Assembly: GCF_020171845.1 (NCBI RefSeq) | Contig: NZ_JAIVAM010000011.1 | Coordinates: forward strand, 1-64,000 | DNA: 64,000 nucleotides | Direction: 5' to 3' | Source: Cytobacillus kochii | Lineage (GTDB): Bacteria; Bacillota; Bacilli; Bacillales; Cytobacillaceae | Shown here: one piece after another, positions 1 to 64,000 of the stretch | Layout of the letters: every line of letters begins with the position of its first letter | Numbering within the stretch: position 1 is the stretch's first letter | Made by a program: the position numbers and the translations under genes | The notes under the pieces: model-generated | The model's input: only the letters and a program-made list of their open reading frames with translations | Database searches by the model: none | Told to the model about the DNA's origin: nothing

Positions 1-105
1 CCGCCGCTAATCTTTGGGAGCAAGCTCCCTCAGATTCGCTCGACTTGCATGTATTAGGCACGCCGCCAGCGTTCGTCCTGAGCCAGGATCAAACTCTCCA
101 ATAAA
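1..105 (-). rRNA. 16S ribosomal RNA, 5' end (partial)
   Basis: Read on the minus strand the segment contains the universal bacterial 16S start GAGTTTGATCCTGGCTCAG followed by GACGAACGCTGGCGGCGTGC, so only the first ~105 nt of the gene lie in the window and the rest runs off the left edge. The mature 5' end is placed near 105 by analogy with the Bacillus TTTAT-GGAGAG start. It is transcribed downstream of the tRNA cluster. The leader (about 110-220) contains TTCTTTGAAAACTGAA, typical of Bacillus pre-rRNA leaders. Confidence 0.95.
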
Positions 106-222
106 GTGTTTGATTAGCTAATTTGCACCTATGGTGCTTTGTTGCTGATAAATCAGCTTTTTTAGAATTACGCTTGACGTTTTACGTTCGTTCAGTTTTC
201 AAAGAACAATCTTTTTCGGTAA

Positions 223-296
223 TGGAGCGGGTGAAGGGAATCGAACCCTCATCATCAGCTTGGAAGGCTGAGGTTTTACCACTAAACTACACCCGC
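223..296 (-). tRNA. tRNA-Gly (anticodon TCC)
   Basis: A full cloverleaf can be drawn on the minus strand, with acceptor GCGGGTG/CACCCGC, anticodon loop CTTCCAA and T-loop GGTTCGATTCC. The 3' CCA is encoded. It is the last tRNA before the 16S gene. Confidence 0.95.
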
Positions 297-321
297 ATTT
301 AATTAATTTGTTGGTTTCGCA

Positions 322-398
322 TGGTCGGGAAGACAGGATTCGAACCTGCGACCCCTTGGTCCCAAACCAAGTGCTCTACCAAGCTGAGCTACTTCCCG
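322..398 (-). tRNA. tRNA-Pro (anticodon TGG)
   Basis: Acceptor CGGGAAG/CTTCCCG, anticodon stem CTTGG/CCAAG around loop TTTGGGA, and T-arm GCAGGTTCGAATCCTGT. CCA is encoded. Confidence 0.95.
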
Positions 399-406
399 TA
401 AGTATA

Positions 407-483
407 TGGCGCGCCCGAGAGGAGTCGAACCCCTAACCTTTTGATCCGTAGTCAAACGCTCTATCCAATTGAGCTACGGGCGC
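407..483 (-). tRNA. tRNA-Arg (anticodon ACG)
   Basis: Acceptor GCGCCCG/CGGGCGC and anticodon loop CTACGGA flanked by TTTGA/TCAAA. The anticodon ACG is normally edited to ICG, decoding CGU/C/A. CCA is encoded. Confidence 0.95.
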
Positions 484-548
484 CTTGAAGCAACTCTATT
501 ATAATATCACACTAATTTTAATGAGTCAAGTATTTTTTAAAATCTTTT

Positions 549-635
<87 letters not shown>

Positions 636-650
636 ATAAATTGTTTAAGA

Positions 651-723
651 TGAGCCATGAAGGACTCGAACCTTCGACCCTCTGATTAAAAGTCAGATGC
701 TCTACCAACTGAGCTAATGGCTC
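651..723 (-). tRNA. tRNA-Lys (anticodon TTT)
   Basis: Acceptor GAGCCAT/ATGGCTC, anticodon stem TCTGA/TCAGA with loop CTTTTAA. Unlike most of its neighbours it lacks an encoded CCA, so CCA must be added by nucleotidyltransferase. Confidence 0.95.
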
Positions 724-730
724 ATAAAAA

Positions 731-805
731 TGGCTGGGCTAGCAGGGATCGAACCTGCGAATGACGGAATCAAAATCCGTTGCCTTACCGCTTGGCTATA
801 GCCCA
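731..805 (-). tRNA. tRNA-Gln (anticodon TTG)
   Basis: Acceptor TGGGCTA/TAGCCCA, anticodon stem ACGGA/TCCGT with loop TTTTGAT. CCA is encoded. Confidence 0.95.
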
Positions 806-816
806 TTATTAAGATA

Positions 817-893
817 TGGCGGTCCGGACGGGACTCGAACCCGCGACCTCCTGCGTGACAGGCAGGCATTCTAACCAACTGAACTACCGGACC
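817..893 (-). tRNA. tRNA-Asp (anticodon GTC)
   Basis: Acceptor GGTCCGG/CCGGACC, anticodon stem CCTGC/GCAGG with loop CTGTCAC. CCA is encoded. Confidence 0.95.
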
Positions 894-908
894 TAACCTT
901 TAAAAAGA

Positions 909-980
909 TGACCCCTACGGGATTCGAACCCGTGTTACCGCCGTGAAAGGGCGGTGTCTTAACCGCTTGACCAAGGGGCC
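909..980 (-). tRNA. tRNA-Glu (anticodon TTC)
   Basis: Acceptor GGCCCCT/AGGGGTC, anticodon stem CCGCC/GGCGG with loop CTTTCAC. No encoded CCA. Confidence 0.95.
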
Positions 981-1019
981 ATAACATAAAAAAAGAAAAA
1001 ACAAATATGTATATAAGAA

Positions 1020-1110
1020 TGGCGGAGAAGGAGGGATTTGAACCCTCGCGCCAGTTGCCCGACCTACACCCTTAGCAGGGGCGCCTCTTCAGCCACTTGA
1101 GTACTTCTCC
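1020..1110 (-). tRNA. tRNA-Ser (anticodon GCT)
   Basis: Class II tRNA with a long variable arm. Acceptor GGAGAAG/CTTCTCC, anticodon loop CTGCTAA between CGCCC and GGGTG. CCA is encoded. Confidence 0.94.
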
Positions 1111-1114
1111 AAAA

Positions 1115-1189
1115 TGGCTCCGCAGGTAGGATTCGAACCTACGACCGTTCGGTTAACAGCCGAATGCTCTACCACTGAGCTACTGCGGA
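1115..1189 (-). tRNA. tRNA-Asn (anticodon GTT)
   Basis: Acceptor TCCGCAG/CTGCGGA, anticodon stem TTCGG/CCGAA with loop CTGTTAA. CCA is encoded. It is the first gene of the tRNA-rRNA transcript. Confidence 0.95.
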
Positions 1190-1242
1190 ATATGTTAAAA
1201 GAGAATATGTAGTCAACAAGCACTGCCTTATCGACTCTTTAA

Positions 1243-1271
1243 ATTATAATTACCACCATGTAAAAAGTCAA
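1243..1271 (-). promoter_or_regulatory. SigmaA-type promoter of the tRNA/rRNA cluster
   Basis: On the minus strand TTGACT (1271-1266) and TATAAT (1248-1243) are separated by exactly 17 nt, about 55 nt upstream of tRNA-Asn. This near-consensus promoter fits a stable-RNA operon and no other gene starts here. No terminator is visible between it and the 16S gene. Confidence 0.8.
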
Positions 1272-1280
1272 GCATGAATT

Positions 1281-1736
1281 TCAATTATTTTTATCAGCAG
1301 ATATTAACACTAATTTGCCCATACATTGGCCACATCTATACTTGTTTGTGTTGATTCGACGTTTCCTTCTATAGAGTTGATTGCACTGGTTACATTTATA
1401 CATAATGTAAGAAACTTTCTGAGGTAAAGACGAACAATGCCTCGGTGCACCTACTTTAGCCATTAGCCTCCGAAAATCACTATCTCGATGTTGATAGCCT
1501 GCCCCAGCCAAATGCAGATGGTAATGACATAGTTCATGTTTAATAATACCAACTAATTCTTCCATTCCTAGATGCTGATAATATGTCGGATTAATTTCAA
1601 TGCGGTGATCAGACAGCATATATCGTCCTCCGGTTGTTCTTAATCTACTATTGAATTTCGCTGTATGACGAAAAGGAAGATCGAACCACCTCAAGGATAC
1701 TTCTTCAACTAACCTTTGTAATTCCTTATCACTCAT
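1281..1736 (-). CDS. SprT-like zinc metalloprotease-family protein (YdcK type)
   Basis: This ~151-residue protein has the zinc-metalloprotease signature HELCHYH (residues ~67-73), where the two His bind zinc and the Glu is catalytic. A C-terminal zinc ribbon follows with CNQC and CGQC pairs. The layout matches SprT-like proteins such as B. subtilis YdcK, which sits at the same place beside cmpA and tex. The ATG at 1736 is preferred because GAAAGGAG lies 6-8 nt upstream; an in-frame ATG at 1775 has no such site. SprT-family proteins are usually taken to be DNA-damage or protein-quality proteases, but the substrate of the bacterial form is not known. Confidence 0.88.
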
Positions 1737-1851
1737 TTCTTCACTCCTTTCAAGGATAAAATTAGCACGTGACAACCTATAGGCGCATACAATTGATATA
1801 CATTAGCATAGCATAAAGGATCGTGGAAAGTGAGAGAAAGGAGGCTATTCC

Positions 1852-1971
1852 ATGCCTGTTTGGTTACAGAACCAAATGAAACGTGCTTTCTTAGAGAAGG
1901 ACCGTTATCAAATTAAATTATTGAATCAATGCTGGTACTTTTATAGAAAGAAGCATTGTTCTGGTACGTAG
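1852..1971 (+). CDS. cmpA: Cortex morphogenetic protein CmpA
   Basis: A 39-residue ORF beginning MPVWLQNQMKRAFLEKD and containing QIKLLNQCWYFYRKKHC. This is the highly conserved sequence pattern of the B. subtilis spore protein CmpA. It is preceded by a strong AAAGGAGG site 8 nt before the ATG. In B. subtilis CmpA acts in the mother cell with the ClpXP pathway to remove misassembled SpoIVA and allow cortex assembly. Position between the sprT-like gene and tex is the same as in B. subtilis. It is easily missed because of its size. It implies that the host sporulates. Confidence 0.9.
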   Translation: MPVWLQNQMKRAFLEKDRYQIKLLNQCWYFYRKKHCSGT

Positions 1972-2008
1972 GAAACTCCTTCTCAAACAACCCCACAATG
2001 ATCTACAT

Positions 2009-2041
2009 AAAAAGCCGTTGGGGGAAATACCACGGCTTTTT
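2009..2041. terminator. Bidirectional rho-independent terminator (cmpA / tex)
   Basis: AAAAAGCCGT pairs with ACGGCTTTTT around a GC-containing loop, with A- and T-runs on the two sides. It separates the convergent cmpA (+) and tex (-) genes. Confidence 0.8.
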
Positions 2042-2049
2042 ATGCTTAT

Positions 2050-4215
2050 TTATTTACCTTGTTGGAGCATGGTTAACGCCACTCTGCCTTTTTGTTGATC
2101 TACCGAATCAACCCATACAGTAACAACATCACCAACAGATACGACATCTAATGGATGTTTCACAAACCGATTACTTAGCTTTGAGATATGGACTAACCCA
2201 TCTTGCTTCACGCCAATATCTACAAAAGCTCCGAAATCAACTACATTTCGGACAGTCCCTTGAAGTTCCATCCCTTCCTTCAAATCATCCAGCTTTAATA
2301 CTTCTTTCTTTAATAGCGGAGCAGGTAATTCATCCCTAGGGTCTCGACCAGGTTTCATTAATGCATCAATTATATCCTTGAGCGTTAATTCACCAATATT
2401 TAACTCTTCTGCTGTTTCTTTTATAGATAACTGGCTTAGCGCTTCGATTAATTGTGCAGAGCCTAAATCGTTAGAATTCATCTTTAACATTTTAAGCAAT
2501 TTACTTACTTCCCCATAGGTTTCAGGGTGAATCGATGTTCTGTCTAATGCTTCTTCTCCATCAACAATTCGTAAAAATCCAATGGCTTGCTCGTACGTTT
2601 TCGCGCCTAATCGAGGAATTTTCTTTAATTGTTTTCGATTAGTAAATTTGCCTTCTTCTTCTCTTTTCTTAACGATATTCGTTGCGACAGCCTTCGATAG
2701 ACCAGCTACATGTTGTAATAGCGATGGAGAAGCTGTGTTCACATTCACTCCAACTTGGTTTACAGCCGTCTCGACAACAAAATCTAATGATTCCGTTAAC
2801 CTTTTTTGAGAGACATCATGTTGGTATTGACCGACACCGACTGATTTAGGGTCAATTTTTACTAATTCAGCAAGTGGATCTTGTAGTCTCCTCCCTATTG
2901 AAACAGCGCTTCTTTCTTCAACTTGAAAGTCAGGGAATTCTTCACGTGCGATATCAGATGCGGAATAGACACTTGCCCCCGCTTCATTTACGATTAAATA
3001 ATAGATTTCTTCATTCAATTCTTTTAATAAGTCAGCAATAAACTGTTCTGTTTCTCTTGATGCCGTTCCATTACCTATGGCCACCATCTTCACTTCATAT
3101 GCTTTGAGCATGGAAAGGACTTTGTCTTTGGCTACACCTAATTTAGAAACAGGCGGATGAGGATAGATTACATCAATCTTTAATACCTTACCTGTTTCAT
3201 CAATGACCGCTAATTTGCAGCCTGTACGATAAGCTGGATCTACCGCAAGGACGACTTTCCCTTTTAGCGGTGGTTGTAAAAGGAGATTCTTAAGATTTTC
3301 AGAGAAAATTTTAATCGCTTGTTCCTCACCTTTTTCAGTAAGTTCACCCCTTAATTCTCTTTCAATTGATGGTTGAATTAAGCGTTTATAACCATCTTCA
3401 ATCGCCTCTTCCACAAATGGTACATTGATATGGTTTGATACAGTGATCCATTTTCGATTTAAATACTGTAAGATTGGCTCTTGTTCCACCTTAATACTGA
3501 CTTTCAGCACGCCTTCTTTTTCCCCACGATTGAATGCTAGTATACGGTGAGGAACAATCTTACCTACGTTTTCACTATAGTCATAATACATCTCATACAC
3601 ATGCTTTTCGTCGATGCTTTCATCTTTTACAGTTGATTCAATCATTCCTAGTTTATATGTTTTTTCGCGAATCCACTTCCTACTTTGCGCATCATCAGAT
3701 ACCATTTCTGCAATGATATCTCGCGCCCCCTGAAGAGCTTCTTCAACTGTTGTGACACCTTTTTCCTCATTTAGGAAGTGTGTTGCTTTTTCTTCAGGCG
3801 TATCATCATTTTGATAGGATAATAACCAAGTGGCTAATGGTTCTAGCTCTTTTTCTTTCGCTACGGTTGCTTTTGTTCTTCTTTTTTGTTTGTACGGACG
3901 ATATAAATCTTCTACTTCCTGCAATTTCTCCGCTTTTTCTATTTGATTAGATAATTCCGGGGTTAATTTCCCTTGCTCTTCTATTAACCTAAGTACTTCT
4001 TGTTTTCTCTGCTTTACGTTTTGTATGTATTGCCATCTTTCAACAATATCCTTGATTTGTACTTCATTTAACGCACCGGTCATTTCTTTTCGATAACGCG
4101 CAATAAACGGAACGGTATTTCCCTCTTCAATTAACGCGATGGTTCGATCAATTTGTTTTGTGGATAATGAAAATTCTTTTGCTATTCGTTCAAAAATATC
4201 TTTCTTATCATCCAT
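2050..4215 (-). CDS. tex: Tex-family transcription accessory / RNA-binding protein
   Basis: The 721-residue protein has the usual Tex length and order: N-terminal helix-turn-helix region with FIARYRKEMTG, a YqgF-like RNase H-fold domain around residues 320-450 (VVLAVDPAYRTGCKLAVID), helix-hairpin-helix repeats (~490-560), and a C-terminal S1 RNA-binding domain (~640-715, GTVRNVVDFGAFVDIGVKQDG). The start is supported by GGAAGGTGA 7 nt upstream. Tex proteins bind nucleic acid and affect transcription or RNA turnover; the exact role in Bacillaceae is unclear. It is the ydcI homologue by synteny. It is probably monocistronic, lying between two terminators. Confidence 0.95.
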   Translation of the reverse strand: MDDKKDIFERIAKEFSLSTKQIDRTIALIEEGNTVPFIARYRKEMTGALNEVQIKDIVERWQYIQNVKQRKQEVLRLIEEQGKLTPELSNQIEKAEKLQEVEDLYRPYKQKRRTKATVAKEKELEPLATWLLSYQNDDTPEEKATHFLNEEKGVTTVEEALQGARDIIAEMVSDDAQSRKWIREKTYKLGMIESTVKDESIDEKHVYEMYYDYSENVGKIVPHRILAFNRGEKEGVLKVSIKVEQEPILQYLNRKWITVSNHINVPFVEEAIEDGYKRLIQPSIERELRGELTEKGEEQAIKIFSENLKNLLLQPPLKGKVVLAVDPAYRTGCKLAVIDETGKVLKIDVIYPHPPVSKLGVAKDKVLSMLKAYEVKMVAIGNGTASRETEQFIADLLKELNEEIYYLIVNEAGASVYSASDIAREEFPDFQVEERSAVSIGRRLQDPLAELVKIDPKSVGVGQYQHDVSQKRLTESLDFVVETAVNQVGVNVNTASPSLLQHVAGLSKAVATNIVKKREEEGKFTNRKQLKKIPRLGAKTYEQAIGFLRIVDGEEALDRTSIHPETYGEVSKLLKMLKMNSNDLGSAQLIEALSQLSIKETAEELNIGELTLKDIIDALMKPGRDPRDELPAPLLKKEVLKLDDLKEGMELQGTVRNVVDFGAFVDIGVKQDGLVHISKLSNRFVKHPLDVVSVGDVVTVWVDSVDQQKGRVALTMLQQGK

Positions 4216-4340
4216 GTCTCTTCACCTTCCTAAGTGCAAACTGTACTATTGCTTTATTCTACCAAAATTTTAAAGGTAAAGCATTTTTGGCTATAGCCCC
4301 GTCTTGATTCGTGTTTTATGTAGAGTATAAAAGAGCAAAA

Positions 4341-4377
4341 CAAAAAGCTTGCTGATTGAAACAATCATTGCAAGCTT
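4341..4377 (-). terminator. Terminator of the sigB operon, overlapping the rsbX 3' end
   Basis: On the minus strand AAGCTTGC pairs with GCAAGCTT, and inside it CAATCA pairs with TGATTG around an AAA-type loop. It is followed by TTTTTGTTTTG. The 5' arm lies within the last codons of rsbX, so the stop codon is inside the hairpin. Confidence 0.88.
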
Positions 4378-4958
4378 CCGATTATAAATGTTGCATCGTC
4401 TATAAGATTCATGTTCTGCGCCCTAATTAACTTCGCAGTTGCTTCGATTGGTAAATATTTATTCATCAGTTTTTTTATACCAGAAATGGGGTATCCATCT
4501 GAAAACATCAAGAATTTAATTCCGTTTGTATAATCAAAACGGTGAATTTTAAATGCTTGACGCTTTCCTGACAAATAACCCGATGTTGGCAGAGGGTAAA
4601 TGAGCTTCTCAGTATCTCCATAAAAGAAAAAACGAATATTTCCAGTACAACAGTAGGCTAATTCTTTTGTGTGAAAATTAATCTTAATCACACCTACTGC
4701 AGCGCCTCTTTTATGTAAAAGTGACTGATTACTTAAATCCATAATGGTTGAAATATCTAAATCGTGATTTTCTCTAACGGTATTGACAACAGCAGATGAA
4801 GCTTCATTTGCATATTCTCCACTACCTAAACCATCAGCTAATACACAAATAAAATAATCATCAGTTGTGTGATAATAAAAAGAATCACCACAAACGGACT
4901 GACCACGTTTAGCAAGCTGATCGGTAATGACGTCCATTTGATGTGGATCATTCATCAT
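4365..4958 (-). CDS. rsbX: RsbX, PP2C-type phosphatase (feedback on the stressosome)
   Basis: A 197-residue PP2C/SpoIIE-type phosphatase with the motif FICVLADGLGSGEYAN near residues 31-46 and a later metal-binding GFSDG-like FSDG segment (LMFSDGYPISG). RsbX dephosphorylates RsbS-P and RsbR-P, resetting the stressosome after stress. It is the last gene of the operon and its ATG overlaps the sigB stop by 4 nt, giving translational coupling. Either of two adjacent ATGs (4958 or 4955) could be the start. The identification rests on the motifs and on position after sigB. Confidence 0.93.
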   Translation of the reverse strand: MMNDPHQMDVITDQLAKRGQSVCGDSFYYHTTDDYFICVLADGLGSGEYANEASSAVVNTVRENHDLDISTIMDLSNQSLLHKRGAAVGVIKINFHTKELAYCCTGNIRFFFYGDTEKLIYPLPTSGYLSGKRQAFKIHRFDYTNGIKFLMFSDGYPISGIKKLMNKYLPIEATAKLIRAQNMNLIDDATFIIGSLQ

Positions 4959-5752
4959 AGAATATACTCCGAGCCTTCATTTTCGGCATGGATGGCTTCT
5001 TGCAATTTTTTAATTGCTCTTCTTTGCAGCCTTGATACATGCATTTGAGAAATATCCAGTCTTTCCCCTGTTTCTTTTTGGCTTAGATTTTCTAGAAATG
5101 TATACTGGATAACTTGTTTCTCTCGGTCTGATAAAACATGCAACACTTTTTCAAGTACGAGCATTTGATTGACTTTTTCATAGCCATCATCCACATTACC
5201 GACAATATCCAGGAGCGTAACAGTACCACCGTCAGAATCAGCTTCAATGGAATGGTCAACTGATAACGCCTGATAACTTTTGCCCATCTCCATTGCTTCT
5301 AAAACTTCTTCTTCTGTTACTTCTAGAGCATCAGCAATTTCCTCGACCTTAGGCGAACGTTGCAAAGCAGTTGTTAATTCTTCCGCCGTAGCTTTAATCT
5401 TGGGCCCTAATTCTTTTATTCGTCTCGGTACATGCACGCTCCAAGTCTTGTCTCGTAAGAAACGTTTAATTTCACCGATGATTGTCGGAATAGCAAATGC
5501 TTCAAACGTTTTACCAAAAGAGGCGTCATATCTACGAATCGCACCAAGTAGTCCAATCACACCTACTTGAACAATATCTTCGTGATAAGGTCTACCTTTA
5601 GAATATTTTCGTGCGATGGATTCAACCAATTTGTAATACTGTTCAACAAGTTGTTCCTGTGCGTATTCGTCCTGATGTAATTGATATTGTTGTATGAGAT
5701 CATTAATCTCTTCTTTTGATCGTTGTTTAGGTTGAGATTGCTTCTGCATCAC
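4955..5752 (-). CDS. sigB: RNA polymerase sigma factor SigB (general stress)
   Basis: A 265-residue sigma70-family factor with region 2 (DIVQVGVIGLLGAIRRYD, FEAFAIPTIIGEIKRFLRD), region 3 (VHVPRRIKEL) and region 4 with a helix-turn-helix (SDREKQVIQYTFLENLSQKETG...ISQMHVSRLQRRA). It is held inactive by the anti-sigma factor RsbW and released when unphosphorylated RsbV takes RsbW away. The start overlaps the rsbW end by 26 nt. The order rsbV-rsbW-sigB-rsbX matches B. subtilis. It is probably autoregulated from the sigmaB promoter before rsbV. Confidence 0.97.
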   Translation of the reverse strand: MMQKQSQPKQRSKEEINDLIQQYQLHQDEYAQEQLVEQYYKLVESIARKYSKGRPYHEDIVQVGVIGLLGAIRRYDASFGKTFEAFAIPTIIGEIKRFLRDKTWSVHVPRRIKELGPKIKATAEELTTALQRSPKVEEIADALEVTEEEVLEAMEMGKSYQALSVDHSIEADSDGGTVTLLDIVGNVDDGYEKVNQMLVLEKVLHVLSDREKQVIQYTFLENLSQKETGERLDISQMHVSRLQRRAIKKLQEAIHAENEGSEYIL

Positions 5753-6200
5753 TCTCCACCTGCTCTCCTTCTAGGTACTTAGTCATAAAGACTGTTACAC
5801 CTTTTTGATGATGAATTTTCACTTCATCCATTAATGTTTCTATTAGGTAAAGGCCTAATCCTCCTTCTCGTAAAAATTCAACAGAATCATTTGCTTGGTA
5901 AGGACCTGCACTGTCTCTTGCTTGTTGAAAATCCAAGCTCTCACCTTCATCCGCAACCATGACTTCTAATTTATTTTTATAAAGGCCGAATCCTACAAGC
6001 ACTTCACCATTTTCGTTGTTTTTGTATGCATGCTGAACTGCATTTGTACAAGCTTCACTCGTTGCAATCTTCAAATCTTCAATTTCGTCATAGTTAAATC
6101 CCATTCTACTGGCAATACCAGATAAGGTTAATCTAATAATACCGACGTATTCCGGCTTCGATGGGATTTTCATCTCAATGTAGTCGTACGACTCGGTCAT
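5727..6200 (-). CDS. rsbW: RsbW, anti-SigB factor and serine kinase
   Basis: A 157-residue GHKL-type ATPase: the N box is DLKIATSEACTNAVQHAY (residues ~41-58), followed by VADEGE and GGLGLYLIETLMD (G1/G2 ATP-binding boxes). It binds either SigB or RsbV and phosphorylates RsbV on a serine. The ATG overlaps the rsbV stop by 4 nt. Length and motifs match RsbW of Bacillus. Confidence 0.96.
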   Translation of the reverse strand: MTESYDYIEMKIPSKPEYVGIIRLTLSGIASRMGFNYDEIEDLKIATSEACTNAVQHAYKNNENGEVLVGFGLYKNKLEVMVADEGESLDFQQARDSAGPYQANDSVEFLREGGLGLYLIETLMDEVKIHHQKGVTVFMTKYLEGEQVESDAEAIST

Positions 6201-6529
6201 TTCTTTTCACCTTCCATTTTGGTGCTGATATCAATAATGTCAGCAAGACCAGTAATTTCGAATAGCCTTTTTAAACGACTAGAAAGCCCAATGATTTTAA
6301 ATTGACCATCGTGCGCACGTACATTTTTAAAAAGTCCTACAAAAACACCTAACCCGGTGCTATCCATATAGGATACACCCGAAAGATCAACAATCATCTC
6401 CACATTATCTTTTTCAGAAAGCGGTATAAGTTCTTTCTTTAATTCTGGTGCAGTGTATACATCAATCTCTCCACCTACAGTTACCTCAGTAATATTTTGA
6501 TTATGATTTACATCTATATTAATGTTCAT
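6197..6529 (-). CDS. rsbV: RsbV, anti-anti-sigma factor (STAS domain)
   Basis: A 110-residue STAS-domain protein with the phosphorylation loop DLSGVSYMDSTGLGVFVGL; the serine in MDSTGLG (~Ser57) is the RsbW phosphorylation site in the family. RsbU dephosphorylates RsbV-P, allowing RsbV to capture RsbW. An AAAAGGTGG ribosome site precedes the ATG. A sigmaB promoter lies just upstream. Confidence 0.96.
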   Translation of the reverse strand: MNINIDVNHNQNITEVTVGGEIDVYTAPELKKELIPLSEKDNVEMIVDLSGVSYMDSTGLGVFVGLFKNVRAHDGQFKIIGLSSRLKRLFEITGLADIIDISTKMEGEKK

Positions 6530-6570
6530 ATTTTTTGCCCACCTTTTAGGAATAGCTGGTTACTCCTCAT

Positions 6571-6595
6571 TTACCCTTTTAATTTTAGCTTAAAC
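6571..6595 (-). promoter_or_regulatory. SigmaB-dependent promoter upstream of rsbV
   Basis: On the minus strand GTTTAA (6595-6590) and GGGTAA (6576-6571) are separated by 13 nt, matching the sigmaB consensus GTTTaa-N13-15-GGGTAt. The -35 hexamer contains the stop codon of rsbU. It lies 42 nt before the rsbV ATG, the same position as the autoregulatory sigmaB promoter of B. subtilis. Confidence 0.85.
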
Positions 6596-7603
6596 ATTTC
6601 TTCTTAATATAATTAAAGTAAAATCATCCCTTAATTGGAAATCTTGTAATTTTTCAAGTTCTTTATATACGTTTTGCACGATATTTTGTGCTTTTAAGTG
6701 TATATTTTTCTCGATTAAGGCCAATAATTCTTCACGTTCAATAAAGCCTTCTTTTGTTCTTGATTCAGTTACGCCATCAGACATCAAAATAATCATATCC
6801 CCAGGCATCACTTCTTTTTCGTACTTTCTATATTTCGTATTCTTTTCAATACCTAATAATAAACCCTTTGCAGGCAACTCAGAAAATGTCTGTGTTTCCG
6901 CATGATAAAACAAGCCCGGTTCGTGCCCAGCAGAGGCATAGGAAAAGATATGATGATCGATATGGTATGTGCCATAAAACATCGTAATAAACATAGTTAA
7001 ATCAACATTTTGTTCCACAACACGATTTAAATTCTCCAACACCAAAGTAGGTGTTTTACGATTTTCTGGTAAACTGTCCATAGCATATTTAATCATAGAC
7101 ATACAAAGGGCTGCTGGTAGCCCTTTTCCAATAACATCAGCTATTGCGATACTTACACTATTATTTTCATCCTCAACAAAATTAAAATAATCACCATTCA
7201 TATGTTTTGCTGGGACGCTGATTGCTCCAATATCCATGTCTTTTTTACATGGAATCTCTGTCCCAAGCAATGTTTTTTGCACATTAGCCGCGATTTCCAT
7301 TTCGGTTCTTAATTCCTGTTGAATATGTTTTAAATTTTGGTGTTCGCGGTAAGCAAAACCATATGCCACCATCACTTCAAGCAGTATATCAAAAGACTCC
7401 TGCATTCTATCGTTAAATTTTTCTGGAAACATCTCAGCCATAATATTTCTATGGATGCTGACAATTTCCTCTGGAGGAATGTTCCGTTCAATTGCATTCC
7501 TACTTAACTTTTGTCCTTGATATAATGCCTGCTCTGAACGGTCAGCTAAATAATTCGTTAATATCTCTCTATATTTGGACTCCAATTTCTGTCTGAAATC
7601 CAT
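6590..7603 (-). CDS. rsbU: RsbU, PP2C phosphatase of RsbV-P
   Basis: This 337-residue protein has an N-terminal helical RsbT-binding domain (~1-85), a coiled linker (LKHIQQELRTEMEIAANVQ), and a SpoIIE/PP2C phosphatase domain with MNGDYFNF, IADVIGKGLPAA and MILMSDGVTESR metal-binding motifs. RsbT binding activates it, and it then dephosphorylates RsbV-P. The gene follows rsbT by 12 nt and ends inside the sigmaB promoter of rsbV. Confidence 0.96.
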   Translation of the reverse strand: MDFRQKLESKYREILTNYLADRSEQALYQGQKLSRNAIERNIPPEEIVSIHRNIMAEMFPEKFNDRMQESFDILLEVMVAYGFAYREHQNLKHIQQELRTEMEIAANVQKTLLGTEIPCKKDMDIGAISVPAKHMNGDYFNFVEDENNSVSIAIADVIGKGLPAALCMSMIKYAMDSLPENRKTPTLVLENLNRVVEQNVDLTMFITMFYGTYHIDHHIFSYASAGHEPGLFYHAETQTFSELPAKGLLLGIEKNTKYRKYEKEVMPGDMIILMSDGVTESRTKEGFIEREELLALIEKNIHLKAQNIVQNVYKELEKLQDFQLRDDFTLIILRRNV

Positions 7604-7615
7604 CTCAAGTTCCCC

Positions 7616-8017
7616 CTAACGGAGCCATTTAATCGCCCTTATATCTGTACCTTCACCTGGGCTTGAATCTATTTGAAAATCATCCATCAGTCTTTTTACC
7701 CCTGGGAGACCTGCTCCTAGTCCGCCCGATGTCGAATATCCATCCTCCATTACTTGGCGCAAATCTTTAATACCTGGACCACTATCAATCGATAATAATC
7801 TTAGTCCCGTTTTGCCATTTTCATAGAGCTTCTCTATACAAATTTGACCTTGACCTGCATATAAGAATATGTTTCTCGCAAGTTCACTTATTGCTGTTGT
7901 AATTCTTGCTTGGTCAACCGTCCCAAAGCCCAGCTCTTTTGCAACATTCCTACCAAGCTGACGCGCTGAAACGATATCCCATTCATTGATTATTTTAACG
8001 CAGGATTGGTTGTCCAT
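7616..8017 (-). CDS. rsbT: RsbT, switch serine/threonine kinase
   Basis: A 133-residue GHKL kinase with N box ARITTAISELARNIFLYA, SIDSGPGI and SGGLGAGLPGVKRLMDDF. In the family, RsbT phosphorylates RsbS and RsbR in the stressosome and, when released, activates RsbU. It lies 4 nt after rsbS, between rsbS and rsbU as in B. subtilis. Confidence 0.96.
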   Translation of the reverse strand: MDNQSCVKIINEWDIVSARQLGRNVAKELGFGTVDQARITTAISELARNIFLYAGQGQICIEKLYENGKTGLRLLSIDSGPGIKDLRQVMEDGYSTSGGLGAGLPGVKRLMDDFQIDSSPGEGTDIRAIKWLR

Positions 8018-8021
8018 TCGG

Positions 8022-8378
8022 CTATTCCCCCAATTCCTGTTGTAATTTCTCCAAACCTTTTTCTAAATCTAGGGCGGTCAATACATTATTCAGACCGATT
8101 CCTAATTCAGTTAACGTAATTGCTACTGCTGGTTGAATGCCTGTAATGACAACTTTAGCACCCATTAAATGGGACATTTCAATCACATCACCTAATACTT
8201 TAGCGATAAAAGAATCAATAAAATCTATTGATGTTAAATCGATTACAACACCATTTGCACTCGTATCATGTATTTTCTTTAACAAGTCTTCTTGAAATTG
8301 AAGTGCCGTCTGGTCATCTAGTTCCCATTGAATAGAAACAAGTAAACAATCATGTAGTTTTAAAATCGGAATTCTCAA
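8022..8378 (-). CDS. rsbS: RsbS, stressosome scaffold (STAS)
   Basis: A STAS protein that, with the proposed start, begins [21 protein letters not shown] and is 118 residues long. The phosphorylation-site loop is [19 protein letters not shown]; the serine in DSF (~Ser59 in the family) is the RsbT target. The TTG at 8378 is chosen because GGAGGGG lies about 9 nt upstream and because homologues start there; an in-frame ATG at 8402 would add an unrelated MCHWRGDV segment and overlap rsbR. RsbS antagonises RsbT by holding it in the stressosome. Confidence 0.93.
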
Positions 8379-8382
8379 AACG

Positions 8383-9201
8383 TCACCCCTCCAATGGCAC
8401 AATTTTACGTTTAGTCATTTCCAATGCTGCTTCTACGCCTGATTTCATCGTATTTTTCGTAATAATTCGGTTTAAGTCGATACCAAGGCTCACAATCGTT
8501 TGCGCAATTTCCGAACGAATACCTACAAGCATGCATTTTGCTCCTACTAAGTGGACTGCATCTGCTGCTTGGATAATATGGTGAGCAACCATTGTATCAA
8601 CAACAGGGACACCTGTAATATCAATCAAGACAACTTCTGAACGATGTTTTACCACACCTTGAAGAAGGTTTTCCATAATTTGCTTCGCACGTTCTGTATC
8701 GATCATCCCAATTAATGGCATAACTGTAATGCCTTCAAATACAGGAATTAAAGGTGCCGATAGTTCTTGCAATGCAATCTTTTGATTAGCGATCGTTCTT
8801 TCCCAAGAAACAGTGTAATCATTAATTATTTCACTATTCATCGCTTTTAACCAATGATTCAAATCATGCATCACTTTCGCTTCATTCTCTGGACGAATAT
8901 ACTTATCTTTGACCATTTCATCAAATACAACATCGCCCAGTACATCTAGAGCATTTACGACAAAACGTAGAGGCCAGCCTAAACTGACAATTCTATCTGA
9001 AAAATTCTCTGATTGACGTTCGTACTCGTCCTTTTTGCCAGAAATTTTCAAGATAGCGAGCTCCACTAACTCTCTTCCATATGTCTCGAAGTTTTGATCT
9101 AGGATGACATTGGTAATTGTTTCGTCAGAATCTTCTTTCAATCGGTTCAACCATTCTTTAAAAATATCTTCTTTATTGTGTTGAATATATTTCAAAGTCA
9201 T
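8383..9201 (-). CDS. rsbR: RsbR, stressosome sensor protein
   Basis: A 272-residue protein with an N-terminal helical globin-like sensor domain (~1-140) and a C-terminal STAS domain (~155-265). The STAS loop [20 protein letters not shown] carries the threonines phosphorylated by RsbT in the family. It forms the stressosome with RsbS and is thought to sense environmental stress through its N-terminal domain. It is the first gene of the rsbRSTUVW-sigB-rsbX operon, ending just before the TTG of rsbS. Confidence 0.95.
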
Positions 9202-9563
9202 TTGTCTTCCCTTACCTCCTATACTAGCACATCTATTGGTTAGTTTTTCCTTATTATCATTGATTGTAAAAAAATCTACATGATTGTAAAAAATCCAGCA
9301 AAAATCTACAACTATTGCCTTATATTATAACGCTTTCTATTTGAAACGTCTTTAACAATATATCCAAATTAAGTGTGTACCCTTTTTTGCTTATTATCAA
9401 ACCTAAAACATTAAATTCCTTTTATTTCTTTTTGTTCAGAAGAATATCTCAAATATAAAATTGGGGGATTTAAAGTTTAAGCTCGTTTCAATAAGTGTAT
9501 TACATATATTAATAAGTCCTATCATTACAATGAATGGACTTGTTTAAGATTAGGAAGCATATA
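9202..9563. other. AT-rich intergenic region upstream of rsbR
   Basis: About 360 bp without a convincing gene. A TATAAT on the minus strand (9329-9324), about 120 nt before rsbR, is a possible -10 box for the operon's sigmaA promoter, but the matching -35 is poor. A short repeated phrase (TGATTGTAAAAAAATC-like) occurs twice near 9260-9295. Nothing else is recognised. Confidence 0.4.
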
Positions 9564-9591
9564 AAAAAACGCCCCAACTTTTTTGAGCGTT
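9564..9591 (-). terminator. Terminator after ndoA
   Basis: On the minus strand AAAACGC pairs with GCGTTTT around a CTCAAAAAAGTTGGG-type loop, followed by TTTTTTTAT. It ends the ndoAI-ndoA transcript before rsbR. Confidence 0.75.
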
Positions 9592-9593
9592 TT

Positions 9594-9944
9594 CTAAAAT
9601 TCTATAAGACCTAAACTGACTTGTAAGGCTTCATTTACCTTATCCATCATTTCGTCATCAAGATGGGTGATTTTATCGGTTAATCTCTGCTTATCAATTG
9701 TACGAATTTGTTCTAACAATATTACTGAATCTCTCTCAAAAGCATATCGCTTCGCATCAATTTCAACGTGAGTAGGCAGCTTTGCTTTTTGAATCTGAGC
9801 GGTAATTGCTGCGATGATTACTGTGGGACTAAACCGATTCCCGATGTCGTTTTGTATAACAAGTACTGGACGGACACCGCCTTGTTCTGAGCCAACAACT
9901 GGGGATAGGTCTGCAAAATAAACGTCACCACGTTTAACAATCAA
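9594..9944 (-). CDS. ndoA: EndoA/MazF-type mRNA endoribonuclease toxin
   Basis: A 116-residue PemK/MazF protein beginning [33 protein letters not shown], almost the canonical NdoA sequence of Bacillus. The family cleaves single-stranded mRNA (UACAU-type sites in B. subtilis). Arg in GVRPV and Thr in AAITAQ are the conserved active-site area. It lies 4 nt after its antitoxin gene, which is the standard type II arrangement, and precedes the sigB operon as in B. subtilis. Confidence 0.96.
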
Positions 9945-9948
9945 AGGA

Positions 9949-10230
9949 TCAGCCTCCGCTTACAAGACGTTCAACTGCGTTTTCTGCCTCGTATTCCGCT
10001 TGAAATGCTTCAGATGCTATCGTCAAGTTTAATTTTGCCATTTCCATGTAACCACGTCTCATGGACTCACGAATATGTCTTTTCTTCCGTTCACGCAAAT
10101 ACATTTTCGTTGCTTGATAAATAAACTCACTTCTGTTTACGTTCTCTTGCTTCGCATAACCATCTAATTCCGTTAATAGATGTTGCGGCAGCTTCACCAC
10201 TATTTCTGTTGTTGCGCTGGATTCAGACAC
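9949..10230 (-). CDS. ndoAI: EndoAI/MazE-type antitoxin
   Basis: A ~93-residue ribbon-helix-helix antitoxin: [35 protein letters not shown] is the RHH DNA-binding region, and the C-terminal part that masks the toxin ends AVERLVSGG. The GTG at 10230 is preferred: it gives a protein starting SESSA like the B. subtilis antitoxin, with GGAGG 9-10 nt upstream. The ATG at 10236 is only 4 nt from that site. It probably autoregulates the pair. Confidence 0.93.
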
Positions 10231-10447
10231 AAACATACACCTCCACCATCACTACACACCATATTTTTTATATCTACCAATTTTCATATTACCATTATTC
10301 TCTTAGGCTGCAAAGGGGGTTTTTTATTTAGTAAGAAATTATCCATAAAAACAGTTGCATTTTCTTTCAATGTCTTCCTAGGAATTTCAGTGATAATTTC
10401 CCAAATTATTAATAACTATTATCTACCAACATGTTCATTGATATGCA

Positions 10448-11596
10448 TTAAAGAATCCCATTTCTTGTAGAAATTTTTGTTTGATCCTGAATATAGATTC
10501 TTGGTATGCGCATACCTATTTGGCAAGTTACCTCATAATTAATTGTTTCAAGTGTGTTAGCTATGTCATCTACAGAGATGGTCTGACCATTTTGAGTCCC
10601 GATTAACGTAACGACATCTCCAACTTGCTCTTCCTCACTAATACGAATCATACATTGGTCCATACAAATTCTGCCGACAATACTTACTCTTCTTCCATTA
10701 ACAAGGACCTCTTGTGTAGCTAACCTCCTAATCCACCCGTCTGCATAACCGATTGGCAAGGTTCCAATTGATTCCTCTTTTTCAGCTTCGTACGTTGCTC
10801 CGTAACTCACTTTCTCGCCCGGTAGCAATTTTTTCACATGAACTATTTTCGTATGAAGTGAAAAGGCCTCTTTTAATTTAAAAGGTAAATGATTTTTAAT
10901 TTCAGAAGATGGTGACATGCCATACATTGAAATCCCAAATCTAACTGCATTAAATTTCGCCTCAGGATGTCTCAAGCCAGCTGCACTATTACTAGCATGA
11001 ATATATCTTGGTTGTTCATCCATCCAGCTTATCATTTCATTAAAAGTGCTTAACTGTTCATTAAAATAGGCTGTCTCAAGTTCATCCGCTGTCGCAAAAT
11101 GCGTGAAAACTCCTTCAACATGGAACTTTCCTTGCTGTAGTTGATATTGAAATATTCCCCATTCTTCTTTTGATTTAATCCCTAATCTACCCATCCCCGA
11201 GTCCATCTTCACATGAACTTTTACTTCTTTGTTTATGAATGGTGCAGCTTTCATCAACCACTCAGCTTGGCAAACGGTTAAAGTAATTCCTGCTTGTTCA
11301 GCTAACCCGACATCCTCTGGTCGTGAGAGTCCTAAAACTAATATTGGCGCGTCAATCCCTTTATTCCTAAGAGCAAAAGCCTCATCTAAAGTCGCCACCG
11401 CTAAGTAAGTGGCACCTGCCTTTAGAGCTGTCTTGGCTACCTCTATATCTCCATGGCCATATGCATTTGCCTTCACAACTGCAAACAACTCTGCTTCTTC
11501 TCCAATATGCTTAATCATTGACTCTACATTATATGTGATATAATCCAAATTTATCTCTGCCCAAGTATCACGAAAATATGGGACCTGTTGATTCAT
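10448..11596 (-). CDS. alr: Alanine racemase
   Basis: A ~382-residue fold-III PLP enzyme. The PLP lysine lies in [12 protein letters not shown] (~residue 40), and the second catalytic residue, a tyrosine, lies in YGMSPS or nearby ([11 protein letters not shown]). It makes D-alanine for peptidoglycan and teichoic acids and supplies Ddl in the same window. The ATG at 11596 is chosen because AGAGGAAG precedes it by 8 nt; an upstream GTG lies inside that site. Syntenic with ydcC-alr-ndoAI-ndoA in B. subtilis. Confidence 0.95.
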
Positions 11597-11832
11597 ACCG
11601 TCCACTTCCTCTTTATACTTTTCCTTCTATTATTTGATTATGTCACATTAACGTATAACAGAAAAGACAAACTTTCTTCTTAGACCGAGTGAAGTAAAAG
11701 CAGTGTAAGATGTAATTAAGAAGTATGTTAAACTTGGTAACTTTAAGTTACCTTTGATTACCAATTAATCTAGATGATATGGCGTTAATATTGGCAAAAT
11801 TATCATCCGTAGAAACCGCAAACAACGCAAAG

Positions 11833-11858
11833 AAACCCGAGGAATCTACCTCGGGTTT
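11833..11858 (-). terminator. Terminator after ydcC
   Basis: AAACCCGAGG pairs perfectly with CCTCGGGTTT around a 6-nt loop, 14 nt beyond the ydcC stop. It is followed by TCTTTGCG on the minus strand. Confidence 0.8.
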
Positions 11859-11871
11859 ATCTTATCTATAT

Positions 11872-12891
11872 TTATTTTACAACTTCCCCTTGTACAGACT
11901 GTGCAATTTGGATCATTTCTTCTTTCGATAGGTTAGTCGATGCAATCATATAATCCACGCCATTTTGCGTCCAGGATACCATATTATCTGATACGGCTCC
12001 TACAGTGAAGCCAAGGTCAACAGGGTCACCATTCATCATCGCCTCTTCACCACCAGAGGTTTGAACAATAACAGCCTTCTCTTGAATCATTGTGAATGAT
12101 TTGTCTTCACCTTCATAGGTTAGAATGACACGTTTACCTTCTTCTGTTTCTACTTCTTTTTCAGAAACAAGTTCAACTTCAGGTAGCGATTCTGGATAGA
12201 AGACAGTGAAATCTTCTTCTTCTGCTACTTCAGCCATGACTGGGAATTCTAGCTGCGCACCTGTCATATTTTTCTTCGTATCGAAATCTTTATTATCTAG
12301 CTCTTCATTAAATTTCACATTGGAGAAATCCACCGTCACAACTGGCGTTCTTTCTGCATCCATTACCTTTACACTAACTGGAGATAAATCCGATTTATTT
12401 AAGGTAATCTCTTGGAGAGGCAGCATTTGATTGTTTTGATAACTCGTTTTTGTTTCATAAACATAATGATCTTCCGTTGCTTTAAATTTTGCTTCCTTAT
12501 CATTTTGAATATCTTCAATTAATGACTCATAAAGATACGCTTGACTACTATTGTTTGGCCAGTCACTTTGGAAGCGAAAACTTTTATTCAAAGCTGGCGT
12601 AAGAACAAACACACCTTCTTTGTTCTTTAAGATCATTTGACTTTGATCTTTTTCAGTGTTTTTAAGTGCCACACGATAAAATTCCGGGTTCTTATGCCAT
12701 ATTTCTATATCATAGGATTGCGGCTCGGAACCTGTTTGCAGCGTCATTTTCGCTTCCGCCTTATAGCTTTTTAATGATTCTAGTTTGCTCGATAAATCTT
12801 TTGTCACATCCTCCTGGGATTTTGTCCCACATGCAGCTAGTGTGACAGTTATGGCCAGTCCCATGAGTAGCCAGAAAAACTTCTTCTTCAT
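11872..12891 (-). CDS. ydcC: Outer-membrane-lipoprotein-sorting-like lipoprotein (YdcC)
   Basis: A 339-residue lipoprotein. The signal peptide MKKKFFWLLMGLAITVTLAAC ends in lipobox LAAC with Cys21. The body resembles the LolA/DUF4367-type fold seen in Bacillus YdcC, with repeated beta strands (SYDIEIWHKNPEFYRVALKN). In B. subtilis ydcC is expressed during sporulation under sigmaE, but its function is unknown. It lies between acpS and alr as in B. subtilis. The start is preceded by GGGGTTGAAGGA. Confidence 0.88.
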   Translation of the reverse strand: MKKKFFWLLMGLAITVTLAACGTKSQEDVTKDLSSKLESLKSYKAEAKMTLQTGSEPQSYDIEIWHKNPEFYRVALKNTEKDQSQMILKNKEGVFVLTPALNKSFRFQSDWPNNSSQAYLYESLIEDIQNDKEAKFKATEDHYVYETKTSYQNNQMLPLQEITLNKSDLSPVSVKVMDAERTPVVTVDFSNVKFNEELDNKDFDTKKNMTGAQLEFPVMAEVAEEEDFTVFYPESLPEVELVSEKEVETEEGKRVILTYEGEDKSFTMIQEKAVIVQTSGGEEAMMNGDPVDLGFTVGAVSDNMVSWTQNGVDYMIASTNLSKEEMIQIAQSVQGEVVK

Positions 12892-13119
12892 TCCTTCAAC
12901 CCCTTTATCTTATAATCAACAGTGCAGTCAAACGCTTCCGTGGCCTGTCTCCTCCATTGCACTATTGAATATATGAGACAACCTCAAAGATTATTCCAGA
13001 CGTTCTAATAGATCAAGAATATTTTTTGGAGCCTGGGGATGATTCGTATGTAATTAATTACAGGCGTTTATTTGAAGGAATAGTAGCTTAATCAACTTTA
13101 CTTCCTGTCCTAATGAATA

Positions 13120-13476
13120 TTACTCTTTTTCAATTATCACTTGAGCAATGGCATACTCTCTACTATGGGAAATAGATAAGTGTACAAGACAGCCATCAAC
13201 CGGACGAACAATGATCGGTTGTCCAGTCATATGGTTAGCTGTTTCAATATCTAGAAACGAAAGTGATTGCCCGATGCCTGTTCCTTTCGCTTTAGCAAAG
13301 GCTTCTTTCGCAGCAAATCTCCCTGCTAAATATTCTATTTTTCTATGCCCAGTTAGTGTCTCATATTTCTGTTTTTCGCTTGTTGTTAAAATACGTTCGA
13401 CAAACCGTTCTTTTCTTTTTACTAATTGTTTAATTCTCTGTAATTCAATCATATCGATACCAATGCCTTTAATCAT
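13120..13476 (-). CDS. acpS: Holo-[acyl-carrier-protein] synthase
   Basis: A ~118-residue AcpS-type phosphopantetheinyl transferase with GIGIDMIELQRI (Mg-binding Asp) and the signature LAGRFAAKEAFAKAKGTGIG (Glu of KEA binds Mg/CoA). It transfers 4'-phosphopantetheine from CoA to acyl carrier protein. The ATG at 13476 is chosen over one 12 nt upstream because homologues begin MIKGIGID or similar. It is divergent from the rhomboid gene. Confidence 0.95.
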   Translation of the reverse strand: MIKGIGIDMIELQRIKQLVKRKERFVERILTTSEKQKYETLTGHRKIEYLAGRFAAKEAFAKAKGTGIGQSLSFLDIETANHMTGQPIIVRPVDGCLVHLSISHSREYAIAQVIIEKE

Positions 13477-13567
13477 TCTAATCACCATCTTCTAAATAAA
13501 ATAAATGCTGCATAAAACAAACTATAGTATATTTAATGTATGAGAACATTTTAGGAGGAGTCAATTA

Positions 13568-14293
13568 TTGTTTATCAGGACAGAAAGCTTTAAAGAATTT
13601 ATTCGCTTCTATCCCATCGTTACTTCTATTATCGCTATTAATATTGTATTGTATTTACTTACTGTTTTGCCCATCCTACCAACCAATTGGTTAATGGCGC
13701 ATTTTGCAGGTATTAATATTTATATTATGCAAGGGGAGTTTTGGCGACTTGTTACACCTATCTTCATGCATAGCGGATTTGCTCACCTTTTATTTAATTG
13801 CTTCTCACTTGTTTTATTTGGACCCCCACTAGAGAGAGCAATTGGCAAGGGGCGTTTCCTCCTTGTTTACTTCCTAGCTGGTATTGGCGCGAATATCGCA
13901 ACACTCATCCTTGAACCGTTAACATATATTCACGTTGGCGCGAGCGGAGCGATTTATGGTATCTTCGGCTTCTTTATTGCTATTATTGTGTACCGTAGAG
14001 ATTTACTTTCACAGCAAAATACTCAGCTCATTCTTGCCATCACAGTTATTGGTGTAATTATGACCTTCTTGCAAGCGAATGTAAATGTGATTGCCCATCT
14101 ATTTGGTCTATTAGCAGGTTTCCTCACTGGTTCAGCAATGATTAAAACGAAATTAAAAGCTGGATATGGTGCAACGAGACCAACAAACCAATGGAAATCT
14201 TCAGCCAGACGATTAAAAGGCGTCCCCCTATCAACCATTCTTATCTTTGGGGGCATTATTCTTCTTGCCATTATCGGTCTATTGTCACGTTAA
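13568..14293 (+). CDS. ydcA: Rhomboid-family intramembrane serine protease (YdcA)
   Basis: A 241-residue polytopic membrane protein with six predicted helices. The catalytic serine lies in GASGAIYGIFGF and the catalytic histidine in NVIAHLFGLLAG. HSGFAHLLFNCFSL is the conserved N-terminal rhomboid motif. It starts at TTG (13568), preceded by AGGAGGAG about 8 nt upstream, with no better in-frame start. It is divergent from acpS, as in B. subtilis. The substrate is unknown. Confidence 0.93.
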   Translation: MFIRTESFKEFIRFYPIVTSIIAINIVLYLLTVLPILPTNWLMAHFAGINIYIMQGEFWRLVTPIFMHSGFAHLLFNCFSLVLFGPPLERAIGKGRFLLVYFLAGIGANIATLILEPLTYIHVGASGAIYGIFGFFIAIIVYRRDLLSQQNTQLILAITVIGVIMTFLQANVNVIAHLFGLLAGFLTGSAMIKTKLKAGYGATRPTNQWKSSARRLKGVPLSTILIFGGIILLAIIGLLSR

Positions 14294-14308
14294 TGAAATC
14301 GTTCAAAC

Positions 14309-14349
14309 AAACAGCAAATCCGAACAATTTATGTTCGGATTTGCTGTTT
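14309..14349. terminator. Bidirectional terminator (rhomboid gene / ydbT)
   Basis: A 17-bp perfect inverted repeat, AAACAGCAAATCCGAAC and its complement, separated by 7 nt, between two convergent genes. Confidence 0.88.
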
Positions 14350-14350
14350 C

Positions 14351-15790
14351 TCATTCTGTATTCTCAGGGGTATAAGAATACCACTTGTATATAGATAATA
14401 CATCTTCTACTTCTAGGTCAACTACATCTCCTCCAGTTGCACCTGAACCAGACATAGCCTTAGCAGAAATAGTAGCTAACTGATTTTGCTTCTGAAAATA
14501 CGTTTCTTTCATTGAAATTGATTGTGTTCTATTCTTCCTCAAGTAAACAGTTGTTTTAGAAATAAATCGTGAACGAAGAACGAGTTGATTTCCTATAATC
14601 GTCCAACCAGCTGCTTTATAACGGTAATAAGATAAAATAAGCATCAATCCAACGAACACTAAACTAAATAAACCCCACACTGAGAAGAAATAAAGAAGGA
14701 TAACTGCGACTGGAACAGAGATAAATAATCCTCTCAATATGTATCTTCTTAAAGCCTTTTTTGGTGCTGGAACAAACATATCTGTCAATTGGTAATCATT
14801 TAATCCAGTTTCTATCTTCTCGCGGATTCGGTTTCTCTTAATAATCGGTAACAGCATCACTTTCGAGCTATCCGCATCTTTTAATGACCCACCTGCACTT
14901 TCAAGGTAAACAGATGCATAGCCAATTGCTTGGCGAACTGGATTCTCATTTATCCTTAATGCTTGAATCCGATGTAGAGGAATCGTTAGTTGCTTCTTCT
15001 CCAATAGACCGCGGGTAATAACTAATTCATCTCCCACTTTTCTTACAGTGAAATTAGCATACTTTAACACTGATCCAATGAGAGCAATAAGCCAAGCAAG
15101 AACGAAACCAAGGAAAACCATTAAACTGATGAGCATAACACCGCCTGTAATAAAGACACTCAATTCATCAAATACCTTCTCATAAGGAATGACTTCAGCA
15201 AATTGTGATAAAAAGGCAAAAACAGCTGAAATCACAACACCTACTCCCCCAGAGGTCGAAGAAAGTAAAATCAACTCTCCAGGTTTAATTTGGTAAAGTA
15301 TTTGTTCCTCTTTTTGTTCTGTTTCGATTTGCTCATCTAACTCTATATGTGCCTTTTTAGATTGCGATAGGATATCTTGAATCTGCTGTGCCTCATTTTT
15401 AGAAATAGCAGTCAATATAGCTTCTGCCTCTAGTCCTGAACCAGCTGTTTCAATGGTCATTTTCACTAAACCAAAAGGTCTTTGTAAAATCCCTTCTGAT
15501 AAATCAAGACTTTGAATTCTTTCGAAGGGGATATATCTTTTTTTCCGAATAATTAACCCTGATTCAATTCGTAATTCTCCCTCTTCTATTCTGTAGGTAA
15601 AACGAAGCCAAGTAAGAATACCGGATATAAGAATAAGAGCGATAATACCTATTGTAATAAAAAGCTGAATCTTCCCTTCGCTATTACCAAATACGACAAT
15701 AATTAAAATGGGAATAATGGAGTCCTTTAATGTTTTCAGTACATTTGATACGGCTGCAATCGGATGAAGTCTTCTCGGCTCAGACATCAT
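14351..15790 (-). CDS. ydbT: PH-domain membrane protein YdbT
   Basis: A 479-residue membrane protein with three bacterial PH (bPH2/YdbT-like) domains, each following paired transmembrane helices: RIEEGELRIESGLIIRKKRYIPFERIQSLDL (~70-100), VGDELVITRGLLEKKQLTIPLHRIQALRI (~245-275) and WTIIGNQLVLRSRFISKTTVYLRKNRTQSI (~395-425). The repeated pattern of a strand, RxxxPxxRIQ and so on is typical of the family. YdbS/YdbT are linked in B. subtilis to resistance against amylocyclicin, so an envelope role is likely. It overlaps ydbS by 11 nt. Confidence 0.92.
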   Translation of the reverse strand: MMSEPRRLHPIAAVSNVLKTLKDSIIPILIIVVFGNSEGKIQLFITIGIIALILISGILTWLRFTYRIEEGELRIESGLIIRKKRYIPFERIQSLDLSEGILQRPFGLVKMTIETAGSGLEAEAILTAISKNEAQQIQDILSQSKKAHIELDEQIETEQKEEQILYQIKPGELILLSSTSGGVGVVISAVFAFLSQFAEVIPYEKVFDELSVFITGGVMLISLMVFLGFVLAWLIALIGSVLKYANFTVRKVGDELVITRGLLEKKQLTIPLHRIQALRINENPVRQAIGYASVYLESAGGSLKDADSSKVMLLPIIKRNRIREKIETGLNDYQLTDMFVPAPKKALRRYILRGLFISVPVAVILLYFFSVWGLFSLVFVGLMLILSYYRYKAAGWTIIGNQLVLRSRFISKTTVYLRKNRTQSISMKETYFQKQNQLATISAKAMSGSGATGGDVVDLEVEDVLSIYKWYSYTPENTE

Positions 15791-16259
15791 CTACAGCCAC
15801 CCTTGCTAAGTTAGATATAAAAAATCGCAGTTCTTCTGCTTCTTCTAGATCTAAAGCGGGTATTTCATGAACAGTTGCCGCAGTTGAAACCGTCACGGTA
15901 GCTAGTTTATATTTTCGAAGAATAGGTCCTTGGTGAGTATCTACATGCTGCACTCTGATCATTGGGACGAGTGTACGTTTGATAATAAATATTCCATGCT
16001 GTAGTTCAATTTCATTCTCTCTCACTTCATAGCGCCACCTTTTCCACCGCACAGTCGGGAAAACTTTAATCGCTAAATAAGCATAAAGAGCAAATATAAT
16101 TAATGCAACACCAATTATCCACATCGGCCAATCAAAAATGAATGTTAAAACAATAGCGCCAATTGCCAATACAAATGGGATAAGGGAATGTAGTGCACCA
16201 GATATTTTCCAAACAGTCAGACCCCGTTTAGAAATACGCTTTTGCGGCTTTGATAACAT
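15780..16259 (-). CDS. ydbS: PH-domain membrane protein YdbS
   Basis: A 159-residue protein with two transmembrane helices (residues ~24-65) and one bPH2 domain (VRENEIELQHGIFIIKRTLVPMIRVQHVDTHQGPILRKY). It is the standard partner of YdbT, which follows with an 11-nt overlap. Both are inferred to sit in the cytoplasmic membrane as one complex. Confidence 0.92.
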   Translation of the reverse strand: MLSKPQKRISKRGLTVWKISGALHSLIPFVLAIGAIVLTFIFDWPMWIIGVALIIFALYAYLAIKVFPTVRWKRWRYEVRENEIELQHGIFIIKRTLVPMIRVQHVDTHQGPILRKYKLATVTVSTAATVHEIPALDLEEAEELRFFISNLARVAVDDV

Positions 16260-16436
16260 ATATGTAAACCCCCTAAAAATTCCTTATTGAACAACTATAG
16301 TATACATGAAAGCCATACTATTTCTCAGTAAAAACTTGGATATTTTTTCATTCTTAGTTATTAATTCTATACGATGATCTAAGAAAAAGGTTTCAATTGG
16401 AGTGAAGTTGATTAATCCCTTACCTATCTACTTCAT

Positions 16437-16856
16437 TTACTTATAAAATGTCATATGATCTTTATCTTGTCGGTAGTAAGCTAATCGATCTTGTAAGGTA
16501 CCCGTATGGAACTCAAATTTATGACCATCCGGGTCAGTAAAATAAATCGAGCGCTTATCTTTTTCGTCCCTTATGCGCCCGGATAAAATATTCACTTTTA
16601 AGTCTAGTAAACGTTGATAACAACTTTCAAAATCATCTTCATCAATAGAAAATGCAATATGAGTATAAGATTGGGTAATCTCCTGACGAGGTATGTCTTT
16701 TTCTTCATTAAGGGCAATCCACATGCCTTGACAATCAAAATATGCTGTCGTTCTCCCTTTTACAAGCAACTTAGCTACAAAAACCTTTTCATAAAAAGCA
16801 ATAGAACGATCTAAATCAGAAACAGAGAATAACATATGGTTCAAACCTTTAATCAT
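16437..16856 (-). CDS. fosB: FosB, metallothiol transferase (fosfomycin resistance)
   Basis: A ~139-residue vicinal-oxygen-chelate enzyme, very close to B. subtilis Fos[23 protein letters not shown] (metal-ligand His), [18 protein letters not shown] (second His), and [29 protein letters not shown], given here in separate conserved blocks (Glu ligand in FEFH). FosB adds bacillithiol or cysteine to fosfomycin, opening the epoxide. The ATG at 16856 is chosen because the upstream in-frame GTG lies in the GAGGTG ribosome site. It lies between ydbS and cshA, an insertion relative to B. subtilis order. Confidence 0.93.
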
Positions 16857-17042
16857 ACTGCCGTTCACCTCATCTTGATTTCATTAAATTTATCTGGCAT
16901 CCTATTATCCATTATACTGAAGCAGCAGCAAATACTATAGATAAAAACACATCTAGGTTAACGGTTATAGGTTTTATGTGGGCTTTTTATTCCTCTGATT
17001 TCCTCCACCATAGACCCTATTGCTACATGTCTACATAACACA

Positions 17043-17073
17043 AAGAACCGAGCTTCATTTATTGCTCGGTTCT
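17043..17073 (-). terminator. Terminator after cshA
   Basis: AGAACCGAGC pairs with GCTCGGTTCT around a 10-nt loop, starting 10 nt beyond the cshA stop and followed by TTTGTGTT. Confidence 0.75.
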
Positions 17074-17082
17074 CCCAATATA

Positions 17083-18564
17083 TTATCTATAGCTATTTGC
17101 ATTTGTTTTCTTATTTCCTTGATAATTCCTTTTACCTGAAGGTTTACCATCACGGGAGCGATAGGAGTTACTTTGTCTTCCTTTCGGGCTATACCCACCT
17201 CTAGGACGGTTACTTCTATCTGTGGATCTTCTGTCTCGTTTAGCCGGTAAAGGTTTCTCTTCTGTTAGTTTTACTGGAGTCGTGTCCGGTTCTTTGATCA
17301 TGAGCTTCAACAATGCTTGAACTACCGTTGTTGCGTCATGTTGTTCAAGTAATTGTTGTGCAGATTGTTGATAATATTGAAGATGATTATCCTCAATGAT
17401 TTGCTCGACTTTTTCTGCAACAGCCTTTTGTTGCCCCTCTAATGCTTGATCTAACGTCGGAGCAGCCATTCTTTCCATTTTCTTTTTCGTTGTTTTTTCA
17501 ACGATACGTAAGTATGATTTCTCACGTGGGTTAATAAATGTCATGGCCATTCCTTCTTTACCCGCGCGACCTGTTCGACCAATACGATGAACATAACTTT
17601 CCGGATCTTGTGGTATATCAAAGTTATACACATGTGTAACACCAGATATATCTAATCCACGAGCTGCTACATCTGTTGCGACAAGGACATCAATGGACCC
17701 TTCTTTAAACTTACGAAGGACAGACATACGTTTAGCCTGGCTCAAGTCACCATGTATTCCTTCTGCATTGTAACCTCTTAAACTTAAGGCTTCAGAAAGT
17801 TCATCCACCCTTCTTTTCGTACGTCCGAAAACAATCGCAAGTTCTGGTGATTGAATATCAAGCAGTCTTGTTAACACATCAAACTTATTTTTTTCTTGTA
17901 CTTCAATATAATATTGCTCAATGAGTGGTACAGTCATTTCCTTCGCTTTCACTCGAACGATTTGTGGCTCTTTCATAAACCGCTCAGCAATACGTTGAAT
18001 GGCTGGTGGCATCGTCGCAGAGAAGAGTAAAGTATGCTTCTCTTCTGGGACACTTGATAAGATTTTTTCAATATCATCAATAAAGCCCATATTTAACATT
18101 TCATCAGCTTCATCTAAAATCACTTTTTTGACATGATCTAGTTTTAGTGTTTTTCGATTAATATGATCAAGGATTCTTCCAGGTGTACCGACAATAATAT
18201 GAGGTCGATTTTTTAAAGCACGTATTTGACGGTTAATATCTTGGCCACCATAAATCGATAACACTCTCGTTTTTTTCCCAAAACCGAGTTTGTATAATTC
18301 CTCTGACACTTGAATGGCTAATTCTCTTGTCGGTGCGATGACTAAACCTTGAATAAAACTATCATTATAGTCAATATGGTCAATCATAGGAATACCAAAA
18401 GCGGCTGTTTTACCTGTACCTGTTTGCGCTTGTCCAATTAAGTCCTTATTCTGCAAGCTTAAAGGAATCGTCTCTGCTTGAATCGGGGTTGCCTCTTCAA
18501 ACCCCATTCTTTTAAGAGACTTCATTGTTTCAGGGCTTATACCCAAATCTTGAAACTTAGTCAA
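17083..18564 (-). CDS. cshA: DEAD-box RNA helicase CshA
   Basis: A ~493-residue DEAD-box helicase with Q motif ([15 protein letters not shown]), motif I AQTGTGKT, Ia [32 protein letters not shown] and [13 protein letters not shown] basic, Ser/Arg/Gly-rich tail ([19 protein letters not shown] and on) is the family's RNA-binding extension. In Bacillus CshA works with the RNA degradosome and ribosome assembly in the cold. TTG at 18564 is chosen because GAAGGAG lies about 10 nt upstream and homologues start there. Confidence 0.95.
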
Positions 18565-18815
18565 TGTATCCAATCTCCTTCTGTTCTTTGAAAAATATTT
18601 TATTTCATCAAGTAGGCAGGAAATTTCCCCAATCAAAGTTGTTATAATTACAACGATTTAAGAGAAACCCACTATAGAGAGGATGAGGGAGAATTTATTA
18701 CCAATGCATGAATTGTGCTATGCTTATTTGTATAAAAAAATAAATGTATGATGACTTCCGCATCCTAAATCTAACGAACAATTACAAATAGAAATTTTTA
18801 TTCAGACATGTAATG

Positions 18816-18848
18816 AAAAAAGACATTCTCCTACCAGTGGAGTATGTC
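18816..18848 (-). terminator. Terminator downstream of the esterase gene
   Basis: On the minus strand GACATACTCC and GGAGAATGTC form an imperfect stem (one mismatch) followed directly by TTTTTT. It lies about 160 nt after the esterase stop. No gene is seen in the remaining stretch from 18565 to 19005. Confidence 0.72.
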
Positions 18849-19005
18849 CGGGTTTCAATGGAGTTCCTGTTGACACTTTGTTGTATATATTACCATCTCA
18901 ACGCATGATTTGCAATGCTTTAGCAGGACATAGTATGACAGTAGTATAAAAATAAACCATTGACGAAAGAGAGTTCATTTGAAGAAAATCGCCTTAACTA
19001 AAAGG

Positions 19006-19692
19006 TTATGAAAGAAATTGAAGTACTTCTTTAAACAGTTGCTCACTTTCATCACAATGGCAAATTAAATGTTTTGACCGTTTAATAATAATTTTGTGTT
19101 TCTGTTCTGAGGTGATGTGTTTGTAAAGATAATCTGCACTGCGTACAGGAACGATGCCATCATCCTCTCCTTGAGCGATGAAAGTTGGAACCTTCACTTC
19201 TTTTAATCGTGGGCGGACCGTCGCTACTAGCTTTTGGAACTGCCTAGCTGCAGCAATCGGCGTGGAGCTGATCTTTTGTTTGTAATGTATAAATAATGGA
19301 TTTTGCGTTATTCTTGTGCCTTGAAGCCCTTCTCTTAATAACCCTTTAATATCAAGGAAAATTTGTCTTGGATTTAAATAATAGGCAGCTGCACTAAGTA
19401 AAACCAGTTTCGCTACCGGGTATTTTACCGCTAATTCACTAGCGATCATGCCTCCCATGGAGAATCCAATAATATAAACAACTTCACATTTTTCTAGTAA
19501 GTTTTTTAATTCTTCCTCTGCATGATTGATCCATTTTTGAAACACAATCCCCTTTAAGGACTGCCTTTCTCCATGACCAGGTAATGTAGGAACCGCTATT
19601 TCCCAATCCGTATGTTCCTTTATATAATTCGCCAATGGGGCAACTTCATAAGGTGCACCTGTAAATCCATGTATGCATAAACATCCAATCAT
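19006..19692 (-). CDS. Carboxylesterase / monoacylglycerol lipase-like alpha/beta hydrolase
   Basis: A 228-residue alpha/beta hydrolase. CLCIHGFTGAPYE near the N terminus supplies the oxyanion hole, YIIGFSMGGMIA the nucleophile serine (~95), GEDDGIVP the aspartate and SKHLICHCD the histidine. Size and motifs resemble Est30/YvaK carboxylesterases, which hydrolyse short- to medium-chain esters. Transcribed alone between two terminators. The physiological substrate is unknown. Confidence 0.85.
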   Translation of the reverse strand: MIGCLCIHGFTGAPYEVAPLANYIKEHTDWEIAVPTLPGHGERQSLKGIVFQKWINHAEEELKNLLEKCEVVYIIGFSMGGMIASELAVKYPVAKLVLLSAAAYYLNPRQIFLDIKGLLREGLQGTRITQNPLFIHYKQKISSTPIAAARQFQKLVATVRPRLKEVKVPTFIAQGEDDGIVPVRSADYLYKHITSEQKHKIIIKRSKHLICHCDESEQLFKEVLQFLS

Positions 19693-19843
19693 CTTTTACA
19701 CCGCCAATGGTAAATTTATCAGGCTATTGAACAGCTTTTCAACTTTAACATAAGCATCTAGTTTATTTTTTACCCTCTATACGGAAAATTAAATCCTCAT
19801 AACGTAAAAAATGTGAATTATTATAATATAATTCAAAAGATAG

Positions 19844-19882
19844 AAAAAACCTTATGTTCCATGTGAAACAATAAGGTTTTTT
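19844..19882. terminator. Bidirectional terminator after murF
   Basis: AAAAAACCTTAT and ATAAGGTTTTTT form a stem with further internal pairing, 17 nt after the murF stop on the minus strand. A- and T-runs flank both sides. Confidence 0.85.
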
Positions 19883-19898
19883 GAATTTTAGTATAGTA

Positions 19899-21266
19899 TT
19901 ATTGCAATCCCTCAACGACTTCTTCTAACTTCATTCCCCTAGAAGCCTTAACGAGTACAATTGTTTCATCATTGACATGTTTTTTTAGTTCTTCAATTAA
20001 TGGTGCCTTTTCATCAAAAGCAAATACACGGTCTTCAGACAATACTTCCTTGGCTCCCTTTGCAATTAAGTGTCCTAATCGACCATAGGTAAATACGGCA
20101 TCGATGTTTTCCGCACAGATGGATAACCCGATTTCTTCATGAAATCTCTCTTCATCTGCCCCCAGTTCCAACATATCACCAAGAACAAGTATTTTCTTCT
20201 TATATCCTGGTAAATTCGCTAATAATTCTATTGAAGCTTGCGTTGAAGTAGGGCTCGCATTGTATGCATCGTTTATTATTTTCTCGCCATTTTGACCCTG
20301 TAGTATTTCCATCCTCATATTTGTCAGTCTCACTTTCACTAATCCTGCTTCCATTTCCGCAAATGACACATTAAAATGTTGTGCAACAATCATAGCTGAT
20401 AGAGCATTTAAGACATTATGCATACCTAAAATAGGTAAAGTGAATTCTATTTCGCTCGCATTGACCTGAAACTTACTGCCGTTGTCTAATTGTTGGATAT
20501 TCACAGGATATAGGTCATTTTGTTCGGTTCTTCCAAAGGTTTTAACCGTAGCTTGCCCTTTATATGAATCAAAGTAATTTCTTAAAAGGGGTTCATCCCC
20601 CATGTATACCATCAATCCATCTGACTTTAAGCCATTTATAATCTCAAGCTTTGCTTCAGCAATTCCTTCTCTTGAGCCTAAATCTTGTAGATGTGATTCA
20701 CCGATATTGGTAATAATCGTTGCATCAGGGCGTGCTAGCTTAGTTAGAAAGTCAATTTCACCTTTTCCACTCATACCCATCTCTAATACAGCTACCTCTG
20801 TTGTTTCTTCTAGCGCTAAGATGGTAAGCGGAAGACCAATATGATTATTATAATTGCCTTCGGTTTTTTGGACTTTATATTTTAACGCTAAAAGATTCGC
20901 CATCATATCCTTTGTCGTCGTTTTACCATTGCTACCAGTAATCCCTACCACTTTTATACTTAACTGATTACGATAGGCTCTTGCCAGCTCTTGTAATGCA
21001 GTTAACGTATCTTTAACGATGATAATGGGTAAGTGAGTCGGTGGATTTGGTACATCCTCTTGCCAAAAAGCAGCCGCAGCTCCTTTTTCAATAGCATCCG
21101 ACACATACTGATGCCCATCTGTTCGCTCTCCTTTAAAGGGTATAAATAGTTGTCCTGGAGTAATCTCACGAGAATTAATACTTACACCTTGAATTTCTTT
21201 TTTTCCGTATGGTGAATTCTCTATTTGAATCATTTCTGCTAAATCATTCAAGGTTCTCTTAATCAA
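19899..21266 (-). CDS. murF: MurF, UDP-MurNAc-tripeptide:D-Ala-D-Ala ligase
   Basis: A ~455-residue Mur ligase: N-terminal UDP-binding domain (VSINSREITPGQLFIPFKGE), ATP-binding GITGSNGKTTTKDM (~105), EMGMSGKGEI, and the C-terminal domain with DAYNASPTS and LVLGDMLELG. It adds D-Ala-D-Ala to UDP-MurNAc-tripeptide in the cytoplasm. TTG at 21266 is supported by AAAGGAGG 9 nt upstream; longer versions have no site. It follows ddl by 96 nt, as in B. subtilis, where the pair supplies and uses D-Ala-D-Ala. Confidence 0.96.
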   Translation of the reverse strand: MIKRTLNDLAEMIQIENSPYGKKEIQGVSINSREITPGQLFIPFKGERTDGHQYVSDAIEKGAAAAFWQEDVPNPPTHLPIIIVKDTLTALQELARAYRNQLSIKVVGITGSNGKTTTKDMMANLLALKYKVQKTEGNYNNHIGLPLTILALEETTEVAVLEMGMSGKGEIDFLTKLARPDATIITNIGESHLQDLGSREGIAEAKLEIINGLKSDGLMVYMGDEPLLRNYFDSYKGQATVKTFGRTEQNDLYPVNIQQLDNGSKFQVNASEIEFTLPILGMHNVLNALSAMIVAQHFNVSFAEMEAGLVKVRLTNMRMEILQGQNGEKIINDAYNASPTSTQASIELLANLPGYKKKILVLGDMLELGADEERFHEEIGLSICAENIDAVFTYGRLGHLIAKGAKEVLSEDRVFAFDEKAPLIEELKKHVNDETIVLVKASRGMKLEEVVEGLQ

Positions 21267-21362
21267 CTTTTCCTGCCTCCTTTTTGACAGGTGCACTGCG
21301 GGGTGCAAAGCCTATCTTTCTATGTAACTGTATACGCTACAGCTTAGCTGTTCCGCTTACAA

Positions 21363-22439
21363 TTACATTGTATGCTTAATTTTTTGTTTTTCTTGATGTC
21401 TTTCAATTGCTAAGTTGACAAGACGCTCAATAAGGGCTGGATATTCAACACCTGAATGCTTCCAAAGTAATGGGAACATACTGTATGGTGTAAAGCCTGG
21501 CATTGTGTTCACTTCATTTATATAGACTTTTCCTTCCTTTGTTAAGAAGAAATCCGCTCTAACAAGTCCCGAACAATCTAATGCTTTAAAGGCTTTAATT
21601 GCCATCGCTTCTAATTCGCTATATTCAGCTTCTGTAACATCAGCAGGAATCATTAAAATTGTATTCCCATCTTCATATTTTGCCGTATAATCGTAGAAGT
21701 TTTTATCTTTCGGAATAATTTCACCGGCAACAGAGCACTCAGGGTAATCATTTCCCACTACACCTAGTTCAATCTCTCTTGCATCTACACCTTGTTCGAT
21801 AATAATTTTACGGTCGTATTTAAATGCTTCAACGAATGCCTCATGGAGCTCACTACGATTCGTACATTTGCTAATTCCTACACTAGAGCCTAAATTTGCT
21901 GGCTTAACAAAGCACGGGTATCCGATGGTATCTTCTACTTTGCGATAAGCATCCTCTTCCGCAGTTTCCCATTCCCCTCGAAGGAACCAAACATAATTAA
22001 CTTGGTTTAATCCAGCTTGAGCAAAGATATTTTTCATGATCACTTTATCCATTCCTGCTGAAGAAGAAAGGACGCCATTTCCAACATATGGTAAATTTAA
22101 AAGCTCAAGCATTCCTTGAACCGTACCATCTTCCCCATTTGGACCATGCAATAATGGAAAAATCACATCAAAAGGTCGACTTTCTTGCGTCTCGAAAAGG
22201 GTTGGTGCTAACGCTAAAGGTGATAGCTGTTGGCCTTCTGAAAAAGATAATTCTTTCACTGTATCAACGGGCCCAGCAAGTTGTTGTCCCTTGATCCATT
22301 GACCTTCTTCCGAAATATAAATAGGATAAATATCAAATTTATTTGTGTTTAATGCTTTAATCACGGCAAGCGCTGTCTGCATAGAAACATGATGTTCAGC
22401 AGATTTCCCACCGTACAAAAGTCCGATCTTAATCGTCAT
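21363..22439 (-). CDS. ddl: D-alanine--D-alanine ligase
   Basis: A ~358-residue ATP-grasp enzyme with [16 protein letters not shown] (N-terminal Ddl motif), [28 protein letters not shown], and the metal-binding segment [24 protein letters not shown]. It joins two D-alanines. The ATG at 22439 has GGAGG 8 nt upstream; 24 nt of in-frame sequence before it lacks one. It carries YSMFP after the metal-binding motif, as in ligases making D-Ala-D-Ala. Upstream of murF. Confidence 0.96.
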
Positions 22440-23149
22440 CAATAAAACCTCCAATTTTAACAAGTAACTTAAATTTATTTTACCACTTTATAAAATAAGA
22501 GAGTAAATGTTTCAACAAGATAAATGCCTATAAAAGTATATGTATGTATAACCATGGGAAAAGGAGCTTACTTCAATTAAAAAATAGCCATTTCTCTCTT
22601 GAAAAAAGTTATATCGTCATTGGAGATTGTCCTCATATCGATTATTAATGGCAATGAGAATGAACTCATTTCAGGATATAAAGACCTAATTCCCATTATC
22701 CTGAAATATTTAATCATATACCCTTCATTCCTTCTACAACCTATAGAGAGCATCAATATAGATGCAAAATTCTTTGAAGCTGTTCTACCTACTGATATAC
22801 CACTATTATACTTTTTTTCACTTACTTCTCTGTTAACATTATGTTACAAAAGCTCTAGTTTTCTATTACAAAAAGATTAATATCTGTAATCGTTATCAAT
22901 ATATAATAAAAAATTTCCTTTATAACGAACTGACATTAGGTATCATTCACTAAATAGCGCAAATGATTGCCAGCCCATTTTACCTCATTTATATATTTTA
23001 TACTAGCTAAAATAAATGGCAAGATTAATCATCGCATCGTTACGATTACAATCGTACGATTTGTCATTTAGTAATAAAATCTGCCAAAAGACCTACCACC
23101 TTTATCTACATTCACTTTCTACCCATGCCACATTGACTGCTGTCAAAGT
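22440..23149. other. Long AT-rich gap between ddl and the cobalamin operon
   Basis: About 700 bp with no gene I can support. A plus-strand open stretch at 22599-22880 (93 codons, isoleucine/leucine-rich) has no ribosome site and no recognised similarity. A shorter one at 23016-23231 looks like chance. The ddl promoter should lie at the left edge. The end of the cobalamin operon terminates at its right edge. Confidence 0.4.
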
Positions 23150-23202
23150 AAAAAGAAGCATCCGCACGCCAGTTATTGGCAATGTGCCGTACATGCTTCT
23201 TT
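23150..23202 (-). terminator. Long stem-loop ending the cobalamin operon
   Basis: On the minus strand AAAGAAGCAT pairs with ATGCTTCTTT (then TT), and inside it CAC-att-GCCA pairs with TGGC-GTG. It lies about 110 nt after the cblS stop. The outer stem plus T-run make a terminator; the inner stem makes it longer than usual. Confidence 0.7.
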
Positions 23203-23311
23203 CCCAATTTGTAACTTTCTTTTGTCAGTAAAAAGAGAATATAATCGACCTTGCATTCTATTCTCTATACTCCATTCCGTTTGCCATGCCTTTGTTAAAA
23301 AACAGTTAAAC

Positions 23312-24031
23312 TCATTCTTTCACCTTTACAGGATAAAAATAACCAGTAGCCATTTCTTTTATTTTCTGTTCATTTTCAAGTGTGTAACTAATAATGAAGC
23401 AGGTTGCAGGACCTGAAGAAGTAAGTAAGTCTAATTCACAAGTGATATCAGTTAGGGCAAAGACACGATTCTTAAATAATTGGTTTAACTCAGCTAATAT
23501 CCCTTTAGAGCCAACAGGCATGACTGTCACTTTTTCCATATTGACGAGTTTTGAACATAGCGCTAGCGGAGCTATATGTAGAGCATCATTAATGACGGCT
23601 TCTCCTACTAACGGTCTACCGATAACTGCTATCCGATTATCTTCTTTAAACTCTATCGCATGAATATCTTTACTCGCATGTATTTTCCCCATAACAGATA
23701 CAGCTGTTGCAGATTGCTTCAACTCAAAGTTACTTTCTGTACTTCCTGTTATAGATAATTCGGTTAGGCCTAGTTCCAGCAAGCCCTTTTCAATTCCTGT
23801 TATTAATGATCGCCACACTTGATCTCCAGAAAAATTCTGCAAAATTATCGCTAACGGCGTTGCACCTATAGCTATACATTCCATCATCGACACCCTTAAA
23901 GCATAATAAGCGACATCCTCATAAGAAACTTTAATTAAATCCTCATGCTTTAATCCAATACCACCGCTATTATCACTTGCTATGACAAGTGATTCTTCCT
24001 TGTTAAATGGAATCACCAGTACATCTCTCAT
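23312..24031 (-). CDS. cblS: Probable alpha-ribazole kinase CblS (PurM/AIR-synthase-like)
   Basis: A 239-residue protein of the AIR synthase/PurM-like ATP-binding fold: LVIASDNSGGIGLKHEDLIKVSYEDVAYYALRVSMMECIAIGATPLAIIL resembles the substrate/metal-binding part of that superfamily, here seen in two blocks, and DITCELDLLTSSGP lies near the end. In Listeria and Geobacillus, CblS phosphorylates alpha-ribazole to alpha-RP so it can be used by CobS without CobT. The start overlaps cblT by 4 nt. Assignment rests on fold-like motifs plus this context; thiamine-phosphate kinase-like alternatives are less likely here. Confidence 0.8.
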   Translation of the reverse strand: MRDVLVIPFNKEESLVIASDNSGGIGLKHEDLIKVSYEDVAYYALRVSMMECIAIGATPLAIILQNFSGDQVWRSLITGIEKGLLELGLTELSITGSTESNFELKQSATAVSVMGKIHASKDIHAIEFKEDNRIAVIGRPLVGEAVINDALHIAPLALCSKLVNMEKVTVMPVGSKGILAELNQLFKNRVFALTDITCELDLLTSSGPATCFIISYTLENEQKIKEMATGYFYPVKVKE

Positions 24032-24537
24032 TTGGTATTTTCCATGGATGTTTTTACCGGTTGTATGATTTTGACCAATCTTGGAATGAGGATAAGAGCT
24101 ATAGCTACGTTAAAAATAGAACCAAGTAAAAGCGAAGGAACGAGTGCCAAATAAAACGCTTCCCCCATAATAAAAAGAAATGGAAGTGGGGCTGCAAACG
24201 AGTTTCCAAGCACAAAGAGAATAGAAGCAATCCATCTATGTCCATTGCGGTACAATAATGCAAATATATAACTTAGAATGGCCATCTCCATCGCTACTAC
24301 CAAATGAAAGGGCCCCATTGGCAACCCACCTAATAGTGCTGACAATAAATGACCTGTCCCTCCAACGATTGCACCAGCCGGACCTCCTAGTAAGGCACTA
24401 GCGAGTAGCGCAGGAAATGAATCTAGTGCCACACTAGTGACAATCCCAGCTGGAATCTTAATTGCTGCACCAATCACCGATAGGGCAACAAAAACACTTA
24501 GCCATGTTATTTTAATTCCTTTCAAAAGACCCATCAC
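24028..24537 (-). CDS. cblT: Probable alpha-ribazole transporter CblT (ECF S component)
   Basis: A 169-residue membrane protein with about five or six hydrophobic helices and the ECF S-component-like segment DSFPALLASALLGGPAGAIVGGTGHLLSALLGGLPMGPFH. In known CblT/CblS systems it brings alpha-ribazole into the cell, working with the general ECF ATPase/T module encoded elsewhere. It directly precedes cblS with a 4-nt overlap. The combination with cblS and lack of cobT is what supports the ligand assignment. Confidence 0.8.
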   Translation of the reverse strand: MMGLLKGIKITWLSVFVALSVIGAAIKIPAGIVTSVALDSFPALLASALLGGPAGAIVGGTGHLLSALLGGLPMGPFHLVVAMEMAILSYIFALLYRNGHRWIASILFVLGNSFAAPLPFLFIMGEAFYLALVPSLLLGSIFNVAIALILIPRLVKIIQPVKTSMENTK

Positions 24538-25119
24538 TTATTCCCCTTTTCTTTTACCTCCACGGAACACTTTCGCACTACGTACATATTCTACATCCGG
24601 ATTCCCTAAGCGAAAGTTGATGACGCGGGCTAATGCAAAAAAGTAATCAGATAAGCGATTTAAAAACATAACAGCTACATCCGGAACAGTATCATCTGTT
24701 TTCTTAAGTGATACGACTAATCTTTCTGCTCTTCTTGTGACGGTTCTTGCTATGTGAATAGAAGCAGATGCCTTGGCACCTCCTGGCAAGATGAAACGTT
24801 CTAATTCTGGTGCTTCTGCAATAAACACATCAATTCTCTCTTCTAAATAATCAATGGACTCTTGTTTTAGCTTCAGTTCACGTGTCTTTGTTACGTTTGC
24901 TAAGTCTCCACCACAGTCAAAAAGTTCATGTTGTATCTTCTCTAAATCATCCAAGACGTCTGCGAATTTTGCTTGATCCAACTCAGTTACAGCCTGACCG
25001 ACAAAACAATTGACTTCATCAACTGTACCATAGGCTTCAACACGTATATCGTCCTTTTCTACTCTGCCGCCAATAATGCTCGTTTTTCCTTTGTCTCCTG
25101 TTCTCGTATAAATTCTCAT
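24538..25119 (-). CDS. PduO-type cob(I)alamin adenosyltransferase
   Basis: A 193-residue PduO/MMAB-family enzyme: IYTRTGDKGKTSIIGG at the N terminus binds ATP, VEAYGTVDEVNCFVG follows, and RRAERLVVSL with YLNRLSDYFFALAR-like FLNRLSDYFFALARVINF is the conserved C-terminal core. It transfers the adenosyl group from ATP to cob(I)alamin or cobinamide, giving the coenzyme form. Its stop abuts the cblT start. It is the YvqK-type adenosyltransferase of Bacillus, here inside the B12 operon. Confidence 0.93.
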   Translation of the reverse strand: MRIYTRTGDKGKTSIIGGRVEKDDIRVEAYGTVDEVNCFVGQAVTELDQAKFADVLDDLEKIQHELFDCGGDLANVTKTRELKLKQESIDYLEERIDVFIAEAPELERFILPGGAKASASIHIARTVTRRAERLVVSLKKTDDTVPDVAVMFLNRLSDYFFALARVINFRLGNPDVEYVRSAKVFRGGKRKGE

Positions 25120-25135
25120 CTAATCGCCCACTCCC

Positions 25136-25576
25136 TTATTTAATTTTCTGTGCTATACCATACCAAATAATATCCATTTGCGTTGCCTGTTTTGCCATTT
25201 TTTGATACACTCGTCCGCAAACATCCCGTAAAAGTCGATCTTTCTCATCTACTGGTACAATGCCCTTTGTTATATCCGTACCAATTAAGATGACTTTGCG
25301 TGTACGTTTGCTGTTTTCCCATGCTGCAAAATCAACGAGGAATTGCTGTACTCTTTGTTGTATCTCCTCTTCTCGACTGTAAGTTAATACATCCTTTACC
25401 CAATATTCTATTCCTTCCCATACAATTACACCATCAATATCTGTAAAATTTTCTACTTCAGGTGGTGCCGAACTACGGTAGGCGGAATACCAGAAATGGC
25501 TTGCTCGGTGAATACCATATTGTTTTTCTACCCATTCTCCCTTTCCGTTATAGGCTCCTCCTGTAACAAAGTGCAT
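25136..25576 (-). CDS. CobU-like protein with altered P-loop
   Basis: A 146-residue protein starting MHFVTGGAYNGKGEWVEKQYG. The GGAYNGKG segment (residues 6-13) lies where CobU has GGxRSGKS, and VILIGTDITKGIVPVDEKDRLLRD matches the late CobU region with conserved LVxxEVGxGIVPxxxxxRxFRD-type layout. It is shorter than full CobU (~180-200) and lacks part of the middle. A canonical cobU also lies in this operon, so this may be a GTP-cobinamide guanylyltransferase-only or regulatory paralogue. It overlaps the cobC end by 49 nt. Function is inferred from similarity and context. Confidence 0.7.
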   Translation of the reverse strand: MHFVTGGAYNGKGEWVEKQYGIHRASHFWYSAYRSSAPPEVENFTDIDGVIVWEGIEYWVKDVLTYSREEEIQQRVQQFLVDFAAWENSKRTRKVILIGTDITKGIVPVDEKDRLLRDVCGRVYQKMAKQATQMDIIWYGIAQKIK

Positions 25577-26142
25577 ATAATCTCTCCCCCTTTCAATTTA
25601 ACATCGATTTGATAGCCTCCACTATAAGGAATCTTCCAGTCCCAAAAAGCTTTTGTATTTTTTACTTTCGTATGTAAGATATGGCGGATCACTCCACCGT
25701 GCGTGACAATCGCCATTGTTGAAATTGCTTTCTCCAACGCTTCTGCTACTAATGAGTCCCAGGCGTGATCAAGTCGTTGACTAAATTCACTATAACTTTC
25801 TCCATCAGGAGGTGATAAGGTTTGCCAATGATTTAACCACTTTCGATATGGTTGATGATTCTTTAATTGCTCATACGTACAGCCTTCCCATTCACCGAAG
25901 TTAAGTTCTCTCAAATCACTCATCAAGACAAGCGGTTCATTAGGGAATAATTTCTTACTCGTTTCAATACATCTACCTAAATCACTTGTTACAATGATAT
26001 CGCAAGGGGGTACTATCGGGACGATAGCTTTCGCCGAAACAAGCGGAGAATCACTCCACCCTAGATAAGCTTTCCTCCTATTGGCCTCTGTCATCCCATG
26101 ACGAAATAATGTGATAACCAAAGAACCATCCATAAACTCCAT
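25528..26142 (-). CDS. cobC: Histidine phosphatase, probable alpha-ribazole-phosphate phosphatase CobC
   Basis: A ~204-residue histidine phosphatase (phosphoglycerate-mutase-like): ITLFRHGMTEANRRKAYLGWSDSPL supplies the catalytic RHG, ELNFGEWEG the second motif, and IVTHGGVIRHIL the second histidine. In B12 synthesis CobC removes the phosphate from adenosylcobalamin-5'-phosphate or alpha-ribazole-phosphate. The start is uncertain: ATG at 26142 has GGAAGGAG just upstream, ATG at 26133 is also possible. It overlaps cobS by about 50 nt and the next gene by 49 nt. Confidence 0.85.
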   Translation of the reverse strand: MEFMDGSLVITLFRHGMTEANRRKAYLGWSDSPLVSAKAIVPIVPPCDIIVTSDLGRCIETSKKLFPNEPLVLMSDLRELNFGEWEGCTYEQLKNHQPYRKWLNHWQTLSPPDGESYSEFSQRLDHAWDSLVAEALEKAISTMAIVTHGGVIRHILHTKVKNTKAFWDWKIPYSGGYQIDVKLKGGEIICTLLQEEPITERENG

Positions 26143-26888
26143 TCCACTCCTTCCACACATGCACCAATGACATCGCCTGTTGTGCCCCCAAACCAACCTA
26201 CGCTTTTTTGTTTCATAATCATAAACAAACATAATGAAATGATTAACATGCAAGTAAATCCGAATATAAGGGAAGGAAAAAAGAAGAACAGCCCTATTGC
26301 AACTAGTAAAATATATACACCATACATCACAACACTTCTCAAAGTAGCTGCATCCTGAAACATTTTACCTAACCCACTATTTTTAGCTGTCTTCACCTTC
26401 ACTAGCATCATGCCCATGACCATACGACTAAAAAAAGGAATACAAGCAATAAAAAAGAAAACAGATGTGCTTTCAAACTTAATAGCAATTTCATAAATAA
26501 AAAATAGTTTTGTACTTAATAAGAGAATGACCGATAGCACACCAAAAGCACCAACTCTTGGATCCTTCATCACTTCTAATCGCTTTTGTCGATCACCATA
26601 GGAAAAGTATGCATCACTTGCATCCATCCAACCGTCTAAATGAATCCCTCCAGTGACAACGATTAATGTCACCCAAAGAAAAATGGCAGCTGCTAATGGC
26701 GAAAAAGGAGAAATCATTAATAACAAATAAAATATAAGCCCATAGATGACACCTTGTATGATACCTAACAATGGAAACGTTTTAATCGCGCCATTTAAAT
26801 GCTTATTATCCATCGGTAATTGGAGAGGAATCGGAATGGCAGTGAAGAATTGCAAATTAATTAATAATCCTTTTAGCCATATTTTCAT
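26091..26888 (-). CDS. cobS: Adenosylcobinamide-GDP ribazoletransferase (cobalamin synthase)
   Basis: A 265-residue integral membrane protein with about six to seven helices. FFTAIPIPL near the N terminus, GGIHLDGWMDASDAYFSYGDRQKRLEVMKDPRVGAFG (the metal-binding DGxxD region) and GGTTGDVIGACVE near the C terminus are the CobS signatures, given here as separate blocks. It joins adenosylcobinamide-GDP with alpha-ribazole(-phosphate) in the cytoplasmic membrane. The ATG overlaps the cobQ stop by 4 nt. Confidence 0.95.
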   Translation of the reverse strand: MKIWLKGLLINLQFFTAIPIPLQLPMDNKHLNGAIKTFPLLGIIQGVIYGLIFYLLLMISPFSPLAAAIFLWVTLIVVTGGIHLDGWMDASDAYFSYGDRQKRLEVMKDPRVGAFGVLSVILLLSTKLFFIYEIAIKFESTSVFFFIACIPFFSRMVMGMMLVKVKTAKNSGLGKMFQDAATLRSVVMYGVYILLVAIGLFFFFPSLIFGFTCMLIISLCLFMIMKQKSVGWFGGTTGDVIGACVEGVEWSLWMVLWLSHYFVMG

Positions 26889-28387
26889 AAGGTGTGATCC
26901 TCTATACCGATGATTTCTTTAAGAAGATCAAAGTCAATATTTGATTTAAAGTGTGCTGCTAGTTCTGCATACTTTTTATCCTTCTTGTTACTGATATAAA
27001 CCGGGTCTTTTAAAGGCAAACCTTTATCTACGCGAATCTGATTTAACCAATGTGCACGCCATTCATCGTGATGAAAAACATGATGCATATATGTACCAAT
27101 AACCTTGCCACCTTTACTTGTATATCCATCATAATGGCCATCCGCTTTTTTCAGAAAATAATGCCTATCATGATTCTCTACTACTGTTTCGCCTAAATGG
27201 ATTTCATATCCTTTTAATGATTGTACAAATGAGCCTTTTAACTTGGGGTAAAGCGTTCCTTCCACTTGAATGGTTGTTTTTTCAGTGATAAAAGTGGTGT
27301 CAGCTGGAATTACCCCGAGTCCATTTATCTCCTTCCCTTCAATTCCCGTATCCGCACCATAAGGGTCGGCTAATCGCCTACCTAACATTTGAAAACCACC
27401 GCAAATTCCGATGACTCTGCCGCCATTTTCTATATAATCCTTTAACCATTTATCGAGCTTTCTATCACAGAAATATTGCCAATCATGAATCGTGCTTTTC
27501 GTTCCTGGTAAAATGACAGCATCAGGCATGCCCATTTCATCACTATGATTAACCCAGCGGAAAGATACATCATCTTCATATAAAAACGGGTCCATATCGG
27601 TAAAATTTGAAAGATACGGTGGTTTCAATATAGCAATATCTATTGGGTTATCCTTTTTAGAAACCTGTATAGATAAGGAATCCTCTGCATCGATCATATG
27701 ATGATGTAAATATGGCATCACACCGATAACTGGAATACCACAGTGATCTTCTATCCACTTCTTACCGTCCGCAAATAGAGACAGATCTCCTCTAAATTTA
27801 TTAATAATAATCGCTTTCACTCGACTTCTTTCGTTTTCTTCTAGTAATGATAACGTCCCAACGATACTCGCAAACACGCCTCCTCGATCGATATCAGCTA
27901 CTAACAACACAGGCACATCTGCCATCTCAGCCACTTTCATATTGACTAACTCACGATCTTTTAAATTAATTTCTACAGGAGAGCCGGCACCTTCCATCAC
28001 AATCGCATCATAAGTGTTTTCTAGTCTATTAAGTGCTATCGTAATCGCCTCTAGCCCCTTTTCATAGAAAGATGCTCTATAGTCCCGACCAGACTGAATG
28101 GTCTCAGCTTTCCCAAACAAAACGACTTCAGAAGTCGAGTCTGATGTTGGTTTTAAGAGAATTGGATTCATATAGACGGTTGCCTCTATTTTTGCAGCTT
28201 CTGCTTGTATACCTTGTGCCCGTCCAATTTCTTTGCCATCTTTTGTTACATAAGAATTATTAGACATATTTTGTGATTTAAACGGAGCAACACGCACACC
28301 CTCTTCTACTAAGGCTCGGCATATAGCTGTGGCAATCATACTTTTCCCCACATCAGAGGCTGTTCCAACGACCATTAAGCCTTTCAT
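26885..28387 (-). CDS. cobQ: Cobyric acid synthase
   Basis: A 500-residue glutamine amidotransferase. The N-terminal dethiobiotin-synthetase-like ATPase has GTASDVGKSMIATAICR, FKSQNMSNNSYVT and EGAGSPVEINL. The C-terminal class I GATase-like domain has VIGICGGFQMLG with the catalytic Cys and a later GTYMHHVFHHD His. It amidates adenosylcobyrinic acid a,c-diamide at b, d, e and g. It is odd here because no corrin-ring genes are in the operon. AAAGGAGG precedes the ATG; it overlaps cobU by 35 nt. Confidence 0.95.
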   Translation of the reverse strand: MKGLMVVGTASDVGKSMIATAICRALVEEGVRVAPFKSQNMSNNSYVTKDGKEIGRAQGIQAEAAKIEATVYMNPILLKPTSDSTSEVVLFGKAETIQSGRDYRASFYEKGLEAITIALNRLENTYDAIVMEGAGSPVEINLKDRELVNMKVAEMADVPVLLVADIDRGGVFASIVGTLSLLEENERSRVKAIIINKFRGDLSLFADGKKWIEDHCGIPVIGVMPYLHHHMIDAEDSLSIQVSKKDNPIDIAILKPPYLSNFTDMDPFLYEDDVSFRWVNHSDEMGMPDAVILPGTKSTIHDWQYFCDRKLDKWLKDYIENGGRVIGICGGFQMLGRRLADPYGADTGIEGKEINGLGVIPADTTFITEKTTIQVEGTLYPKLKGSFVQSLKGYEIHLGETVVENHDRHYFLKKADGHYDGYTSKGGKVIGTYMHHVFHHDEWRAHWLNQIRVDKGLPLKDPVYISNKKDKKYAELAAHFKSNIDFDLLKEIIGIEDHTL

Positions 28388-28952
28388 ATTCTTCTCCTCC
28401 TTTCATCTGAATGAGACAGCCAGCATCTACTAGATAAGCTTCATCTGCAAGTGCCACGATTTTTTGATGGAGTCGTCCTAACATCTTTCCATACACAAGT
28501 ACAAGTGGTTCATCACTTATCACATCATGGAATATTTCGTTACTTACGAGAATTAACGTATCGACTTTACTCGAAAGTTCTTTTATTCCTTGGACAAGAT
28601 TTTTAAAAATTTGTTGTTGAAATTCGTAATCAGACCAGCGATTTTCATAAAAAAACTCATTATTAAGCAGAGTTGTTAGGCAATCTAGAAGAATAATATC
28701 GTTTGAAGAGTAGTGGGTAGCTAGTTGGTGAACGTTTCTTGGTTGTTCCCATGTCATCCACTTCTTACCACTCTCTTGCCTATGCTTTTGATGATGCTTA
28801 ATGCGCAACACCATTTCTTTATCGCTTGGTTGAGCTGTCGCGATGTAATGTAATTGCTTCCCATGGTAGTGAGCCCTATCAATTGCCAACTTCTCAGCAA
28901 GCTGACTCTTACCACTTCTTACTCCTCCGCTTATAAAGATGATTCGCGCCAT
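28353..28952 (-). CDS. cobU: Adenosylcobinamide kinase / guanylyltransferase
   Basis: A 199-residue CobU/CobP protein with P-loop IFISGGVRSGKS (residues ~5-16), HYIATAQPSDKEM, IKHHQKHR with the GMP-accepting histidine, and DIILLDCLTTLLNN. It phosphorylates and then guanylylates adenosylcobinamide to give AdoCbi-GDP. VLVSNEIFHDVI is the region where CobU normally has VSNEVG. It overlaps cobD by 22 nt and cobQ by 35 nt, consistent with a tightly coupled operon. Confidence 0.93.
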   Translation of the reverse strand: MARIIFISGGVRSGKSQLAEKLAIDRAHYHGKQLHYIATAQPSDKEMVLRIKHHQKHRQESGKKWMTWEQPRNVHQLATHYSSNDIILLDCLTTLLNNEFFYENRWSDYEFQQQIFKNLVQGIKELSSKVDTLILVSNEIFHDVISDEPLVLVYGKMLGRLHQKIVALADEAYLVDAGCLIQMKGGEEYERLNGRWNSL

Positions 28953-30007
28953 CGCTTTAATGCCTCCATCAATCGAATGTTTTCAGCCGGTGATTTTATT
29001 GCTAGTCTAAGCCAATTTCCTTCCAATCCGGGAAAGTTGTATGTATGCCTTGGAATCAGTCCCTTTTCTAATAAAAAAAGAAAAAGGCTCTCGCTTTCTT
29101 TGGAAAATGAATCTTTTAGTAAGTAAAAATTGGTAGATGAATCTGAATGTAGGTAATCATTACGTGTTAAAAAAGAAAAGATTTTCTTCCGTTCTACCTT
29201 CATCAACTCACGTGTTTTCTTCTGAAAGTTATTATCCTCAATACACAGTAACCCTATTTCCTGCGCCACACTATTGACACTCCAATGCGGTTGTATTGCC
29301 CTTAAGTCAGTTATAAATTGTTCATTCGCGAGCACATACCCTAAGCGAATCCCAGGAATGGCAAACATTTTAGTCATAGAGCGAATAATAACTAATTGAT
29401 CGTATTGCAGTAATAACGGTGAGATCGCTTCATACTTATCCACAAAATCATAAAAAGCTTCATCGACAATGAGGTAAACACCTAGACATTCTGCGGCTTC
29501 AATCAAACGTTTGATTGAATCTTTCGAGAAGTATTTACCCGTCGGATTATTCGGGTTCGTCAAAAAAACTACATCAATCTCCTTAAAAGTAGCTATCAAA
29601 CCTTCTATATCTAAATGCCAGTTCTTATTTAAGAAGAAATAGGTGATTTCACACGCATTCGCTCGGCAAGCTGTCTCATATTCGGAAAAAGCAGGTTGGA
29701 CAATCATTACACGCTTTCTCGCAAATAATTGCCCAATCATTGAGATGATTTCGGCTCCACCGTTGGCAATGAGAACATTTTCTTTTGGAAGTAATGTGGT
29801 TTTACTGATACGCTCTGTTAATCTTGTGGCAAACGGATCGGGGTATTCGTATAATGATGAAAGTAAGCTTGACCATTGCCTTTTTACAACTTGTGGAGGC
29901 CCTAATGGGTTAATATTCGCGCTAAAGTCAATTGTTTTTGCGGGCATATCTAACTTTAATACTTCGTATAAATATTGTGGATTCGCACCATGCTTAGGCC
30001 ATTGCAA
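28931..30007 (-). CDS. cobD: L-threonine-O-3-phosphate decarboxylase
   Basis: A 358-residue fold-I PLP enzyme resembling histidinol-phosphate aminotransferase. FSANINPLGPPQVV is the substrate end, VFLTNPNNPTGKYF and LIVDEAFYDF hold cofactor contacts, and IIRSMTKMFAIPGIRLGY contains the PLP-binding lysine (SMTK). In B12 operons this protein is CobD, making (R)-1-aminopropan-2-ol phosphate for the nucleotide loop. It follows cbiB with a 14-nt overlap, so the supplier and user of aminopropanol phosphate are coupled. Confidence 0.93.
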   Translation of the reverse strand: MQWPKHGANPQYLYEVLKLDMPAKTIDFSANINPLGPPQVVKRQWSSLLSSLYEYPDPFATRLTERISKTTLLPKENVLIANGGAEIISMIGQLFARKRVMIVQPAFSEYETACRANACEITYFFLNKNWHLDIEGLIATFKEIDVVFLTNPNNPTGKYFSKDSIKRLIEAAECLGVYLIVDEAFYDFVDKYEAISPLLLQYDQLVIIRSMTKMFAIPGIRLGYVLANEQFITDLRAIQPHWSVNSVAQEIGLLCIEDNNFQKKTRELMKVERKKIFSFLTRNDYLHSDSSTNFYLLKDSFSKESESLFLFLLEKGLIPRHTYNFPGLEGNWLRLAIKSPAENIRLMEALKRWRESSL

Positions 30008-30947
30008 TCAAAACACCCCCTAGCCATAAGATAAAGAGATACAGTGGAATGGTCTTAGTAATAATAGTATTCGCCTCTACAATATGATTCCTTGATAATG
30101 GCATATTGGCTTCCCCCATCGTGGCACGATAAGAAACATGCCCTTCATATGTATTTTTACCACCTAACTGAACGCCTAATAAATAAGCCACAGCTGCTTC
30201 TCCCCAGCCACTATTGGGGCTTGGATGTTTTTTCGCATCGCTCATCACTAATTGAAAACTCTCTTTCCTTTGTATAAATCTCGGCTTATTCACGAGAAGC
30301 ATACAAAATGCTGTCAGTCTACTCGGCACCCAGTTCACCACATCATCAAGCTTTGCAGACGCCCAGCCAAAATCAATGTATTTCTCATTTTTATAACCGA
30401 CCATTGAGTCACAAGTGTTAATAGCGCGATAAACTAAGGCAAATGGTGCACCACCAATTAATGCAAAGAACAACGGGGCAGTAATCCCATCACTTGTATT
30501 TTCTGCTACTGTTTCAACTGTTCCCCTAACAATCTCCGCTTCATCTAGCTCGTCTGTATCCCTACCAACAATATATGAAAGCTTTTGCCTTGCCTCACTT
30601 AATTGTTCCTTCTTTAAAGGCTCGTACACTTCTATTGCCGCTTCCTTTAAACTTTTTTGGGCGATGGTAGTTGCGATTAACACCGCCTCAAATAATATTC
30701 CCACGATAGGGTGGACCGCATAGGCAATCACCACAATACTTATCGATATAACTAATACAATCAATAAGACGGTTGTTAACATAGCTACACCTTTCCATTT
30801 TCTATGCTCCCCTATATTCCATTTCTTCCTTAAAAATCCTATTAAAGAACCCATCCACTTTACAGGATGCGGCCATTGCGGCGGGTCACCTATGAATCGG
30901 TCAATGACCACTGCTACTGTTAATGCGATTAAATGTTCAATCATCAT
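29994..30947 (-). CDS. cbiB: Adenosylcobinamide-phosphate synthase
   Basis: A ~317-residue membrane protein with RFIGDPPQWPHPVKWMGSLI at the N terminus, IVGRDTDELDEAEIVRGTVETVAENTSDGITAPLFF (the CbiB family core, seen here in blocks) and NSGWGEAAVAYLLGVQLGG. It attaches aminopropanol phosphate to adenosylcobyric acid. Start ATG 30947 is preceded by AAAAAAGGAAAC and lies 11 nt inside the end of the btuD-cbiZ gene; a longer in-frame version has no ribosome site. Confidence 0.94.
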   Translation of the reverse strand: MMIEHLIALTVAVVIDRFIGDPPQWPHPVKWMGSLIGFLRKKWNIGEHRKWKGVAMLTTVLLIVLVISISIVVIAYAVHPIVGILFEAVLIATTIAQKSLKEAAIEVYEPLKKEQLSEARQKLSYIVGRDTDELDEAEIVRGTVETVAENTSDGITAPLFFALIGGAPFALVYRAINTCDSMVGYKNEKYIDFGWASAKLDDVVNWVPSRLTAFCMLLVNKPRFIQRKESFQLVMSDAKKHPSPNSGWGEAAVAYLLGVQLGGKNTYEGHVSYRATMGEANMPLSRNHIVEANTIITKTIPLYLFILWLGGVLIAMA

Positions 30948-32415
30948 CTGTTTCCTTTTTTCTTTTACGACTCTTGTGAATCGCTTTTTGTGTACATTCG
31001 TAAATACCTTTTCCAATTATTTTTCCTAGGGGTGTAACTGTTCCAGCGAAATCTATTTTCTCTCCGCTTTGTGTTGCAGCAACTAAGATACTATCCGTAG
31101 ATGTGCCCGTGGCAACTGTCCCGGTTTCTTTGTCTCGTACTTCTAAATCCATTAATACTTTTGCTTTCGCTTCAGTTGCCGTCATCATTGCTTGAATAAA
31201 TGCCTCTTCAGAAAGATGACCATTGACAAATATCCAACTATTTATAGTGCCTGGGGTTACTACCTCTTTATGTTTGCTCGCCATCGAAGCATCGACAGCG
31301 TTTCCTACACCTGCTGTTACCACGATCAACACAGAGAACAGATCCATTTCGTAAAATCCGTAGATCACATCATCCGTATACACCGCTGTCATCATCCCAA
31401 CCGTTTCCGAAGGCTCAAACCCTTTTTCTATAAGAAAATCTACCATCTCCTCATAAAAATCATCACAGTTATAACTTTTATCAACATGGCGATTAACAAA
31501 TGTTTGATACCAGCCAATGCCAGAACCAACAACGCCTGATGACATTACCCTTAGAGGTTGGGCAGACTGAAGTGTAATATATTCTTCATTCACCATTAAT
31601 ATAGCCGGTGTAATAATCTCTTCATTTTGCCATTTCTCCTCAGGTATTAGGACTACTTGAGGTGCTGGTACTTTCGGGTGTCCGTGCTTCTTCACTTCAG
31701 TCTCATAGACTTCTATAATACGTGCTTCTTGCAATACTTCATTAGGTTTATCATTAGAGACTATTTTTCCATCATTTAATAAAACGATTTGATCACAATA
31801 TAAACCGGCTAAATTTAAATCGTGAAAAATGGATAGGACCGTTAAACCCTTTTTCTCAGTCCACTCTTTTAACATATCTAGCAATTCTTTTTGATAAGAT
31901 AAGTCTAAATGATTGGTTGGCTCATCAAGTAATAATATTTCTGGTTCTTGTGCGAGACTTTGTGCCAAAAACACACGTTGTCTCTCTCCACCTGATAGCT
32001 CAGTTATATTTTTATGTGCAAAATGCTGTACACCTGTTTGTTTCATCGATTGTTGCACAACTTCTTCATCATCTTCAGACCATGTTTGGAACCAACCACT
32101 TTGATGAGCATAGCGGCCAAGCGATACAATTTCCTTTACTGTATAAGAAAAACTATGTTCGGCATGTTGAGGTAGGACAGCAACGATTTTCGCTATTTCC
32201 TTCGTGTTATAATTTTGTACTGGTTGATCTTTTAAATAAACTTCACCAGATGTGACCGGTATAAGACCACTTAGCATCTTTAAAACCGTCGATTTGCCGC
32301 TCCCATTCGGTCCAAGTATGCCAAATAACTGTCCTTTCTCTACTTCAAAGGAAACATCATGAATGACCTGCTTGCCTCCATAACCACCGTTAATTTGTCG
32401 TAAGCTATACATCAT
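30937..32415 (-). CDS. BtuD-CbiZ fusion: cobamide ABC ATPase joined to adenosylcobinamide amidohydrolase
   Basis: A ~492-residue two-domain protein. Residues 1-250 are an FepC/BtuD-type ABC ATPase: Walker A GPNGSGKST, Q-loop LPQHAEHSF, signature LSGGERQR, Walker B EILLLDEPTNHLD, and H-loop FHDL. Residues ~270-485 match CbiZ: VMSSGVVGSGIGWYQTFVNRHVD, TAVYTDDVIYGFYE, TAGVGNAVDAS, GTINSWIFVNG and VATGTSTDSILVA. CbiZ hydrolyses adenosylcobinamide or pseudo-B12 to cobyric acid for rebuilding with another lower ligand. The fusion couples uptake to remodelling. ATG 32415 has AGAGGATA about 8 nt upstream. Confidence 0.93.
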   Translation of the reverse strand: MMYSLRQINGGYGGKQVIHDVSFEVEKGQLFGILGPNGSGKSTVLKMLSGLIPVTSGEVYLKDQPVQNYNTKEIAKIVAVLPQHAEHSFSYTVKEIVSLGRYAHQSGWFQTWSEDDEEVVQQSMKQTGVQHFAHKNITELSGGERQRVFLAQSLAQEPEILLLDEPTNHLDLSYQKELLDMLKEWTEKKGLTVLSIFHDLNLAGLYCDQIVLLNDGKIVSNDKPNEVLQEARIIEVYETEVKKHGHPKVPAPQVVLIPEEKWQNEEIITPAILMVNEEYITLQSAQPLRVMSSGVVGSGIGWYQTFVNRHVDKSYNCDDFYEEMVDFLIEKGFEPSETVGMMTAVYTDDVIYGFYEMDLFSVLIVVTAGVGNAVDASMASKHKEVVTPGTINSWIFVNGHLSEEAFIQAMMTATEAKAKVLMDLEVRDKETGTVATGTSTDSILVAATQSGEKIDFAGTVTPLGKIIGKGIYECTQKAIHKSRKRKKETDDD

Positions 32416-32419
32416 CACA

Positions 32420-33478
32420 TTATCCTCTGCCTTCCGCTCTTCTTTTAATTAGAATGATAGCAAAAACTGGTGCACCAATTAACGCAGTAATGACACCAAT
32501 AGGTAACTCAGTAGGTGAAATGATTGTTCTTGCAAATAAATCAGCAAGTATTAAAAACCCAGCACCTGTCATCATCGATAAAGGAAGCAAGTGTCTATGG
32601 TCTGGTCCCCATAGCAATCTGGTTAGATGCGGAATGACTAAGCCGACAAATCCGATTGTACCTGACACTGCTACAGCGGCACCTGTTAAAATCGATCCGG
32701 CAATTAAGACCATCATCTTACGTTTCTGTACATTTACCCCGATATGACGAGCTCTTTCTTCGCCGAATGACATCGCATTTAATTCCTTGCTATTGGCAAT
32801 GAGCATCGCAGACCCAATGATAAAGAAAGGAAGGATGATTTGAACATAGTCCCAACCTCTCATCGATACGCTTCCTAACAACCACCCAATAATCTGTCTC
32901 AGTTCATCCCCCGTTAAAGCAATCATTAAGGAAATAAATGCACCTAGAAAAGAACTGAAGATAATACCGGTTAAAATGATTGTCTCTACTCTCATGCCAC
33001 GATCAATTTGTCGCGCAAAGAAAAGGACAACAATTATCGTTAGAAAAGCTGTTGTAATACTAAATAACGGTAAAGTAAAGGTGCCTACAAACGGAATGGA
33101 TAAACCGAGAAAGATCGTTAATACAGCACCAACAGAAGCTCCTGAAGACACCCCCAATGTATAAGGGTCAGCTAAAGGGTTCCTTAATAAACCTTGAAAG
33201 GCAGCACCTGCAATTGCAAGTGATGCCCCGACAAAGCCCGCCAATACTACTCTAGGCAAGCGAATATTCATAACAATATTACTATGCATTGGATTAACAT
33301 CATTACTTATCGGTAAACGTAAGATTTCCGCTCCAATGATATTGAATATATCTAACGGTAGCACTGAAACAGTGCCTATAGAAATCCCCATCATCATTGC
33401 TACACATAAGAAAACGAACGCACAGAGATAAGCAACACCTCTATTATTTAAATACTTCTGGGTAAATCGCTTTTGCAA
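32420..33478 (-). CDS. btuC: Cobamide ABC transporter permease BtuC
   Basis: A 352-residue FecCD/BtuC-family permease with about ten helices: RLPRVVLAGFVGASLAIAGAAFQGLLRNPLADPYTLGVSSGASVGAVL contains the conserved PR(L/V) and GxxxQxxxRNPLADP region, seen here as two blocks, and GFVGLVIPHLTRLLWGPDHRHLLP is the ATPase-contact EAA-like loop. The start overlaps the btuF stop by 35 nt. It forms the membrane channel for corrinoid import with BtuF and the BtuD domain. Confidence 0.94.
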   Translation of the reverse strand: MQKRFTQKYLNNRGVAYLCAFVFLCVAMMMGISIGTVSVLPLDIFNIIGAEILRLPISNDVNPMHSNIVMNIRLPRVVLAGFVGASLAIAGAAFQGLLRNPLADPYTLGVSSGASVGAVLTIFLGLSIPFVGTFTLPLFSITTAFLTIIVVLFFARQIDRGMRVETIILTGIIFSSFLGAFISLMIALTGDELRQIIGWLLGSVSMRGWDYVQIILPFFIIGSAMLIANSKELNAMSFGEERARHIGVNVQKRKMMVLIAGSILTGAAVAVSGTIGFVGLVIPHLTRLLWGPDHRHLLPLSMMTGAGFLILADLFARTIISPTELPIGVITALIGAPVFAIILIKRRAEGRG

Positions 33479-34406
33479 GCTCCTCTACTCCTTCTACAAG
33501 TCTAGGACCTGTACGAGTTACCTTATCAGAGTGCACATCATAGACTTGCTTCTCTTTAACGGCTGTTACATCTTGCCAACCTTCTCGGCTTAAAAGGGTT
33601 TCTACCGCATTTTCCGTATAATACCCGTATGTAGTGATAATCACATCAGGATTCTTTTCGATGACAGCTTCCTCGTCAATTTGTGGCCAACCTTCTTCTT
33701 CAATTACATTTTCCGCTTGGATCAAATTGAGCATATCATCAATAAATGTTTTTTGACCGGCAGTATATAAAGAAGGAGCTGCAGAGATTTCAACAAAGAC
33801 AGATTTTTTCTCTTCAACAGACTTTGCTTTTTCTTCGATTTCTGCCAAACGGGTTTTCATTCCCTCAACTGTTTGACTTGCTTCTTCTGTTGCTCCTGTT
33901 GCTTTACCAATCATTTCAATGGAGTCATATACTTCTTCAAAATTTTGTGCATCATTGACAATAAGAACAGGAATACCAGCATCTCTTAATTGATCTAAGC
34001 CTTCAGTACTATTATGTGCTCCTGAATTATGTGCTAATACAACATCTGGATTTAAAGCAATAATTGCTTCTACATTAAATTCTTGTCCACCGATCTTTTC
34101 AATATCAGCCACTTCTTCTGGATAATTATCAAAATCAGATACACCGACTACCTTCTCACCTAACCCTAATTCGAAAGCGATTTCAGTATTACTCGGGATT
34201 AACGAAACAATCGCTTCTGGTTCCTCTTCAATCACCACTTCTTGATCCGCAGCATCCGTTATTGTTACAGGAAAAGCGCTAGTTTCAGTACTCTCTTCAA
34301 CCTTCTCTTCTCCATCTTTCTTCGGCTCAGCTGTGTCATTCCCACATCCAGCAAGAATACCTGCTGATAGTAAAATCGAGACTAAAAATAAATACCATTT
34401 CTTCAT
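33444..34406 (-). CDS. btuF: Cobamide-binding lipoprotein BtuF
   Basis: A 320-residue class III solute-binding lipoprotein. The lipobox is LAGC (Cys21), followed by an acidic linker, then a PeriBP fold with PEAIVSLIPSNTEIAFELGLGEKVVGVSDF and NPDVVLAHN. The protein captures corrinoids outside the membrane and delivers them to BtuC. It is the first gene after the cobalamin riboswitch, with AAGGAGGG before the ATG. Specificity for corrinoids rests on the riboswitch and operon partners. Confidence 0.93.
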   Translation of the reverse strand: MKKWYLFLVSILLSAGILAGCGNDTAEPKKDGEEKVEESTETSAFPVTITDAADQEVVIEEEPEAIVSLIPSNTEIAFELGLGEKVVGVSDFDNYPEEVADIEKIGGQEFNVEAIIALNPDVVLAHNSGAHNSTEGLDQLRDAGIPVLIVNDAQNFEEVYDSIEMIGKATGATEEASQTVEGMKTRLAEIEEKAKSVEEKKSVFVEISAAPSLYTAGQKTFIDDMLNLIQAENVIEEEGWPQIDEEAVIEKNPDVIITTYGYYTENAVETLLSREGWQDVTAVKEKQVYDVHSDKVTRTGPRLVEGVEELAKAIYPEVFK

Positions 34407-34427
34407 GATTGACCCTCCTTAAAATAT

Positions 34428-34454
34428 AAAACATCCCCAGTAGTAGGAGATGTT
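34428..34454 (-). terminator. Riboswitch-controlled terminator before btuF
   Basis: On the minus strand AAACATCTCC pairs with GGGGATGTTT around a TACTACT loop, followed by TATATTTT. It lies between the cobalamin aptamer and btuF, so it is the likely expression platform. Confidence 0.75.
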
Positions 34455-34514
34455 TGGAAGGAATAATCACGACAAAGAAGCCTTACCAAACACCCCCTAT
34501 CCTCGTAGGTTACA

Positions 34515-34670
34515 GTGTTTATGGAAGATAGGCAGGTTTCCTGGCTTATGGTTTATAATCAAAGGCTCCTCCTATAGAACCTATATAGCAGTTGTCTTTG
34601 TTTATTAACCAGTTACAGTGGCGGGACCGCATTGGTTTTACACCAATTTCCCCTATTAAGTCAAAAATTG
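34515..34670 (-). promoter_or_regulatory. Cobalamin (B12) riboswitch
   Basis: On the minus strand the segment contains the B12 box AGCCAGGAAACCTGCC (34546-34531) and the upstream conserved core GCGGTCCCGCCACTGTAAC (34630-34612), with GGGGAAATTGGTG marking the 5' side. These are the hallmark elements of the cobalamin riboswitch in this order and spacing. It controls the 13-gene operon that starts with btuF. The outer limits are approximate because the P1 stem was judged by eye. Confidence 0.92.
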
Positions 34671-34746
34671 ACACCTATTTCCTTAAATCTACAATTTTCT
34701 GTCGATTTTATTATACCTTATCATATTTTGTGGTGCATTATTATTT

Positions 34747-35526
34747 TTATGAATCAGTTACTTGCCATTCTTTCAGTTTTTTATCAAAAACCAATCTCGC
34801 GTCTGGCGTGGCTTCCTTCCTCATTGCTTCGAACTCATCATACATATCATCCATATTAGCGAAATCTCCAACTGTCCAGAGCGGTATATTAATTTTTGTA
34901 CGTGTCTGCTCACTCTGTTCAAAAGAAATCACCAGGCCTTCCTTCATTAAATTTCTTAATGCCCTTAACGCGCCTTCTGGAACTTGTGGATATGTTTTTT
35001 TCTTTTTTAGGCCTAATAAAGATTTTTCTACTTTTAAATGCTCCATCTTCATAGCAGCAACGTCGCCAAGCATTTTGTAAAAGTCCTGCCAGTCTCGGTA
35101 ATAGACCTTATTTAACCAACCATCATCATGCGCTAAATAACAATAACGATTGCTTAAATGGTTATAGAAAGGTTTCTTTAAATGCTCCTTTACATGACTA
35201 AGATATAGGAGCTCAGCAATTGCTTGAGCGGGCAATTCATTTAACGATTCTTCCTCCTCGAAATCTATCCAGCAAAAATCACCATAACTATAAACATCTT
35301 CGTTTATGAGTGCTGGCAGGTCTTCATGAGCCACCCAATCAAACATGGTATGTACATTCAGTTCCCCATTATCATACTGGTGCTTCACTAATAGAAGATG
35401 CCCAGTCCTGTTCTGTAATGATTGCATAAACTCAGAAAATTCAATTCCATAAGAAATAACGGACTGGTCCTTTTCGTTTAATAAGATATAGATGAGATCT
35501 CGAACACTATGATTTTTCTTTCGCAA
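34747..35526 (-). CDS. Conserved hypothetical protein
   Basis: A 259-residue soluble protein beginning MRKKNHSVRDLIYILLNEKDQS. It is rich in acidic and aromatic residues (YGDFCWIDFEEEESLNELP; YLAHDDGWLNKVYYRDWQDFYKML), has no signal peptide, no membrane helices and no catalytic motif I recognise. The composition and length resemble a family found in Bacillaceae that is sometimes mislabelled as an oxalate:formate antiporter, but this protein has no transmembrane segment. It lies just upstream of the cobalamin riboswitch and is probably transcribed separately. Function unknown. Confidence 0.75.
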   Translation of the reverse strand: MRKKNHSVRDLIYILLNEKDQSVISYGIEFSEFMQSLQNRTGHLLLVKHQYDNGELNVHTMFDWVAHEDLPALINEDVYSYGDFCWIDFEEEESLNELPAQAIAELLYLSHVKEHLKKPFYNHLSNRYCYLAHDDGWLNKVYYRDWQDFYKMLGDVAAMKMEHLKVEKSLLGLKKKKTYPQVPEGALRALRNLMKEGLVISFEQSEQTRTKINIPLWTVGDFANMDDMYDEFEAMRKEATPDARLVFDKKLKEWQVTDS

Positions 35527-35983
35527 TTTAGAAACCTCCGAACTGAAAATAGAAAGACGAAGAGCAAATTCAATAGTACCACCTTAGTTATTACCCTCAT
35601 ACCACACACTATTTCGTTTTACTGCAATAATTTATACTAACTACATGTCAATCATAAACAACCGATACAATGCTTCATTTCATCCATTTCATTTTAGCAA
35701 AGATAAGGAAATACGATTATTAAAAAAACATTACAAAATAACTATTTCAATTCCTGAATTTTGTTCATACCCTAAAAAAGCCTTTTTGTATCAAACCAAT
35801 GATAACATTCCACTTCTAACACATACTATGAAAATAACTAATGGATTAGCATACAATCTTAACTTTTAAACCATATATTACTTAAAAAAAATCATGATTT
35901 TCCCAGTTAAAGAATGGTAAGATAAGCATGTAATCTCCGTTTACAATTTAAGGTATATCCTCGGTTGAAAGGACTTGAGCTTT
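35527..35983. other. Intergenic region upstream of mgtE
   Basis: About 450 bp between divergent genes. It should hold promoters for both. A 74-codon plus-strand open stretch at 35645-35869 has no ribosome site or recognisable product. I looked for an M-box magnesium riboswitch before mgtE and did not see its conserved core. Confidence 0.4.
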
Positions 35984-37342
35984 ATGATTCAGACGATGAC
36001 AGAAAACCAAATCGCTTTATTGATCATCAAAGCATTAAAGGATAATAAACAAAAAGAATTTAACAGGATTTTAGATGAACTGCAACCGTATGATATTGCT
36101 CAAGCTTATGATCATCTGCCTGAAAAGCATAAAAAACGTTTCTTATTATTTATGACTGCTGACCGCCTTGCCCAGTTGCTAGAGGAATTGAATAAAGACA
36201 TGCAGCTAGAGGTTTTAAATAAATTAGAAAATGAGAAAACAGGAAAAGTCTTGGATTTAATGGATAATGACGACCTTGCCCTTTTACTTCATGATATGTC
36301 AGCTGAGAAAATAGAAAATCTCCTTGCCGGTATGAAACAAAGTGAATCTCGCATCATTCAGAATATGATGACCTATCCACCAGAAACTGCCGGGCGCTTA
36401 ATGACTAACCGTTTTGTATGGATTCGTGATTATTACACAGTCCGAGAAGCAGTAGAAAAGTTAAAATCCTTTGCAGAATATGCTGAAACGATTAATTATT
36501 TATACGTGATTGATCAAGACAGAAAATTAGTTGGGGTTGTCTCTCATCGTGACTTACTAATCGCAGAGCCTCTCGAGGTCATCCAAGACATTATGTATGA
36601 GCGGGTCATCTCAGCTGCAGTGACGACAGACCAAGAAGAAGTTGCAAACATGGTCTTAAAATATGATTTCCTTGCTATTCCAATTGTGAATGAAGAAAAT
36701 GTGCTAATGGGTATTGCCACTGTTGATGACTTGATGGATGTTGTGGTCCAAGAAGCGAATGAAGATATTGAAAAGCTATCCGCTTCGGGTAAGGCAATTG
36801 ACTTTGATACGAAAGCTTTCGTCGCCGCTTATCGAAGGTTACCGTGGCTCATTCTTTTATTATTCATCGGCATTATTTCAGGCAGTATCATAAGCGGGTA
36901 TGAGGCTACTTTATCGCAAGTCGTAGCCCTCGCCTTTTTCATGCCCATGATTTCTGGTATGACAGGTAACACAGGTACGCAATCATTAGCAGTAGTTGTC
37001 CGAGGACTTGTATCCAATGATTTAAATAAAAAAGTGGTTACGAAACTGATCCTTAGGGAGTTAGGGGTAGGTGTGATTATTGGTGTCACTTGTGGTATTT
37101 TAATCGCGCTGATTGCATTTTTTTGGCAAGGAAATATTTATTTAGGCTTAGTAGTCGGAGTTTCCCTACTTCTAACTTTAATTATCGGGACACTTTCGGG
37201 AGCCACTATCCCTTTATTGTTATACAAATTCGGGATAGATCCAGCCATAGCTTCCGGGCCTCTTATCACAACATTAAATGACATTTTCTCACTTGTTACG
37301 TATTTTGGTATTGCCACAATGTTTATTTCCTACTTAACTTAA
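35984..37342 (+). CDS. mgtE: MgtE-family magnesium transporter
   Basis: A ~452-residue MgtE: N-terminal helical superhelix domain (~1-130), a CBS pair (~135-255, MTNRFVWIRDYYTVREAVEKL; YVIDQDRKLVGVVSHRDLL), then five transmembrane helices with PMISGMTGNTGTQSLAVVVRGL, the pore-lining family signature. Mg2+ bound to the cytoplasmic domains closes the channel. ATG 35984 is chosen with AAAGGACTTGAG upstream; a TTG 9 nt earlier is possible. Confidence 0.95.
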   Translation: MIQTMTENQIALLIIKALKDNKQKEFNRILDELQPYDIAQAYDHLPEKHKKRFLLFMTADRLAQLLEELNKDMQLEVLNKLENEKTGKVLDLMDNDDLALLLHDMSAEKIENLLAGMKQSESRIIQNMMTYPPETAGRLMTNRFVWIRDYYTVREAVEKLKSFAEYAETINYLYVIDQDRKLVGVVSHRDLLIAEPLEVIQDIMYERVISAAVTTDQEEVANMVLKYDFLAIPIVNEENVLMGIATVDDLMDVVVQEANEDIEKLSASGKAIDFDTKAFVAAYRRLPWLILLLFIGIISGSIISGYEATLSQVVALAFFMPMISGMTGNTGTQSLAVVVRGLVSNDLNKKVVTKLILRELGVGVIIGVTCGILIALIAFFWQGNIYLGLVVGVSLLLTLIIGTLSGATIPLLLYKFGIDPAIASGPLITTLNDIFSLVTYFGIATMFISYLT

Positions 37343-37500
37343 CATTACTTTTTTATTTTATATTGTAAATAAGGAAACTCTTTTTCAATTCTGTACGTCT
37401 ATATATACGTTTAAACATATTCCCTTGCAGAAGATTCCTAATGGTTTTTTTCTGTTCGTAGCATGACCTTAATGTATAAAATAAAGATAGGTGTTTATAT

Positions 37501-38688
37501 ATGGATCGTATACAAAAAAAGAATGATCGCTTTGATTGGACATTAGCCCTAATATTATTTTTGTTCTGCATCATTAGTTGCACTGCTATTTATAGCGGGC
37601 AAACAACAGCACAGTATCCAGATAACTTCGTGCTACAACAAATAATCTTTTATAGTATAGGTATGATTGTGATCGCAGCCATTATGTACTTTGATTCTGA
37701 TCAGATAAAGCGAATGACCTGGATCTTATTCGGTATTGGCACAATACTTCAAGCAGGACTTTTTATCGCACCAGAGTCCCTTGCCTATGAAGTAAAAGGT
37801 GCAAAGCTCTGGTACAACGGTCTGCCAGGACCTTCTTTGCAGCCATCCGAGTTCTTTAAAATATTTCTTATCCTCGCACTAAGTAAAGTGATTGTAGATC
37901 ATTATGCAAAATACACCATGAAAACGGTAAAAAATGACCTTATACTGTTTATTAAACTTGGGCTCGTTACTTGTGTTCCGCTAGGACTAATCATTTTAGA
38001 AGATTTGGGTACGGCGCTCGTTATTATCGCTATTTTCACGGGGATTCTACTTGTGTCCGGTATTACTTGGAAAATTATCCTCCCTGTTTACGGAACGGTT
38101 GCAGCTGTAGGTGGAACCATCATCTATTACATTATTTGGGCTCCTGAAACATTATTAAAGTATCTATCAGTGGATAACTACCAATTAATGCGGATTTATG
38201 CTTGGTTAGATCCGTATACACATAAACAAGGAGCTGGCTTACAACTGTACAATTCTCTTCATGCTATCGGCTCGGGAGAATTGGGTGGTAAAGGTTTTTA
38301 TGAGAGACAAGTTTATATCCCCGATGTTCACACAGACTTTATTTTCAGTGTCATTGGTGAAGAATACGGCTTTATTGGAGCAAGTGTCGTGATATGCTTA
38401 TATTTTATACTTATTTTCCACTTAACGAAAATTGCCTTATCAGTCAATGACCCATTTAATACTTATGTCTGCGTGGGCGTTATTAGTTATATTACGTTCC
38501 ATGTATTTCAAAATATCGGGATGACCATTCAAGTATTACCGATTACAGGTATTCCTCTTCCTTTTATTAGTTATGGGGGTAGTTCCTTAATCGGCAATAT
38601 GATGGCTATGGGGCTTATTTTTAGCATTAGATTTCACCAAAAGAGTTATATGTTCCAAGACAGCTCTAAATATTATCGTGCATCTTAA
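37501..38688 (+). CDS. FtsW/RodA/SpoVE-family SEDS protein
   Basis: A 395-residue polytopic membrane protein of the SEDS peptidoglycan polymerase family. GPSLQPSEFFKIFLIL, ILEDLGTALVII (catalytic Asp region), YQLMRIYAWLDP, GSGELGGKGFYERQVYIPDVHTDFIFSVIGEEYGFIG and LPFISYGGSSLIGNMMAMGL are SEDS motifs. RodA-like proteins of Bacillaceae are often present in several copies; this one lies before argS, away from division genes. It probably acts in cell elongation or sporulation-linked wall synthesis with a class B PBP that is not here. Confidence 0.92.
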   Translation: MDRIQKKNDRFDWTLALILFLFCIISCTAIYSGQTTAQYPDNFVLQQIIFYSIGMIVIAAIMYFDSDQIKRMTWILFGIGTILQAGLFIAPESLAYEVKGAKLWYNGLPGPSLQPSEFFKIFLILALSKVIVDHYAKYTMKTVKNDLILFIKLGLVTCVPLGLIILEDLGTALVIIAIFTGILLVSGITWKIILPVYGTVAAVGGTIIYYIIWAPETLLKYLSVDNYQLMRIYAWLDPYTHKQGAGLQLYNSLHAIGSGELGGKGFYERQVYIPDVHTDFIFSVIGEEYGFIGASVVICLYFILIFHLTKIALSVNDPFNTYVCVGVISYITFHVFQNIGMTIQVLPITGIPLPFISYGGSSLIGNMMAMGLIFSIRFHQKSYMFQDSSKYYRAS

Positions 38689-38734
38689 GGTTGCTTTTTT
38701 AAATATCTAGCGTATAATAATGGAAAATCAAACG

Positions 38735-38976
38735 GAAATTCAGTGACGAAGAGAGTAGATGTAGGTGAATTCTAAAGCGAAGCAGGGATGGTGAGAGCCT
38801 GCGAGAAAAGCCACATTGAAGCGCACTTCGATAGAAGCATGGCAGAATCCAAGTAGGTCATGTCGGTTGTTCGCCCCGTTACAGGCAAGTAGTAAAGGGG
38901 TTCGTTACGAACAATTAGAGTGGTACCGCGGGTTTAAGGCTCGTCTCTCAAATTATGAGAGACGGGCTTTTTTATG
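38735..38976 (+). promoter_or_regulatory. T-box riboswitch (tRNA-Arg-responsive leader) with terminator
   Basis: The leader contains AGAGAGTAGATG (Stem I AGTA/K-turn-like motif), a long stem I region, and the T-box AGAGTGGTACCGCGG at 38918-38932, followed by terminator arms GCTCGTCTCTC / GAGAGACGGGC and TTTTTT (38939-38976). Uncharged tRNA-Arg should pair with the specifier and the T-box bulge and prevent termination. CGC at 38822-38824 is a candidate arginine specifier, but I have not folded the RNA. Confidence 0.9.
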
Positions 38977-39004
38977 TTTTCTATATTTTTTGGAGGTGAA
39001 AAAG

Positions 39005-40693
39005 GTGATAGATATGAAAAAGACCATCAGTTCAAGTATTCAAGTTGCAATAGATAACGCCTTAAGTGAAGGTGAGATTCGTCGCTTGTTAGAAACGCCT
39101 AAAACATCCGAACATGGCGACCTCTCCTTCCCATGTTTTGCACTAGCAAAGATTTATAAAGAAAACCCAAATCTATTAGCAAAAGACTTAACAGGAAAGC
39201 TAACTCATGAATGGATAGATCATGTTGAAGCTATTGGGCCATATGTAAATATATTTTTTAATAAAAAAGCAATCAGTCAACTCATTATTCAAGCCGTACT
39301 ACATCAAGGAGAGAATTACGGACAATCAGGAAGCGGTAAAGGTAAGACAATCGTAGTAGACTACTCTAGCCCAAATATCGCCAAACCATTCTCAATGGGG
39401 CATCTTCGTTCGACAGTCATTGGTCATTCCCTTGCACTTATAGCAGAAAAGCATGGATATGATACAGTTAGGATTAATCATTTAGGCGACTGGGGCACAC
39501 AATTTGGCAAACTCATTACCGCCTATAAGTATTGGGGAAGTGAAGCTTTAATTAAGAAGGAGCCAATTAAGGAATTACTCCAATTATACGTAAAATTTCA
39601 CGAGAAAGCTGAGGAACATCCCCACTTGCATGAAGAAGCAAGAGCTTGGTTCAGAAAACTTGAACTTGATGATGCGGAGGCAAAGCAACTTTGGTCGTGG
39701 TTTAGAGACGAATCTTTAAAAGAATTCGAGAAAACCTATCAACTGCTCGGTGTCTCTTTTGACTCTAATCATGGGGAGGCCTTTTATAACAATCAAATGA
39801 ACGCGATTGTCGATACACTGCAACAATCTGACTTGCTATGCACCTCTGATGGAGCAGAAATCGTACCCTTATCAGATGAAAATCTACCTCCTTGCTTAAT
39901 TAAGAAATCAGATGGAGCGACTCTATATGCTACACGCGATATTACGGCGGCCATTTATCGTAAACAAACATACCAATTTGACGAGGCTCTCTATATCGTT
40001 GGTCCAGAGCAGTCCATCCACTTCCAACAAGTCAAAGCCGTATTATCTAAAATGGGGCATTCCTGGGCGACACATATCCATCACATCCCATTTGGGTTGT
40101 ATTTACAAGAAGGTAAGAAGATGTCGACAAGAAAAGGTCGTGTCATATTATTGGAGGAAGTACTACAAGATGCCATACAATTAGCTTCAGAAAATATTGA
40201 ACAAAAAAATCCTCATCTAAAAAACAAAGATGAGGTAGCTAAAGCTGTTGGTGTAGGAGCAATTATTTTTCATGATTTAAAGAATGAACGAATGAAACAA
40301 ATAGAATTTTCTTTAGAAGACATGTTAACATTCGAAGGGGAAACCGGTCCGTATGTACAGTATACACAAGCTAGAGCGCAATCTATTTTACACAAAAGTC
40401 AGCAAAAGACTTATAAAATAGAAGGTTTATCAAGTGAATACGCTTGGCAAGTAGCTAAACTTTTATCCCTTTATCCAGATAAGCTCGTCCTTGCCCATGA
40501 AAAATCAGCACCGTCCATCATTGCCAAATATTTAATTAGTCTAGCGCAAAGCTTTAACAAATACTACGCTAACGAAAAAATACTTCATAAAGATGAACAT
40601 TTATCTTCGAGACTCGGTCTTGTCAAAGCAGTAACAATCATCTTAACTGACGGTCTGCATTTACTTGGTATGAAGGCACCTCAGGAGATGTAA
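39005..40693 (+). CDS. argS: Arginyl-tRNA synthetase
   Basis: A ~562-residue class I synthetase: N-terminal Add1 domain, SPNIAKPFSMGHLRSTVIGH (HIGH-equivalent), WGTQFGKLI, GKKMSTRKGRVI (KMSKS-equivalent) and the C-terminal anticodon-binding DALR domain. It charges tRNA-Arg. The GTG at 39005 has GGAGGTG 8 nt upstream; the ATG at 39014 is 17 nt away. An in-frame open stretch continues into the T-box leader from 38816, but that is RNA, not protein. Regulation is by the T-box. It may be one of two argS genes, since Bacillaceae often carry a distant paralogue. Confidence 0.94.
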   Translation: MIDMKKTISSSIQVAIDNALSEGEIRRLLETPKTSEHGDLSFPCFALAKIYKENPNLLAKDLTGKLTHEWIDHVEAIGPYVNIFFNKKAISQLIIQAVLHQGENYGQSGSGKGKTIVVDYSSPNIAKPFSMGHLRSTVIGHSLALIAEKHGYDTVRINHLGDWGTQFGKLITAYKYWGSEALIKKEPIKELLQLYVKFHEKAEEHPHLHEEARAWFRKLELDDAEAKQLWSWFRDESLKEFEKTYQLLGVSFDSNHGEAFYNNQMNAIVDTLQQSDLLCTSDGAEIVPLSDENLPPCLIKKSDGATLYATRDITAAIYRKQTYQFDEALYIVGPEQSIHFQQVKAVLSKMGHSWATHIHHIPFGLYLQEGKKMSTRKGRVILLEEVLQDAIQLASENIEQKNPHLKNKDEVAKAVGVGAIIFHDLKNERMKQIEFSLEDMLTFEGETGPYVQYTQARAQSILHKSQQKTYKIEGLSSEYAWQVAKLLSLYPDKLVLAHEKSAPSIIAKYLISLAQSFNKYYANEKILHKDEHLSSRLGLVKAVTIILTDGLHLLGMKAPQEM

Positions 40694-40708
40694 TTTCACC
40701 TTGCACAC

Positions 40709-40735
40709 CAGCTCCCTCTTTAGCCAATTGGGAGC
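40709..40735 (+). terminator. Weak terminator after argS
   Basis: AGCTCCC pairs with GGGAGCT around a 13-nt loop, followed by ATTTGATT, a poor U-tract. It lies just after the argS stop. Confidence 0.55.
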
Positions 40736-40904
40736 TATTTGATTGAATGAAGCAAAAGTACACAGTTAGTTACCACCAAAAATAGTGCGGCTACAATATG
40801 TAGCCTATTGAAAAATGCGATCTATCAGGAAAGAGCTGAAAACAGGCTTACTTCGTCATATTTCTTATTCACACTAAACCAAAGCCTACCCTGTATGTCC
40901 CTGT

Positions 40905-41771
40905 TTAAGAGTACCCTTTTTCTTCTCGCCAATGAGCAATATGTCTTTTCCCTAGAACAGTGAAAAAGTAGAGAAGATAAAGGACAACGATGATTAATCC
41001 CAAAATATTTTGTTCAAATGCCTTAAGTGCCACACTCAAAATCGTCGTTAAGTATAGAAATGCTAGTAATGTAGTAATTTCTTTGTTTTCAAAAACATCG
41101 GTTGATCTAGCTCCGAATTGAGAACCTAGAAGCCCACCAACAAGTAAGAATATTCCCATAAAATAATTAATTTCTACAGTGAATGCGTAGGATAAGAAAC
41201 CTGCTGAAACAATAAATAGGACTGCAAATAAGCTCGTTCCTACCGCCTTCTTAGGTAACATACCTAGAAAGGCGATCGACATTGGTACAATAATAAACCC
41301 TCCACCTACACCTAAAGAAGTGGAGACAAACCCTGCAAACAAGCCGATTAAGACCATTTTTAATATGGAAGGTTGAACTAACCCGCTCACTCCTTGCTGC
41401 GTATTTTTCTTCTTAAACATTTGAACAGAAAAGAAAGAAAGCAACACAATATACATAACAGGAATCGCCCATTCATCTAACTGATGAGCATCTAAAAAGA
41501 CAACAAAAGGATGGGCAATTTGGGTAGCAATGATCCCACTCACCCCTAAAATAATCCCTGCTTTCCAATTAATATTTTTTAATTTTATATGACCGATAAT
41601 CCCAGAAGATGAACTCCCAATTGTAAATAACAAACTTGTCGCAATTGCCTCAATAGGGGCAAGTCCAATGAGCATTAATAATGGTGTTAATATAAACCCT
41701 CCACCGATGCCAAAAAAACCTGACAACACACTGATTAAGGCACCTAGTAGAAAAAACAATATCAATTCCAC
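40905..41771 (-). CDS. TauE/SafE-family sulfite/organosulfonate exporter-like permease
   Basis: A 288-residue membrane protein with eight or so helices. Two internally similar halves begin SGFFGIGGGFILTPLLMLIGLAPIEAIATSL and STSLGVGGGFIIVPMSIAFLGMLPKKAVGTSL, the glycine-rich repeats of the TauE/SafE (DUF81) family. It probably exports an anion, perhaps sulfite or a sulfonate, but the substrate cannot be read from sequence. It is monocistronic and divergent from the DedA-like gene. Confidence 0.88.
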   Translation of the reverse strand: MELILFFLLGALISVLSGFFGIGGGFILTPLLMLIGLAPIEAIATSLLFTIGSSSSGIIGHIKLKNINWKAGIILGVSGIIATQIAHPFVVFLDAHQLDEWAIPVMYIVLLSFFSVQMFKKKNTQQGVSGLVQPSILKMVLIGLFAGFVSTSLGVGGGFIIVPMSIAFLGMLPKKAVGTSLFAVLFIVSAGFLSYAFTVEINYFMGIFLLVGGLLGSQFGARSTDVFENKEITTLLAFLYLTTILSVALKAFEQNILGLIIVVLYLLYFFTVLGKRHIAHWREEKGYS

Positions 41772-41892
41772 AATTCCATCACCTTTCTATGCAAACAACC
41801 ATCCCCATCATACCCCATAGTAATGAAAAGAAAAAGTGCACATATAATTTCTAAAGGACAAACCATGTAATCTTAAAAAGGGGTTTTCATAT

Positions 41893-42468
41893 ATGCAAGA
41901 AATTTTACATTTACTTAAAGAATGGTTATTGGAATATGGTGTGTTTGGACTGTTTTTCGTTTCGTTCGCTGACTCTTCTTTCTTCCCCATTCCTCCTGAT
42001 TTACTTTTGATTCCAATGGGACTAGCAGATAGTGAGCACGTGTATTGGTACGCTTTTCTCACTACTTTCGCTTCTGTTGTCGGTGCAATCTTTGGCTGGT
42101 ATATCGGCTTACGAGTTGGCAGGCCTGTCCTACGAGCACTTTTTAAAGAGCAACAAATTATGAAAGTAGAACTTTACTTTAAAAAACTTGGTCCATTGGC
42201 CATTCTGATATCTGCCTTTACACCATTACCGTTTAAAATATTTACGATTTTATCTGGTATCTCAAAAATGAATATACAGACCGTTATATTATGGGCGACG
42301 ATTGGAAGGGGCGCAAGGTTTTATTTTGAAGCTTTTCTCATCCATCAATTAGGCAATAAAGCTGTACCTTTCATAAAAGACCACTTTACATCTTTGACCA
42401 TTTATATGGCTATATTCATTATTATTCTCTTCATTACAACACACTATATCAAAAATAGATTAAATTAA
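41893..42468 (+). CDS. DedA/VTT-domain (YqaA-like) membrane protein
   Basis: A 191-residue membrane protein with DSSFFPIPPDLLLIPMGLA, GAIFGWYIGLRVGRPVLR and AFTPLPFKIFTILSG, the conserved blocks of the SNARE-associated/VTT (DedA, YqaA) family. Such proteins are linked to lipid flipping and membrane homeostasis. RBS AAAAAGGGG precedes the ATG. The stop lies 2 nt before the PerR operator of the next gene. Confidence 0.88.
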   Translation: MQEILHLLKEWLLEYGVFGLFFVSFADSSFFPIPPDLLLIPMGLADSEHVYWYAFLTTFASVVGAIFGWYIGLRVGRPVLRALFKEQQIMKVELYFKKLGPLAILISAFTPLPFKIFTILSGISKMNIQTVILWATIGRGARFYFEAFLIHQLGNKAVPFIKDHFTSLTIYMAIFIIILFITTHYIKNRLN

Positions 42469-42470
42469 TT

Positions 42471-42497
42471 ACTTAATTATAATTATTATAATTAAGT
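42471..42497. promoter_or_regulatory. PerR operator before dps
   Basis: It contains the exact PerR consensus TTATAATTATTATAA (42477-42491) and the palindrome extends without mismatch for 27 nt, centred at 42484. It lies immediately before the dps promoter. PerR, the Fe/Mn-dependent peroxide sensor, represses mrgA/dps in B. subtilis through the same box. Confidence 0.88.
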
Positions 42498-42498
42498 A

Positions 42499-42526
42499 TT
42501 GATTTTAATTTTAAATCAGTTATAAT
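42499..42526 (+). promoter_or_regulatory. SigmaA-type promoter of dps
   Basis: TTGATT and TATAAT spaced 16 nt, ending 40 nt before the dps ATG. The -35 touches the right edge of the PerR box, so PerR binding would block polymerase. Confidence 0.72.
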
Positions 42527-42565
42527 GTAATTAAGACAAAACATTCTTGAGGAGATGACTAAATA

Positions 42566-43012
42566 ATGATTACATTAGATACGAAATTAAACGCTGCCCT
42601 AAATACACAAGTTGCTAACTGGAGCCTACTTTATACGAAGTTACATCGCTACCACTGGTATGTGACAGGTCCACACTTTTTTACACTACATGAAAAATTT
42701 GAAGAGTTATATAATGAGGCAGCTGAGGTAGTCGATGAAATAGCTGAACGCATTCTTACAATCGGTGGCAAACCAGTTGCGTCAATGAAAGAATATCTTG
42801 AGGTAGCTACACTAAAAGAAAACCTTGATGAAAAATCAGCAGAAAAAATGGTTGAGAACTTGATCAGTGATTATCAACAGTTACGTGCTGAATTAAAAGA
42901 GATTACGAAGCTAGCGGATGAAGAAGAGGAACCAGCAGTTGAAGATTATGCAGTTGGCTTAATCAATTCTTTAGACAAACATATTTGGATGCTTAATGCC
43001 TATCTAGGCTAA
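42566..43012 (+). CDS. dps: Dps/MrgA-family ferritin-like DNA-protection protein
   Basis: A 148-residue four-helix-bundle protein: QVANWSLLYTKLHRYHWYVTGPHFFTLHEKFEELYNEAAEVVDEIAERILTIGG contains the inter-subunit ferroxidase His (LHRYHWY, HEKFEELY) and Asp/Glu (VVDEIAER), shown here in blocks. Dps oxidises Fe2+ with H2O2 and stores iron, and MrgA types bind DNA. The perfect PerR box upstream predicts peroxide induction. RBS GAGGAGATGA precedes the ATG. Confidence 0.95.
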   Translation: MITLDTKLNAALNTQVANWSLLYTKLHRYHWYVTGPHFFTLHEKFEELYNEAAEVVDEIAERILTIGGKPVASMKEYLEVATLKENLDEKSAEKMVENLISDYQQLRAELKEITKLADEEEEPAVEDYAVGLINSLDKHIWMLNAYLG

Positions 43013-43024
43013 GTACAATAGAAA

Positions 43025-43089
43025 TAAAAAAAGAAGCGAGCGAAATAGACTAATAGTTTTTCAGTCTATTCGCAATCGCTTCTTTTTTA
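43025..43089. terminator. Bidirectional terminator after dps
   Basis: AAAAAAGAAGCGA pairs with TCGCTTCTTTTTT, and inside it GCGAAATAGAC pairs with GTCTATTCGC, giving a long stem with a U-tract. Confidence 0.88.
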
Positions 43090-43155
43090 TTTAGCTGTTC
43101 CCCCGTATAATAAACATAAGACAATCAACGACTGTTAAATTAAAGGAGGCAACAA

Positions 43156-43734
43156 ATGTTCAACAATGTCATTCAATCAGAAGAAGAATTAGAAGCTCTA
43201 TTCACTCCCCCAAGTAAAGCAGCTGCTAATAAGGTCATATCTATAATCGATGAACATTGCAAAGACTTTCTTGCTCGTTCACCGTTTCTTTTTTTAGCAA
43301 CAACGAATAAAGACGGGCAATGTGACAACTCGCCACGTGGAGATTACCCTGGGTTCGTACAAGTGTTAGATGAGAAGCATCTAGTTATACCTGATAGACC
43401 GGGTAACAGGAGATTAGACAGTATGCACAACATCTTAAGCAACCCACAAGTTGGTCTATTATTTATCATTCCTGGTCTAAATGAAACATTAAGAATTAAT
43501 GGAAAAGCTTCGATTATTCAAGATGAAGACATCCTAGCTAAAATGGCCGATAAAGGAAAGGCACCGCTCTTAGGGATCGCTGTTGAAGTTGAAGAATGTT
43601 TCCTCCATTGCGCTAACTCATTTAACCGAGCGGGAATTTGGAAGCCTGAAACTTGGCTCGCAAAAGAGTCCCTTCCTTCACCCGCGAAAATGTTCGCTGC
43701 ACATATTGCTACAAATGTCATAGAAAAAGTATAA
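43156..43734 (+). CDS. Pyridoxamine 5'-phosphate oxidase-family FMN protein
   Basis: A 192-residue split-barrel protein. FLFLATTNKDGQCDNSPRGDYPGFVQVLDEKHLVIPDRPGNRRLDSMHNILSNPQVGLLFIIPG has the strand and loop pattern of PPOX-family proteins of the MSMEG_1061 type, and ALLGIAVEVEECFLHCANSF-like GIAVEVEECFLHCANSFNRAG near the end is typical of the same family. It likely binds FMN (or F420 in some relatives) and acts on an unknown substrate. RBS AAAGGAGGC. Flanked by terminators, so monocistronic. Confidence 0.85.
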   Translation: MFNNVIQSEEELEALFTPPSKAAANKVISIIDEHCKDFLARSPFLFLATTNKDGQCDNSPRGDYPGFVQVLDEKHLVIPDRPGNRRLDSMHNILSNPQVGLLFIIPGLNETLRINGKASIIQDEDILAKMADKGKAPLLGIAVEVEECFLHCANSFNRAGIWKPETWLAKESLPSPAKMFAAHIATNVIEKV

Positions 43735-43772
43735 ATCCCTATGACTTACAATTGTTTTAATAGGCTTATAGG

Positions 43773-43800
43773 TTCCTTCTAAAAGATCTTTTAGAAGGAA
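43773..43800. terminator. 28-nt perfect palindrome between convergent genes
   Basis: TTCCTTCTAAAAGA and its exact complement abut with no spacer. It lies between the PPOX gene (+) and the GNAT gene (-). It lacks a U-tract on either side, so it may be a weak terminator, a transcript stabiliser or a binding site. Confidence 0.5.
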
Positions 43801-43830
43801 TCTCATTACGGCTACAACCCAAGTGTAGAT

Positions 43831-44283
43831 TTACAATTTCAACTTCATCCCCTCATGCGTTGCTTTAAACCCTATTTTCTCATAAAAATGTTTCGCCTGA
43901 GATCGTTGCTTATCTGTTGTTAATTGTACAAGCCGCGCTCCTTTTTCTTTCGCTCTAACTATGGCCTCTTTTATAAGGGCTTCACCAAAACCTTTTCCTC
44001 TACATTCACTTGCTATGCGGACACCTTCAATGATTGCTCTCCAGGATCCACGATAGGTTAAATAAGGGATATAGGTCAATTGACAAACACCGACAACCTT
44101 CTCATCCCATTCTGCTACTATTAATTCATTATGTTTATCTTTGCTAATCGCTTCAAACGCCTGCTCATATGCCTGATGCAGGGGGATGGACACATCTTCT
44201 CTACCTGTTCCTAACATATCATCTGCTAATAATTGAACAATTCTTTCTAAATCCTCTCTTTTTGCCTCTCGAAAGATAATCAT
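43831..44283 (-). CDS. GNAT-family N-acetyltransferase
   Basis: A 150-residue GNAT: IIFREAKREDLERIVQLLADD at the N terminus, VAEWDEKVVGVCQLTYIPYL (beta 4), and the acetyl-CoA-binding motif A VRIASECRGKGFGEALIKEAI (R/Q-x-x-G-x-G/A). FYEKIGFKATHEGMKLKL is a usual C terminus. The acceptor is unknown. Starts with a good AGGAGGTGTTGG site. It marks the left edge of the accessory region. Confidence 0.88.
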   Translation of the reverse strand: MIIFREAKREDLERIVQLLADDMLGTGREDVSIPLHQAYEQAFEAISKDKHNELIVAEWDEKVVGVCQLTYIPYLTYRGSWRAIIEGVRIASECRGKGFGEALIKEAIVRAKEKGARLVQLTTDKQRSQAKHFYEKIGFKATHEGMKLKL

Positions 44284-44445
44284 ACCAACACCTCCTCTCT
44301 TATCTTACCTTCCCTCATCATCGCTTTAAAAGAATGCCGTGATAACCCGCATATCCATCCACATATAGATATCCTTCAAACGGAGAGAGGAATCTCTTCG
44401 GATGCTTACTCGCTCTTGTTTAATGATAATCAAACAAGATAATCG

Positions 44446-44625
44446 GATCGGGCCTGGATGTTTGCCAATACGCCAAAAGAAGCTCAAGCAAGTGCTGTAA
44501 CGTATAGTATTGTAGAAAAAGACGAAAGAAAATGGAATAATTCCTTATGAGTATTTGAAGTTCCTGTTTACAGAGACGCCATTCTTCCATGGTCCAAGTC
44601 ATTGGCAGCCTCTTGTTTTACGAAA
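44446..44625 (+). pseudogene. Remnant of an IS66-family transposase (TnpC C-terminal part)
   Basis: One frame reads RAWMFANTPKEAQASAVTYSIVEK, and after a frameshift near 44522 another frame reads NGIIPYEYLKFLFTETP. Together these follow the IS66 transposase C-terminal pattern (N-W-x-F-x-N-T-P-K-G-A-x-A-S-A, then E-N-G-L-x-P-Y-x-Y-L). A stop lies upstream and there is no intact ORF. The rest of the element is gone. It is inferred to be an old insertion next to the bacteriocin-like locus. Confidence 0.75.
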
Positions 44626-44643
44626 ACGAATAAATAAATCATA

Positions 44644-44680
44644 AAACAATCCCCACCTAATGAAAAGGTGGGGATTGTTT
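44644..44680. terminator. Strong inverted repeat downstream of the IS66 remnant
   Basis: AAACAATCCCCACC and GGTGGGGATTGTTT are perfect complements around a 9-nt loop. With A- and T-rich flanks it can end transcription from both sides and insulates the locus that follows. Confidence 0.8.
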
Positions 44681-44822
44681 GACACTTACAATTGCAGCAC
44701 CTGTTAATAATTACACTATTTGTGAAAATATTATTATTTATACTCCTAATTATTGTAATTTAAAGAAAGTTATGTTATTTTTATACTCGTGGTAAACAAA
44801 TAATAGAAAGTAGGGATGAAAT

Positions 44823-45152
44823 ATGAAAAAGAAAATGACAAAACTTATTTGCTCGGCATTGGTAGTTGGTTCAATTGGATTAGGTGCAAATACAGCGTTT
44901 GGGGCCTCTTTCGGAAATTCTTCTAGTGGAGCCTCTACTAAAGAAGTTCTTGAAATTAGGTATAATGGGGCTGCCTGGAATTACTCTAGTTCGGCTTATA
45001 GGTCTACTTCGTTTAAATACTCACGAAATGGTAAAACTTTAATGAACAAAACCGCCTATTCTAGTAAAGTGACAGGTTCTGTTTGGGACGATTTAAGATG
45101 GGGAGACAAGTATACTACGAAATTTTCTTGGAGTCGTGGAGCAAAAAAATAA
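44823..45152 (+). CDS. Secreted small peptide, lactococcin-972-like bacteriocin precursor (candidate)
   Basis: A 109-residue precursor. Residues 1-28 form a Sec signal peptide (KKK, hydrophobic LICSALVVGSIGLG, AFG-A cleavage region). The mature part is basic, Ser- and Trp/Tyr-rich and has no cysteine: AAWNYSSSAYRSTSFKYSRN and VWDDLRWGDKYTTKFSWSRG. This layout and the following permease/ABC genes fit the lactococcin 972 group (non-pore-forming, lipid II-binding in Lactococcus), but sequence similarity by eye is only partial, so it may be a new type. RBS TAGGGATG precedes the ATG. A candidate -10 TATACT lies at about 44783. AT-rich. Confidence 0.55.
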   Translation: MKKKMTKLICSALVVGSIGLGANTAFGASFGNSSSGASTKEVLEIRYNGAAWNYSSSAYRSTSFKYSRNGKTLMNKTAYSSKVTGSVWDDLRWGDKYTTKFSWSRGAKK

Positions 45153-45206
45153 TTTTCTATGATTTTAATATTCATAATTTTTTTGTAATATAATATAGGA
45201 AATCGT

Positions 45207-45240
45207 TCGGGCCTGATAGGTACTTTTCTACAGGGCCCGA
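45207..45240 (+). terminator. Hairpin between the peptide gene and its export/immunity genes
   Basis: TCGGGCCTG pairs with CAGGGCCCGA with one bulged G, around a 15-nt loop, followed by TTCGACTTTT. It can act as a partial terminator, giving more peptide mRNA than transporter mRNA. A TATAAT at 45275-45280 may be a second start for the downstream genes. Confidence 0.6.
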
Positions 45241-45326
45241 TTCGACTTTTAAATCTTATAAAATACCGCATTACTATAATTATGAATAATAACTACGTAG
45301 TTGATGTCAACTAAAAGGTGATACTA

Positions 45327-45767
45327 TTGAAATATTCTTTATTTAGATTTATCGACGTTATCGAGGCTTTTGCTATTTACCTAATGTGTTTTTCTACAAA
45401 TTTAATATTTACTTATGTAAAAACTTTGGATTTAGGAGATTCTTATATTTTAAGAACTTTTTTAGAAAGTATTATAGAGTATCAGCTTTTAATAAATATT
45501 TTTCTTACATTTGTTATGATAGTATTTCACTATCAATTTTTAAATCGTAAGAAAACAGAAATATCCTGCCGAATACTTGTAGGAGATACTATGGTAAATG
45601 TTGTGATTCGGTATATCTTGAATAGTCTAGCTATATTAGTGTTTAGTTTTTTACTATCACTCTTATTAAACTTCTATTTAGAGTTGAATATAACCAGTAA
45701 TCTCTACTTAGTTTTTATTTTTATTATATATATATTAATTAGTGCAGGTAAGGTGGAAAAAGAATGA
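45327..45767 (+). CDS. Half-size FtsX-like membrane protein of the bacteriocin-like locus
   Basis: A ~146-residue membrane protein with four predicted helices (about 10-30, 50-68, 95-115, 123-141). Between helices 2 and 3 it has HYQFLNRKKTEISCRILVGD, which resembles the cytoplasmic coupling loop of FtsX/MacB permeases (R-K-x-E-I-x-I-x-x-x-L-G). It has no extracytoplasmic domain, so it looks like a stripped-down permease half. TTG 45327 has AAAGGTG 7 nt upstream. Its stop overlaps the next ATG (ATGA). Alternatively it is an immunity protein. Confidence 0.6.
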   Translation: MKYSLFRFIDVIEAFAIYLMCFSTNLIFTYVKTLDLGDSYILRTFLESIIEYQLLINIFLTFVMIVFHYQFLNRKKTEISCRILVGDTMVNVVIRYILNSLAILVFSFLLSLLLNFYLELNITSNLYLVFIFIIYILISAGKVEKE

Positions 45768-46984
45768 GAATTTTACGTTTTTTTATACTTAAAATATTTT
45801 TAAAAAGACCGTTACTTGTTTTGGGTATGATAACATTGCTTTTGTTAGCCAATTATCTTTCTTTTACTACTGTTCGTTCAGTTATATCAACTTTTCAAGG
45901 CTATGAAGAAATGGAAAAACTGAATCAAGAAGGGACTATTATTGCTAATCTAGATCCAGATAGTGAAGCTGATTTTAATAGAATTAAGATTGAAGATACA
46001 CAAAAAGTATATGAATACTTAAACAACAATTACACTTATGCTCTGCGAGTCGATGGTTTTGTTACTTTATTGCCTAATGAACATCAGATGGAAGTTCCTT
46101 TTAATTATATCGATGAAGAGGCTTATAAGATAAATCAATTGGAATTATCTCAAGGAGACCACTTAAATTTCAATTATAAATTTAATAAAGATGACATACC
46201 TGTTTTAATAGGTGCAGGTTTAGCCAAAACATATCCTGTAGGGTCAAATATTGAGATCACGGATCCTGTGACCCAACAACTAGTTAATTTAAAAGTTCAA
46301 GGAGTTTTGAAGAAGAATGCTCAAAGTTCTAATTTTTATGCTCCCAATTCAAAGAATTATCATAACTTCTCAATTTTTCTACCTATTAATGAAGAATTTA
46401 TTCAAAATGCGGGTCTTGACCTCCACGTTAATGGTTTAATGGATCTTATACTTCTAGATTCTACAAAAGAAGAAGCAATGAATTTAAGAGAAAATATCAA
46501 GGAAAATCTAGGTTTAGAATTTAACTTTTTTAATCAACAAGAAAATTTTGAGTTCTTTGAAGATTATTATTTAAATTCATTAATAATCATCTGTACTATC
46601 ACCCTTATTTTAACTATAATCATTGTAGGTCTAGCTATATGGAATAATTTAGTGAGTGTTCGATTAATGATAAGAGATTTTACAATCAATTTATTAGTTG
46701 GATTAAGTTATTCAAAACTAAGAGCAATTTTCTATAGCTATTTTGGAATGTTGTTCTCTATTATTCTAGTCATAGTATCTGTGATCACCGCTTATAATAG
46801 ATACAGCTCTTGGTTAAGAAACGATTCAACTTTTGCTACTTACGGAATACTTGGTTTAATAAGTATGGATTGGATGGCTTTACTTATTGTTCTTTTTATA
46901 GATGTTATTATTGCATTTGTGATTGTTGAACTTACGATAAAAAAAATCAAAAGTATTCCGATATCCGTAGGGGTGTTACAATGA
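45764..46984 (+). CDS. FtsX/MacB-type ABC transporter permease
   Basis: A 406-residue protein with one N-terminal helix (~15-36), a large extracytoplasmic domain (~40-270), and three C-terminal helices (~271-296, 320-343, 362-388). NNLVSVRLMIRDFTINLLVGLSYSKLRAIF matches the FtsX cytoplasmic coupling loop. LIGAGLAKTYPVGSNIEI and LKVQGVL resemble the MacB-type periplasmic core. It overlaps the genes on both sides by 4 nt. Together with the next ATPase it forms a type VII ABC system, likely for release of, or immunity to, the upstream peptide. Confidence 0.8.
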   Translation: MRILRFFILKIFLKRPLLVLGMITLLLLANYLSFTTVRSVISTFQGYEEMEKLNQEGTIIANLDPDSEADFNRIKIEDTQKVYEYLNNNYTYALRVDGFVTLLPNEHQMEVPFNYIDEEAYKINQLELSQGDHLNFNYKFNKDDIPVLIGAGLAKTYPVGSNIEITDPVTQQLVNLKVQGVLKKNAQSSNFYAPNSKNYHNFSIFLPINEEFIQNAGLDLHVNGLMDLILLDSTKEEAMNLRENIKENLGLEFNFFNQQENFEFFEDYYLNSLIIICTITLILTIIIVGLAIWNNLVSVRLMIRDFTINLLVGLSYSKLRAIFYSYFGMLFSIILVIVSVITAYNRYSSWLRNDSTFATYGILGLISMDWMALLIVLFIDVIIAFVIVELTIKKIKSIPISVGVLQ

Positions 46985-47643
46985 ATAGTATAATTAAGCT
47001 AGAAATCCAGAAAAAAACATTCAAGAAGAAAGATTTTTCTATTCTAAATGACTTTGATTTGGAAGTAAAACCTGGGGAAAGACTTTCTATTATAGGAGAG
47101 TCTGGAGTTGGAAAAACTTCTTTGCTTAATATTCTTGGTCTACTTGATACAGACTATCAAGGGAATTATAAGCTTTTTGATTCACCTGTTAATGATTTAT
47201 CCCGAAATAAACTAGCTGAGTGGCGTAATCAAAAAATTGGTTTTGTTCTCCAGGAGTCCTCGCTTATTAATTCTTTAACCATAGAGGACAATATTAAACT
47301 GCCGCTTATGTATGGTAACGTTGAAAAAGACCTAACTGTACAAGAGCGATTTAAACGGATTACTAATAAAATTGGGATAGAGTCCATTTTGGAAAAAAAA
47401 CCACTTGATTGTTCTGGGGGTCAGCGATCTAGAGCTGTTTTTGCTAGGGCTGTAATTATGAATCCCCAAATAATTTTATCAGATGAGCCAACTGCATCTT
47501 TAGATTTAGAAAATAAAAATAAAATTATCAATCTACTATTTGATATGAATAAAGAATTTAATACTACTATCATTACAGTGACTCATGATTTAGATGTAGC
47601 CAATCGTCATGAACGAATAATTACTCTCGAAAGGAATGAATAA
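46981..47643 (+). CDS. ABC transporter ATP-binding protein (MacB/LolD type)
   Basis: A 220-residue ABC ATPase: Walker A GESGVGKTSLLNILG, Q-loop GFVLQESSLINSLT, signature CSGGQRSRAVFARAV, Walker B QIILSDEPTASLD, H-loop TVTHD. The LLNILG and NSLTIEDNIKLPL segments place it in the LolD/MacB/lactococcin-972-exporter group. The signature SGGQRSR differs from the usual SGGQQQR. It overlaps the permease stop by 4 nt and is probably its motor. Confidence 0.88.
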   Translation: MNSIIKLEIQKKTFKKKDFSILNDFDLEVKPGERLSIIGESGVGKTSLLNILGLLDTDYQGNYKLFDSPVNDLSRNKLAEWRNQKIGFVLQESSLINSLTIEDNIKLPLMYGNVEKDLTVQERFKRITNKIGIESILEKKPLDCSGGQRSRAVFARAVIMNPQIILSDEPTASLDLENKNKIINLLFDMNKEFNTTIITVTHDLDVANRHERIITLERNE

Positions 47644-47644
47644 A

Positions 47645-47800
47645 ATGGGATTCCTTACAATGGTCATGTCATTCATCCTTGGCATATTCTTCACCATTCT
47701 TGGCACTTCTCGCAGAAAACGTCATTTGTTGTATAAGTTTTTATTAGCGCTAGGAATTATTCTCATTCTTTTTGCTGTTTATCTAGGATGGCCTAAATAA
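47645..47800 (+). CDS. Tiny two-helix membrane protein, immunity candidate
   Basis: A 51-residue ORF, MGFLTMVMSFILGIFFTILG... ...KFLLALGIILILFAVYLGWPK, forming two hydrophobic helices around a basic RRKRH loop. It starts 1 nt after the ABC gene stop, with GAAAGGAATG about 9 nt upstream, so it is most likely translated from the same mRNA. I do not recognise the family. Small membrane proteins in this place often give self-immunity, which is inference only; it could also be an unrelated host gene. Confidence 0.55.
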   Translation: MGFLTMVMSFILGIFFTILGTSRRKRHLLYKFLLALGIILILFAVYLGWPK

Positions 47801-47928
47801 GAATCATAATCATTATAGATCATTAAATGAGTTATATTTAGTATCTGGGTGAAACGTTTATTTTATTTACGCAGCTTTTTTAGTGAACTGAAAAGCACAT
47901 AGACATCCATATAAATAAGTAATTGATG

Positions 47929-48158
47929 AACCCAATAAATTATCTTTCTCTTGGGATACTGACGGATGGGTTGTCACCTTTTTACTAGAAGAAGTAGACA
48001 TTAGCACAAAATTCACACTCATTCATAGTGGTTGGAAAGAAGCGAATACAATTCTTACTAAACCAAATGAAAAAAGCGAAATTATTCGTGAACGTATGAA
48101 TAATGGATGGGAAGCCATCGTGCAAAAACGTTTAAGGATGGCAATAGAGCAATCATGA
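47929..48158 (+). pseudogene. C-terminal fragment of an SRPBCC (AHSA1/START-like) protein
   Basis: The frame reads SFSWDTDGWVVTFLLEE...TKFTLIHSGWKEA...MNNGWEAIVQKRLRMAIEQS-stop, with the two GW motifs and the terminal GWxxxLxxL-like region of SRPBCC/Aha1-domain proteins. A TAA at 47926 cuts the frame and no start or ribosome site is present; about the first half of the domain is missing. Its stop overlaps the next ATG as ATGA, so it was once co-translated with arsR. Confidence 0.75.
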
Positions 48159-48418
48159 CAGCAATTAAGCACGACGTTTTTCAGGCAATTGCTGACCCTA
48201 CTAGAAGACATGTTCTCCAGCTACTTTCAAAAGAAGAACTATCTATCGCTGCAATCAGTGCTCATTTTCCAATCAGTCGCACGGCGGTAGCCAAACATCT
48301 GCATATTCTCTCTGATGCCAACTTAGTGAAGAGCCACAGGAAAGGCAGAGAAAACATCTATCATATTAATCCAGAACCTTTAACAGAAGTAAGCCAGTGG
48401 CTGCATTATTATGAATAA
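48155..48418 (+). CDS. ArsR-family transcriptional regulator
   Basis: An 87-residue winged helix protein: VFQAIADPTRRHVLQLLSKEELSIAAISAHFPISRTAVAKHLHILSDANLVKSHRKGRENIYHINPEPL has the complete helix-turn-helix and wing of the ArsR family, here described in one view from residue 8 to 75. No metal-binding CxC motif. This group is usually paired with SRPBCC proteins. The partner upstream is truncated, so the gene may be poorly expressed. ATG 48155 overlaps the upstream stop. Confidence 0.85.
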   Translation: MTAIKHDVFQAIADPTRRHVLQLLSKEELSIAAISAHFPISRTAVAKHLHILSDANLVKSHRKGRENIYHINPEPLTEVSQWLHYYE

Positions 48419-48563
48419 TTCTGGAATAACAAACTCACTAAATTAAAGTTTATTGTCGAGAATGATAAAGAAGAGTAGTCCTGGTAAAGAAGCGAAAATA
48501 GGTATAATCAACTAAATTTCATGATATAATGAACTAAACACATTGGAAAGGTTGGTTTTTAAA

Positions 48564-48995
48564 ATGAACAACCAACAAATCGCTTCTATTCCACGTCCTC
48601 TCGTTAAAACGAATCAGTGGGTAATCACCTTAAGTGTAATCGCCACATTGATTACAGGGCAATTCTTCATTTTGCTTATTCCTTTACTTGCTGGCTTGAT
48701 TGGCTTACTAACAGGGAATAATCCGGTGATGATGATAGCTAAAAAGTTTCTCAAAAAACCTTTATCCTCTTATATACCTGAAGATAAAGCACAACAACAA
48801 TTTAATCAGCTAATTGCTGTAGTATGTTTAAATATTGCATTCATTAGCTCTATCATTGGATGGACCATACTATCTTACTCTTTCGCCATTATTGTTGGAT
48901 TAGCAGCAACCATTGCTCTTTGTGGCTTTTGTATTGGCTGTTTTATTCACTTTCAGTACAATCAGTATAAATATAGACGCTCTTTGCGTTCATAA
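48564..48995 (+). CDS. DUF4395-family membrane protein
   Basis: A 143-residue membrane protein with SIPRPLVKTNQWVITLSVIATLITGQFFILL at the N terminus and CGFCIGCFIHFQYNQYKYR at the end; about four helices. The PRPLVxxNQ start and the CxxCxxxCF-like Cys region are typical of DUF4395 proteins. Some relatives sit near thiosulfate- or rhodanese-related genes, but no function is established. ATG 48564 is chosen; GGAAAGG lies 12 nt upstream, slightly far. Confidence 0.75.
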   Translation: MNNQQIASIPRPLVKTNQWVITLSVIATLITGQFFILLIPLLAGLIGLLTGNNPVMMIAKKFLKKPLSSYIPEDKAQQQFNQLIAVVCLNIAFISSIIGWTILSYSFAIIVGLAATIALCGFCIGCFIHFQYNQYKYRRSLRS

Positions 48996-48998
48996 AAT

Positions 48999-49033
48999 AA
49001 AAAGCGAGGTCAATATGAGACCCCGCTTTTTTT
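48999..49033. terminator. Bidirectional terminator (DUF4395 / SDR genes)
   Basis: AAAAGCG-AGGTC pairs with GACC-CCGCTTTT around a short loop; T-run TTTTTTT on the plus strand, A-run on the minus strand. Confidence 0.82.
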
Positions 49034-49040
49034 ATATTGA

Positions 49041-49775
49041 TTACATTGCAGTTAATCCACCGTCAACGATGAATTCAGAACCTGTTGAATAGCTTGATTC
49101 ATCTGATGCTAAATATAATACCAGGTTAGAAACCTCTTCAGGTTTTGCCATGCGTTTAAGTGGAATATGTTTAGCGAATTCTTCTACTTGTGCTTTCGTA
49201 TCCTCTTGAATAATCATTGGTGTTTCAATTACTCCAGGATGTACAGAGTTTACACGAATGCCATAGTGAGAGCATTCCATTGCTGCGGCTTTTGTAATCC
49301 CACGAACGGCGAATTTCGTATCTGTATAACCGACTGCACCGGCAACAATACCATTCATTGATGAAATGTTAACGATCGAGCCACCTTCTGCTTTTTGCAT
49401 GGAAGGAATAACCGCTTTCATCCCTAAGAAAACAGATACTTGGTTAATATCTACAATACGACGATATTCTTCTTCCGTTGTTTCAAGTAATGATTTAGAC
49501 ATTGTAATACCCGCATTATTAACCAACACATTAACAGGACCGAATACTTCCTCTGCTTTAGCTACAACTGTTGCCCAGTCTCTTTCGGTTGTTACGTTTT
49601 GTTTTACGAATAAAGCATTTTCACCTAATTCCTTTGCAACAGCCTCACCTTTTTCTGTGTTTAAATCAGTAATCACTACTTTTGCCCCTTCTTCAATAAA
49701 AAGACGCGCATGAGCCGCACCCATCCCTTGAGCCGCACCAGTAATAATTGCTACTTTCCCCTCTAATCTTGCCAT
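49041..49775 (-). CDS. Short-chain dehydrogenase/reductase (classical SDR)
   Basis: A 244-residue classical SDR: TGAAQGMGAAHA (NAD(P)-binding TGxxxGxG), DLN after beta 2 (Asp suggests NAD preference), NNAGITMS, SIVNISSMNG (catalytic Ser), and YTDTKFAVRG (YxxxK). IRVNSVHPGVIETPM follows. The catalytic triad is complete. The subgroup resembles 3-alpha/20-beta-hydroxysteroid or glucose-1-dehydrogenase-like enzymes, but the substrate cannot be assigned. It is divergent from the tetR gene, which probably controls it. Confidence 0.9.
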   Translation of the reverse strand: MARLEGKVAIITGAAQGMGAAHARLFIEEGAKVVITDLNTEKGEAVAKELGENALFVKQNVTTERDWATVVAKAEEVFGPVNVLVNNAGITMSKSLLETTEEEYRRIVDINQVSVFLGMKAVIPSMQKAEGGSIVNISSMNGIVAGAVGYTDTKFAVRGITKAAAMECSHYGIRVNSVHPGVIETPMIIQEDTKAQVEEFAKHIPLKRMAKPEEVSNLVLYLASDESSYSTGSEFIVDGGLTAM

Positions 49776-49975
49776 GTATAATTCCTCCTCTAATCTATTA
49801 AAAGTTATTCATGAAACCAGGAAAATTGTCACCGTTTTTTATACTACATATGTAAATTAACAGAATTCTAATCCGTTGTCAAAATAAATGTTTCGAGTAT
49901 GAAAATAATATTTGCTTAACGCTCTATTTTTCATGTTATACTCTTTATTAAGACACAGTATGAAAGGTGGTAGTC

Positions 49976-50554
49976 ATGGTGGTAAAAGAAGACCGTCGAG
50001 TCGTGCGAACACGTACAAATTTAAAAAGTGCCATGTTAAAGCTGTTATCCGAAAAAGACTTTAAAGAGATCTCAATAACTGAAATATCTAAAGTGGCCAA
50101 TTGTAATCGTGTGACATTTTACTCGCATTATAAAGATAGCTCTCATTTATTAGAAGATATATTTCAAGACTACCTAGAACAACTCGCTCAATATTTCCGT
50201 GATAGCTTTAAAGGAAAAAAAAGCTTCTTATTATCTGACCCAACACGTAATGTTCCCATCTTCGAATACGTACAAAAAAATCAATTCGTCTTCTCCCTTA
50301 TGTTGATTGGCGAAGTGATACCAGGTTCACAAAACCATTTTTGTGAAACCATTACTAGCATTAGTCGCAGTGAGTTACAATTAAAAGAAGAAGTATGGTT
50401 TGATATAGAAGCGATTAATTTCTATGAAACCTACGCCCTTTTAGGACTATTTATCTTTTGGATAAAAGAAGACTTCCAAACAACTCCCGAGGAAATGGCT
50501 CAAAGACTTTCTTTCCTTCACTCAACCAGCTTGGGAGAGGCCATTGTTAAATAA
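49976..50554 (+). CDS. TetR/AcrR-family transcriptional regulator
   Basis: A ~192-residue regulator with an N-terminal TetR helix-turn-helix: RTRTNLKSAMLKLLSEKDFKEISITEISKVANCNRVTFYSHYKDSSHLLEDIF. The ligand domain resembles the TetR_C_8/YfiR-like group (FEYVQKNQFVFSLMLIG). ATG 49976 follows AAAGGTGGTAGTC. The 190-bp spacer to the SDR gene should hold both promoters and the operator. It probably represses the SDR gene. Confidence 0.88.
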   Translation: MVVKEDRRVVRTRTNLKSAMLKLLSEKDFKEISITEISKVANCNRVTFYSHYKDSSHLLEDIFQDYLEQLAQYFRDSFKGKKSFLLSDPTRNVPIFEYVQKNQFVFSLMLIGEVIPGSQNHFCETITSISRSELQLKEEVWFDIEAINFYETYALLGLFIFWIKEDFQTTPEEMAQRLSFLHSTSLGEAIVK

Positions 50555-50827
50555 AATGAACACATAAGCTATACATAGATTTGTCTATTAAATTGAAATC
50601 ATTCTACATTGATAGGTGCATACCAACTTATATTACTATTTATTTTAGCTTTGGGTGGTGCAACAATTGTTCCCACCCTATCCTTCTTTAGTTGTGACTG
50701 TTTAACCATCTGTGAAAATGGAAATTTTTTCATCGCGTTAACCGGCACTATGCCAATTAACCCGGATAAAAGGGAGAATTAGTTAACCTTCATTTTATTG
50801 GGGATTTTTAATATTGGACCACTTAGA

Positions 50828-51140
50828 GGCTTTCTACTCTTGATGTACGAGCTAATTCAATTGCTCTTCTATCTTTGATACTTTCACTCTCGATGTACGA
50901 GTAAAACCCATTTGCTCTGCTATCTTTGGTATTTCCTCTCTCAATGTACGAGCAAAACCCATTTGCTCTGCTATCTTTGGTATTTCCTCTCTCAATGTAC
51001 GAGCAAAACCCATTTGCTTTGCTATCTTTGGGATTTCTACTCTTGATGTACGAACAAACCCCATTTGCTCTGCTATCTTTGATACTTTCACTCTCAATGT
51101 ACGAACAAATCCTCTTTCTTTGGTCTTTCCGCTCTCGTTG
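50828..51140. repeat. 51-bp tandem repeat array with conserved hairpin
   Basis: GTACGA marks unit starts at 50845, 50895, 50946, 50997, 51048 and 51099: one 50-bp step, then four exact 51-bp steps, with partial units at both ends. Each unit has GAGCAAA-ACCCA-TTTGCTC or a variant, a 7-bp stem with 5-nt loop. Because 51 is a multiple of three, several frames stay open for over 100 codons on both strands, but these translations are most likely by-products. Located after the yclQ terminator. Confidence 0.88.
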
Positions 51141-51175
51141 TAACCGCAACCCCCTTCAAAAAGGATGTACTCCAA

Positions 51176-51213
51176 ACAAAAAAGAAGCATCTTTTTATGA
51201 ATGCTTCTTTTTC
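51176..51213. terminator. Terminator after yclQ
   Basis: AAAAAGAAGCAT pairs with ATGCTTCTTTTT around a 9-nt loop, bidirectional, about 30 nt after the yclQ stop. Confidence 0.88.
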
Positions 51214-51243
51214 TATAGGATAATCGCTTACTTTAACAGCAGA

Positions 51244-52266
51244 TTATTTTAATTCAGCTAATACTTCTTCGATTTTAGCAAGCTCAGATTGTAAGCCGCC
51301 ACCACTTAAGTACCAAAGAGCACCATCAAGGTAGATCACACGATCATTTTGGTACGCTTGTGTTTTCTTAATAATATCGTTTTCAAGATCTTTTTCGATA
51401 TTAGAATTACCATCTACAGCCGCTGTACGGTCGATAACAAATAATACTTCTGGATCAAATTCTAGAATCGCTTCAAAACCGAAGTTTGAACCGTGAGATG
51501 AAGATTCGATATCTTGTGTCACTGGTTTGAAGCCGTAAACATCATAGATATAACCAAAGCGAGAGTTTTCAGCAAATCCAGAAAGTTTTCCTTCATTATA
51601 CATAGTCACTAATGAAGTTTCATAGTTACCAGCTAACTCGTTAATTTCTTCAAGTGCTGTATCGTATTTTGCAAGGTATTCTTCTGCTTCTTTTTCTTTA
51701 TCAAACATTTTGGCAGCTACGTCAACAGAATTTTGGAATGTATCCCAATAAGCATCTTCGCTAGTACCTACAAAAACAACTGGTGCAATTTCTTTTAATT
51801 CTTCATAAAAAGCTGATTGACGACCAGAAATAAAGATAACGTCTGGATCAAGTTCAGCAATATCTTCTAAAAGAGGACCTTTTAAAGAACCAACATTTGT
51901 ATACTCATCAGATGCATATGCCTCTAAGTGAGATGGCAAAGTAGACTCTTGAGGTAAACCAACTACCCCTTCAACTCCAAGTGCATCTAGTGTATCTAAG
52001 AAACCGTAGTCAAAAACAACAATTTTTTCAGGCATGCTTTCAAATTCTACATCTTCAAAGTTAACTGTTGTTCCGGCATCACGACTTTCAGTTGAAGCAA
52101 CAGTCGGAGACACAGTCATTGGATAAGCAGAACCTTCCGCTGCATTATTTTCAGTTTGTTTATCTTCTGAGTTGCCTGCATCTTCAGCAGTATCGTCATT
52201 GGAACCACATGCAGCAAGCATTAAAACAAGCGCTAGAAAAAGACTAGCTAACTTCCATTTCTTCAT
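51244..52266 (-). CDS. yclQ: Siderophore-binding lipoprotein, YclQ type
   Basis: A 340-residue lipoprotein with lipobox LAAC (Cys20), acidic/Asn-rich linker and PeriBP fold: PEKIVVFDYGFLDTLDALGVEGVVGLP, LDPDVIFISGRQS, and SSSHGSNFGFEAILEFDPEVLFVIDR. It closely follows the B. subtilis petrobactin receptor YclQ. It captures ferric siderophore and passes it to YclN/YclO. It lies downstream of yclNOP but has its own Fur box and a ~350-bp gap, so it can be expressed on its own. Confidence 0.92.
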   Translation of the reverse strand: MKKWKLASLFLALVLMLAACGSNDDTAEDAGNSEDKQTENNAAEGSAYPMTVSPTVASTESRDAGTTVNFEDVEFESMPEKIVVFDYGFLDTLDALGVEGVVGLPQESTLPSHLEAYASDEYTNVGSLKGPLLEDIAELDPDVIFISGRQSAFYEELKEIAPVVFVGTSEDAYWDTFQNSVDVAAKMFDKEKEAEEYLAKYDTALEEINELAGNYETSLVTMYNEGKLSGFAENSRFGYIYDVYGFKPVTQDIESSSHGSNFGFEAILEFDPEVLFVIDRTAAVDGNSNIEKDLENDIIKKTQAYQNDRVIYLDGALWYLSGGGLQSELAKIEEVLAELK

Positions 52267-52306
52267 ATGTATGACCTCTCCCTATTGTATAATCTCTTAT
52301 TAGCAA

Positions 52307-52341
52307 TGATAATCATTATCACTGATAACAATAATCATTAT
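52307..52341 (-). promoter_or_regulatory. Fur operator before yclQ (two overlapping boxes)
   Basis: TGATAATCATTATCA (52307-52321) is a perfect 7-1-7 Fur box, and a second TGATAACAATAATCATTA overlaps its right side. It lies 40-75 nt before the yclQ ATG. Fur-Fe2+ should repress the gene in iron-rich cells. Confidence 0.9.
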
Positions 52342-52566
52342 AGATTGATTTAGACCAACCGTCAATACCATTTGTATAATTATTTTGAATTTTTTTAGAA
52401 AAATATGCTATAATTGGAAATCAATTATTTAACTGACTGTTTATTTCATCTATCGAAACACTTGTCAAATTTAGATTTTTAACATTTGCTAAAAAAGAAG
52501 CATAAATTAAGATGGTTTAATAAAAGAAGCATTATAATGAATAAATATGCATTTTTAGTTATGTTA

Positions 52567-52610
52567 ATTCCTTATAAAAAGGGTTGATAGTAACCCTCTC
52601 TATAAGGAAT
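52567..52610. terminator. Long hairpin just after yclP
   Basis: ATTCCTTATA and TATAAGGAAT are complementary, and AGGGTT pairs with AACCCT inside them, with symmetric 3-nt internal loops. It starts 5 nt after the yclP stop. There is no good U-tract, so it may stabilise the yclNOP mRNA or end it weakly. The rest of 52342-52566 is AT-rich with no clear gene. Confidence 0.65.
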
Positions 52611-52614
52611 CTCT

Positions 52615-53385
52615 TTAAGAAATTTGCGAATTAAAATATACACATATACGGCAACCATCTTGCTCTTGAATAGGAATATCCATATCATAAATTTCTCGCA
52701 ATGCGACCGAATTAATAATCTCTTCAGTCGGTCCATTCTTTACTACTTTGCCGTCTTTTAATGCGACAATCCGATCGGAATAAACAGAAGCAAAATTAAT
52801 ATCATGCAAAACAATGACGACGGTTTTTCCAAGATCGTCAACTAATTTACGGAGAATCTTCATAATTTGGACGGAGTGCTTCATATCCAAGTTATTTAAC
52901 GGCTCATCAAGTAAGACATAATCGGTATCTTGTGCAATAACCATAGCAATAAAAGCTCGCTGCTTTTGTCCCCCTGATAACTCGTCTAAAAACTTATCTT
53001 CCATATTTGATAGGTTCATATATTCAATGGCCTGATCAACAAATTTCTTATCAGCATCATTTAATCTACCCTTAGAATATGGATACCTTCCAAACTCTAC
53101 AAGATCTCTCACTGTTAACCTGACATTAATGTGATTGGCTTGTTTTAAAATCGATACGCGTTTCGCAAATTCATTGGACTTCCATTTCGTCACATCGTTT
53201 TGATCAAGCAATACCTCTCCTGTATCTGCTTCTAACAATCTACTAACCATCGATAGAAGTGTAGATTTCCCTGCACCATTTGGTCCGATAAAAGAAGTAA
53301 TGGTCCCTGGCTCAATTGCGACTGTAACGTCTTCAACAACAGGCTTTTTATTAAAACGCTTCGTTAATCCTTTTATTTCAATCAT
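52615..53385 (-). CDS. yclP: Siderophore ABC transporter ATPase, YclP type
   Basis: A 256-residue ABC ATPase: Walker A GPNGAGKSTLLS, Q-loop ILKQANHINVRLTVRDLVEFGRYPYSKGR, signature LSGGQKQRAFIAMVIAQ, Walker B YVLLDEPLNNLD, H-loop VLHDINFA. ILKQxNH and FGRYPYSKGR are typical of YclP/FepC-like proteins of petrobactin or catecholate systems. It overlaps the yclO stop by 4 nt. Confidence 0.93.
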   Translation of the reverse strand: MIEIKGLTKRFNKKPVVEDVTVAIEPGTITSFIGPNGAGKSTLLSMVSRLLEADTGEVLLDQNDVTKWKSNEFAKRVSILKQANHINVRLTVRDLVEFGRYPYSKGRLNDADKKFVDQAIEYMNLSNMEDKFLDELSGGQKQRAFIAMVIAQDTDYVLLDEPLNNLDMKHSVQIMKILRKLVDDLGKTVVIVLHDINFASVYSDRIVALKDGKVVKNGPTEEIINSVALREIYDMDIPIQEQDGCRICVYFNSQIS

Positions 53386-54338
53386 CCGGCTGACCTACTT
53401 TCTTTTAATAATAGATAGATGAAGTAAATACCACCAATAAAGTTAATAATAACACTTAATGTTGTTTTTAATTCAAATACATGCTCAACTAGGAATTGTC
53501 CACCGACTAAAGCTATGATACTAATTAAACTAGCACCAAGAATGAGCGTAGAGTGCTTATATGACGAGAGAAATTGATAGGACAAGTTAGCAACAATCAG
53601 CCCAAAGAATGTAATTGGCCCAACTAACGCAGTAGAAGTGGCAATCAAGACTGATGATAGAATTAGTACATTCATAACCATACGATCATAGTTAATCCCC
53701 AGGTTAATCGCATTTTCACGCCCAAGCGACATAACATCCAATTTATCCATGATGAAATACCCGTATATAAAAGCAAGTAACAATATGCCAAAAGCAATCA
53801 TTAGTAAATCAGCTTTTACATTTGTAAAACTTGCAAATAACTTGCTTTGTAAACTTAAATATTCAACGGGATCAATCATTACTTGTAAGAATGTTACCAA
53901 GCTGCCAAGCAATGTACCAATAATCATCCCAATTAATAAAAGTAAGTAAATCGGGTGTTTGTCTGCTCTGAATAAGAAGCGGTATAACAACAATGCAAAA
54001 ATGACCATGGCACATATCGCTGCACCAAAATTTAAATATTTGTTTAATACCCATATCGACATAGAACCCGCGAAGAAGTAAATCATCGTCTGAACTACTT
54101 CATACATAGAATCGATCCCCATCACAGAAGGTGTTAGGATTCTATTGTTAGTGATTGTTTGGAATACAACTGTAGAATAAGCAATCGCAACTCCGGTAAC
54201 CACCATAGCTGCCACACGAATCATACGCCTTGGGAAAGCATAATCAAACCCACCTTTTATATCGTAAAAACCATACAGTACTATACAAACGATAGATATG
54301 ACCGCCAAAACGATTAATTTGGTACTATTTTTTCGCAT
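53382..54338 (-). CDS. yclO: Siderophore ABC transporter permease, YclO type
   Basis: A 318-residue FecCD-family permease with about eight to nine helices: VVFQTITNNRILTPSVMGIDSMYEVVQTM, VMSLGRENAINLGINYDRMV and LVGPITFFGLIVANLSYQFL. The sequence order matches B. subtilis YclO. It pairs with YclN as a heterodimer. It overlaps yclN by 14 nt and yclP by 4 nt. Confidence 0.93.
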   Translation of the reverse strand: MRKNSTKLIVLAVISIVCIVLYGFYDIKGGFDYAFPRRMIRVAAMVVTGVAIAYSTVVFQTITNNRILTPSVMGIDSMYEVVQTMIYFFAGSMSIWVLNKYLNFGAAICAMVIFALLLYRFLFRADKHPIYLLLLIGMIIGTLLGSLVTFLQVMIDPVEYLSLQSKLFASFTNVKADLLMIAFGILLLAFIYGYFIMDKLDVMSLGRENAINLGINYDRMVMNVLILSSVLIATSTALVGPITFFGLIVANLSYQFLSSYKHSTLILGASLISIIALVGGQFLVEHVFELKTTLSVIINFIGGIYFIYLLLKESRSAG

Positions 54339-55281
54339 ATGCTCTCCCCCTAAACAACATAATTAAGAAGATGACACTACCGATTACCGCAACTGTTACG
54401 TTCACCGGTATCTCATAAGGGTGGATCACAATGCGCCCAATAATATCACAGATTAATAAGAACACAACGCCTAAAAGAGCCGTATGTGGAATCGTTTTTC
54501 GGAGATTATCTCCCATATACAGAGACACGATATTAGGTACAATTAAGCCTAAGAACGGAATGACACCGACAGTTAGTACAACAGTCGTAGCAATGATAGC
54601 AACAAGGATGAGACCAATATTTAAAACCCACTTATAGCTCAATCCTAAATTTTTCGCAAATTCTTCTCCCATACCTGCAACGGTAAATTTATTAGCATAT
54701 AAATAAGCCAAAATGAAAACTGGGATACTTACATATAAAAGTTCATATCGGCCCGAGATTACTAAAGTAAAACTCCCCATTAACCATGAAGATATATTTT
54801 GCAGGATATCAGCTTCATACGCAAAAAAAGTGGTAATAGAAGACAAAATATTCCCGTACATTATTCCAATAAGAGGAACAAATATAACATCTTTAAATTT
54901 GATACGATCAAGTATTTGCATAAATACCATCGTACCGACAAGCGCAAAGGCAAAACTAAAAAGAACTTGCTGGGTATACGTTACGTTCGTAAAAAATAGC
55001 ATGGAAATCATAATACCTAGCTTAGCAGCATCTAACGTTCCCGCGGTTGTCGGAGAAACAAATTTATTCCTGCTCAAACTTTGCATAATCAAACCAGCAA
55101 TACTCATTCCTGCACCAGCTAAAATAATCGCTATTAATCTAGGTACACGACTAATCAGGAAAATTTGTGTTTCATCAGACTCCCAATCTAGCAAATCCAT
55201 TGGTTTAATATCAATCGCACCGATAAATAGTGATATAAATGACAGGACTATAGCTGCACAGATTAACATCCATATTCTCAT
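54325..55281 (-). CDS. yclN: Siderophore ABC transporter permease, YclN type
   Basis: A 318-residue FecCD-family permease: SRVPRLIAIILAGAGMSIAGLIMQSLSRNKFVSPTTAGTLDAAKLG, IKFKDVIFVPLIGIMYGNILSSI, and GVIPFLGLIVPNIVSLYMGDNLRKTIPHTALLG, almost the YclN pattern. First gene of yclNOP, with a Fur box 40 nt upstream. Likely imports a catecholate siderophore such as petrobactin, based on family. Confidence 0.93.
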   Translation of the reverse strand: MRIWMLICAAIVLSFISLFIGAIDIKPMDLLDWESDETQIFLISRVPRLIAIILAGAGMSIAGLIMQSLSRNKFVSPTTAGTLDAAKLGIMISMLFFTNVTYTQQVLFSFAFALVGTMVFMQILDRIKFKDVIFVPLIGIMYGNILSSITTFFAYEADILQNISSWLMGSFTLVISGRYELLYVSIPVFILAYLYANKFTVAGMGEEFAKNLGLSYKWVLNIGLILVAIIATTVVLTVGVIPFLGLIVPNIVSLYMGDNLRKTIPHTALLGVVFLLICDIIGRIVIHPYEIPVNVTVAVIGSVIFLIMLFRGRAYAKK

Positions 55282-55320
55282 ATGTAAACCTCATTATCTG
55301 TTTATTCTCATCATGACAAC

Positions 55321-55335
55321 TGAAAATGATTATCA
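55321..55335 (-). promoter_or_regulatory. Fur operator before yclN
   Basis: TGAAAATGATTATCA differs from the 7-1-7 Fur consensus TGATAATnATTATCA at one place. It lies 40 nt upstream of the yclN ATG. TATAAT-like sequence is close by on the minus strand (55360s). Confidence 0.82.
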
Positions 55336-55444
55336 ATCTAAGTCCATTTATCATTATATAGTATAAAAAACCCTAAAACAACAGTGAAATCCTATAGATA
55401 GAAAGAAAAGTTAGACAATTCGAATCTAAAAAGGAGGATATATT

Positions 55445-55561
55445 TTGTGCCACCAAGGAATATATGCTCATAAAGTTACGTTGGTCTCTTTAGTAGCCGT
55501 TATATTTTACAAGAGATGGATTGATTGCGGGCAAGTCACCGGTCTTATGATGCATGGGTAA
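55445..55561 (+). CDS. Possible 38-residue protein of unknown function
   Basis: TTG-started ORF reading CHQGIYAHKVTLVSLVAVIF...WIDCGQVTGLMMHG after the start. AAAAAGGAGGA lies 7-8 nt before the TTG, a near-ideal ribosome site in an otherwise empty region. I do not recognise the product. It has one hydrophobic stretch (TLVSLVAVIFY). It could be a real small protein, a leader peptide or the start of a decayed gene. Confidence 0.35.
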   Translation: MCHQGIYAHKVTLVSLVAVIFYKRWIDCGQVTGLMMHG

Positions 55562-55820
55562 GTGTGCGCTTTGACTGCGGAGATTCTGATACTTTAGAGG
55601 TAGACTTTCGGTTTTCTCTTCATGTTTAACTCGATTCCTCACTTTTTTTCGGAGCTAATTCAACCGCTTTTGTAAAACCGAATTGACTCTTTTCTCAGCA
55701 ATGGCGACTTTACCGTAGCCTTGATTGACTCACATTTTTTCACGTTTCTATCTGTGAAGAATGCAGTAATTCCCTGCTACCATCCTCCAATCGTACAGCA
55801 ATACTGATATCGCCACTTAA
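55562..55820. other. Intergenic region between the small ORF and the serine hydrolase gene
   Basis: About 260 bp with no supportable gene. It contains GAGCTAATTCAACCGC (about 55652), which resembles one arm of the 51-bp repeat unit at 50849 (GAGCTAATTCAATTGC). This may be a degenerate copy. Confidence 0.35.
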
Positions 55821-55860
55821 ACAAAAAAAAGGCTCCGAACACAATGGTTACCCAGAGCCT
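55821..55860 (-). terminator. Terminator of the dpp-ykf operon
   Basis: On the minus strand AGGCTC pairs with GAGCCT, with a partly paired loop, followed by TTTTTTTGTTT. It lies 16 nt after the serine hydrolase stop. Confidence 0.82.
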
Positions 55861-55875
55861 GATTTGCTATAACAA

Positions 55876-56658
55876 CTATATTATATACCTCTTAATCGCC
55901 ATTCCTATTTCACTAATAAGCTGTTTACCAATCATTTGATTAGGTAAATTAGCTGTTAAAACAGCGGCAAGAACATACTTATTTTCATGACAGAAGTAAG
56001 CACAATCATGTTGAACACCTTGTAGCGAGCCACTTTTACTTCCGTAACTAATATTTGGATGGCTCTCTTCCTCTAATTCTGCCGTTAATAATGTGAATTG
56101 TTGTTTCGCCATTATACTCTCCATGAGCATGTAGCTATCTTTTATCCATCGCCCTTTGTCTTTCATTACTCTTAGCAATTGCACCATATCGTAAGCACTT
56201 GTTAGGTTATTCACGCCTCTTTCAATCGCTTGAAAGTCCATCATTTTTCTGTTTAAACATGTTTGTTCTAAATTTAAGCTTTTAATCAAACGATTGATTG
56301 TCTCCATCTCCAATCGATCAATGATCCAATTTGTTGCACTATTATCAGAGACAATCATCATTAATGTAAGGATATCTTGCCATGTAAAGGAAGGATTGGG
56401 AGATAGCGCTGATAAAACCCCTGCCCCTCCAACAGATAGTCCCCCCTTTACTTCTTCTGCTAAGTGTAAACGACCTTTTTCCACTTCACTTAATGCTGTT
56501 AATAAAATGGGCACCTTTATTAAGCTTGCTGACGAAAACACTTGATGGGAATTGACTGATAAAATGCCTTCGTCTGTTTCTATATGTACAGCTGCATCTA
56601 GACAATGTTGCTGCAACAACTCATTAACAGCTTGTTTTATTACCTCCAATTTACTCAT
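55876..56658 (-). CDS. Class-A beta-lactamase-fold serine hydrolase, cytoplasmic, in the ykf operon
   Basis: A 260-residue protein with SxxK (S45-L-I-K48), SDN (S104-D105-N106) and KSG (K208-S209-G210), the active-site triad of class A beta-lactamases and related penicillin-recognising enzymes. There is no signal peptide, so it should stay in the cytoplasm. The region of the omega loop reads LNRKMMDFQ (135-143); Met139 stands where class A enzymes have the deacylating Glu166. A true beta-lactamase is therefore unlikely; a peptidase or esterase acting on murein peptides is more plausible. Its start overlaps ykfD by 4 nt. Confidence 0.82.
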   Translation of the reverse strand: MSKLEVIKQAVNELLQQHCLDAAVHIETDEGILSVNSHQVFSSASLIKVPILLTALSEVEKGRLHLAEEVKGGLSVGGAGVLSALSPNPSFTWQDILTLMMIVSDNSATNWIIDRLEMETINRLIKSLNLEQTCLNRKMMDFQAIERGVNNLTSAYDMVQLLRVMKDKGRWIKDSYMLMESIMAKQQFTLLTAELEEESHPNISYGSKSGSLQGVQHDCAYFCHENKYVLAAVLTANLPNQMIGKQLISEIGMAIKRYII

Positions 56659-57671
56659 GATTCCCTCGATGCAGCTGCTTGCTTACCATTCTTACCGTCT
56701 TGCAGGTCTTCATTATATAAGTGGCAAGCAACAAAATGTTTATCATCAACCTCTTGCCAAACAGGAGCTTGTGTCGCGCACACTTCCATAGCATGAGGAC
56801 ATCTCGTCCGAAACACACAGCCACTTGGTGGATTGACTGGACTTGGCAATTCTCCTTTTAAAATAATTCGTTCCCGCCTATCCTCTACATCAGGATCAGG
56901 TATGGGGATTGCTGATAGTAGTGCTTGTGTATATGGATGTAAGGGTTTCTGATAAAGGTTTTCACTTGAAGTTAACTCTACTAAATGTCCTAAATACATC
57001 ACGCCGATTCGGTCACTAATATGCTTAACCATGGACAAATCATGGGCGATAAACAGGTAGGTTAACCCTTTTTTCTTTTGTAAATCTTTTAATAGATTCA
57101 CAACTTGCGCTTGAACAGATACATCCAATGCTGAGATAGGTTCATCAGCAATAATAAATTCTGGATCCAACGAGAGTGCTCTAGCAATACCAATCCTTTG
57201 CCTTTGTCCCCCGCTAAATTCATGAGGGTAGCGGTTTGCATGATCCCGATTTAACCCGACATCCTCCAATAATTGATATACCCGTTCTAGTCGTTCTTTT
57301 TTATTTTGATAGAGTCCTTGGACTTCCATCGGCTCAGAAATAATCTCTTGTACAGTTGAGCGAGGATTTAATGACGCATAGGGATCTTGGAAAATCATTT
57401 GCATTTTGCGATGGAATTGAAATTTTTCTTTTTCATTCATTTTATGAATATTTTTACCATCATATAAAACATCTCCAGCCGTACGATCATATAAACCAAT
57501 GATTGTTCTGCCTGCAGTCGATTTACCGCAACCTGACTCGCCAACAATCCCAAAAGTTTCCCCTTTTTTAATGTCAAAAGAAACCCCATCAACCGCTTTT
57601 AAAACGCGATCTTTCCCTAAATGAAAATGCTTCTTTAATTGTTGGACTGATAAAATCGTTTCAGCTTGCAT
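56655..57671 (-). CDS. ykfD: Oligopeptide ABC transporter ATPase YkfD
   Basis: A 338-residue OppF/DppF-type ATPase: Walker A GESGCGKSTAGRTI, Q-loop MIFQDPYASLNPRSTV, signature FSGGQRQRIGIARAL, Walker B FIIADEPISALD, and the C-terminal oligopeptide-transporter domain with VNPPSGCVFRTRCPHAMEVC (Cys cluster). In B. subtilis ykfD is the second ATPase with DppD. It starts inside the end of ykfC (11-nt overlap). Confidence 0.94.
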   Translation of the reverse strand: MQAETILSVQQLKKHFHLGKDRVLKAVDGVSFDIKKGETFGIVGESGCGKSTAGRTIIGLYDRTAGDVLYDGKNIHKMNEKEKFQFHRKMQMIFQDPYASLNPRSTVQEIISEPMEVQGLYQNKKERLERVYQLLEDVGLNRDHANRYPHEFSGGQRQRIGIARALSLDPEFIIADEPISALDVSVQAQVVNLLKDLQKKKGLTYLFIAHDLSMVKHISDRIGVMYLGHLVELTSSENLYQKPLHPYTQALLSAIPIPDPDVEDRRERIILKGELPSPVNPPSGCVFRTRCPHAMEVCATQAPVWQEVDDKHFVACHLYNEDLQDGKNGKQAAASRES

Positions 57672-58590
57672 GTGAATCTTCCCCTTTTTTCCAGAAACGC
57701 CTTGCTGCCATTAGTTCTTTCTCGTATACCGTCCCAGCGAGTGGGATTATCTCTACATTCTTTCCCGTCTTCGGTGAATGCAGTAATTTACCATCCCCAT
57801 AATAAATACCGACATGATGCAGGGCACCTTTACCTTCTTCATAAGCAAAGAATAAAAGATCCCCTCGTTGTAGGGAATCAAGTGAAACTTCTTCCCCTTC
57901 AACAGACTGATCATGTGCATCTCTTGGTATGATGACACCATTCGCTTTACAAGCAGCATAACTTAATCCAGAGCAATCATAACCGTAGCTACTCGTCCCA
58001 CCCCAAAAATATGGTAAATCAAGAAATTGTTCAGCTGCTTCAACCACTTTCTCACCATCTTTCACCGACCAATCGGATCTAGATGAAAAAATCTCAACGT
58101 CACTCCGCTGTAAAACCCCTTTGCCGTCAGGTGTTTGTACGCTAACCAACTCACCTTTTTCTGAAATTAATGGTAATACCGTTAAGTAACTTAGAGTAAG
58201 TACTTCCTTTGATTTAGTTAAATTGGCTTTTTTCGCAGTGATCACAGCAATCGGTCCTTGCATGACATCCCAGCTTTCACAAGCCGTCATTTGACATTTC
58301 GGTACCCAACCAGGGTAACCAACACTATTTTTGGAAGAAGGCTGAGTAGGTACAACCACATGAAACCATTCATTTGTCTCTTCTATCACGACGACTTCTT
58401 CACCATATAAAAGTTGTGATTGTACGAGATTGGCATTACATAGTTCTAAAGCTTTCTCGTAATCTAGTGATGCAATCCAAGCATTAAGGTCAGGATTTTG
58501 CTTGATGCCTTGCTCATCTATTGCTCTAGGAGATTGGGCAGACGTCCATAACGTAGCAACAGGGACATTCGTAATCCATTTATTTACCAA
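57661..58590 (-). CDS. ykfC: YkfC, gamma-D-glutamyl-L-diamino acid endopeptidase (NlpC/P60)
   Basis: A 309-residue protein with SH3-like segments (~30-170, GYPGWVPKCQM) and a C-terminal NlpC/P60 domain (~185-305): YGYDCSGLSYAACKANG (catalytic Cys), LHHVGIYYGDGKLLHSP (catalytic His). It has no signal peptide, as in B. subtilis YkfC, which cleaves L-Ala-gamma-D-Glu from recycled murein peptides in the cytoplasm. Overlaps ykfB by 11 nt and ykfD by 11 nt. Confidence 0.94.
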   Translation of the reverse strand: MVNKWITNVPVATLWTSAQSPRAIDEQGIKQNPDLNAWIASLDYEKALELCNANLVQSQLLYGEEVVVIEETNEWFHVVVPTQPSSKNSVGYPGWVPKCQMTACESWDVMQGPIAVITAKKANLTKSKEVLTLSYLTVLPLISEKGELVSVQTPDGKGVLQRSDVEIFSSRSDWSVKDGEKVVEAAEQFLDLPYFWGGTSSYGYDCSGLSYAACKANGVIIPRDAHDQSVEGEEVSLDSLQRGDLLFFAYEEGKGALHHVGIYYGDGKLLHSPKTGKNVEIIPLAGTVYEKELMAARRFWKKGEDSHAS

Positions 58591-59683
58591 GAGAAACCCC
58601 TCCTTTAATATCTACATCTATTATGCCTAACCCCGATTCGTTCGGAAATGTGATCTTTTTGCTCCTATATTGAATACCACCATCAACGATATCTTTCGCC
58701 ATCATTAAAGGAGCATCAAAGTCAAATCGCGTAATATTTCTTTTACTTGCAGCAAAATGAGCGGCAGCAGTAATACCTACTTTCGTTTCGATCATGCTAC
58801 CAACCATACATTCTATTCCGCTTGCTTCCGCCAATTGATTGATCATCTGCGCCTGATAAATCCCACCAGCCTTCATCAGCTTAATATTAATTAAATCTGC
58901 ACTGCGGTTTTTAACAACTTCCAACGCCTGCCTTGGTGTAAAAATACTTTCATCGGCCATGATTAATGTATCAACATGATCCGTTACTTGTTTTAGGCCG
59001 GCGATGTCCCAAGCTTTCACTGGCTGCTCAACTAACTCAATGCCTAAATCTAAATCTTCCAGTTTTCGTATCGCAAAAATGGCTTCCTTCTTGCCCCATC
59101 CTTGATTAGCATCTAGTCTTAACTTAATTTTATTACCAATTCTACGGCGTACCTCTTTAATACGCTCGATATCAGTTGCAATACTATCTTTCCCTACCTT
59201 GATTTTTAATACATCAAATCCTTGTTGCACATAGTTTACCGCATCTTCCCCCATTTCTTCGGGACCATTTACACTTACTGTATAATCGGTTTCTATTTCA
59301 TGCGAATATCCACCTAAAAATTGATAGAGTGGTAGCTTACATAATTGTGATAAGCAATCATAGATAGCCATATCGATTGCCGCCTTCGCACTTGCATTCC
59401 CAACTATTGCCGTTTGAACTATTGAAAGCATTTGTTCATATTGGGAAAAATCCGTATGCATTAGATTCGGTGCCATCACTTCGTTAATCGCCGCTTCAAT
59501 ACTTCCCATCGTATCACCTGTAATAACAGCTGTCGGCGGCGCTTCTCCCCAACCAACAATTCCGTTATCACATATTATTTTGATAATGACACTATCCGCT
59601 GTATTTACTGTGCGCAGCGCGGTTTTAAATGGCTTTATGAGTGGTATAGCTACGCGATGTGTCTCAATTCTTTTGATTTTCAT
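58580..59683 (-). CDS. ykfB: YkfB, L-Ala-D/L-Glu epimerase
   Basis: A ~367-residue enolase-superfamily enzyme (muconate-lactonizing subgroup): KPFKTALRTVNTADSVIIKI, DVLKIKVGKDS (KxK catalytic lysine), LRLDANQGW (metal Asp), VEQPV, MADESIFTP (Glu/Asp ligands) and INIKLMKAGG (second Lys). It epimerises L-Ala-D-Glu to L-Ala-L-Glu so it can be degraded. ATG 59683 has AAAGGTGG about 9 nt upstream; an earlier in-frame ATG overlaps ykfA. Confidence 0.95.
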   Translation of the reverse strand: MKIKRIETHRVAIPLIKPFKTALRTVNTADSVIIKIICDNGIVGWGEAPPTAVITGDTMGSIEAAINEVMAPNLMHTDFSQYEQMLSIVQTAIVGNASAKAAIDMAIYDCLSQLCKLPLYQFLGGYSHEIETDYTVSVNGPEEMGEDAVNYVQQGFDVLKIKVGKDSIATDIERIKEVRRRIGNKIKLRLDANQGWGKKEAIFAIRKLEDLDLGIELVEQPVKAWDIAGLKQVTDHVDTLIMADESIFTPRQALEVVKNRSADLINIKLMKAGGIYQAQMINQLAEASGIECMVGSMIETKVGITAAAHFAASKRNITRFDFDAPLMMAKDIVDGGIQYRSKKITFPNESGLGIIDVDIKGGVSLGK

Positions 59684-59699
59684 ATTTTGACATCCACCT

Positions 59700-60626
59700 T
59701 TATAAAACTCCATGTTCAATCGTTAAATCTTGTGTCTCGGCATTAAGTTTTGCAGGCACACCAAGCGGTAAAGAAAAATGCGGTGTACAATGACCAATCA
59801 TAAAGCCCTTCACAGTTGGCTTTCCGATACGTTTAAAATAGTAATCTAACACTTCATCTAGTGATAATGATTGTTCTCTTTCAGGCGTACAATTCTTAAA
59901 ATTCCCAATGACGAACCCGGCTGCTTGTTGGAGCTTCCCAGCCATATATAGTTGATTCAACATGCGGTCAATCGATCTCGGCTCCTCATGAATATCTTCA
60001 ATTAAGATAATTTTATCCTTCGTATCAATCTCAAATGCAGTTCCTATTGTGCTAGTAAGCAAACACAGATTACCTCCGACAATGTCACCTTCTGCTACTC
60101 CTGAAACAACTGTCTCAAGATTCCCTAATGTCTTAGGATATACCCTACCTTCTGGTTCCATTATTTGCTTCATAAAAGCCTTCGATAACGTTTGATCCTC
60201 TTGCACTGAGCCGATATCTGAAGCTAGCATCGGCCCATGAAAAGTAACTAAACCCGTCTTTTGTCGAATAGCTGTATGTAGAAAAGTAATATCACTATAG
60301 CCCCAAAAAACCTTTGGATTTTCAGCGATCATTTTATAATCAATATCATCAGCAATTTTAGCTGTTCCATATCCACCTCCTGCACAGATAATGGCTTTGA
60401 CTTCCTTATCAGCAAACATCATATGTAAATCTTCTAATCTATTCTCATTCGGCCCAGCTAAATAACCGTATTGTTCAAAGAGAGACTGGCCGAGCTTTAT
60501 TTTCAATCCTAATTCTTTCTCCAAATAAGCAAATGAACGTTTTAAGTTTTCTTGATTTGGTGGGCTTGCAGGTGCGATTACCCCGACTGTATCCCCCATG
60601 CGTAATCTAGCCGGTTTAATGATCAT
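59700..60626 (-). CDS. ykfA: YkfA, LD-carboxypeptidase (S66)
   Basis: A 308-residue S66 peptidase: GVIAPASPP at the start, ICAGGGYGTAKIADDIDY, FWGYSDITFLHTAI (nucleophile Ser), IVGGNLCLLTSTIGT, LIEDIHEEPRSIDRML and IGHCTPHFSLPLGVPAKLN (catalytic His). It trims the terminal D-Ala from murein tetrapeptides. First ykf gene after dppE, 247 nt away. Confidence 0.94.
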   Translation of the reverse strand: MIIKPARLRMGDTVGVIAPASPPNQENLKRSFAYLEKELGLKIKLGQSLFEQYGYLAGPNENRLEDLHMMFADKEVKAIICAGGGYGTAKIADDIDYKMIAENPKVFWGYSDITFLHTAIRQKTGLVTFHGPMLASDIGSVQEDQTLSKAFMKQIMEPEGRVYPKTLGNLETVVSGVAEGDIVGGNLCLLTSTIGTAFEIDTKDKIILIEDIHEEPRSIDRMLNQLYMAGKLQQAAGFVIGNFKNCTPEREQSLSLDEVLDYYFKRIGKPTVKGFMIGHCTPHFSLPLGVPAKLNAETQDLTIEHGVL

Positions 60627-60821
60627 TTCCCCACATCCTTTTCATTGTCATTACTTCAATATATGCGTATGTGTATTCGGTTATTTCAACACTACATATC
60701 ATCACAAGCAATCTTTTAAGCGTGATTAGGCAAATCTAGACATCAATCTATTTATTTCTCAGGAAATATTGTCGAAGTATAAGAGCTGTTTCACCTATCA
60801 TTTCTTACTATAAGTGAAGAG

Positions 60822-60850
60822 TGAACCCCCGAAAGGGCTCACCTCACCTT
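60822..60850 (-). terminator. Hairpin between dppE and ykfA
   Basis: On the minus strand GTGAGCCC pairs with GGGGTTCAC around a short TTTC loop. No U-tract follows, so it is more likely a stabiliser or attenuator that leaves dppE mRNA in excess of the ykf mRNA, common after binding-protein genes. The rest of the 247-nt gap has no gene. Confidence 0.5.
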
Positions 60851-60873
60851 TCAAACCTTATATCTTAATAAAA

Positions 60874-62505
60874 TTATTTTTTATCCGCCCACTTCAGTTC
60901 GATATAGCCAACTGGATGGCGAACAATACCAGTTATATTTTCCTTCTGTAAATACACTTGATTGTAGAAGTGAATCGGCATAATCGGCATTTCTTCAAAA
61001 AGGATTTTCTCGGCTTCATACATCATTTCAAAACGTTTTTCTTCATTTGCTTCGTTCTTAGCATCTTTAATCAATTTGTCATATTCTTCATTAGACCAAC
61101 CTGTACGGTTCATTGAATGTCCTGTTTGGAAATTTTCTAGGAAGTTAATTGGATCAGCATAGTCAGCTAAGAAAGAACTTCTAGAGAATTGGAACTTAAG
61201 GGCTGTTTGTTCTTCTGAAAAGACATTCCATTCCATATTCGCCAATTTCACACTAACATCTAAGTTTTCTTTAAGCATTTGTTGGATCGCTTCTGCCATT
61301 TTTTTGTGATTCTCACTTGTGCTATAAGTTAACGTGACTTCAGGAAGGGTATCATATCCTTCTTCTTCCATTCCTTTTGCTAAAAGCGCCTTCGCTTCCT
61401 CAAGATTAGTTTCTACCAGATTACCACCAGCTTCACGGAAATCCTTACCTGATGGATCTTTAAACCCTGGGGAAACAAATCCATACGCTGGCTCTTCACC
61501 ATTTTTTGTGACGTAATCAACAATCTCTTGTTGATTGATTGCCATGACAAACGCCTTACGAATATTCACATTTTGGAATGGTTCCATCGTTACATTAAAA
61601 CGGTAGAAATAATCTCCAGCCTGTTCGACCATTTGTGCAGAACCATCAGCAAATAATTCTTCGCTCAACTCCGCTGGAACAGCTGATGTATCAAGTTCAC
61701 CAGTTTTATACATTTGATATTCTGTTGTTTCATCATCCACCATAGCCCAGTGAACTTTGTCTAACTTCACATTAGTTGCATCCCAATAGTTCTCATTTTT
61801 CTCCATTACAAAATGGCTATCATGTTGCCATTCTGTTAATTTGAAAGGTCCATTTGAAACATATGAATCAGCTTCTGCGAACCATTCTGGGTTTTCTTCA
61901 GCCACTTTTTCATTAATCGGGAAGAACGCCGGATTCGTGATAACGCTCAAGAAGTAAGCTTGTGGACTTGTTAATGTTACTTCGAATGTTTTTTCATCGA
62001 CAGCCTTTACTTGAACATCATCTGCAGAACCATCTCCGTTATTAAAAGCTTCTCCACCTTCAATGAAATAACCTAAAAACGCGGCAGCCGAACCAGTATC
62101 TGGGTTTAGTAGCCTTTTCCACGCATAAACGAAATCGCCCGCTGTTACATCATCGCCATTAGACCATTTCGCATCGTCTCTTAAATGGAATGTATAAACT
62201 TTACCATCCTCAGAAACATCCCATTTCTCAGCAATTGCTGGAGCTGGTTGGTGATCTTCTCCTAATCTTGTTAAGCCTTCCATCAAGTTATTCAATGCCG
62301 ACCAAGAGACACTATCAAAACCGATTGGCGGGTCAAAAGAAGTCGGTTCTTGGGCATTATTCATATACAATACTTTTTCTGCCGCCTCTTCTCCTCCTCC
62401 AGTTTCACCATCTGTTTCCTTCCCTGCCTCCTCATTCGCTGTACAAGCAGATAGAACAAGAGCGAAAACTAGTAATAATACAAGTGAGAATAGCTTCTTC
62501 ATCAT
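60874..62505 (-). CDS. dppE: DppE, peptide-binding lipoprotein
   Basis: A 543-residue SBP_bac_5 protein with signal peptide and lipobox LSAC (Cys21), acidic linker TDGETGGGEEA, and VLYMNNAQEPTSFDPPIGFD, WDVSEDGKVYTFHLRDDAKWSNGDDVTAGDFVYAWKRLLNP (the family signature, in blocks). DppE binds murein tripeptide or dipeptides outside the membrane and delivers them to DppBC. It follows dppD by 68 nt. Confidence 0.95.
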   Translation of the reverse strand: MMKKLFSLVLLLVFALVLSACTANEEAGKETDGETGGGEEAAEKVLYMNNAQEPTSFDPPIGFDSVSWSALNNLMEGLTRLGEDHQPAPAIAEKWDVSEDGKVYTFHLRDDAKWSNGDDVTAGDFVYAWKRLLNPDTGSAAAFLGYFIEGGEAFNNGDGSADDVQVKAVDEKTFEVTLTSPQAYFLSVITNPAFFPINEKVAEENPEWFAEADSYVSNGPFKLTEWQHDSHFVMEKNENYWDATNVKLDKVHWAMVDDETTEYQMYKTGELDTSAVPAELSEELFADGSAQMVEQAGDYFYRFNVTMEPFQNVNIRKAFVMAINQQEIVDYVTKNGEEPAYGFVSPGFKDPSGKDFREAGGNLVETNLEEAKALLAKGMEEEGYDTLPEVTLTYSTSENHKKMAEAIQQMLKENLDVSVKLANMEWNVFSEEQTALKFQFSRSSFLADYADPINFLENFQTGHSMNRTGWSNEEYDKLIKDAKNEANEEKRFEMMYEAEKILFEEMPIMPIHFYNQVYLQKENITGIVRHPVGYIELKWADKK

Positions 62506-62573
62506 ATTTCCCCCTTCATCTTTATAAATATTTTATATTTTCAGCTATTTCAGCTGATAAATATTAAGACTGC

Positions 62574-63572
62574 TTACTTGACCATTATTTTTAATTTTTG
62601 CGCCCTTTCATCTTGCAACCAACAATCCACTTTATGTGTATTGGAAAGTTTCTTTTCACGTGGAATGATCTTATCACATACTTCCATAGCAAAATCACAT
62701 CTTGCTGTAAATGGACAACCAATTGGTGGTGAAAATAAATCTGGGGGTGAACCTAAAATAGGAACCAGTTCCCCACCAATTAGATCGAGTCTCGGTACAG
62801 ATTGCAACAAGCCTTTCGTATAAGGATGCTGGGGTTGATAAAAAATTTCTCTCCTCGTGCCTTCCTCAACGATTTTACCAGCGTACATAACGGCAATGCG
62901 GTCAGCTACTTGGGCGACAACACCTAAATCATGTGTGATCAAAATAATAGATACATCAGTCTTCTTTTGTATTTCTTTAAATAAATCAAGTATTTGCGCT
63001 TGGATTGTTACATCCAAAGCTGTTGTTGGTTCATCAGCAATAAGAATTTCCGGCTCACACACCAGGGCGATGGCAATCATCAACCTTTGTCTCATCCCCC
63101 CACTAAATTCATGAGGGTAGTTTTTCATACGCATATCTGCATCAGGAATACCGACAAGATTTAACATATCAAGTGCCCGTTTTCTTGCCTTTTCTTTTGT
63201 TGAACCATCATGTTGTATAATGCCTTCTATTAGTTGCTTTCCTACAGTCAATGTCGGGTTTAATGCGGTCATTGGGTCTTGGAAAATCATTGAAATATCC
63301 TTCCCGCGTACAGTTCTCATTTCTTTTTCAGAAATATTCACGAGGTCTTTATTTTTAAATCGAATCGCACCAGACGCAATCTTTCCTGGTGGTGAGGGGA
63401 TGAGCCTCATAATACTTTGTGAGGTTACACTTTTCCCACAACCTGACTCGCCAACAATGGCTAATGTTTCTCCCTTATTTAAGTCGAAGGTAACACCTCT
63501 TACTGCTTTTACTTCTCCGCCATACGTCTTAAACGTTACATGCAGATCTTCCACTTCAAGTATTTTCTCCAT
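62574..63572 (-). CDS. dppD: DppD, peptide ABC transporter ATPase
   Basis: A 332-residue OppD/DppD ATPase: GESGCGKSVTSQSIMRLIP (Walker A), MIFQDPMTALNPTLTVG (Q-loop), FSGGMRQRLMIAIAL (signature), ILIADEPTTALDVT (Walker B) and the C-terminal PPIGCPFTARCDFAMEVC Cys-rich region that can bind an Fe-S cluster in DppD of other bacteria. GGAGGTAAC precedes the ATG. It pairs with YkfD. Confidence 0.95.
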   Translation of the reverse strand: MEKILEVEDLHVTFKTYGGEVKAVRGVTFDLNKGETLAIVGESGCGKSVTSQSIMRLIPSPPGKIASGAIRFKNKDLVNISEKEMRTVRGKDISMIFQDPMTALNPTLTVGKQLIEGIIQHDGSTKEKARKRALDMLNLVGIPDADMRMKNYPHEFSGGMRQRLMIAIALVCEPEILIADEPTTALDVTIQAQILDLFKEIQKKTDVSIILITHDLGVVAQVADRIAVMYAGKIVEEGTRREIFYQPQHPYTKGLLQSVPRLDLIGGELVPILGSPPDLFSPPIGCPFTARCDFAMEVCDKIIPREKKLSNTHKVDCWLQDERAQKLKIMVK

Positions 63573-63577
63573 GATTG

Positions 63578-64000
63578 TTACCTCCTTAACTTAGGATCCA
63601 ATGCGTCTTGTAAACCGTCACCTAACACATTAAATGAAAACATCGTTAAACTAATAAATAACGCTGGGAAGAATAGTCTCCACCAATCTCCAGTTAATAT
63701 AGAAGTGAGTGCATCATTAGCCATCGATCCCCAACTAGCTAGTGGGGGTTGAATCCCTAACCCTAAGAAGCTAAGAAAGGCTTCAGCAAAAATGGCTGAT
63801 GGTACTGTTAAAGTCATCTGAACGATTATCGGTCCCATCGTATTCGGAAGTAAGTTTTTACGAATGATTCTCCCCGTTTTCGTACCAAAGGTTTTCGATG
63901 CCATTACAAATTCATAGTTTTTCACCTGAAGAACTTGCCCCCGGACAATCCTGGCCATTCCTACCCAGCCTGTGATCGACAGGGCAAAAATAATGGTGAA
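63578..64000 (-). CDS. dppC: DppC, peptide ABC transporter permease (partial)
   Basis: The last 140 codons of a BPD_transp_1 permease; the 5' part lies beyond the right edge. The visible part includes ITGWVGMARIVRGQVLQVKNYEFVMASKTFG (EAA loop for ATPase contact), LPNTMGPIIVQMTL and ILTGDWWRLFFPALFISLTMFSFNVLGDGLQDALDPKL. The C-terminal LGDGLRDxLDP is the family hallmark. It is followed by dppD after 5 nt. Confidence 0.93.
   Translation of the reverse strand, partial: FTIIFALSITGWVGMARIVRGQVLQVKNYEFVMASKTFGTKTGRIIRKNLLPNTMGPIIVQMTLTVPSAIFAEAFLSFLGLGIQPPLASWGSMANDALTSILTGDWWRLFFPALFISLTMFSFNVLGDGLQDALDPKLRR

Follow-up and report, generated by a model that had tools for sequence, protein, structure and literature searches.

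The question raised by this locus is whether a compact run of five genes, one for a secreted peptide and four linked to membrane transport, forms a bacteriocin system, and what the role of its transporter would be. The genes lie in a window of 64,000 nucleotides from Cytobacillus kochii, the window being the whole stretch of DNA analysed. A sequence-only reading had described a compact bacteriocin-like locus. This description is supported by the present analysis, and the locus was additionally found to be mobile. All five open reading frames were found where that reading had placed them, in the same direction:

44823..45152, + strand: gene 1, peptide precursor of 109 aa (open reading frame call; alignment of relatives)
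45327..45767, + strand: gene 2, small permease subunit of 146 aa (TTG start, alignment of relatives)
45764..46984, + strand: gene 3, MacB-type (type VII) permease of 406 aa (structure model)
46981..47643, + strand: gene 4, ABC ATPase of 220 aa (PF00005 at 4.7e-27; NCBIfam; tree)
47636..47800, + strand: gene 5, membrane protein of 54 aa (two hydrophobic helices; stays with the transporter)

For gene 2, an alternative frame (45318-45767) has a GTG start and would give 149 aa; the TTG at 45327, behind AAGGTGAT, gives 146 aa and agrees with the starts of the relatives in the alignment. Genes 1 and 2 are spaced by 174 nt. The 4-nt overlaps read between genes 2 and 3 and between genes 3 and 4 are present; instead of the 1-nt gap also reported, genes 4 and 5 overlap by 8 nt. 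As had been claimed, the DNA is AT-richer than its surroundings, with a GC content of 0.24-0.31 in windows of 500 bases across genes 2 and 3; the flanks shown have 0.31-0.41, one window there going down to 0.31.

The five-gene block is mobile. A genome of the same genus (G015) has an empty site, at which homology ends at window position 44334 and restarts at 48038, with 89% identity on both sides; this site (L132) has 309 bp where the window has 3.7 kb. The inserted segment and its borders are as follows:

44335..47880, no strand: inserted segment, missing at the same site in G015 (right edge between 47800 and 48037)
44454..44569, + strand: IS66 transposase remnant with a broken frame, 72% to an annotated Alicyclobacillus IS66 transposase
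47931..48158, + strand: C-terminal remnant of an interrupted AHSA1-type gene (E 5.7e-4, below the curated cut-off; comparison with G015)

The IS66 match on the left and the end of the AHSA1-type gene on the right bear out the earlier view that an IS66 remnant and a truncated gene bracket the block; a 34-aa piece of the former had no Pfam match at E <= 0.01. Moreover, cassette similarity exceeds recA similarity in all four genomes compared (nucleotide identity of 88.7 vs 76.2% in G744, 86.0 vs 76.2% in G103, 85.3%, for the larger cassette piece, vs 76.8% in G437, and 84.3 vs 78.6% in G086). Three of 72,556 plasmid records have the cassette, with peptide and permease on each, and the carriers are Enterococcus and staphylococcal relatives. 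A second, partly damaged copy lies elsewhere in the window's own genome.

The search for relatives found 18 further loci carrying the block, or whatever portion their contigs cover, so its arrangement is more than chance. The neighbourhood comparison proposed from the sequence recovered the five-gene order in other Bacilli, on the three plasmids and also beyond the Bacilli, in Clostridia and Actinobacteria. The distribution is patchy: the cassette was found in 4 of 151 relatives (in one case only as a weak fragment containing stops) and in 7 of 398 genomes of the class (one a remnant), and the permease in 7 of 397 genomes of the order.

The peptide was described earlier as a Sec-type precursor of 109 residues with a cysteine-free, basic mature part, and these properties hold:

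44823..44903, + strand: Sec signal peptide predicted by eye, residues 1-27 (hydropathy segment 8-26)
44904..45149, + strand: mature peptide (82 aa with cleavage after residue 27; pI 10.05, 9171 Da, free of Cys)

Across the 18 aligned sequences (window included), which come from Bacilli, Clostridia and Actinobacteria, 25 columns are invariant. Such constancy of the mature core is unusual for a weapon and counts against a bacteriocin. An AF2 model predicts five beta strands between residues 44 and 105, with block-mean pLDDT of 68-90 from residue 41 onward. In the Pfam and NCBIfam scans, no HMM assigned the peptide to any bacteriocin family. Judged from sequence, the peptides appear to form an undescribed family and are candidates for a secreted, bacteriocin-like product.

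The four helices of the 146-aa protein are hydrophobic, and an extracellular domain is absent. The model of the 406-aa permease, in contrast, has TM1, an extracellular domain and TM2-4, the fold of MacB, LolE and BceB, which places it in type VII; in a structure search, it matched MacB, the Streptococcus pneumoniae transporter 5xu1 and BceAB. A MacB_PCD match was found in 4 of 15 permease sequences, the window's own not among them (best 6.2e-7). Among the 18 small subunits, two match DUF1430 weakly (best E 0.024) and three match FtsX (best E 1.5). The 54-aa gene is present in 15 of the 17 cassettes with that place covered (window included), once frameshifted; it is absent in L019 and L021. Between peptide and transporter genes lies one further feature:

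45207..45240, + strand: RNA hairpin in the intergenic region (z -4.35 for 45200-45247)

Both-side changes occur in 5 of 12 hairpin pairs, with mixed controls. The hairpin is possibly a partial terminator or an expression divider.

Whether the locus is a variant of the lactococcin 972 family or a separate one had been left open; the transport module turned out to be kin, and membership of the peptide was not borne out. None of the 18 peptide sequences matches PF09683 or any lactococcin NCBIfam model, the check suggested earlier. At E <= 10, the scan of these 18 sequences gave five Pfam and ten NCBIfam families, none of them lactococcin, the filters removing most matches above about 0.1. A profile-profile comparison of the mature peptides with a lactococcin 972 profile, built from 13 of 20 matches, scored 14.4 and does not exceed chance, as 12 of 200 shuffles of the columns did equally well or better. 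The S-x-Y-x-H motif, invariant in the 13 lactococcin 972 peptides, is missing from the cassette peptides. Of the lactococcin signature GG-x-W-x-[YH]-G, they share by eye G-x-x-W-x-Y (G49, W52, Y54); the other two glycines are absent. For the ATPase, the proposed model TIGR03608 was indeed the best of 192 NCBIfam models, at 185.7 bits against a cut-off of 254.85. In a tree with long branches and an outgroup of 16 ATPases from one genome only, that of the window, the 17 cassette and 15 lactococcin 972 ATPases group together, each in its own clade (97/96). Provisionally, this suggests common ancestry. The idea that two proteins replace the long membrane protein gained support from ordered profile matches, the small subunit to the first half of the DUF1430 (TIGR01654) protein and the permease to the second; for each subunit, 60 block shuffles gave no match of equal quality.

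Further evidence on the transporter comes from loci in which the peptide is lost. In three of the seven permease-bearing genomes of the order, all of genus g64, genes 2-5 are present, the 54-aa gene included, and the peptide is missing at the locus. Genome-wide searches with a limit of E <= 0.1 found no peptide match in two of these genomes; the third (G656) has one weak match elsewhere, at E 0.044. The dN/dS among these transporters is 0.13-0.41, which indicates purifying selection. What is left of the peptide in G808 is a fragment in inverted orientation, whereas the frames of genes 2-4 are open; the 54-aa gene was not detected at this orphan. Next to it follow three immunity genes resembling YezG, together with an LXG gene. 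An early stop interrupts the peptide of L013, where genes 2-5 have open frames. The outcomes named earlier as speaking against a bacteriocin were thus partly seen: no HMM matches the peptide, and four genomes retain the transporter and have no whole gene for the peptide. We take these four as cases of orphan immunity, a reading in keeping with a bacteriocin locus and contrary to a transporter that is only an exporter. Opposite cases also exist. Staphylococcus auricularis (L017) has an intact peptide and a permease that is read as fragments in more than one frame, and the permease of Schaalia (L021) ends after 371 codons. These count against immunity because a producer without immunity is unexpected, unless sequencing errors or insensitive hosts are involved. 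The weak peptide match in G656 is a further point against this reading.

The locus probably encodes an undescribed family of secreted bacteriocin and a type VII self-immunity ABC transporter that acts at the outer face of the membrane and is not the peptide's exporter. The 109-residue precursor would be exported by the general Sec pathway, and signal peptidase would release a beta-sheet protein of some 82 residues, basic and rich in Trp, Tyr and Ser, which would act on the envelopes of other Gram-positive bacteria. The 146-aa and 406-aa proteins would pair unequally, as a heterodimer of 4 + 4 helices with a single extracellular domain, and join the ATPase in a MacB/BceAB-like type VII transporter moving no peptide across the membrane. 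Cytoplasmic ATP use would move the extracellular domain, so that the peptide is stripped, or its target freed, at the outer face, giving self-immunity. The 54-aa protein would be an accessory of the transporter, and the hairpin may give an excess of peptide over transporter. Excerpts of published work describe the action of YknXYZ against the toxin SDP (PMC5985334) and target protection by BceAB-type transporters (PMC7038271). A more specific version can be proposed only tentatively: the peptide would be the founder of a new Sec-secreted bacteriocin family with beta-sheet structure and a target unrelated to that of lactococcin 972, and the type VII immunity transporter would be asymmetric through loss of the extracellular domain from one of its permease subunits. 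The two-gene form may precede the fused DUF1430 immunity protein or have replaced it.

Alternatively, the peptide might be a far-diverged true member of the lactococcin 972 family that binds lipid II and blocks septum formation, and the two permease proteins might be a divided DUF1430 protein. This explanation, which we find possible and would not favour, overlaps with the preferred one and differs on the fold, target and ancestry of the peptide. The adjoining ATPase clades, the ordered DUF1430 matches with their shuffle controls, the all-beta peptide model and the common G-x-x-W-x-Y agree with it, as does mediterrocin, which kept the lactococcin 972 fold at 18% identity (PMC12345188, in excerpt); the failed family models, the chance-level profile score and the missing S-x-Y-x-H do not.

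It is improbable that the transporter serves for export or release of the peptide and that the 54-aa protein alone confers immunity. Bacteriocin loci often have tiny membrane immunity proteins. TIGR03608 is titled 'putative bacteriocin export ABC transporter', and in an excerpted review of MacB the related system AS-48EFGH is entered under bacteriocin export, marked with a question mark (PMC5985334). Nevertheless, the peptide has its own Sec-type signal, and permeases of this type, according to the structure matches and the same review, move no substrates across their own membrane. Furthermore, genes 2-4 are retained in the four genomes without a whole peptide gene, and the 54-aa gene is missing in L019 and L021 and went undetected at the G808 orphan. 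An unlikely explanation without any weapon is that the peptide serves a type VII transporter as secreted partner or sensor; the transporter would resist the antimicrobial peptides of others or, like FtsEX, remodel the cell wall. It would suit a mature core highly constant across phyla, and type VII transporters can use extracytoplasmic partners such as MacA (PMC5985334, in excerpt). A patchy, partly plasmid-borne spread and repeated loss of the peptide alone are, however, unlike an obligate partner, and YezG/LXG genes adjoin the G808 orphan.

The reading as bacteriocin and outer-face immunity transporter can be compared with known systems. If it is right, the undescribed peptide family joins a short list of unmodified Sec-secreted bacteriocin candidates. 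The cassette would also be a natural test of what the membrane protein and ATPase do in lactococcin 972 loci; with the permease split and the transporter surviving alone in several genomes, the part of each gene in immunity could be tested singly. Lactococcin 972 loci (lcn972-orf2-orf3; streptococcin B scbABC; mediterrocin) likewise start with a Sec-secreted unmodified peptide, followed by a membrane protein and a related ABC ATPase. Their transporter genes also persist where the peptide is missing, scbBC lacking the peptide gene in 157 of 571 pneumococcal genomes (PMC11796350, in excerpt), and orf2-orf3 of lcn972 are regarded as putative immunity genes (PMC4055356, in excerpt). In contrast to the cassette, their peptides are recognised by family models, and their membrane protein is single (661-783 aa in 15 examined) with two extracellular domains; here, proteins of 146 and 406 aa share one such domain, and a 54-aa gene is added. 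TMcin, a staphylococcal plasmid bacteriocin, resembles the cassette in its plasmid-borne peptide and ABC transporter genes in Gram-positive hosts, but differs by a transmembrane helix and by the presence of a metalloprotease gene, where the cassette has a beta-strand protein with a Sec-type signal (PMC12328743, in excerpt). Gram-positive MacB-type transporters tied to peptide toxins or antibiotics (YknXYZ, BceAB, AS-48EFGH) have the same type VII permease and ATPase, with presumed action at the outer face. The cassette differs from them in its fixed link to one peptide gene, in its unequal permease pair, and in having neither a MacA-type adaptor nor a two-component system among its five genes.

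The locus at 44823-47800 is a bacteriocin-like cassette. Its transport module is related to that of lactococcin 972, a bacteriocin family with a peptide (PF09683), a long DUF1430 membrane protein and an ABC ATPase. The five ORFs of the locus, all on one strand, encode a secreted peptide precursor (gene 1), a small permease subunit (gene 2), a 406-aa permease (gene 3), an ABC ATPase (gene 4) and a 54-aa membrane protein (gene 5). The sequence-only reading linked the last four by 4-nt overlaps or a 1-nt gap; the 4-nt overlaps are found at genes 2/3 and 3/4, and genes 4/5 overlap by 8 nt instead. Gene 1 is separated by 174 nt from gene 2, whose start is best placed at TTG 45327, giving 146 aa in line with the starts in relatives. 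The same reading was borne out on AT-rich DNA (GC 0.24-0.31 across genes 2-3; the flanks shown have 0.31-0.41) and on the bracketing of the locus by an IS66 remnant (left edge) and a truncated gene, the end of an AHSA1-type gene (right edge). In G015, a genome of the same genus, the site is empty, with homology up to window position 44334 and again from 48038. Just left of the cassette, at 44644-44680, lies a 15-pair near-symmetrical hairpin, reported as terminator-like on the minus strand.

The five genes are one block that moves. With the five proteins as tblastn queries, the block was found in 18 loci besides the window's, two of which (L010, L020) end at contig ends. One is a second copy in the same genome, another belongs to genome G103, and three are on plasmids (Enterococcus casseliflavus, Macrococcoides canis, Mammaliicoccus sciuri). 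Chromosomal or draft loci occur in Bacilli (Paraliobacillus, Cerasibacillus, Terribacillus, Neobacillus, two Exiguobacterium, Bacillus pumilus, Staphylococcus auricularis) and in a Clostridiales, a Lachnospiraceae, an Actinomycetaceae, a Schaalia and a Cutibacterium. The 54-aa gene is present in 15 of the 17 cassettes with its place held (window counted; one frameshifted) and missing from L019 and L021. Cassette nucleotide identity exceeds recA identity in all four genomes compared: 88.7 vs 76.2% (G744), 86.0 vs 76.2% (G103), 84.3 vs 78.6% (G086) and, in G437, two pieces at 85.3% (larger) and 78.9% (smaller) vs 76.8%.

On the M. sciuri plasmid pNW26-2 (L009), genes for a DncV-like nucleotidyltransferase, a PemK/MazF-type toxin and AbiH flank the cassette on one side and a PIN-like gene flanks it on the other, possibly making up a plasmid-borne defence island. 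A viral-collection contig (IMGVR_UViG_2718217975_000001; L133:5001-5779) carries peptide and small-subunit genes at its extreme end, in host or phage DNA.

In the second copy of this genome (L003, contig C8:122000-138000), which has two phage-integrase-family genes about 1 kb away, the 54-aa gene carries a frameshift and the peptide gene no longer has its first start codon. Genes 2-4 are open, with protein identities of 93-96% between the copies and dN/dS of about 0.12-0.25; the value for the mature peptide is 0.35. This genome holds no match to PF09683 or DUF1430.

A stem likely exists between genes 1 and 2, where folding gives this feature:

45207-45240, stem-loop in the gene 1/gene 2 spacer

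The segment 45200-45247 folds at -22.2 kcal/mol (z -4.35; 0/200 shuffles as good). Inspected folds show a comparable G+C-rich stem in 14 of 19 spacers, the five stemless ones being clostridial and actinobacterial. Covariation was assessed in 13 aligned spacers (the set less L008 and the stemless five), some rows of which are by eye one base out of register. Both sides change at 5/12 pairs, the share of cells that pair is 83.3%, where shuffles give 78.7% (1/500 as high), and the covariation score was equalled by 4/500 shuffles. The pair-type count was no better than in shuffles (204 of 500). Sliding the register by -1 lowered pairing to 67.9%, yet six pairs changed on both sides, one more than in the real structure. 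Conservation by selection is thus only suggested. The hairpin has no clean T-run downstream and may act as a partial terminator or stabiliser.

The peptide family is recognised by none of the Pfam, NCBIfam and PHROGs copies searched. The proposed HMM check against lactococcin 972 came out negative: no family member matches a bacteriocin model in Pfam or NCBIfam. Across 18 aligned sequences (the window's among them, L022 only in part and L013 not used), 25 columns are invariant, all in the predicted mature part, which in the window has 82 residues, a pI of 10.05 and no cysteine. An AF2 model from 15 sequences has five strands (residues 44-52, 62-68, 71-78, 82-90, 99-105), with a mean pLDDT of 65.0, residues 1-41 under 50 and 68-90 in later blocks. 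It has no Foldseek match at E 0.001 in PDB or BFVD, which bears on kinship neither way. The family is no more similar than chance to a profile built from 13 lactococcin-972 peptides of other Bacilli (12/200 column shuffles as good). PDB entry 9hkj is a second solved structure of the lactococcin 972 family; no open-access paper naming it was found.

In the transporter, the 406-aa protein consists of one helix, an extracellular domain and three further helices, and shares the fold of MacB, LolE and BceB in structure model comparison, with superposition rmsd too high for domain placement to be trusted; MacB_PCD matches 4/15 permease sequences. The 146-aa protein, with four hydrophobic segments, lacks the extracellular domain and does not match the 406-aa permease itself. 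Among 15 lactococcin-972 membrane proteins (661-783 aa), three have seven hydrophobic segments and 12 have eight, in the order 1 - domain - 4 - domain - 3, i.e., two MacB-like halves. The claim that two pieces replace this long protein is supported in that each aligns in order to one half, the small subunit to the first (250-339, score 28.2) and the 406-aa permease to the second (642-763, score 39.0), with low hhalign probabilities (7 and 29%) and a comparison limited, among FtsX-type permeases, to these proteins. Neither score was reached in 60 block shuffles (best 22.6 and 30.3), and reversed profiles gave 24.9 and 21.9. In a tree of 17 cassette, 15 lactococcin-972 and 16 own-genome ATPases, the first two groups stand together, apart from the third (97/96), and each is monophyletic (100/100 and 95/91). 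The long branches of both clades and an outgroup drawn from a single genome make their sisterhood likely rather than settled.

Transporters kept without a peptide, which the sequence-only reading had named as evidence against itself, do occur. The permease profile matches 7/397 genomes of the order, with the peptide alongside in four; the other three (G452, G615, G656; one genus) carry genes 2-5 without it at the locus. Genome-wide at E <= 0.1, G452 and G615 have no peptide match and G656 has a single one (E 0.044) on another contig. Their transporter genes keep open frames, and dN/dS among the three is 0.13-0.41. The peptide profile matches 7/398 class genomes. One, G808, retains only an inverted peptide-gene fragment, beside which the small-subunit, permease and ATPase genes remain open; three YezG-like immunity genes and an LXG-domain gene come next, the whole (L145:3540-9001) apparently being an immunity array. 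In Neobacillus (L013), an early in-frame stop interrupts the peptide gene, and genes 2-5 are open. Loss of a weapon with retention of its accompanying genes is described for pneumococcal scbBC (PMC11796350). Against such a course here count S. auricularis (L017) and Schaalia (L021), where the peptide is intact and the permease frame broken, by sequencing error or in reality.

That the peptide would be exported by the Sec pathway and act on other cells is suggested by its signal sequence, by its basic beta-strand body rich in Trp, by how mobile and patchily distributed the cassette is, and by the transporter linked to it. Genes 2-4 would then strip the peptide or free its target, and self-immunity is their most likely job by analogy with known systems. 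MacB-family transporters work outside the membrane without pumping across it (PMC5985334), BceAB-type transporters appear to act through target protection of cell wall synthesis (PMC7038271), and lcn972 orf2-orf3 are regarded as putative immunity genes (PMC4055356). The cassette works like a lactococcin 972 locus in layout, but its peptide should not be filed under that family.
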